Shown: positions 1-22,907 of the stretch, piece by piece
How positions within the stretch are numbered: the stretch's first letter is position 1
How the letters are laid out: every line of letters begins with the position of its first letter
DNA from: a virus
Virus record (IMG/VR): IMGVR_UViG_3300042320_000681
Span: 1 to 22,907 of that record
Strand: one strand, 5' to 3'
DNA: 22,907 bases
Translations under genes and position numbers: made by a program
Notes under the pieces: generated by a model
What the model was told of the DNA's origin: nothing
What the model saw: the letters and a program-made list of their open reading frames with translations, nothing else
Database searches by the model: none

Positions 1-1659
1 CAAGAAATCTCGCGGCTTGGAGTTGTCAACAAGGCAAGCAAAAAAGATGTTAAACCGGGAGGCGAATACGCTGACACACTTGTTCGCGGATCATCGATTC
101 TTGGACCCAAGATTGGAAATGGATTCTTCAGCAACCTCTATGGTTTGTTCGATGCGTTGACGATGGATCGATGGTTGATCCGCACTTGGGGAAGGTGGAC
201 CGGGACATTGATTGAATTAAACCCGGAACTGACCGAGCAAGCGGCAACCAGAACGATGGAAGCAGTCAATAAACTGACTGATGATGATATGGCGCGATTC
301 GATGAAATGCTTGGTAGAGACATTTCGGAGATGAGCGTCGAGGAGTTGGCGACCGCAATTCAAAAGGCGTCGATGAAACCTGAATTGCGCGAGGTGATGA
401 ACAAGACTGAAACCGGGGAGGAATTAAGGAAGTCCGGGAATGGTCTTGCAAAATACCTCGATGGTCAGAAGGAAGCCCCGGCAAGTCCTGCTGAACGAAA
501 TTTCATACGAGAAATTTTTGGATTGATGTTGGATGATTTGAAGTCCGATCCGAAATATGCGGGGTTAACTATGGCAGACTTGCAGGCAGTTCTGTGGTAT
601 GCTGAAAAGCGTCTTTATGAGACTGCCAAGGTAAAGGACGATCAGGAAAATCTTGACGAATCAGATGCCGAGGGCTATGAGGACGAGGAAGCCCCAGATT
701 ACGCCAATGCCGCAATCGGAGTTGCTCGTAAAAAAGGCGTTTCTGAAAAACGAATTCAACAAGCAATAGAAAAAGTAAAAAATGACCGCACAACAACTAC
801 ACGATCTACAACTGAAGGACGGGGTGGAGATCAATCCGGGGAGCAGGAAAGTGCTGGAGGGTTTACTGACTCAAAAGAAAAACAAAAGTTCAAGCACTAT
901 GTCGCCGCCTCAACAGCAAGACGCAATCGAGTGGGCAATGCAAAGGCACTCTGGACTTACGCGAGAAAAAGCGATGGAGATGGTGGAGAGTTACGGGTTT
1001 TAAAACCTAAATCTAAAAAGAATCTTGGAATAAAATATATTTCCGAATGGAAGCCGGGGAGAAAACTGGCAACCATGTTCAGGAATAATGAACTGCCAGT
1101 TGTTAGATTTTTAGAACTTGACTCGACTGACAAACCATCAGCACAGAAATTTGCAGATACTCTTCAACAAAGCAAGGATGAGGCAAAATTTGGTGCGGCA
1201 GTTAATGTATATCCAGTCGAAGATTACCAAGGCATGAAATTATTCATGTCAGAATCTGGAAAATCTGGATTTGCTGTTAAACCTGACGGAGACATTGTTT
1301 CTGTTTTCAGCATGGAAAAGGGTAGCAGTAGAAGTATATTGGAAGCGGCAATTTCGGCTGGAGGAAAAAAATTAGATGCTTTTGATACAATTCTTCCGAG
1401 GCTTTATGGAGAGCATGGATTTGTTGAAGCGTCAAGAATTCCTTGGAACGATGAGTTTTCGCCTGAAGGATGGAATAAACAAACATTCCAAGAATTTAAT
1501 GAAGGAGAACCTGATGTTGTGATGATGGTGCTTGATCCAAATTTTGAAGGGCAATACACACCCCGCACCGACATTTACGCTACTGACTATGACACAGCAG
1601 TAGGAATGCAGAATGCACTTTTGCAACAGGTCGAGAAATCTGGTAAAAAGAAAAAGTAA
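1..1659 (+). CDS. C-terminal part of a large phage polyvalent-type protein (5' end outside window)
   Basis: The frame is open from base 1 to the TAA at 1657-1659, about 552 codons, so the true start lies to the left. Near the left edge (nt 103-174) it carries GPKIGNGFF followed by ALTMDRW, a motif pair I associate with very long phage polyvalent proteins injected or packaged with the genome. A charged, acidic helical stretch follows, then a linker rich in Thr, Arg, Ser and Gly (about nt 780-1000). A compact C-terminal domain (about nt 1075-1600) shows SGFAVKPDGDIVSVF, LDAFDTILPRLYGEHGF and PDVVMMVLDP. I have a sense of this domain recurring at the ends of phage polyvalent proteins, but its activity is unknown to me. 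It sits just upstream of a tRNA, as the last large gene of a late block. A second reading frame inside the linker (782-1003) is described separately. Confidence 0.8.
   Translation, partial: QEISRLGVVNKASKKDVKPGGEYADTLVRGSSILGPKIGNGFFSNLYGLFDALTMDRWLIRTWGRWTGTLIELNPELTEQAATRTMEAVNKLTDDDMARFDEMLGRDISEMSVEELATAIQKASMKPELREVMNKTETGEELRKSGNGLAKYLDGQKEAPASPAERNFIREIFGLMLDDLKSDPKYAGLTMADLQAVLWYAEKRLYETAKVKDDQENLDESDAEGYEDEEAPDYANAAIGVARKKGVSEKRIQQAIEKVKNDRTTTTRSTTEGRGGDQSGEQESAGGFTDSKEKQKFKHYVAASTARRNRVGNAKALWTYARKSDGDGGELRVLKPKSKKNLGIKYISEWKPGRKLATMFRNNELPVVRFLELDSTDKPSAQKFADTLQQSKDEAKFGAAVNVYPVEDYQGMKLFMSESGKSGFAVKPDGDIVSVFSMEKGSSRSILEAAISAGGKKLDAFDTILPRLYGEHGFVEASRIPWNDEFSPEGWNKQTFQEFNEGEPDVVMMVLDPNFEGQYTPRTDIYATDYDTAVGMQNALLQQVEKSGKKKK
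782..1003 (+). CDS. nested small ORF in an alternative frame inside the polyvalent gene
   Basis: This 73-codon ORF lies entirely inside the preceding gene, in frame +2 relative to the window. An in-frame TAA sits just before its ATG. Its last 34 codons, from a second ATG at 899, read MSPPQQQDAIEWAMQRHSGL and then end in REKAMEMVESYGF. This strongly resembles small stand-alone phage proteins of the type 'amphipathic helix + GLTREKA + GF-stop'. Over the same bases the host frame is low-complexity, so this frame looks the more protein-like here. It may be a real nested gene, a relic of a once-separate gene, or coincidence. No ribosome-binding site decides the start. Confidence 0.35.
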   Translation: MTAQQLHDLQLKDGVEINPGSRKVLEGLLTQKKNKSSSTMSPPQQQDAIEWAMQRHSGLTREKAMEMVESYGF

Positions 1660-1660
1660 T

Positions 1661-1819
1661 ATGCCTCTCCGAAAATGTGCTTCCCAAAATTGTTTTGACC
1701 GCAACATTGCGACTGAAATTCGGGCAGGCAAAAAGCCAGCGCAAGCCGCCGCAATTGCCTACTCTGTGCAACGCAAGGCGAGGGCAAAAAAAGCGGCGGC
1801 GACTCGCAAGAAAAAGTAA
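1661..1819 (+). CDS. small basic phage protein
   Basis: The 52-residue protein starts at the ATG right after the upstream stop (TAA 1657-1659). It contains NIATEIRAGKKPAQAAAIAY followed by a Lys/Arg/Ala-rich tail ending in KKK. The pattern 'NI..EI.AGK...QA.AIA' is familiar from many small hypothetical proteins of tailed phages; no activity is known to me. Its high positive charge suggests nucleic-acid binding or DNA compaction, which is inference. It is translationally close-coupled to the polyvalent gene and is followed four bases later by the tRNA gene, so all three are probably one transcript. Confidence 0.7.
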   Translation: MPLRKCASQNCFDRNIATEIRAGKKPAQAAAIAYSVQRKARAKKAAATRKKK

Positions 1820-1823
1820 TTTC

Positions 1824-1894
1824 CGCAGGATAGAGAAACGGTATCTCGTCAGGCCCATAACCTGAAGTTGAGGGTTCGATTCCCTCTCCTGCAA
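1824..1894 (+). tRNA. tRNA with CAU anticodon and initiator (fMet) signatures
   Basis: A full 71-base cloverleaf folds by eye. Acceptor strands are 1824-1830 and 1887-1893, with six pairs plus a C1 x A72 mismatch. The D stem GAGA/TCTC (1833-1836, 1844-1847) has loop AACGGTA carrying G18G19. The anticodon stem TCAGG/CCTGA (1849-1853, 1861-1865) has loop CCCATAA with anticodon CAT. The T arm is GAGGG-TTCGATT-CCCTC (1870-1886), and the discriminator is A at 1894. CCA is not encoded; ACC then CC follows. The C1 x A72 mismatch and A11:U24 pair are classic bacterial initiator features. G30:C40 and G31:C39 are kept, but pair 29:41 is A:U, and base 33 is C instead of U. Elongator tRNA-Met or an Ile2-type tRNA are alternatives, less consistent with the mismatch. 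Confidence 0.9.
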
Positions 1895-1897
1895 CCC

Positions 1898-1919
1898 CGC
1901 GAAGCTAGTGTTTATGCGG
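1898..1919. repeat. 22-bp inverted repeat, copy 1
   Basis: The 22 bases 1898-1919 are the exact reverse complement of 5254-5275. A shorter, diverged relative of the second copy's orientation lies at 12650-12666. This copy begins four bases after the tRNA discriminator and is itself flanked by CCCGC (1896-1900) and GCGGG (1916-1920), which can pair as a five-bp stem around it. It precedes the promoter at 1999 by about 80 bases. Its role could be transcript end formation, RNA processing or recombination. Confidence 0.75.
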
Positions 1920-1930
1920 GTCTGCGGACT

Positions 1931-2026
1931 GCTTGGGTTTTCGATCAAGCGTCAAGCAAAAATGTTTTTACTATGACACAACAGATAAAAAATAATCATT
2001 GATAACCCAAGCGGATTTGGTATTGT
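1931..2026 (+). promoter_or_regulatory. promoter A with two copies of a 9-base operator-like motif
   Basis: TTGATA (1999-2004) and TATTGT (2021-2026) are separated by 16 bases, a reasonable sigma70-type promoter. AACCCAAGC (2004-2012) overlaps the -35 end, and its exact reverse complement GCTTGGGTT lies upstream at 1931-1939. An ATGACA sequence lies 26 bases upstream of the -35 (1973-1978), followed by an A/T-rich stretch. The same arrangement recurs at 3620-3675 and 5278-5331. The predicted start of transcription is only a few bases before the ATG at 2037, so the transcript would be nearly leaderless. The gap 1895-2036 holds nothing else I can support. Confidence 0.6.
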
Positions 2027-2036
2027 GGTTGGCGTT

Positions 2037-2234
2037 ATGAACATCAACAAAATTCTATCGACTCGCGAATGGATTGCTTTCATCGATGACGAGCGATCAA
2101 TCGGAAACAGCATTGTAGTCACCCTGAAAAACGGGTGGCACTTTGCAAACGGAGACAAAGAGGGGGTGCGTGGATACGACACTTTTTCTGAAGTCAAGGC
2201 AGACACAAAAAAATCAAATGTAATTAAGAAATGA
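2037..2234 (+). CDS. hypothetical protein, first gene of the early region
   Basis: The 65-residue protein begins at the ATG at 2037, chosen because the promoter -10 element ends at 2026 and no ribosome-binding site fits the upstream GTG at 2025. It contains TREWIAFIDDERSIGNSIVV and then LKNGWHFANGDKEGVRGYDTF, which looks like a small beta-rich fold. I do not recognise a family. The stop overlaps the next start (ATGA at 2231-2234), so it opens a translationally coupled run of small genes (2037-2715). Early expression is likely from its promoter position. Confidence 0.7.
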   Translation: MNINKILSTREWIAFIDDERSIGNSIVVTLKNGWHFANGDKEGVRGYDTFSEVKADTKKSNVIKK

Positions 2235-2494
2235 ACATCACACCACCCACAGTCCACCTGAACGGAACCTCTGTCAAAGACCTCTGGGCAGGCTACGAGG
2301 CGGCATACGATGCCGTGCGAGCCGCGCAGGAGGCAATAGGCAAGATTGAATTCAACGCCCGTGATTATTGGGTACAAGGACCAGATGCTTTCACAAAAGC
2401 AAGAGTCCACCGTTGCGAACAAATAAAAGCATTAGCAGAAGTAGAGAATTATCTTTTTGAACATCTACTTGCAATCCGGGAGCAAGAAAAATGA
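2231..2494 (+). CDS. conserved small phage protein (helical)
   Basis: The 87-residue protein has VHLNGTS near the N terminus, then an alpha-helical region, then ARDYWVQGPDAFTKAR in the middle, and ends in a long helix (LAEVENYLFEHLLAIREQ). The pattern 'HLNGTS ... RDYxxQGPDAFxxAR' is one I recognise from many small uncharacterised proteins in tailed-phage genomes; no function is established to my knowledge. It overlaps both neighbours by ATGA, so expression is coupled. Predicted cytosolic, with no signal or membrane segment. Confidence 0.75.
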   Translation: MNITPPTVHLNGTSVKDLWAGYEAAYDAVRAAQEAIGKIEFNARDYWVQGPDAFTKARVHRCEQIKALAEVENYLFEHLLAIREQEK

Positions 2495-2715
2495 GCAACA
2501 AAGAAGCACTCGCGACTCACCTTGGTTGGGACATCGATGACATCGAGTATTACCAACCATGCACATGGTCACGCAAAATTGTGACTACTGATGACAACTG
2601 GTATTGTGCTACACGATCAGAGAAGACTCCCGTTGTTACATCGACGCATGGAGACAAAATCACCGACTGGCAATTGGTCGAAACGCTAGGAAAAATCAAG
2701 GTCTGGAGACGATAA
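2491..2715 (+). CDS. hypothetical small phage protein
   Basis: The 74-residue protein has no recognisable family. The N terminus has HLGWDIDDIEYYQPC, and the middle has several aromatic and charged beta-strand-like segments (NWYCATRSEKTPVV), ending in WRR. The start overlaps the previous stop (ATGA 2491-2494), which fixes it well. It is the last gene of the first coupled run; after its stop there are 45 bases before the next ATG. Confidence 0.65.
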   Translation: MSNKEALATHLGWDIDDIEYYQPCTWSRKIVTTDDNWYCATRSEKTPVVTSTHGDKITDWQLVETLGKIKVWRR

Positions 2716-2760
2716 GCCCCCGTGATTTGACAAAGCCGCACCTTGCCTCATTTTTGCGAC

Positions 2761-2988
2761 ATGGCGCGGCCTAAAAATCATCCAGCATTCCCATTCCCCG
2801 GAGGGACCAATCCTCCGGTGCGAAGCAACTCTGGGATGTCCATGCGTGACTGGTTTGCAGGTTCTGCCTTGCAGGGCTACAGAGCAAGTGATAAGTATTC
2901 CCAAGCAGATTCGCGACTGGTGGCAGACCTGTCATTCCAAGACGCTGACGCAATGCTAGAGAAACGAGAAAACCAAATACATGAATAA
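2761..2988 (+). CDS. small phage protein with GMSMRDWFAG motif
   Basis: The ATG at 2761 gives 75 residues; a TTG at 2743 in the same frame is less likely. The start of the protein is Pro/Asn-rich (NHPAFPFPGG), followed by GMSMRDWFAGSALQGY. This '[GD]M[ST]xRDxFAxxAL' motif is very common in small uncharacterised phage proteins. The remainder is helical and charged. A weak TTGACA lies at 2727-2732, but no convincing -10 follows. The stop overlaps the next gene's ATG at 2981. Confidence 0.75.
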   Translation: MARPKNHPAFPFPGGTNPPVRSNSGMSMRDWFAGSALQGYRASDKYSQADSRLVADLSFQDADAMLEKRENQIHE

Positions 2989-3286
2989 CGATAATAACAA
3001 TACCAACAACGAAGCACCTGAAATGCCGGGAACCCCGGAGCAAGAGGTGCAGAACTCCATCCAGTCGATCCTCGCCGGGATCGATTTCGAGAAGATCACC
3101 AAGGACGATGTGTTCCATGATCTCATGCACAATGCAAAACTCTTCAGCTTCCGCCTTATGGTTGCGAGTGCGCTTTTAGAGCAACTGCACCTTCGTGGAG
3201 TTGTGGCAACTCCAACGCAAGAAGCACAAGAAAACCCTGACAATGTTGTCAGGTTTGATGAGCAAGAGCAGGAACCGAAATCGTGA
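2981..3286 (+). CDS. hypothetical phage protein, Asn/Glu-rich N terminus
   Basis: The 101-residue protein starts at ATG 2981, overlapping the previous gene by eight bases. The first 20 residues are rich in Asn and Asp, so probably disordered. A helical core follows (EQEVQNSIQSILAGIDFEKI, then HDLMHNAKLFSFRLMVASALLEQLHLRG). The C-terminal 25 residues are acidic. No family is recognised. The stop TGA (3284-3286) overlaps a GTG start (3283) of the next small gene. Confidence 0.65.
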   Translation: MNNDNNNTNNEAPEMPGTPEQEVQNSIQSILAGIDFEKITKDDVFHDLMHNAKLFSFRLMVASALLEQLHLRGVVATPTQEAQENPDNVVRFDEQEQEPKS

Positions 3287-3432
3287 ACACGGTAAAGGAT
3301 TCTGAATGGTCCCGGAATGGCAAGGGTGACAAACCCCGGACCAACACGGCATCAAAAAAGTATCAGGAAAACTTCGCGGCTATCGACTGGTCCGCACACA
3401 AAAAATCAAAGGCAAATGAAAACCAAAAATGA
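3283..3432 (+). CDS. small conserved phage protein with GTG start
   Basis: This 49-residue gene starts at GTG 3283 in a GTGA overlap with the upstream stop, and is easy to miss. It reads WSRNGKGDKPRTNTASKKY then QENFAAIDWS. The pattern 'GDxPRxxxxxKYxxNxxxI' is one I recognise from widespread small phage proteins of about 50 residues, all without known function. The stop (3430-3432) lies 17 bases inside the next gene, which starts at 3416 in another frame. Confidence 0.7.
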   Translation: MNTVKDSEWSRNGKGDKPRTNTASKKYQENFAAIDWSAHKKSKANENQK

Positions 3433-3580
3433 TCCTCTCCCGTCTTCCGTTCGACGCTTTCTTTCAGAGATTGGAAAGCGTGGAGGAAGTGCATCGACCG
3501 ACAAAAAAAGATTGGCGGCGGCAATCAACGGATTGAAAGGTGGAAGACCTCGCAAGACTGCGGTAGCCTGCGAAGCCTGA
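3416..3580 (+). CDS. small basic phage protein with GGRPRK motif
   Basis: The 54-residue protein starts at ATG 3416, overlapping the previous gene by 17 bases. It contains RRFLSEIGKRGGSASTDKKR followed by AAINGLKGGRPRK. The 'GKRGG ... KGGRPRK' arrangement is typical of tiny phage proteins and resembles an AT-hook-like GRPRK core, so DNA binding is plausible but inferred. Its 3' end forms a hairpin arm (GAAGCC 3572-3577 with GGCTTC 3588-3593). Confidence 0.7.
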   Translation: MKTKNDPLPSSVRRFLSEIGKRGGSASTDKKRLAAAINGLKGGRPRKTAVACEA

Positions 3581-3619
3581 TTTTATCGGCTTCTGCGAGT
3601 GTCAATAGTTTTTTGAAGT

Positions 3620-3675
3620 ATGACAAAAAAATATTTAAAAATAATTCTTGATAACCCAAGCAGGTTCGATATTGT
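3620..3675 (+). promoter_or_regulatory. promoter B, sister of promoter A
   Basis: TTGATA (3648-3653) and TATTGT (3670-3675) are spaced by 16 bases, identical to promoter A in both hexamers and spacing. AACCCAAGC (3653-3661) overlaps the -35 end as in A. ATGACA lies 28 bases upstream (3620-3625), with an A/T-rich stretch between. It drives the gene at 3733 after a leader of about 50 bases that is A-rich and lacks a ribosome-binding site. Before it, a six-bp hairpin (3572-3593) marks the end of the upstream run; its T tract (3609-3614) is too distant for a typical terminator. Nothing else is seen in the gap 3581-3732. Confidence 0.65.
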
Positions 3676-3732
3676 CATCTCCATCGAAGGCAACCCGCCG
3701 ACGAACAAAAAAACAAAAACCAAATAAAAAAA

Positions 3733-4107
3733 ATGACAACAGCAGCACCACTTAAAGCAGGAACACAAACCGGATCACTCATCAACCACATCGTCAGCGG
3801 CTGCCGCATGGCCGCTCCGGAAGTTGGAATGGGGGCAACCATTCTTGGATGGACTGACCGCAGAGCTTGCACAATCACCGAAGTGAGCAAAAGCGGCAAA
3901 CGAGTCGGCATCGTTGAGGACATCGCGACACGCATTGACAAAAACGGAATGAGTGATTCGCAGGAATACACCTTTGAGCGCGGAACCGGATCACCCAGCT
4001 TCTTCACGCTTCGCAAAAATGGCGCATGGGTTCGACAAGGCGAATCAATTCGCGGCCAGCGTCTCGCAATCGGCAAGCGTAATCATTACTACGATTATTC
4101 TTTTTAA
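3733..4107 (+). CDS. conserved phage protein of unknown function (ends HYYDYSF)
   Basis: The 124-residue protein is predicted to be beta-rich. Landmarks are VGMGATILGWTDRRACTI (about residues 35-52), VEDIATRIDKNGMSDSQEY (about 64-82), FFTLRKNGAWV, and the C-terminal HYYDYSF. This combination matches a small conserved phage protein I have seen across unrelated phages. I know of no assigned function. It is monocistronic or the first gene after promoter B, with an A-rich leader. A T-arm-like hairpin follows ten bases after its stop. Confidence 0.8.
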   Translation: MTTAAPLKAGTQTGSLINHIVSGCRMAAPEVGMGATILGWTDRRACTITEVSKSGKRVGIVEDIATRIDKNGMSDSQEYTFERGTGSPSFFTLRKNGAWVRQGESIRGQRLAIGKRNHYYDYSF

Positions 4108-4116
4108 TTTTTAATT

Positions 4117-4139
4117 GGCGAGGGTTCTATCCCCTCGCC
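4117..4139 (+). other. T-arm-like intergenic hairpin 1
   Basis: GGCGAGGG (4117-4124) pairs perfectly with CCCTCGCC (4132-4139) around a seven-base loop TTCTATC. Except for position 57, this loop matches the tRNA T-loop consensus TTCRANY. No rest of a tRNA is present. No T tract follows, so it is not a standard terminator. It lies between the genes at 3733 and 4165, and its sister lies at 4959-4983. Confidence 0.75.
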
Positions 4140-4145
4140 CCACAA

Positions 4146-4165
4146 CCAAACCAAACCAAACCAAA
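4146..4165 (+). repeat. CCAAA x4 leader repeat
   Basis: Four perfect tandem copies of CCAAA run directly into the start codon, with the last A being the A of the ATG at 4165. The leader has no Shine-Dalgarno sequence. Two copies (4982-4991) follow the sister hairpin before the gene at 4999. An unstructured, A/C-rich leader may act as an initiation enhancer. Confidence 0.85.
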
Positions 4166-4950
4166 TGAACATCATCGTCCCAACACTCGAAACTGAACTC
4201 GTAAACACAAACCCCATCACGGCAACTCACGCCGCACCGACTCGTAGCCACCGCTACGGATTCATCTCCACCCAAGAGATCGTCGATGCTCTCGGAGAGT
4301 CTGGATACACTCCTCGTCAAATCCAGTACGGCAAAGTCCGCAAGGATGAGAATCGTGGATTCCAAAAGCACATCATCAAATTCCAGCATTCTGATATCGC
4401 CAATATCGGCGGCGAGGTTGCTCCAGAATTTGTTTTGATCAACAGCCATGATGGAACCTCCTCGGCGCAACTCTCGCTCGGTCTGCGAGTGTTTGCCTGC
4501 CTCAACGGACTTGTCACAGGTGACATTTTCCAGACCTTGAAAGTCTATCACCGCAATACCTCGGTGAGCGACTTCATCTCGGCGGCGAATGACCTTCGCT
4601 CCAATGTGCCTCAACTGGTCGAGCGTGTGAGCCTGTTCAAAAACAAGGAACTCACGCCTGCCGCGCAAAAGCAGTATCTGGTCGATGCATTGTCGCTCCG
4701 ATACGATCAACCAGAGGTCGATGCTGACTTCGCAGATCGCCGGGAATGGGACACTCGTCTGTTCTACTTGAATCGCGCTCGTCGCTACGCAGATGGCGGC
4801 ACGAACCTCTGGCAAACATTCAATCGTGTTCAAGAGAATCTGACCAAAGGACGCTCCGGTTCTGGAATCCGCCGCCTGACTGCTCCAGCCGCAGACCTGA
4901 AAGTAAACAAGCAACTCTGGAACCTCACCGAACAATACTTGCTCAACTAA
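4165..4950 (+). CDS. DUF932 family phage/plasmid protein
   Basis: The 261-residue protein belongs to the DUF932 group found in phages and plasmids, whose biochemical role is unresolved. Diagnostic landmarks are GGEVAPEFVLINSHDGTSSA (about residues 83-102), the conserved CLNGLVTGDIF (about 112-122), the VDALSLRYDQPE segment (about 173-184) and LWQTFNRVQENLTKG (about 214-228) near the C terminus. It is complete at both ends and of usual length for the short phage form. The start is the ATG that follows the CCAAA repeats. It lies between two T-arm-like hairpins, so it may be a discrete RNA unit within the transcript from promoter B. Confidence 0.9.
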   Translation: MNIIVPTLETELVNTNPITATHAAPTRSHRYGFISTQEIVDALGESGYTPRQIQYGKVRKDENRGFQKHIIKFQHSDIANIGGEVAPEFVLINSHDGTSSAQLSLGLRVFACLNGLVTGDIFQTLKVYHRNTSVSDFISAANDLRSNVPQLVERVSLFKNKELTPAAQKQYLVDALSLRYDQPEVDADFADRREWDTRLFYLNRARRYADGGTNLWQTFNRVQENLTKGRSGSGIRRLTAPAADLKVNKQLWNLTEQYLLN

Positions 4951-4958
4951 TCGCAATC

Positions 4959-4983
4959 GGGGCGAGGTTCAATCCCTCGCCCC
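4959..4983 (+). other. T-arm-like intergenic hairpin 2
   Basis: GGGGCGAGG (4959-4967) pairs perfectly with CCTCGCCCC (4975-4983) around loop TTCAATC, an exact match to the T-loop consensus TTCRANY. AAACCA follows the stem, resembling a tRNA 3' end. It begins eight bases after the DUF932 stop and ends 15 bases before the LuxR-type gene. There is no room for a full tRNA and no T tract. Confidence 0.8.
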
Positions 4984-4998
4984 AAACCAAATTTAAAA

Positions 4999-5268
4999 AT
5001 GAAAAATATTTTACAGGCACTTTTGAAAACCAATCAAACCCGTCCAGCCACAAAGCGGGAACGCGAAGTGGCGGGGCATCTCGCATCCGGGTTGACCAAC
5101 CAGCAAACCGCCGATTTGCTTGGCATCAGCATTAAGACAGTCGAGAAGCACCGGGACCATCTCCACAAAAAATTTGGACTTCGCAATACTGCTGATTTGA
5201 CAAGATGGGCATTGGCGCAAGGGTTGGCAAAAAATGAGTGGTTGCCCGTGGAGCCGCATAAACACTAG
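4999..5268 (+). CDS. stand-alone LuxR/GerE-type helix-turn-helix regulator
   Basis: The 89-residue protein is almost entirely one LuxR C-terminal DNA-binding domain. TKREREVAGHLASG (residues 18-31), TNQQTADLLGISIKTVEKHR (33-52) and LHKKFGLRNTADLTRWA (55-71) follow the family consensus closely, including the KTVxxH recognition helix. There is no sensor, receiver or autoinducer domain, so it probably binds DNA constitutively as a dimer. It ends on a 22-bp repeat and is immediately followed by promoter C, which contains an inverted CCCAA/TTGGG site. Autoregulation through the shared AACCCAAGC motif is a reasonable inference. Confidence 0.9.
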   Translation: MKNILQALLKTNQTRPATKREREVAGHLASGLTNQQTADLLGISIKTVEKHRDHLHKKFGLRNTADLTRWALAQGLAKNEWLPVEPHKH

Positions 5269-5275
5269 CTTCGCG
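5254..5275. repeat. 22-bp inverted repeat, copy 2
   Basis: These 22 bases are the exact reverse complement of 1898-1919. The repeat covers the last codons and stop (TAG 5266-5268) of the LuxR-type gene and seven bases beyond. A partial copy in the same orientation (12650-12666) covers the end of the RusA-like gene, which also finishes in codons for Lys-His-stop. A short TAGC/GCTA stem can form at its end (5266-5278). Confidence 0.8.
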
Positions 5276-5277
5276 CT

Positions 5278-5331
5278 ATGACACAAATCTTAAAAAAAAC
5301 CATTGACCACCCAAATTGCTTGGGTTAATTT
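5278..5331 (+). promoter_or_regulatory. promoter C with inverted operator-like site
   Basis: TTGACC (5303-5308) with TAATTT (5326-5331), spacing 17, forms a plausible promoter. As in promoters A and B, ATGACA lies about 25 bases upstream (5278-5283) with an A-rich stretch between. Here the 9-base motif is in its inverted form, GCTTGGGTT (5318-5326), and with ACCCAA (5309-5314) it makes a CCCAA-ATTGC-TTGGG dyad between -35 and -10, an ideal position for repression. A second candidate (TTGACA 5342-5347 with GATACA 5363-5368, spacing 15) lies just downstream. Either would serve the gene at 5380. The gap 5269-5379 holds only these elements. Confidence 0.55.
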
Positions 5332-5379
5332 GGACCTCTGCTTGACAAACCTAACCAGACTGGATACACCTCAAATCCC

Positions 5380-5496
5380 ATGAACGAAGTACCCCTACTC
5401 ACCACCCTCCAGCATTGCTGGGAAGCATTCTGGTTGCTTGCTCCACTTGCGGCAATCGCATTCCTGACCCTGACAATTAGCGGAGGCAAGAAATGA
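5380..5496 (+). CDS. 38-residue single-pass membrane protein
   Basis: The ATG at 5380 opens a 38-codon gene. After a short N terminus (MNEVPLLTTLQHCWEA) comes a hydrophobic stretch FWLLAPLAAIAFLTLTI that would span the membrane once, ending SGGKK. The final codons include GGAGG (5482-5486), which serves as ribosome-binding site for the next gene, and the stop overlaps that gene's ATG (5493). Coupling, position after promoter C and the membrane segment support a real gene. Function unknown; micro-membrane proteins of phages often act on the host envelope or block superinfection, which is only context. Confidence 0.65.
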   Translation: MNEVPLLTTLQHCWEAFWLLAPLAAIAFLTLTISGGKK

Positions 5497-5621
5497 TCGA
5501 AGCGTTGTTTGCCGGGGCGTTTGTTTTTGCCTGTTGCATCATTAGCTTCAAAGCAGGGCAAAATCACATTCTTCAACTTTTCCGGGCCTATGTCCGGGAA
5601 CAACAGCAGAAAAATAAATAA
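5493..5621 (+). CDS. 42-residue membrane-associated protein
   Basis: The gene starts in an ATGA overlap with the previous stop, seven bases after a strong GGAGG. The N-terminal half, IEALFAGAFVFACCIISF, is hydrophobic with two adjacent Cys. The C-terminal half, LQLFRAYVREQQQKNK, is basic and helical, consistent with a single-pass protein whose C terminus lies in the cytoplasm. It forms a pair with the membrane protein at 5380. No family recognised. Confidence 0.65.
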   Translation: MIEALFAGAFVFACCIISFKAGQNHILQLFRAYVREQQQKNK

Positions 5622-5623
5622 AC

Positions 5624-5758
5624 ATGGCTATAGAAAAAACCCATCCAACTTGCCTTCCACCGGAGGCATATCTGCGGCTTTGCCGCATCAATAACAAAAA
5701 TACGGTTCCGAAGATTCGGTCCACCGTGTATCCACCAAAACCACAAAACAAAAAATAA
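5624..5758 (+). CDS. 44-residue hypothetical protein
   Basis: An ORF of 44 codons from ATG 5624, two bases after the preceding stop and four bases before the next ATG, fills the gap exactly. It encodes EKTHPTCLPPEAYLRLCRIN followed by a basic, Pro/Lys-rich tail. The start is preceded by AATAAATAAAC, an A/T leader seen before several genes here. No family recognised; the tight packing is the main evidence. Confidence 0.5.
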   Translation: MAIEKTHPTCLPPEAYLRLCRINNKNTVPKIRSTVYPPKPQNKK

Positions 5759-5762
5759 ATAC

Positions 5763-6566
5763 ATGAATCAAATTGTAACTACCACACAAGCACCCTTGCC
5801 AATCATCGAACTGGAGGCAATGGCAAGCCATATCGTCAAATCCGGGCTTTTCGGAATGAAGCGTCAGGAGGAGGCAGTAGCATTAATGATCGTCGCTCAA
5901 GCAGAGGGGCGGCATCCCGGCACAGTTGCCAGCGAATACCACATCATTCAAGGCAGACCAGCACTCAAAGCAGACGCTATCCTTGCTCGATTCCAGAGCG
6001 CAGGAGGCAAGGTCGAGTGGAAAGACTATACAGATACGAAAGTGTCAGGCACATTCTCTCACCCTGCTGGTGGCTCACTCTATGTCGAGTGGGACATGGA
6101 GAGGGCTAAAGCCGCAGGACTCGGCGGCAAAGACAACTGGAAAAAATACCCCCGGCAGATGCTTCGCGCCAGAGTGGTCAGCGATGCCGTTCGCGGGGTG
6201 TACCCTGCCGTTCTTCAAGGGTTTTACACTCCTGAAGAAGTCCAAGATTTCGGACCTGTTGCAGTTTCTGCCACACCTGTAATTGAGGATAAGCCGAAAC
6301 TCGTAAAGAAAGCCAAGGAGGTTGCTCCCGTGATTGAGGCGGAAGTTGTCGATACAACTCCAGAACCTGCGGAAGATAAAAGCTGGGTTGAACCTATGGA
6401 GGCATCGCTCGGAGCGGAGGAGGTTGCCGTGAACGCATTCCTCGCAACCAAAGGTCAGATCGATGCAGGGCAGACATGGCGCGACCTTCCTGACAATGCA
6501 TACCGTCAGCGGATCATCGCCAATCCTGAAGGATTCGTGAAAGCCGCAACCGCTACAAAAGAATAA
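5763..6566 (+). CDS. RecT-like single-strand annealing protein
   Basis: The 267-residue protein resembles the RecT-type annealing proteins that coat single-stranded DNA and pair it with a complementary strand during phage recombination. Landmarks are a helical start with HIVKSGLFGMKRQEEAVAL (23-41), IIQGRPALKADAILARFQSA (61-80), a beta-rich middle with an aromatic SLYVEWDMERAKAAGL (105-120), and KKYPRQMLRARVVSDAVR (127-144) followed by GFYTPEEV (153-160). These follow the order of the RecT core. The last 100 residues are acidic and variable. It lies directly before a RecB-type nuclease, the usual exonuclease/annealase pairing. The leader is AAATAAATAC with no Shine-Dalgarno site. Confidence 0.8.
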   Translation: MNQIVTTTQAPLPIIELEAMASHIVKSGLFGMKRQEEAVALMIVAQAEGRHPGTVASEYHIIQGRPALKADAILARFQSAGGKVEWKDYTDTKVSGTFSHPAGGSLYVEWDMERAKAAGLGGKDNWKKYPRQMLRARVVSDAVRGVYPAVLQGFYTPEEVQDFGPVAVSATPVIEDKPKLVKKAKEVAPVIEAEVVDTTPEPAEDKSWVEPMEASLGAEEVAVNAFLATKGQIDAGQTWRDLPDNAYRQRIIANPEGFVKAATATKE

Positions 6567-6567
6567 T

Positions 6568-7563
6568 ATGATCAGGCATTCAGCATTACCGAAGTTGCAA
6601 AAATGCCCATGCTTTGAATCCGCCGGGGGAACCTCCCCGGCGGCAAGCAGGGGGACAAAGATCGACTCTGTGATCCGCCGAACTCTTCAAGGCGAGGATT
6701 GCATGGCAGAACTATCAATCGAGGATCAGGAGGCGGCAAAGCGAGGCGTCGAGATGGTTAAGAGCTTGGTTCCTGAAGGAACCGAACTCGAAACCCGTGA
6801 ATCCGAACTCTGGGTCAAAACCCCCGGCATGGATCATGTGGGAACAGAAGATATTCGCGCCCGAAATATTCGCGTTTCGTTCGATGTAAAGTCAGGACAG
6901 ATATACGATTATGAGGCCCAAATGGGGGCATATGCTCTTGGCAACATGACTCGGTTTTTTGAGCCAGAGTGGACTTGCTACCTTCTATTCGTTGATCAGA
7001 ATCGTGTTGTAGAACACAAGTTCACGATGGATTCGGCTACAGGGTTAGTTGAATCGATTATTAAAGCATACAACGATCCAAATAAGACTCCATCGAGTTG
7101 CCAATATTGTTCATGGTGCGCTAAAAAATCTACTTGCCCACAAGTTGTCAAACCAACAGAGCAGACGCTACGGGTGGTCAACAATGAGGTATCAATTGAT
7201 ACCCTGCGGGAACAACTTGCCGATCCAGTCAACCTTGGGAAGTTTCTCAAGGCTTGCAACATCTTCAAAAGTCAACTTTGGGATTGGGCTAAAAAAGAAG
7301 CGAAAGCCCGACTGGAGCGAGGCGAGGAAGTACCCGGTTGGAGGCTTTGCAAAGTAAAAGGTGCGGAAGAATACACTCCAGATCATGTGGCTGAAGCGGC
7401 ACAAGCTAGTGGAGCAACTTACAAAGAAGTAGCTGAACTCTACGGTAATATCGGTGCAGAAGATTTCAGGAAATGGGCAAATGCTCGCGAATATTATCCT
7501 TCCGCCGAAGATGCCATTCGCAAACCCGAAACCACAAAATTGATCGAGGAGAAAAAGAAATGA
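6568..7563 (+). CDS. RecB-family PD-(D/E)XK exonuclease with Cys cluster
   Basis: The 331-residue protein has the order of motifs of the RecB/Cas4 nuclease superfamily: RGTKID (28-33), GTED with acidic residue D95, the catalytic D106-V-K108 in FDVKSG, and Q118xxxY122. It then carries C178-x2-C181-x2-C184-x5-C190, a possible metal or Fe-S site. It would resect DNA ends to produce single strands for the annealing protein encoded immediately upstream, one base away. The C-terminal third is helical and charged. Start ATG 6568 is close-packed. An alternative name would be a DUF2800-type phage nuclease. Confidence in the fold is high; the strand polarity is unknown. Confidence 0.85.
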   Translation: MIRHSALPKLQKCPCFESAGGTSPAASRGTKIDSVIRRTLQGEDCMAELSIEDQEAAKRGVEMVKSLVPEGTELETRESELWVKTPGMDHVGTEDIRARNIRVSFDVKSGQIYDYEAQMGAYALGNMTRFFEPEWTCYLLFVDQNRVVEHKFTMDSATGLVESIIKAYNDPNKTPSSCQYCSWCAKKSTCPQVVKPTEQTLRVVNNEVSIDTLREQLADPVNLGKFLKACNIFKSQLWDWAKKEAKARLERGEEVPGWRLCKVKGAEEYTPDHVAEAAQASGATYKEVAELYGNIGAEDFRKWANAREYYPSAEDAIRKPETTKLIEEKKK

Positions 7564-7889
7564 GTCAATATCCTTATCCAGTAAAAATAAAACAAGAATT
7601 GGCACAAATAATACAAACTGACCTAGAAATTTGGCTTGCAAATCATGGTCCGAATTGGGCTGAACCATTTGTCACCCTTGACTCAAAAGGAAATGGATTT
7701 TATGTGTCTCTTACTGAAGACTTTGAACATGATAAATTATTATCGTGGTCTAACTTTATAGAGCAACAAAAATGCCCAGAATTTGCGTCAATTACTGCGG
7801 CAAAGAAACATCTTAAAAATGTTAAAAAATTAGTTAAGATGCTTGAATTTGAAATTCAACAAATGGAAAAACATGAAAGAAAAACATAA
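7560..7889 (+). CDS. hypothetical AT-rich phage gene
   Basis: The 109-residue protein starts in an ATGA overlap (7560-7563), after a GAGGAG ribosome site. It has a globular N-terminal part with aromatic residues (TDLEIWLANHGPNWAEPF and GNGFYVSLTEDFE), then a basic helical C terminus (AKKHLKNVKKLVKMLEFEI). No family recognised. The gene is clearly more AT-rich than the nuclease before it, which suggests separate acquisition. Confidence 0.65.
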   Translation: MSQYPYPVKIKQELAQIIQTDLEIWLANHGPNWAEPFVTLDSKGNGFYVSLTEDFEHDKLLSWSNFIEQQKCPEFASITAAKKHLKNVKKLVKMLEFEIQQMEKHERKT

Positions 7890-8094
7890 TGAATTTATGG
7901 GATTCCCTCTTCGTTGCGTCCCGGCGCATCAAGACGATTGCGAACGGTGGGACTACGAAGTCGAGATCGATGGCACTTGGCATGATGTAATCCCCGGAGG
8001 ATTGAGATGGAATCGGGAAGAAGCACTCGATTCCTTGGTAAAAATATTAAAAAATAAAATAAATAAATATGAATCAGTTAGAATTAAGTCTTGA
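7873..8094 (+). CDS. hypothetical small phage protein
   Basis: Starting at ATG 7873 (17 bases inside the previous gene) the product is 73 residues. Landmarks are MGFPLRCVPAHQDDCERWDY and GTWHDVIPGGLRWNREEA. A Trp-rich beta core is followed by a basic, AT-rich C-terminal helix. The later ATG at 7897 (MGFPLR) is a possible alternative start. The AT-rich 3' end contains the leader AAATAAATAAAT of the next gene, whose ATG (8069) lies inside this frame. Confidence 0.55.
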   Translation: MKEKHNEFMGFPLRCVPAHQDDCERWDYEVEIDGTWHDVIPGGLRWNREEALDSLVKILKNKINKYESVRIKS

Positions 8095-8398
8095 ACCACT
8101 TGTTGAAATCAAAGGGGACAGCATCCCAGAACGCTTTAAGCGATTCCATGCCGCCAACCCCCATGTTTACGATGCGCTTGTGAATTTAGCCAGACGCTTT
8201 CGGGAGCGTAGAGAATCAAAGATCGGGATCGGAATGTTGTACGAAGTACTCCGGTGGAACTACTACATGACAACCGAATCAGAGGACGATTACAAGTTAT
8301 CGAACGATTTTCGGGCTTGCTACGCTCGACTGATTATGAGCCAAGAATCAGACTTAAAAGGAATTTTCCAGACTAAAAAAAGCATAGCAGATGATTGA
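8069..8398 (+). CDS. conserved phage protein with FHAANPHVYDAL motif
   Basis: The 109-residue protein matches a small family I recognise from many phages: RFKRFHAANPHVYDALVNLA (about 22-41), KIGIGMLYEVLRW (about 51-63), KLSNDFRACYARLIM (about 76-90), ending LKGIFQTKKSIADD. It is entirely helical with no established function; its usual place is near replication genes or HNH nucleases, consistent with its location here. It overlaps the previous gene by 26 bases and the next by eight. Confidence 0.85.
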   Translation: MNQLELSLEPLVEIKGDSIPERFKRFHAANPHVYDALVNLARRFRERRESKIGIGMLYEVLRWNYYMTTESEDDYKLSNDFRACYARLIMSQESDLKGIFQTKKSIADD

Positions 8399-8744
8399 AA
8401 TGATTAATAAAATTATAAATCCCAAGATATGTTTTGAAGAATTTGATTTTGATATAAATGAAATATTGGAAATTAAAGATGAATCAATTGTTTCTCCTGA
8501 TGAAAATGCAAATGTTAAATTAATAAATGAATATTTATTTAAATGTATTAATCAATTTTCGCCACAAGAACAGTTTGTAATAATAAAAAGATTTGGTTTT
8601 TGTGGAAATAATCCTGAATCGCTTTCATCTATCTCAAAACAAATTGGAAGAGGCAGAGAAAGAGTTAGGCAAATTGAAAGCAAAGTAATTAGAGGATTGC
8701 GTCATCCTCGTTTTAAAATAACAGAATTAATAAATGAAATTTAA
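8391..8744 (+). CDS. sigma-70 region 4-only protein
   Basis: The 117-residue protein has a ~50-residue acidic, AT-rich N-terminal part without recognised sigma domains. Then comes a near-textbook sigma region 4: INQFSPQEQFVIIKRFGF (53-70), LSSISKQIGRGRERVRQIES (78-97) and VIRGLRHPRF (99-108). The RERxRQIE recognition helix contacts the -35 element in housekeeping sigma factors. Regions 2 and 3, needed for -10 recognition and melting, are absent. It could dock on the RNA polymerase beta-flap and redirect -35 choice, act as an activator, or simply be a region-4-like DNA-binding protein. The gene is strikingly AT-rich compared with its right neighbour. Confidence 0.85.
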   Translation: MIEMINKIINPKICFEEFDFDINEILEIKDESIVSPDENANVKLINEYLFKCINQFSPQEQFVIIKRFGFCGNNPESLSSISKQIGRGRERVRQIESKVIRGLRHPRFKITELINEI

Positions 8745-9537
8745 ATCACCCGCATTTCAATTCTACCCCGCCGACTGGCTAGGTAGCCAGAGAGTGTCCC
8801 TGATGACGCTGGAGGAGGAGGGGGCATACATTCGTCTGCTCTCCTACTGCTGGCAACACGGGTCGATACCTGCTGATCCTGATGCTGCCGCACGATTAAT
8901 CGGCAAGGGTGCTTCACCTGTGCTTGCAAGCAAGGTGCTAACCATGTTTCAACCACCCTTGGAAACTGGTTCCCCCTGTGGTGCTGTGTTGGTACATGAG
9001 AGGTTGCAGGCAGAAAAGCAGAAGCAACTAGCATGGAAAACCAAATCGAGTGAGGGTGGAAAGAAAAGTGCTGAAAAGCGCAAAAAACAGCAAGATTCTG
9101 AAAAATCCGCTCAACCACCCTTGCAAGGTTCGTTGGAAAATGGTATCAACCAAAAGGCAACATTATGTTTACAGTCTATGTTTATAGATAGTTGTTCTTC
9201 TATCGAAGAACAACAAGCAGTTTCTAAAGAAACTGCTACCGTCGATGAATCGACGGCAACTCCTGTTGAGATTGTGGCTGAAGTTGTCGAAGTGAAACCA
9301 AAAACCAAATCCAAAGAATGCGATGAAATCTTCTTGTCCGAATTATCCCGGCATTATCCTGACACCGATGTCGAATCCGAACTCCTGAAAATGGACGCAT
9401 GGATCGCAACCAATCCGGGGCGCAGGAAAACTCGTCGCTTCGTTGTTGCTTGGCTTAACCGCATTCAACCAGAACTCCCGGCTGAACCTGTGAAATCCGA
9501 ACCCACCGAAAAAGAACCTTATGACTTCTCTTGGTAA
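8734..9537 (+). CDS. DUF1376 replication-associated phage protein
   Basis: The N terminus SPAFQFYPADWLGSQRV (5-21) and MTLEEEGAYIRLLSYCWQHG (24-43), then SIPADPDAAARLIG, are diagnostic of DUF1376, a winged-helix-like domain of phage replication-initiation proteins. The middle is low-complexity and charged; the C terminus (about 200-250) has KMDAWIATNPGRRKTRRFVV followed by WLNRIQPELP, which resembles the DNA- or helicase-binding tail of replisome organisers. The next gene encodes a DnaC-like loader, as typically seen. The start overlaps the sigma-like gene by 11 bases. Length 267 is usual. Confidence 0.9.
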   Translation: MKFKSPAFQFYPADWLGSQRVSLMTLEEEGAYIRLLSYCWQHGSIPADPDAAARLIGKGASPVLASKVLTMFQPPLETGSPCGAVLVHERLQAEKQKQLAWKTKSSEGGKKSAEKRKKQQDSEKSAQPPLQGSLENGINQKATLCLQSMFIDSCSSIEEQQAVSKETATVDESTATPVEIVAEVVEVKPKTKSKECDEIFLSELSRHYPDTDVESELLKMDAWIATNPGRRKTRRFVVAWLNRIQPELPAEPVKSEPTEKEPYDFSW

Positions 9538-10240
9538 TCAAATGGAAACTGAACTTCACCCTTGTGCCGGGAACGATTGCTTTGAGGTGATCGAAATGCC
9601 TGTCACTCCCTACTTCAAAAATTCCGATCTCCGGGTGCTTTGTCCTGCCTGTGAGGAAAAATGGACTCAAGAGCAAGCTAGGAAGAACGAGATTGAGCGA
9701 GTTGAACGGTTTAAAAATGCGTTCAATGATATTTGCCCACCTCTCTATCGCGAAACCGATCTAGAACGAATCTACGGGGCTTTTGCGGAGATTGCCAAAA
9801 ACTGGCAATTCAATCCGACTGGAGTTCTGCTGGAAGGACCACCGGGAACCGGAAAAACCCGTGCCGCATGGCATATCCTCAAACGCATGACCTATGCAGG
9901 CAAATCAGTCTACGGACTGACCTCGACTCAATTCGCAAAATATGCCGCTGACCAATGGCACTCTAATGCTCAAGACAAAGGCGAAGCAATCGAGGCAATG
10001 GAGCGTTGCCGCCGCACTTCCATCTTGCTTCTCGATGATCTTGGGAAGCAGAAGATGACAGACCGGGGAGAGACTGAATTGTACGATGTTTTAGAGCATC
10101 GCACCACCAATCTCAAACCGACAATAATCACAACAAATGCTTCGAGTGAACAACTCAAAAAAATGCTGTCAGATGATCGTCGCCAACCGATCCTTCGACG
10201 CATTGCTGACTTCTCTCAAATCATCAAATTCAACACATGA
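9521..10240 (+). CDS. DnaC-like AAA+ helicase loader
   Basis: The 239-residue protein has an N-terminal four-Cys zinc module (C15, C20, C41, C44), a linker helix, and an AAA+ ATPase domain. Walker A GPPGTGKT is at 106-113, Walker B ILLLDD at 168-173, sensor I TIITTN at 201-206 and a DDRRQPILRR arginine segment at 218-227. This order is that of DnaC/IstB-type loaders, which place the replicative helicase on phage origin DNA. It follows the DUF1376 protein, overlapping by 17 bases. The second ATG at 9542, after the upstream stop, is an alternative start. No phage helicase is seen in the window, so it may load the host's. Confidence 0.9.
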   Translation: MTSLGNQMETELHPCAGNDCFEVIEMPVTPYFKNSDLRVLCPACEEKWTQEQARKNEIERVERFKNAFNDICPPLYRETDLERIYGAFAEIAKNWQFNPTGVLLEGPPGTGKTRAAWHILKRMTYAGKSVYGLTSTQFAKYAADQWHSNAQDKGEAIEAMERCRRTSILLLDDLGKQKMTDRGETELYDVLEHRTTNLKPTIITTNASSEQLKKMLSDDRRQPILRRIADFSQIIKFNT

Positions 10241-10431
10241 ATTCCCTTAAAATTGACACATATGAACCAGAGAGAATTTCGATGGTTTACATTGGCAACG
10301 CCGAATGGATTCCTCTCGACTCTGTGGAGTTTCTTAACATTGAAGAGGACATCCACGGTCAGGACATCGTGACCTTCAATCACAAGGGCAAAACCTTCCA
10401 ATCAAAAGTCATCATCAAGCACTACCTGTGA
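10237..10431 (+). CDS. hypothetical small phage protein
   Basis: The 64-residue protein starts in an ATGA overlap with the loader gene. It is predicted beta-rich: RISMVYIGNAEWIPLDSVEF and DIVTFNHKGKTFQSKVIIKH. No family recognised. Its stop overlaps a GTG start of the next gene (GTGA at 10428-10431). Confidence 0.6.
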   Translation: MNSLKIDTYEPERISMVYIGNAEWIPLDSVEFLNIEEDIHGQDIVTFNHKGKTFQSKVIIKHYL

Positions 10432-10979
10432 ACAACAAAACTTCCTCAATTCCTCTCCTGCAATATGTGCTGGTCGATACCAGATTCACCCATGAGGAAC
10501 CAATCGGCTTTCAAGAGGCTGAATGGGTCCAGACCGTGGCAATCCCGGATCGTGCTTGGGGACTGAATGTCATCTTCCGCCAAGGCGGCATGATGTATCG
10601 CAATCTTCCACCTCATGCCATTTCATTTGAATGGAGAAATCCAGACGCTTGGACACTTCGTGAAGCACAGATGTGGAACTGCTATGGCAATCAATACGAG
10701 CATTTACTCTGTGACCACCTTGCCGACTCTCGGATGATAGCTTGGATACATAAGCAGGCTTATTCTGGGACATATCTTTTCCAGACCAGTTTCATTGGTG
10801 ATTCCTACTCAATGACCCCGGAGCAAGACAAAACATTTTTCTGGATTAAACTCGACAACAATCGACTCACCATTCAGCCTTCCAATCGTGTCAGATTTCA
10901 CGATGCATCTTACAATTTGCCAACATCTGAAATTCCAAAATTGAAACTTCAGGAAGACATCTATCGTTGCATCGAATGA
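10428..10979 (+). CDS. conserved phage protein of unknown function (GTG start)
   Basis: The 183-residue protein starts at GTG 10428 within a GTGA overlap. Landmarks are GGMMYRNLPPHAISFEW (about 52-68), WTLREAQMWNCYGNQYEHL (about 74-92), a GTYLFQTSFIGDSYSMTPEQ stretch (about 112-131) and LDNNRLTIQPSNRVRF (about 140-155). This order recurs in uncharacterised phage proteins I have seen; the function is unknown. It lies between replication and recombination genes. Confidence 0.75.
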   Translation: MNNKTSSIPLLQYVLVDTRFTHEEPIGFQEAEWVQTVAIPDRAWGLNVIFRQGGMMYRNLPPHAISFEWRNPDAWTLREAQMWNCYGNQYEHLLCDHLADSRMIAWIHKQAYSGTYLFQTSFIGDSYSMTPEQDKTFFWIKLDNNRLTIQPSNRVRFHDASYNLPTSEIPKLKLQEDIYRCIE

Positions 10980-11368
10980 GTGAGCATATCGAACAATTGG
11001 CATTTTGGGAAGACATCGACCCTGTTGAATTGAGTGATGAGCATTTCGATCAATATCAAGCATTCTGTGCCTTGTTGAATTCTGAATTCGCCACCCAACT
11101 TGAATGGGAATATAACGAGGCAAATGAGTGCTGGCGCGACAAGGATCACAACGAAATTTCCCAACCTGATTTCCTCCACGATCTCAATCTTTGTCAGTAT
11201 TTTTACGACGATCTGCGAGGTGATGAGGAAATCGAATACGCAAATATATTGACAGGTATTCTCAATGGTGGAATGCTTGTCCCCGGCATAGGTTTTCAAC
11301 CTTGCCCGATCATTTTCGCAACGCCTTGGCAAAAATGCCTCGCCTTTGCGATACTCCGAAACATATAA
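10976..11368 (+). CDS. hypothetical phage protein
   Basis: The 130-residue protein starts at ATG 10976 in an ATGA overlap. It is acidic and rich in aromatic residues (QLEWEYNEANECW, DLNLCQYFYDDLRG), with a more hydrophobic C-terminal half (NGGMLVPGIGFQPCPIIFAT). No family recognised. The stop begins the ATAAATAAAT leader of the next gene. Confidence 0.6.
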   Translation: MSEHIEQLAFWEDIDPVELSDEHFDQYQAFCALLNSEFATQLEWEYNEANECWRDKDHNEISQPDFLHDLNLCQYFYDDLRGDEEIEYANILTGILNGGMLVPGIGFQPCPIIFATPWQKCLAFAILRNI

Positions 11369-11380
11369 ATAAATACCAAT

Positions 11381-11659
11381 ATGGCTAAACACACCAAACT
11401 GACGAAGCTGAAACTTTCAGCAGTCACCGCAAAACGCCGCACCCTCCCTCACGGGATCGGCATGACCATCGAACTCCCGCATGACCTCGCAGTCAAGTGG
11501 GCAGACAAAGCAGGCGCAGTTCTCCTCGACATCTCCAAGGAGATTGCTGCCGAACTGGAGTCCCTCAAAACCTCTGCAACCGCCGAAACCCCGGCTGAAG
11601 CACCAACCCCTGCCCCAGCGGTTGAAACGCAGGATAACGCCAACCTCGCTCAATCCTGA
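11381..11659 (+). CDS. hypothetical phage protein with Pro/Ala-rich tail
   Basis: The 92-residue protein starts with a basic segment (MAKHTKLTKLKLS), then a compact segment GIGMTIELPHDLAVKWADKA and an amphipathic helix. It ends in a disordered Ala/Pro/Glu tail (about 65-92). The start is preceded by ATAAATAAATACCAAT rather than a Shine-Dalgarno site. No family recognised; location beside the SSB-like gene suggests replication. Confidence 0.6.
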   Translation: MAKHTKLTKLKLSAVTAKRRTLPHGIGMTIELPHDLAVKWADKAGAVLLDISKEIAAELESLKTSATAETPAEAPTPAPAVETQDNANLAQS

Positions 11660-11661
11660 CC

Positions 11662-12138
11662 ATGGCTACAACTCCTATCCGCAAGCTGGATGTAGCTGGA
11701 ACATTTGAATGCGAAGTCATCGCACCTGAATACGGGTGGTTTGACGAATCCTCCAAAGGTTCCAAATACATCAAGATTCCCTGCAAGGTCATCGAACCCG
11801 GAATCCATGAAGGCAAGCGCATCGCTTGGATCGGCTACCTGACCAGCAAAGCCTACGAAACCACAGAGAAAATCCTTTCTGATGTTTTCGGTGACAAATG
11901 GACTTGGACAAAGATTCCATTTGCTGGCATGAAGTGCGTGATCGTCGCAGAGGAGGAAGAATACAACGGCAAGACCACAATCAAGGCCCGATACCTCAAT
12001 GCCGTTGGTGGTCCCAAACGCTCCGCTGACGATGCTCTTGCCATCTCCAACTCCATTGCGAAATCACTCCCAAGTCGAGGCACTACCACCTCGAAACCAG
12101 AACTCGCAACAGGTGAAGAAGACGAGATACCGTTCTGA
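11662..12138 (+). CDS. SSB-like phage protein (DUF669-like)
   Basis: The 158-residue protein has a beta-rich core (about 1-110) with FECEVIAPEYGWFDESSKGS, IPCKVIEPGIHEGKRIAW and WTWTKIPFAGMKCVIVAEEE, a shape typical of phage proteins that act as single-stranded DNA-binding proteins or of the DUF669 type. A disordered Ser/Thr linker follows and the last seven residues are EEDEIPF. An acidic tip ending in I-P-F is the hallmark protein-interaction tail of bacterial SSB. It starts two bases after the previous stop, within the replication module. The OB fold itself cannot be proven by eye. Confidence 0.65.
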   Translation: MATTPIRKLDVAGTFECEVIAPEYGWFDESSKGSKYIKIPCKVIEPGIHEGKRIAWIGYLTSKAYETTEKILSDVFGDKWTWTKIPFAGMKCVIVAEEEEYNGKTTIKARYLNAVGGPKRSADDALAISNSIAKSLPSRGTTTSKPELATGEEDEIPF

Positions 12139-12239
12139 TCAACCCAACCCTATGGTATTGCGGCGGCGATTGTAGTTCGCTAGTCATCATTACGCCAGAC
12201 CCGTAACCGCATAAAAGCGGGTCACCCCTTTTCAACAAA
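12139..12239 (+). promoter_or_regulatory. structured intergenic leader of the RusA-like gene
   Basis: This 101-base gap holds two mutually exclusive stems. TTACG (12190-12194) can pair with CGTAA (12202-12206) around a seven-base loop. Alternatively GACCCG (12198-12203) pairs with CGGGTC (12218-12223), followed by ACCCCTTTT. The second looks like a weak terminator; the first would prevent it. An outer GGCG/CGCC (12165-12168, 12193-12196) is also possible. It also contains CCGCATAAA (12207-12215), shared with the 22-bp repeat. A regulatory leader is plausible but unproven. Confidence 0.35.
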
Positions 12240-12659
12240 ATGTCATGGACACATGAACAACTCCGAAAACTCGGCTACCACCTCCACCCAGACGGGAACT
12301 ATTACCCTGACCCTCCACCTCAAAAACTACCTGACCCCATCCCTCAACACAATCCTATCCAGCCATTGGTCAAACCTTCACAAGCACAAAAAAAAGGCAA
12401 GATTCGCGTTGGCCTCCGCATTGAAAGAGTTGCAACAAAACTCCAAGATTTTGACAATTTTGTCGGCGGAACCAAACCTCTCACCGATCAACTCCGCGAA
12501 GCTGGACTCATTTCTGATGACGACCCAGAATCCATCGACGCCAGATACTCCCAACAAAAGTGCCGCCACCTCAAAGACGAAAAAACCATCGTCCATCTCT
12601 TCTATTCCATCCCATCCTCACCAGACCCACAACCACCCGCACAACCCGATAAACACTAG
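12240..12659 (+). CDS. RusA-like Holliday junction resolvase
   Basis: The 139-residue protein carries the RusA signature: KIRVGLRIERV (about 54-64), DFDNFVGGTKPLTDQLREAG (about 70-89), then ISDDDPESI and a QxK strand ending in KTIVHLFY. The acidic residues in DFDN, the D of LTDQL and the DDD would bind metal in RusA nucleases, which cleave branched DNA to resolve recombination or clear packaging blocks. The N terminus (THEQLRKLGYHLHPDGNYYP) is a Pro-rich extension seen in some phage forms. It lacks the usual RusA N-terminal strand with Asn and His, which instead appears in the overlapping frame at 12253. The gene ends on a partial copy of the 22-bp repeat. Confidence 0.8.
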   Translation: MSWTHEQLRKLGYHLHPDGNYYPDPPPQKLPDPIPQHNPIQPLVKPSQAQKKGKIRVGLRIERVATKLQDFDNFVGGTKPLTDQLREAGLISDDDPESIDARYSQQKCRHLKDEKTIVHLFYSIPSSPDPQPPAQPDKH

Positions 12660-12681
12660 CTCCGCGAACGAAGTGAGCTAA
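12253..12681 (+). CDS. overlapping ORF with RusA-like N-terminal half
   Basis: This 142-codon frame begins 13 bases inside the RusA-like gene and covers it in another frame. Its first half reads ITLTLHLKNYLTPSLNTILS, then SHWSNLHKHKKKARFALASA, which looks like the N-terminal strand and helix of RusA-type proteins (Asn, then HW, then a basic helix). Its second half is low-complexity Ser/Thr/Pro and looks like a shadow. It may be a real overlapping gene, or the 5' part of a protein joined to the RusA-like frame by -1 slippage at 12390-12396. Confidence 0.4.
   Translation: MNNSENSATTSTQTGTITLTLHLKNYLTPSLNTILSSHWSNLHKHKKKARFALASALKELQQNSKILTILSAEPNLSPINSAKLDSFLMTTQNPSTPDTPNKSAATSKTKKPSSISSIPSHPHQTHNHPHNPINTSSANEVS
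12390..12396 (+). other. A-AAA-AAG slippery heptamer
   Basis: In the frame of the 12253 ORF the ribosome reads AAA AAA AAG over eight consecutive A residues (12388-12395). The heptamer A-AAA-AAG is the same as the known efficient E. coli dnaX slippery site. A -1 slip here moves exactly into the RusA-like frame just before the RVGLRIERV strand. No upstream Shine-Dalgarno-like stimulator and only weak downstream pairing are visible. Confidence 0.4.
12648..12680 (+). repeat. partial third copy of the 22-bp repeat with hairpin
   Basis: Bases 12650-12666 match positions 5259-5275 of copy 2 with one change (TTCGCG to TCCGCG). As in copy 2, they cover the Lys-His-stop end of a gene. Here the repeat begins a hairpin, TAGCTC (12657-12662) with GAGCTA (12675-12680), just before the small terminase gene. 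The reuse at gene ends suggests an RNA 3'-end or processing element. Confidence 0.6.
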
Positions 12682-12701
12682 TTATACACACCTCCTCAAA
12701 A

Positions 12702-13223
12702 ATGAGTCAAGACAATTCGCAAAAAAATTCTGAAGAAAATTTAGACCCATCCCTTCAACAAAATACCAGTACTCCAATACCTGAAAAAAATGTCAGGGGT
12801 AGACCTTCCAAATTCTCTCAAGAATTAGCAGACGAAATTTGCAATCGACTCTCTCACGGCGAAACCCTACGCTCCATCATTGCCTCTTCCCCTCACCTCC
12901 CTGAACGCAGAACAATCTACGCTTGGCTTGACGCTCAACAGGATTTTCAACTCCAATACAAAAAAGCCAGAGCAGAGCAAGCAGACTACTATGCCGAACT
13001 TATCGTAGACGAATCCTTCTCCTCCCATGACGCTGGCATAGGACGCTTGCGAGTCGATGCTCTAAAGTGGGCAGCAAGCAAGATGGCTCCTAAAAAGTAC
13101 GGTGACAAGATCGAAATCGATACCGCACAACCAATCACTCTCGCTTTCCAGCTACCATCCCGGTCAGCACAGCAGATTGAATTGGAAGAGTCCAATGTAC
13201 TCCCTGATAGATTCAGCAAATAA
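12702..13223 (+). CDS. terS: small terminase subunit (Sf6-type TerS)
   Basis: The 173-residue protein has a disordered Asn/Gln/Ser-rich N terminus, then RGRPSKFSQELADEICNRLS (32-51), HGETLRSIIASSPHLPERRT (52-71), IYAWLDAQQDFQLQYKKARA (72-91) and RLRVDALKWAASKMAPKKYG (115-134). This is the pattern of Sf6-type small terminases: a helix-turn-helix DNA-recognition domain followed by an oligomerisation helix. TerS marks phage DNA for packaging and regulates TerL. TerL lies about 5.7 kb downstream, whereas the pair is usually adjacent. A pac or cos site might lie within or near this gene, but I cannot point to one. Start at ATG 12702. Confidence 0.9.
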   Translation: MSQDNSQKNSEENLDPSLQQNTSTPIPEKNVRGRPSKFSQELADEICNRLSHGETLRSIIASSPHLPERRTIYAWLDAQQDFQLQYKKARAEQADYYAELIVDESFSSHDAGIGRLRVDALKWAASKMAPKKYGDKIEIDTAQPITLAFQLPSRSAQQIELEESNVLPDRFSK

Positions 13224-13230
13224 CATTAAT

Positions 13231-13353
13231 ATGCGTACAGCAGAGAATTCATCCAAAATAGCATCATCTGGGATTTCAAAGCAATCCCATGCAAACACGC
13301 AACTTAACCCTTGTCCCCAGACTATAACTTCCAATAATATAGCTAGTAAATAG
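13231..13353 (+). CDS. possible 40-residue protein
   Basis: A 40-codon ORF fills the gap between TerS and the MazG-like gene, preceded by CATTAAT. The product is rich in Ser, Asn and Thr (NSSKIASSGISKQSHANTQL), with no hydrophobic core. No family and no ribosome-binding site are seen. It may be real because the gap is otherwise empty, but low-complexity composition argues against. Confidence 0.25.
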   Translation: MRTAENSSKIASSGISKQSHANTQLNPCPQTITSNNIASK

Positions 13354-13369
13354 TCAATCATCATTTTTC

Positions 13370-13750
13370 ATGCAAACCACAGAAACACAACACAAAGAAC
13401 CATACTCTCTCTTCGTAGAGAACCTATGCAAGCCGGGATTCCAAATCCTAGTAGACATGAAACCCACAGACGCTCACCTAGTCCACATGGCAATGGGCGT
13501 TGCCGGGGAGGCAGGAGAGCTTCTCGATGCCATCAAGAAGGCGGCAATCTACCGCAAACCTTATGACCGGGAGAACATCCTAGAGGAATGCGGTGACCTT
13601 CTATTCTACATCCAAGGAGTACTGAACTACTACTCTGTACCTATGGAAGAAGTGATCGAATTAAACCGTTCAAAACTTCAGAAGCGTTATTCGGAGGGCA
13701 AGTACACCAACGCACAAGCAAACAATCGAGCAGACAAGCAGGAGAACTAA
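13370..13750 (+). CDS. MazG-like nucleotide pyrophosphohydrolase
   Basis: The 126-residue protein is an all-alpha NTP pyrophosphatase of the MazG type. The metal-binding motifs are visible: E47-x2-E50 in GEAGELLDAIKKA, then E73-x2-D76 in EECGDLLFY. These enzymes hydrolyse (d)NTPs to monophosphates and pyrophosphate; phage versions may adjust nucleotide pools or lower host alarmone levels. It is complete, of usual length for the single-domain form, and ends just before an AGGAG ribosome site for the next gene. With the dCMP deaminase at 15459 it forms a nucleotide-metabolism set. Confidence 0.9.
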   Translation: MQTTETQHKEPYSLFVENLCKPGFQILVDMKPTDAHLVHMAMGVAGEAGELLDAIKKAAIYRKPYDRENILEECGDLLFYIQGVLNYYSVPMEEVIELNRSKLQKRYSEGKYTNAQANNRADKQEN

Positions 13751-13752
13751 CC

Positions 13753-13962
13753 ATGTACATCATTGTCAGAATCCATCAGGACAACGGCAAATGGGAAATC
13801 GTCCCCGGCTATCCTCCAACGCATATCCACAAAGATTATGTTCACGCTCAAGCGGAGGCGCAACGATTAGCTGGAGCGCATCCCGGAGTCCACTTCGCAA
13901 TCTTTGAACTCGACAAAGCGGCAACCTGTTCCGTAACCCCAGTAGACTGGATCAAGCTATGA
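13753..13962 (+). CDS. small conserved phage protein
   Basis: The 69-residue protein follows an AGGAG site (13740-13744). It reads YIIVRIHQDNGKWEIVPGYP, then HKDYVHAQAEAQRLAGAHPG and VHFAIFELDKAA. The alternating beta strands and 'A..EA.RLA..hPG..F.v.el' pattern recall small phage proteins of unknown function. The stop overlaps the next gene's ATG (ATGA 13959-13962). Confidence 0.7.
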   Translation: MYIIVRIHQDNGKWEIVPGYPPTHIHKDYVHAQAEAQRLAGAHPGVHFAIFELDKAATCSVTPVDWIKL

Positions 13963-15077
13963 GATTCCATGTATTAGGACTTCCACATACGATTACTTCA
14001 AAAGAGTTCAATGCCTGTGCCTACACGCAGAAAGTTGTCAAATTCGGGCGAATGATGACTGACCGGGGGCATGAGGTACTGCACTACGGTCATCGAGACT
14101 CTGACCTCATCTGTACCGAACACATTCCGGTGCTGGAGAACGAGGACTGGCAGGTTGCCTATGGGGACCATGACTGGCGCAAGACCTTCTTCAAATTTGA
14201 TGTGAACGATCATGCTTATCGTACCTTCTACGCAAATGCCATTCGAGAGGTTGGCAAGCGCAAGAAGCAGTTCGACTTCATCCTTCCCTTTTGGGGATCG
14301 GGAGTCAGGCCCATCTGCGATGCCCATCCTGACCTTATTTGCGTTGAACCGGGGATCGGGTACGCCGGGGGGCATTGGGCGCGGTGGAAAGTCTTTGAAA
14401 GCTATGCGATTTACCATGCTTATTGCGGTATGCAGGCAGTAGGCAATTGCAGGCAGGACTGGTACGAGGTGGTAATCCCGAATTACTTCGATCCAGAAGA
14501 CTTCACTTATCGGAGCAACCATGAGAAGGAAGACTATTTCCTGTACCTTGGCAGGGTCTATAGCGGCAAGGGATGCGATGTGGCATTTCAGGCGGCGGAA
14601 CGAGCAGGAGTGCGGCTAGTGGTGGCGGGACAGATTGAGCCGGGATATAAGATTCCAGACCATGTCGAGTACATTGGCTACGCTGACATCGAGAAGCGGC
14701 GTGAGTTGATGAGCAAGGCCAAGGGTTCCCTCATCCCTTCGCAATATGTCGAGCCATTCGGTGGGGTCCAGATCGAGAACCTATTCTCTGGTACACCGAC
14801 CATCACCACCGATTGGGGTTCGTTTGCAGAAAACAATCTTCACGGGGTTACGGGATATCGATGCCGCACGATGGGAGACTTTGTTGAGGCAATCAAGCAG
14901 GTCGAGCAAGGCATGATCAAAAGCATCAATTGCCAAGTATGGGCTAGCAACTTCAGCTTGGATAGGGTTGGCGCGATGTACGACAAGTATTTCGCGGATG
15001 TGCTGGATGTCCATGTCGGCAAAGGGTGGTATTCGGACTGCAATGGGATTGATGCGATGAGGAGGGTGATGCCATGA
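13959..15077 (+). CDS. GT4-type glycosyltransferase
   Basis: The 372-residue protein has a GT-B architecture. An N-terminal acceptor domain is followed by the donor-binding domain starting at FLYLGRVYSGKGCDVAF (194-210), then RLVVAGQIEPGY (219-230), and the GT4 signature EPFGGVQIE (E265-x7-E273) followed by SGTPTITTDWGSFAE (277-291). These residues bind the nucleotide-sugar. The acceptor is unknown: virion protein, host surface glycan or modified DNA base are possible. No signal peptide, so cytosolic. It sits between TerS and TerL in a coupled run (ATGA overlaps both sides). Confidence 0.9.
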   Translation: MRFHVLGLPHTITSKEFNACAYTQKVVKFGRMMTDRGHEVLHYGHRDSDLICTEHIPVLENEDWQVAYGDHDWRKTFFKFDVNDHAYRTFYANAIREVGKRKKQFDFILPFWGSGVRPICDAHPDLICVEPGIGYAGGHWARWKVFESYAIYHAYCGMQAVGNCRQDWYEVVIPNYFDPEDFTYRSNHEKEDYFLYLGRVYSGKGCDVAFQAAERAGVRLVVAGQIEPGYKIPDHVEYIGYADIEKRRELMSKAKGSLIPSQYVEPFGGVQIENLFSGTPTITTDWGSFAENNLHGVTGYRCRTMGDFVEAIKQVEQGMIKSINCQVWASNFSLDRVGAMYDKYFADVLDVHVGKGWYSDCNGIDAMRRVMP

Positions 15078-15424
15078 GGGTTGCGCTACTAGCATTGGTG
15101 CTGGTGCTGGCAGGGTGTGCTAGCGTTCCGGTTGATGTACCACCGTGGGTAGGGAGGTACAAGAATGCTTGCCTACCAGAAGCGGTTGCGATGCAAGCGG
15201 GGCTGGAGAAGGTTGGTATCAAGAGCAAGGTGCTGGTGATCGAGACGAGCAAATGGAACCATGCTGTTACGGTGTATGTGTACAAGGATCGCTTGTTCGT
15301 TTGGGACTCGCATTGGAAGAGCAATCAGGTTCGGGCATGGTTCGATGACCCCGGCATGGTGGCGCGGAAGTGGCTTGAATGGCTGAACCAAGATGCCCTG
15401 CTGGCGAAGGCATATTACTTATGA
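15074..15424 (+). CDS. lipoprotein with possible Cys-His-Asp catalytic triad
   Basis: The 116-residue protein starts with a classic lipoprotein signal: MRV, hydrophobic ALLALVLVLAG, then the lipid-attachment Cys15 in lipobox L-A-G-C. The mature part has C33 in NACLPEAVAMQAGL, H63 in NHAVTVYVY and D78 in VWDSHW, the order and spacing of a papain/transglutaminase-like core (Cys at helix start, His on a strand, Asp on the next strand). It would be anchored to a membrane on the periplasmic or outer face. Phage lipoproteins often block superinfection; a transpeptidase- or peptidase-like role is inference. ATGA overlaps both neighbours. Confidence 0.75.
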   Translation: MRVALLALVLVLAGCASVPVDVPPWVGRYKNACLPEAVAMQAGLEKVGIKSKVLVIETSKWNHAVTVYVYKDRLFVWDSHWKSNQVRAWFDDPGMVARKWLEWLNQDALLAKAYYL

Positions 15425-15462
15425 AAGCAATACTAGAATTCGATTTGCCTGAAGATGTATGA
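15421..15462 (+). pseudogene. 13-codon remnant (MKAILEFDLPEDV)
   Basis: The frame starts in an ATGA overlap with the lipoprotein stop and ends in an ATGA overlap with the deaminase start. Its sequence MKAILEFDLPEDV matches the first residues of a widespread phage protein family, normally 60-80 residues, which begins MKAILEF.LPED. The remainder is missing: the deaminase follows immediately. It appears to be the truncated start of such a gene, perhaps kept for translational coupling. Confidence 0.6.
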
Positions 15463-15851
15463 ACTGGCTTGACTACGGAATGGGGTTAGCGAAGGCGGCA
15501 TCGATGAGGAGCAAAGACCCGTGGAGGAAAGTTGGTGCGGTGGTGATGCGGCATGACAATTCGGTGGCGGGGGTTGGATACAACGGATTCCCAGCGGGGA
15601 TGTGGGAGGATTGGCAGGATCGGGAAGCTAGGCGGAAGTTTGTGATCCATGCAGAGGCAAATGCGTTGAGGTATTGCAAGCCCAAAGAGGTTGGGGTGAT
15701 GTGCGTGACAACGCTACCTTGCAATGAGTGCTTGAGATTGGCGGCGGGATATGGGATTCGGAAGATTGCGTATGGGGAGCGGTATGAATTTGATGATTCA
15801 ACGATTGAAATCGCAGATTATTTTGGGATTGAATTAATATGTGTGAAATGA
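15459..15851 (+). CDS. deoxycytidylate (dCMP) deaminase family protein
   Basis: The 130-residue protein carries the zinc deaminase motifs HAE (H64-A65-E66 in HAEANAL) and PCxxC (P87-C-N-E-C91). DPWRKVGAVVMRHDNSVAGV (20-39) and YNGFPAGM (41-48) match the dCMP deaminase type. The reaction converts dCMP to dUMP, the precursor of dTMP or of modified thymidines. It is shorter than many cellular forms but contains the full core. It starts in the ATGA overlap with a 13-codon remnant; the next gene overlaps its 3' end by 13 bases. Confidence 0.9.
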   Translation: MNWLDYGMGLAKAASMRSKDPWRKVGAVVMRHDNSVAGVGYNGFPAGMWEDWQDREARRKFVIHAEANALRYCKPKEVGVMCVTTLPCNECLRLAAGYGIRKIAYGERYEFDDSTIEIADYFGIELICVK

Positions 15852-16132
15852 GGCGAGGGGATGATTGGGGGGTCAGGGAGATGTTGTGTGAGATGATCGA
15901 ATGGGCGATTGTCGACGCTACAATTTCTACTGTTTATGTTGACCCGTACAGGCAGAAGGAAGCGGAGAAGGATCGGGAAGATGCGCTAGCGTGGATTAAC
16001 GGGGAGAAGGAAACGCCAATTACTTTTTTGGAGGTATGTGAAGCGTTGGGTTTGGAGGTTGAGATTTTCAAAGAGAAGTCAAGAACAAAAAATGAAACCA
16101 GCATTCACAAAAGCAAACAGGTACATCTTTGA
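15839..16132 (+). CDS. small conserved phage protein (CEALGLEVE motif)
   Basis: The 97-residue protein has a helical N-terminal half (REMLCEMIEWAIVDAT), then REDALAWINGEKETPITFLE and VCEALGLEVEIF. The pattern 'dA..Wi......fsF..vCeaLgld...lr' is recognised from many small phage proteins without a known role. The start is ATG 15839, overlapping the deaminase by 13 bases. The last 40 bases overlap the next gene, whose ATG is at 16092. Confidence 0.75.
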   Translation: MCEMRRGDDWGVREMLCEMIEWAIVDATISTVYVDPYRQKEAEKDREDALAWINGEKETPITFLEVCEALGLEVEIFKEKSRTKNETSIHKSKQVHL

Positions 16133-16733
16133 TCCGAGTGCGTGGAGTTGGTCATTGCCAAGCGGCACCACCTGTCCCGGAGCAGTTGAGTGCCTTGCCA
16201 AGGCGGATCGGGAGACAGGGAAGATATCGTATGGGCCGGGGATGAAATTCAGGTGCTATGCGGCAATGACCGAGAGGTATCCTAGCGTGAGAAAGCGATT
16301 GTGGTGCAATTTCGATGCGGTGCGGGGGAAGAAAAAAGACGAGATAAAAAAAGTCTTGACTGAAGCATTCCCAGAGAAGGCGAAGTTGATTCGCATCCAT
16401 ACTGCTGGGGATTTTTTCTCGCAGGAATATTTTGACGCATGGTTGGATTTTTGCAGAGAAAAACCAGATGTCAGATTTTGGGCGTTTACAAAATCGTTGC
16501 CGTTCTGGATTGCGAGGTTGGAAAGCATCCCGCCGAATCTGGAGTTGCAGGCAAGTTATGGTGGGAGACATGACCATCTGATTGCAGAGCATAATTTGAA
16601 ATTTGCGCGGGTGGTGTGGTCAGAGGACGAGGCCAATCGGCTTGGATTGGTGATTGACAAGGATGATCGATTGGCGGCATATCCGGGACCATCGTTTGCG
16701 TTGATGGAAAATTTTACTCGAAATAAAAAATGA
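16092..16733 (+). CDS. phage GP88-like protein
   Basis: Starting at ATG 16092, the 213-residue protein resembles the phage 'gene product 88' family. Landmarks are LPSGTTCPGAVECLAKAD (22-39), MKFRCYAAMTERYPSVRK (51-68), RIHTAGDFFSQEYFDAWLDF (about 97-116) and WAFTKSLPFWI. Three Cys (C28, C34, C55) in the N-terminal part are conserved in the family and may bind metal. Function unknown; family members occur across actinobacterial and other phages. It overlaps the previous gene by 41 bases. Confidence 0.85.
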   Translation: MKPAFTKANRYIFDPSAWSWSLPSGTTCPGAVECLAKADRETGKISYGPGMKFRCYAAMTERYPSVRKRLWCNFDAVRGKKKDEIKKVLTEAFPEKAKLIRIHTAGDFFSQEYFDAWLDFCREKPDVRFWAFTKSLPFWIARLESIPPNLELQASYGGRHDHLIAEHNLKFARVVWSEDEANRLGLVIDKDDRLAAYPGPSFALMENFTRNKK

Positions 16734-16924
16734 TTGACTATCCAAAGTGGGCTTGCGTGGAGTGCGGGAAGAAGCATGGAACGAAGATGCGAGAAGTTAG
16801 CACTTGGCACTATGGCAAGTGCGATGTTTGTCATACGAACAAGAATGTGACTGAACCTCGCGACTACGGACATTTCCCGAACTGGTTTCAGCAGGAGAAA
16901 CAAAAACCCAAGAAGAAAAAATAA
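16730..16924 (+). CDS. small zinc-ribbon protein
   Basis: The 64-residue protein has C9-x2-C12 and C31-x2-C34, a typical zinc ribbon, in the order KWACVECGKKHG, WHYGKCDVCHTNKNVTEPRD. It ends in a basic KPKKKK tail. Such proteins are common in phages; this type is associated by me with small DNA- or RNA-binding zinc ribbons, with no precise function. ATGA overlap with the GP88-like gene. Confidence 0.8.
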   Translation: MIDYPKWACVECGKKHGTKMREVSTWHYGKCDVCHTNKNVTEPRDYGHFPNWFQQEKQKPKKKK

Positions 16925-16925
16925 C

Positions 16926-17321
16926 ATGGCATATACAAAAATTGGATTGCGAGAGAGGATCAAGAATCGGTTGATGGCAGGATCGAAGGGCGGCGACCCC
17001 GGCGAGTGGAGTGCTAGGAAAGCGCAGATGCTGGGGAAGGAATACAAGGCGGCTGGAGGCGGGTATAAGGGAGCGAAGACCGAAGGGCAAAAAAGTCTGA
17101 CCAAGTGGACAAAGGAAGATTGGGGAACAAAAAGTGGCAAACCCTCGACGCAGGGTCCAAACGCTACTGGAGAGAGGTATCTTCCGAAGGCGGCGAGGGA
17201 GGCACTATCGCCAAAAGAGTATGCGGCGACGAGCAGGGCAAAGCGTGAAGGGATGAAGAAGGGTGAGCAGTTTGTAGCGCAACCTAAAAAAATCGCGGCG
17301 AAGACTGCGAAGCACAGATGA
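16926..17321 (+). CDS. DUF5872 domain protein
   Basis: The 131-residue, strongly basic protein fits the DUF5872 pattern: LRERIKNRLMAGSKGGDPGE (8-27), WSARKAQMLGKEYKAAGGGY (28-47), KSLTKWTKEDWGTKSGKPST (56-75) and RYLPKAAREALSPKEYAATS (84-103), ending EQFVAQPKK. The domain is found in phages and giant viruses; its function is unknown, though the composition suggests nucleic-acid contact. It starts one base after the previous stop and overlaps the next gene by ATGA. Confidence 0.85.
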   Translation: MAYTKIGLRERIKNRLMAGSKGGDPGEWSARKAQMLGKEYKAAGGGYKGAKTEGQKSLTKWTKEDWGTKSGKPSTQGPNATGERYLPKAAREALSPKEYAATSRAKREGMKKGEQFVAQPKKIAAKTAKHR

Positions 17322-17575
17322 GCAAAAAAATTCGACCGGGGAGAACCCCGGAGACAGATGCGGTGGTGCGGCGGTGGGTCGATAGTGACGAGTTGTCGGT
17401 CAAACTCACGATGAAATGCATGGAGTTGGAGACGAGGTTGCGGGAGGCGTTGCAAGAAGTGGAGGAGCAGGCTAGACTGCTTGGGATGGGTGGGAGTCGA
17501 GAGGCTTCGCTCAATACTAAAATATTTGAGTTGGAGAGGAGAATTCTTCGACTTGAAGCAACAATAAATAAATAA
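17318..17575 (+). CDS. small coiled-coil phage protein with TPETDA motif (1)
   Basis: The 85-residue protein begins MSKKIRPGRTPETDAVVRRW and continues as a long heptad-like helix (LSVKLTMKCMELETRLREAL, QEVEEQARLLGMG). The N-terminal 'TPxTDA' motif followed by coiled coil is common in phage small proteins with unknown role. It is the first of four tandem helical genes (17318-18390); the third shares the same TPETDA motif. Confidence 0.75.
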   Translation: MSKKIRPGRTPETDAVVRRWVDSDELSVKLTMKCMELETRLREALQEVEEQARLLGMGGSREASLNTKIFELERRILRLEATINK

Positions 17576-17576
17576 A

Positions 17577-17810
17577 ATGGAAAATACAGATGAACAGAAA
17601 AAATGTTTATCCGAGGCTCAAATTGGCGAGTTGGCTAGGGAAAGTGCCGTTTTGAGGCAGATTTCGCTTCTATGTTTGGATTATCTTGAAGAAGAAGAAT
17701 CCTTGGTGGCAGGCATCGCCAGACTCCTTGCAACGCTTCGCAGGTATCAGGAAGAAGCGGCATGGGATGTTTATGAGGAGATTTTGAAGAACGAGGAGAA
17801 AACAAAATGA
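17577..17810 (+). CDS. small helical phage protein
   Basis: The 77-residue protein is helical throughout (EAQIGELARESAVLRQISLL, LATLRRYQEEAAWDVYEEIL). No family recognised. Its start is preceded by AATAAATAAATAAA overlapping the upstream stop, without a Shine-Dalgarno site. The stop overlaps the next gene (ATGA 17807-17810). Confidence 0.65.
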   Translation: MENTDEQKKCLSEAQIGELARESAVLRQISLLCLDYLEEEESLVAGIARLLATLRRYQEEAAWDVYEEILKNEEKTK

Positions 17811-18124
17811 GCGACACACCAGAGACAGATGCGGTTTGGCAGGGTGGCGACACAATCAAGCAAGTAATGACGAGCCGACGATTAGAACGCGAGCGTGACG
17901 AGGCAAAACATGAAATTGAGGGCTGGAGTAACAAGTGGAACTACGCTGTGGAAATGGCGGCAAGGGCAGAGGTTGAGCGAGACGAGGCGAGGGGGGCAAT
18001 CAAGAATTATTACGGTGCAAAAGGGCGTTACAATTCGCAGATTGCAGCAGCAAAAATGTTTGAGCTTGTAGGTCTTCCAATTGAGTATCCAGCAAATTAT
18101 TTAAAAAAAGAGGGCGCGAAATGA
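17807..18124 (+). CDS. small coiled-coil phage protein with TPETDA motif (2)
   Basis: The 105-residue protein begins MSDTPETDAVWQG, like the gene at 17318, then forms a long charged helix (RRLERERDEAKHEIEGWSNK) and ends with YNSQIAAAKMFELVGLPIEY. The 14-base stretch encoding ETDAV is identical in both genes. A coiled coil suggests a structural or scaffold-type role, which is inference. The stop overlaps the next ATG (18121). Confidence 0.75.
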   Translation: MSDTPETDAVWQGGDTIKQVMTSRRLERERDEAKHEIEGWSNKWNYAVEMAARAEVERDEARGAIKNYYGAKGRYNSQIAAAKMFELVGLPIEYPANYLKKEGAK

Positions 18125-18390
18125 CTTTTGATGAAGAGGCAACATTGATTGAAGACAATCAAAGATTGCGGGAGAGATACGAAGAAGATCGAAAAAGAAT
18201 ACATGGCTTATTAATGGAGCGGGACCGATACAAGTTTCAGGCAGAGCAGAAGTGGGCAATGCGCCGGGAGTTGGAAGAGTTGTTGGGGATTGATAACGGT
18301 GCGCCGGGGGACGAGCAGTTTAAAAAAGGATTAAAGAGGTTGAAGGAATTGGTAGCCGAAAACAAAAAACTCAAATGCAAAAAAAAATAA
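18121..18390 (+). CDS. small coiled-coil phage protein
   Basis: The 89-residue protein is charged and helical (NQRLRERYEEDRKRIHGLLM, RRELEELLGID, LKRLKELVAENKKL). No specific family recognised. It starts in an ATGA overlap and its 3' end overlaps the start (18375) of a tiny membrane protein in another frame. Confidence 0.65.
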   Translation: MTFDEEATLIEDNQRLRERYEEDRKRIHGLLMERDRYKFQAEQKWAMRRELEELLGIDNGAPGDEQFKKGLKRLKELVAENKKLKCKKK

Positions 18391-18524
18391 AAGTGTTTGT
18401 TGCTGTGTCTATATGCGTTGCTTTGTATCTTTTTACTTGGTATATCGTTGAAGTAGAAGGATTCGATTCAAGGAATAAAAAAAGGTTTGAAAAATGTCCA
18501 CTTTGCGAGGAGACAAAAAAATGA
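18375..18524 (+). CDS. 49-residue membrane protein with CPLC motif
   Basis: ATG 18375 opens a 49-codon gene that overlaps the previous one by 16 bases and the next by ATGA. It encodes a basic MQKKIK, then a hydrophobic stretch VFVAVSICVALYLFTWYIV that would span the membrane once, then a charged segment and C-P-L-C near the end (residues 41-44). The CxxC could bind zinc or take part in thiol exchange. The strict coupling to both neighbours supports it. No family recognised. Confidence 0.6.
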   Translation: MQKKIKVFVAVSICVALYLFTWYIVEVEGFDSRNKKRFEKCPLCEETKK

Positions 18525-18682
18525 ACGACCTTGAAAAACACATCGAGGAAAGCTGGAGCGACGAGGTAAAAACCATGAACGATCTTCAGGATCATGGGGT
18601 TGTTTCCGATAATGCCGTTGATGCAAAAAATGTTTGCGCGGAGGACGCGAAGAAGGCAATCGAGTGGCTCAAAAAGCAATGA
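18521..18682 (+). CDS. small acidic phage protein
   Basis: The 53-residue protein starts at ATG 18521 (ATGA overlap). It reads LEKHIEESWSDEVKTMNDL, then DAKNVCAEDAKKAIEWLKKQ. The C-terminal 'A..AI.WL..q' helix resembles the end of small phage proteins of unknown function. The stop overlaps the next gene's ATG (18679). Confidence 0.65.
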   Translation: MNDLEKHIEESWSDEVKTMNDLQDHGVVSDNAVDAKNVCAEDAKKAIEWLKKQ

Positions 18683-18912
18683 ATATCCTGACCAAGGCGG
18701 CTAGTTTTGCGAAGAGTGCGTTTGTCTTTGTAAAGGCCGGGATGCCTTGTGTCGATGAGGGAGAGATCGCTAGAAGGCTACGCATTTGCGCGGAATGCCC
18801 GAAGTTTGATGTTGCCGCTTATAGCGGGGCAGGAGAGTGCAAGGTTTGCGGTTGCAACATGGAAATTAAGACCGTGATGGCGACTGAAGAATGCCCGGAG
18901 GGGAAATGGTAG
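18679..18912 (+). CDS. small Cys-rich metal-binding protein before TerL
   Basis: Starting at ATG 18679, the 77-residue protein has an N-terminal amphipathic or hydrophobic helix (ASFAKSAFVFVKAG) and then a Cys cluster: RICAECPKFDV, GECKVCGCNME and EECPEGKW at the end. C-x2-C-P and C-x2-C-G-C suggest zinc or Fe-S binding. The type occurs beside terminase genes in other phages I have seen. Its last codons carry GGAGG, the ribosome-binding site of TerL, and the stop overlaps the TerL start. Confidence 0.75.
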   Translation: MNILTKAASFAKSAFVFVKAGMPCVDEGEIARRLRICAECPKFDVAAYSGAGECKVCGCNMEIKTVMATEECPEGKW

Positions 18913-20762
18913 AATCGGTCAGGAAGGTGCTGGCGATTGCCGAGGCAGTCAGGTCCGAAGCGGATCGCGATGACCGCATGGGGTTGCTCTATGCGGCGAA
19001 ATACATTCTCGCGAATGTGGCAACTGGGGGTGTTTCATCGAGCGTGGTGATCGATGAGAAGGTGGCGAAGAGCATTGTCATGCAGTTTGTGCAAAGCCTG
19101 CTGGAGGCGGATCATTTCGAGGCGGCGGCAACGGTGCTGTGGGGTCCGGGGGTTTACGACTGGCGACCAAGGTCAGCGCAAGACACATGGCGGGGGTTGT
19201 TTGAGCATGACAAGTTGCTGGTGCAGGGTGCTGGAGCGATGGGCAAGACTTTCAATGCCGCCGCATGGTTTCTCCTCGATTGGATGCGTGACCCAGAGTA
19301 CACCTGTATTAAGGTTGTTTCATTGACCGAGGCACACGCTCAACGAAATGTGTTTGCGGCGATTAAAAACTTTTATCGCACCGCATTGGTCAAACCGGAA
19401 TACAAGGGTGAATCAGACTTGGTGAAGTCGATACAAGTCAACGACGATGACAAAAATGGCATCCACCTAGTGGCGATTCCCAAGGGTGATGCCGGGACGG
19501 GAACGCTTCGCGGGTTCCACCCTTCTCCGCGCCAGAAAGCCCATCCGAAGTGGGGAACGATGAGCAGAACCCATGTTGTATTGGACGAGGCCGAGGAGAT
19601 TCCTCCGGGCGTTTGGGAAGGTTTGCAGAACATCCTTTCCGCCGCCGACACCGAGTCCAGTAAGGGGCGGATTAAAATTTTCGGAGCGTCGAATCCCAAG
19701 GATCGCAATAGCGAGTTTGGCAAGCGATGCGAACCTGTTGGTGGATGGTTGCGGGTCGATTGCGAAGAGGATTTCGAGTGGGAAAGCAGAGAGGGTTGGC
19801 ACATCCTTCGCCTTGATGCCGCTCGATGCGAGAATGTCATCGAGAAAAAAATAATTTTCCCCGGTTTTCAGACCTACGAAGGCTACATGGCTTACGAGGC
19901 GAGAGGCAAAACCGCCGAGTATTACACGATGGCAAGAGGGTTTTTCCCGCAAGAAGGTATTGCGATGGCAATCATCACCCCGGCCATGATGGACAATGCA
20001 ATGGGAGTGGTGCGCTTTATTGGACCTGTAGTGCCTCTCTGCGCTTTCGACTTGGCATTGGAAGGCAAAGATCAGGTTGTGTGTTCCTATGGGCGTTTCG
20101 GGCTTTCAGACGGGTATACGCCGCTCGATGGAAAGTTCCGAGAATTCAAGTCACCGAAGACCGTTTTGCAGTTGGATTCGCTAATCAATTTCCCCAAGAA
20201 GGCAACCTTGGAGCAGACAGATGCCATCATAAATTTTTGCAAGCAGATGAGGATTGGGCCGAGGTGGGTATGCGTGGACAGGACTGGAAACGGATCAGGC
20301 ATCCACGATGCGCTTTGCAGTCTTTGGGGCAAAGATGTGCTTGGAGTCAACTATTCATGGGCGGCTACCGAAACCCATGTATTGGGCGACGATTCGCAGA
20401 GGGCGAACGAACTTTATTCCGGTGTGGTCACCGAATTGATATTCGGACTAGCAAAGTATCTGGAATTTGAATACCTGAAAATTTCGCCTTCCTTCCGCAC
20501 CGAAGAACTTATCAGGCAGGCGACTTCCCGGCGATACAAGCAAGTTGGTCAGGGTCTAGTGCGAGTGGAAAGCAAGGGAGATTATACAAAACGAACAAGG
20601 CAAAATTCCCCGGATCAACTAGACTCGCTTTCTTTGCTGGTATTTTTGATGCGGCAACGAGGAGATTCGATTGCCAGCATGACTGATTTAAAAAAACAAG
20701 AATTCCATGAAAAAAAACTTCCATCTATTGAAAGCATGGAATATGTTGATTTTTCTGATTAA
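18906..20762 (+). CDS. terL: large terminase subunit (TerL)
   Basis: The 618-residue protein is the packaging motor ATPase and nuclease. The ATPase domain has Walker A GAGAMGKT (108-115) and Walker B VVLDEAEE (224-231; D227, E228), followed by the coupling-type FGASNP. The C-terminal half, with CAFDLALEGKDQVV and CVDRTGNGSG, fits the RNase H-like nuclease that cuts concatemers. I chose ATG 18906 because GGAGG (18897-18901) is at ideal distance; ATG 18891 would add five residues. It acts with TerS (12702) and the portal (21349). Its N-terminal 80 residues are an extra helical region. Confidence 0.92.
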   Translation: MVESVRKVLAIAEAVRSEADRDDRMGLLYAAKYILANVATGGVSSSVVIDEKVAKSIVMQFVQSLLEADHFEAAATVLWGPGVYDWRPRSAQDTWRGLFEHDKLLVQGAGAMGKTFNAAAWFLLDWMRDPEYTCIKVVSLTEAHAQRNVFAAIKNFYRTALVKPEYKGESDLVKSIQVNDDDKNGIHLVAIPKGDAGTGTLRGFHPSPRQKAHPKWGTMSRTHVVLDEAEEIPPGVWEGLQNILSAADTESSKGRIKIFGASNPKDRNSEFGKRCEPVGGWLRVDCEEDFEWESREGWHILRLDAARCENVIEKKIIFPGFQTYEGYMAYEARGKTAEYYTMARGFFPQEGIAMAIITPAMMDNAMGVVRFIGPVVPLCAFDLALEGKDQVVCSYGRFGLSDGYTPLDGKFREFKSPKTVLQLDSLINFPKKATLEQTDAIINFCKQMRIGPRWVCVDRTGNGSGIHDALCSLWGKDVLGVNYSWAATETHVLGDDSQRANELYSGVVTELIFGLAKYLEFEYLKISPSFRTEELIRQATSRRYKQVGQGLVRVESKGDYTKRTRQNSPDQLDSLSLLVFLMRQRGDSIASMTDLKKQEFHEKKLPSIESMEYVDFSD

Positions 20763-20767
20763 AAATC

Positions 20768-21346
20768 ATGGCTTATCCTAACGCTTCAGTTGTTCCGCCG
20801 GGGGGGTGGCATTACTATCAGGGAGATGTTAAGTTAGAGGGATATTCGCTTGAAGTTTTGTATAAAACAGTAGAGAATTATCGAGCAGAAAACCACCTTC
20901 CAGCGGGAGATGTTATTGGAGATGTTAACTCTTACCTTTGTGGCAGAAATCCACGATATTGTCATGGTGCGGACTCTGCTGTTGTCATTAGTGTTACGCC
21001 AACATCTAGGGCAGGCGAGTTGCTTCAAGACATAACAACTTGGGCAAAGAATATTTTATTGAGTCAAAAACCGATTAGACTTGTGTCTGATGAGTTGGCA
21101 GAAGCAAGGGCATTGACTTGTCAGGCTTGCCCGAAAAACACGCAATGGAAATCTGGTTGTGGAAGTTGCATTACCGCAACAGAGAGGCTTTGCGCTAGCA
21201 TTAGGCAAGGGCGGGACACTCGCAATACAAAAACTTTAAAAGGTTGTAGCGTGATGCGTCACGACAATCGTGCGGCGGTTTTTTTTGACAAAGAGCATTT
21301 TGAGGTGACAAGTAGTGTCCCTGAAAATTGCTGGCTGAAAGTATAA
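20768..21346 (+). CDS. Cys-rich phage protein between TerL and portal
   Basis: The 192-residue protein has an N-terminal domain with VPPGGWHYYQGDVKLEGYSL (9-28) and AENHLPAGDVIGDVNSYLCG, and a C-terminal domain with a Cys cluster: LTCQACPKNTQWKSGCGSC, an ERLC then KGCSVMRHDNRAAVFF and PENCWLK. The 'PGGW' N-terminal motif recurs in phage proteins next to terminase. The Cys cluster resembles that of the protein at 18679. Function unknown; metal binding is likely. It starts five bases after TerL. Confidence 0.75.
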   Translation: MAYPNASVVPPGGWHYYQGDVKLEGYSLEVLYKTVENYRAENHLPAGDVIGDVNSYLCGRNPRYCHGADSAVVISVTPTSRAGELLQDITTWAKNILLSQKPIRLVSDELAEARALTCQACPKNTQWKSGCGSCITATERLCASIRQGRDTRNTKTLKGCSVMRHDNRAAVFFDKEHFEVTSSVPENCWLKV

Positions 21347-21348
21347 AT

Positions 21349-22907
21349 ATGGCAGATTACCTTGAACCAATCGACCCTGTAGTTATCACTACATTTGCAA
21401 CTAAAGCACCCCGAACGCTTGAAGCGGGGGATAAAAATACAAAATCCCGGCTTAATGTTGTCATGCCGGGGGAAAGCAAAACTGATGAAGTTGTTAACGA
21501 AGAAACGCTAGAAATTAAGCGCACATTCAAAGATACTTCACAGGCTTTTTCTGCCTACAAACGCTTGAAACAACAAAATGTCGAAAGGAACAGGAAGAAT
21601 GCATTAATTCAGAAAAAACTTAACAACGAACCTCCTTATTCTGCAAAAAAGCTGGAAAGTATGGGACAAAACTGGAGGTCCAATCGACCAACGGGGTTTC
21701 TTTCCACGATGGTTTCGCGAATTCAGCCGCCATTCAAACAGGTTGTCGAATCAAGCACTTATCTAACTTTTTCCAAATATCCCGCACAGGGGGTCGATGC
21801 CGAAAACAAAACTGATATTTTTAGGGAGGAAATAACAAAATGCATTCGGGCGTGGAGTGGTCACGACGATATCGTTGCACAGGTTGTGCATGAGAACACA
21901 ACCTTTGGATTTGCGGCATTAACTTGGGACGATCCCCGCGATTGGAAACCAGAATTTTGCCGTCAGGACTACACATTTTTCAGCATCGAAACCCCGCAGG
22001 AAGTTCAGGCAACCCCTATTTGGGGGCGCAAGCGTAGATACCAGATATCAGAACTGCTCCCGATTCTTGAAGACCCGGAGACTAGTTCACTTGCTGGGTG
22101 GCACATTAACAACTTGGTAAAAGCTTTAAACAATGCTCGACCCGCAGGAAGGTCATTGGATTCCGACGACGATGCTCGACGCATCGAAGACTGGATGCGC
22201 GAGGGATCGTACGGTGCGGCATACGAAAATGACGCAAAATATGTCGAGTTAGGCGAGTTACTTGTAAAAGAACCACATGGCAAAATTAGCCGATTCCTTT
22301 TTGATGACAAAAGCGGAAACGAAATTTGCACTCAATTGGATCGCTACAATAGAATGTCAGATTGTTTGTCTTTGTTTTCCGTGGAGATCGGATCAGGGAG
22401 TCTTATGTCCAGCCGGGGTGCGGGGCGCGACCTTTACAACTCGCACATTGCAGTAGACAAAGCTCGAAATTTGGTACAGGACAATGTCTACCTAAAAGGG
22501 ATGTTGCTGTTGAAAAAGACAGCAACTGCAAAGCCGGGAATTGCCCCTCTGACCGTCATGCATCCTGTGGCTTATGTTGCCGAGGGATACGAGGTAGTTC
22601 CTCAAAACGCTCCAGCGGATGTCGATGATTTTTTGAAGCTGGATCAATTCATATCTGGGCTTGCCGAAATTCAGCTTGGCACATTTCTTCCTTCGTCCGC
22701 TTTGGGATTGCAGGGAGCAGACAAGACCGCATCTGAAATTAATCGAGTTGCCGCTATCGAAAATCAGATTCGCGAAGGAATCTTGATGCGCTGGAGCAAA
22801 CAGTATTCGGATGCAGTTTCGCGAATGCAACGAGGCATTTGCCACCCCGAACACATCAAAGCGGCATCTGAAATTAAGATGCTTTTGGATATTTCGCGAA
22901 TGCAACA
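21349..22907 (+). CDS. portal protein (3' end outside window)
   Basis: The frame is open from ATG 21349 to the right edge, 519 codons with no stop. Position right after terminase, the long N-terminal arm, the WHINNLVKAL helix region, MSSRGAGRDLYNSHIAVDKA and RNLVQDNVYLKG in the middle, and the ADKTASEINRVAAIENQIRE helix towards the end match head-to-tail connector (portal) proteins of podovirus-like type. Twelve copies would form the ring through which DNA enters. The start is preceded by GTATAAAT without a Shine-Dalgarno site. Identity rests on pattern and synteny. Confidence 0.75.
   Translation, partial: MADYLEPIDPVVITTFATKAPRTLEAGDKNTKSRLNVVMPGESKTDEVVNEETLEIKRTFKDTSQAFSAYKRLKQQNVERNRKNALIQKKLNNEPPYSAKKLESMGQNWRSNRPTGFLSTMVSRIQPPFKQVVESSTYLTFSKYPAQGVDAENKTDIFREEITKCIRAWSGHDDIVAQVVHENTTFGFAALTWDDPRDWKPEFCRQDYTFFSIETPQEVQATPIWGRKRRYQISELLPILEDPETSSLAGWHINNLVKALNNARPAGRSLDSDDDARRIEDWMREGSYGAAYENDAKYVELGELLVKEPHGKISRFLFDDKSGNEICTQLDRYNRMSDCLSLFSVEIGSGSLMSSRGAGRDLYNSHIAVDKARNLVQDNVYLKGMLLLKKTATAKPGIAPLTVMHPVAYVAEGYEVVPQNAPADVDDFLKLDQFISGLAEIQLGTFLPSSALGLQGADKTASEINRVAAIENQIREGILMRWSKQYSDAVSRMQRGICHPEHIKAASEIKMLLDISRMQ

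Follow-up and report, generated by a model that had tools for sequence, protein, structure and literature searches.

The purpose of the tRNA genes carried by phages is a long-standing question, and an initiator tRNA among them is not easily explained by codon compensation. The locus described here, within a 22,907-base virus record that is referred to as the window, raises this question in a specific form: what does a phage gain from a start tRNA of its own, and why does the anticodon loop of this tRNA carry C in place of U at position 33? That initiator tRNAs travel in phages is known and common; of interest is the occurrence of C33 throughout a family. Moreover, a conserved phage initiator whose anticodon arm stands one loop base apart from host-like initiators offers a clean comparison of C33 with U33 as a test of initiator supply, nuclease evasion and restriction to the ribosomal P site.

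The window contains a single tRNA, on which ARAGORN and Rfam agree. It is a complete tRNA(CAU) on the plus strand, reported by ARAGORN as tRNA-Met(cat) at 1824-1896 and matched over its full length by the Rfam model RF00005 at 1824-1894 with 59.8 bits and an E value of 7e-11, which excludes a chance match. Its parts are as follows.

1824..1894, plus strand: initiator-type tRNA(CAU) gene without encoded CCA, 71 nt up to discriminator A73 (ARAGORN, Rfam, compensatory evolution in relatives).
1824-1830/1887-1893, plus strand: acceptor stem, with C1xA72 as the sole unpaired pair, while all other stem pairs of the tRNA form.
1824..1824, plus strand: C1, open against A72 (1893), a formylation and initiator mark (sequence; mismatch in 9 of 9 same-site relatives).
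1834..1834, plus strand: A11 of the pair A11:U24 (U24 at 1846), an initiator mark (sequence; unchanged in relatives).
1849..1865, plus strand: anticodon arm TCAGG-CCCATAA-CCTGA with A29:U41, G30:C40, G31:C39 and C32 (sequence).
1855..1855, plus strand: C33 replacing U33 (sequence; shared by all 11 tRNA-bearing relatives obtained via the neighbouring ORF).

Position by position, the gene reads CGCAGGA TA GAGA AACGGTA TCTC G TCAGG CCCATAA CCTGA AGTT GAGGG TTCGATT CCCTC TCCTGCA A, with a D stem of GAGA/TCTC, a D loop of 7 nt, the anticodon CAU at 1856-1858, a variable loop of 4 nt (AGTT) and A73 as discriminator. CCA is absent from the gene, which is followed by CCC, and is encoded in some relatives. 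The coordinates and bases given in the first-pass annotation (C1xA72, A11:U24, A29:U41, G30:C40, G31:C39, C33, CAU) are all exact according to ARAGORN, Rfam and the sequence itself.

The surroundings of the gene became clearer through an IMG/VR contig of 62,375 bases, which shares 99.97% identity with window positions 1-3096 and also contains points sampled from the remainder of the window. As seen in this contig, the left ORF of the window forms the C-terminal end of a 3152-aa protein of the structural module. The elements flanking the tRNA are listed below.

1661..1819, plus strand: conserved basic 52-aa ORF directly 5' of the tRNA, its stop 4 nt ahead of C1 (277 viral relatives).
1895..1985, plus strand: conserved structured non-coding trailer with the hairpins CCCGC...GCGGG and GCTTG...CAAGC (8 relatives aligned, fold of -26 kcal/mol).
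1999..2026, plus strand: weakly supported promoter-like TTGATA-16-TATTGT of the next gene block downstream (consensus scan, aligned in relatives).

The 52-aa ORF had no match in a Pfam search, and the trailer at 1895-1985 had none in Rfam. The 62-kb contig encodes two further tRNAs, namely Leu(UAA) and a second CAU tRNA, which is of the elongator type (G1:C72, C11:G24, U33); elongation with CAU is thus covered by another gene. Elsewhere in the window, a small protein at 8391-8744 has sigma-70 region 4 (Pfam E 2e-8) as its sole domain and is a possible phage transcription regulator. The glycosyltransferase at 13959-15077 shares about 65% identity with its counterpart in Synechococcus phages ACG-2014f, yet the terminase large subunit (TerL) had no match among GenBank phages.

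In bacteria, formylation is determined by an open 1x72 position together with G2:C71, C3:G70 and A11:U24, P-site entry by the G:C pairs of the anticodon stem, and recognition by MetRS by the CAU anticodon (PMC7949028, PMC4611024). The window tRNA has an unpaired 1x72, which stays open in all relatives despite turnover of the bases, A11:U24, G2:C71 and C3:G70, which are invariant in relatives, and CAU with A73. Of the three G:C pairs at 29-31/39-41, two are present, while 29:41 is A:U; this feature does not strictly define the group, since A29:U41 occurs in initiators of Verrucomicrobiota and 29:41 varies in those of phages. The anticodon and the departure at 29:41 would also suit an elongator tRNA for Met or Ile2. 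None of the elongator characters (paired 1:72, C:G at 11:24, U33) is found in the window tRNA, however, the 1x72 mismatch and A11:U24 are maintained through sequence turnover, C33 would harm decoding in the A site, and the genome holds its separate elongator-type CAU tRNA. In addition, a naive Bayes classifier was trained to separate initiators from elongators among phage CAU tRNAs, which were labelled from 1:72 and 11:24, and scored with positions 1, 72, 11, 24, 30, 31, 33, 39 and 40 masked. It assigned +34 bits toward initiator to the window tRNA, +26 to +31 to its relatives and -52 to the second CAU tRNA of the genome; leave-one-out assignment was correct for 98% of initiators and 81% of elongators, so that 19% of the elongator set was misassigned. 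Elongator function is accordingly regarded as extremely improbable.

Relatives were fetched through the 52-aa ORF, a neutral bait that is blind to the tRNA and hence avoids bias. A tRNA directly follows this ORF in 11 of 80 loci, and all 11 are of the initiator type with C33; because most loci with the ORF lack a tRNA at this place, the tRNA is accessory. For covariation, loci found by pattern were added, giving a same-site set of 9 loci, among which 8 tRNA sequences are distinct. Compensatory changes among these 9 loci affect nine pairs (4:69, 7:66, 13:22, 27:43, 28:42, 29:41, 49:65, 50:64 and 51:63), while 1x72 is C.A, U.U or C.U and never paired, and A11:U24, G30:C40, G31:C39, 2:71, 3:70 and C33 remain unchanged. 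Stems that covary around an open 1x72 and fixed initiator marks point to selection for initiator function. The same-site initiators of L037, L045, L427 and L428 have longer D and variable loops and likewise carry C33. The phages with a C33 initiator tRNA at this shared site form a family. At the tRNA site of L294, a relative without the tRNA, another structured RNA candidate lies at about 7760-7910 (ATAGCAGG...CCTGCTAT, fold of -47 kcal/mol); it contains CTGATGAG, and an Rfam search of this hammerhead-like element at E 0.1 found nothing.

Attachment sites of temperate phages frequently include tRNA fragments, and the tRNA could in principle be a relic of such a site or a gene acquired from the host at the edge of a prophage. 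Here the tRNA is full-length and bears the traces of compensatory evolution, it occupies a fixed place between the 3152-aa virion protein with the 52-aa ORF and the replication genes, with virus genes on either side, and a scan of the ten larger window proteins revealed no integrase family, all of which leaves this origin with a negligible probability. On these sequence grounds, the initiator identity of the tRNA is strongly supported: it is best described as a selected initiator and neither an elongator nor a relic or attachment site. The call of the first-pass annotation is borne out by covariation around fixed marks, by the masked classifier and by the C33 relatives.

The same annotation took phage initiators to be unusual, a view that a scan of IMG/VR neutral at position 33 contradicts: among the matches listed (at least 120), 48 of 97 well-folded tRNAs are of the initiator type, and fMet tRNAs have been annotated in phages before (PMC7760394, PMC12429752). 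C33 is found in 3 of these 48 (about 6%, among the matches listed), and a scan of viral contigs for C33 only gave at least 120 matches. The pattern demands GG/CC at 30-31/39-40 and therefore under-counts other initiators; host flanks may be part of some viral contigs. By these counts, initiators are frequent in phages, and a small share of them, roughly 6%, has C33; a significance test against the 8 of 8 in the present family was discarded, because the members of a family are not independent. In the U33 phage initiators listed, the first pair of the anticodon stem is relaxed (A:U 22, U:A 12, G:C 10, C:G 1).

The further claim that C33 is rare in bacteria holds only in part: initiators that combine C33 with an open 1x72 are found on the chromosomes of Leuconostocaceae, Elusimicrobiota, Patescibacteria and Planctomycetota. 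Among 289 Verrucomicrobiota genomes, the listed initiators mostly read GGCTCATAACCTGAAGG, that is, A29:U41 with U33, and C33 appears in five listed genomes (G014, G184, G227, G241 and G245). A29:U41 is hence the normal chromosomal state in Verrucomicrobiota and is also found in Pseudomonadota; it prevails in most listed Verrucomicrobiota initiators although reviews call three G:C pairs universal in initiators. Among 200 Pseudomonadota genomes, C33 initiators occur in two only, one being a prophage of Ensifer, whose four chromosomal initiators have U33. This prophage tRNA (L065, about 2340; G307:C34:171132) has HNH, methyltransferase and repressor-like ORFs nearby. C33 is present in archaeal and many eukaryotic initiators, and the archaeal hits obtained here have C33, many of them with A11:U24. 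At about 1557 of L010, a viral contig of 62 kb, a C33 CAU tRNA combines A11:U24 with A1:U72 in an archaeal-like manner and may belong to an archaeal virus, while an elongator-type CAU tRNA (G1:C72, C11:G24) of Bipolaricaulota (L192, about 304) nevertheless has C33.

The structure, identity marks and conservation of the gene and the invariance of C33 in the family are observed directly, and from them we infer a course of expression, charging, formylation and ribosome use. The tRNA would be cut from a transcript running out of the late genes, receive CCA from the host and be charged by host MetRS via its CAU anticodon. The open 1x72 and A11:U24, with G2:C71 and C3:G70 present, would allow formylation, and G30:C40 and G31:C39 would permit entry into the 30S P site, by which means the phage tRNA may maintain the initiator pool during infection. 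A working phage-encoded initiator that keeps this pool up is, judged from sequence, a highly probable reading, and supply of initiator during infection is the most likely role of the tRNA.

An effect on start-site choice, favouring phage mRNAs devoid of Shine-Dalgarno (SD) sites, had also been suggested. The part of this idea that stands is that SD sites are missing in the phage: in the 62-kb genome, matches of at least 4 nt precede 22% of starts versus 21% at internal ATGs and random sites, although matches of at least 5 nt precede 11% versus 4-5% in the controls. The tie to the tRNA and to C33 does not stand, since SD sites precede 44% of starts (21% in the internal control) at viral loci with C33 initiators and 34% (control 17%) at those with U33 initiators. 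Across viral initiator loci no association of C33 with SD loss was detected (p=0.20, in the opposite direction); C33 in general is therefore no adaptation to SD loss. Moreover, phages and hosts without SD sites need no special initiator and the tRNA is missing from most relatives, so that this role is very unlikely.

As for C33 itself, the U-turn on which A-site decoding relies is formed by U33. Given this role and the C33 of archaeal and eukaryotic initiators, a C33 initiator should work in the P site and poorly in elongation: the change would remove the uridine needed by elongator loops in the A site, be tolerable in the P site, thereby bar the tRNA from elongation and perhaps make its loop a poorer target of anticodon nucleases. 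The tRNA of L037 differs from the chromosomal initiator of the Verrucomicrobiota genome G175 at 3 of 74 bases (96% identity), namely two D-loop bases and U33 to C; its nearest chromosomal initiators share 96-97% identity and have U33. As one pseudomonadotan chromosomal initiator is also 96% identical, Verrucomicrobiota (up to 97%) and this pseudomonadotan (96%) fit about equally as host or donor, and two weak TerL matches in 388 Verrucomicrobiota genomes are uninformative on the host. The anticodon arms of L037 and the window tRNA are identical, and position 33 is their sole difference from the arms of the nearest chromosomal initiators found.

That C33 was inherited from a host with a C33 initiator and then kept as a nearly neutral base is conceivable, though short of probable. 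Several lineages have C33 in their chromosomal initiators, those of the five C33 Verrucomicrobiota (see above) have an anticodon arm exactly equal to that of the window tRNA, and a static position 33 amid evolving stems is expected if donor and host both had C33; against this, the closest chromosomal sequences found have U33, and the C33 copy of Victivallales is only 88% identical to the L037 tRNA. Alternatively, a VapC-type nuclease of the host may deplete the host initiator during infection while the phage copy would be resistant through U33 to C. Initiator tRNA is a target of VapC toxins in several bacteria (PMC4105405, PMC8522696), the cut falling between A38 and C39 (PMC4105405). Overexpressed initiator gives cells a partial rescue from one such toxin (PMC8522696), and changes in the anticodon loops of phage tRNAs have been proposed to confer VapC resistance (PMC10264068). 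Supply of a changed initiator would thus be a reasonable candidate role. The restriction of the difference to position 33 in the window and L037 arms, the C33 of the Ensifer prophage in a genome whose four chromosomal initiators have U33, and the near absence of C33 from Pseudomonadota agree with this explanation. However, with C33 in no more than about 6% of the initiator-type tRNAs from phages (3 of 48, among the matches listed), the change is no general phage solution, and a VapC requirement at position 33 was not found in the cited VapC literature; nuclease evasion as the main reason is thus rather unlikely. Still more tentative, and doubtful as a whole, is the combined proposal that the family edited U33 to C in a host-like initiator which would thereby act in the P site only, survive host attack and replace the host start tRNA.

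Compared with known systems, the window tRNA, read here as a probable working initiator, shares with bacterial tRNA-fMet the 1x72 mismatch, A11:U24, G2:C71, C3:G70, A73, CAU, G30:C40 and G31:C39, and differs from it by C33, by A29:U41 instead of G29:C41, by its 7-nt D loop and 4-nt variable loop and by its residence in a phage genome. Archaeal initiators have C33 and often A11:U24 as well, whereas their A1:U72 is paired and C1xA72 is of the bacterial type. Erwinia jumbo phages (PMC7760394) and Sinorhizobium phiLM21-like prophages (PMC12429752) likewise hold an initiator gene within a phage genome; these are different phages, and discussion of position 33 was not found in the parts of the two reports consulted. 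Nuclease-insensitive phage tRNAs (PMC10264068) resemble the present one in an anticodon-loop change relative to cellular tRNAs, whereas fMet is mostly avoided by the enteric phages described there, including phages of Shigella, and resistance of the window tRNA is putative. Finally, in Verrucomicrobiota and some Pseudomonadota the chromosomal initiators (GGCTCATAACCTGAAGG) share the whole anticodon arm including A29:U41, with the exception of position 33, which is nearly always U.
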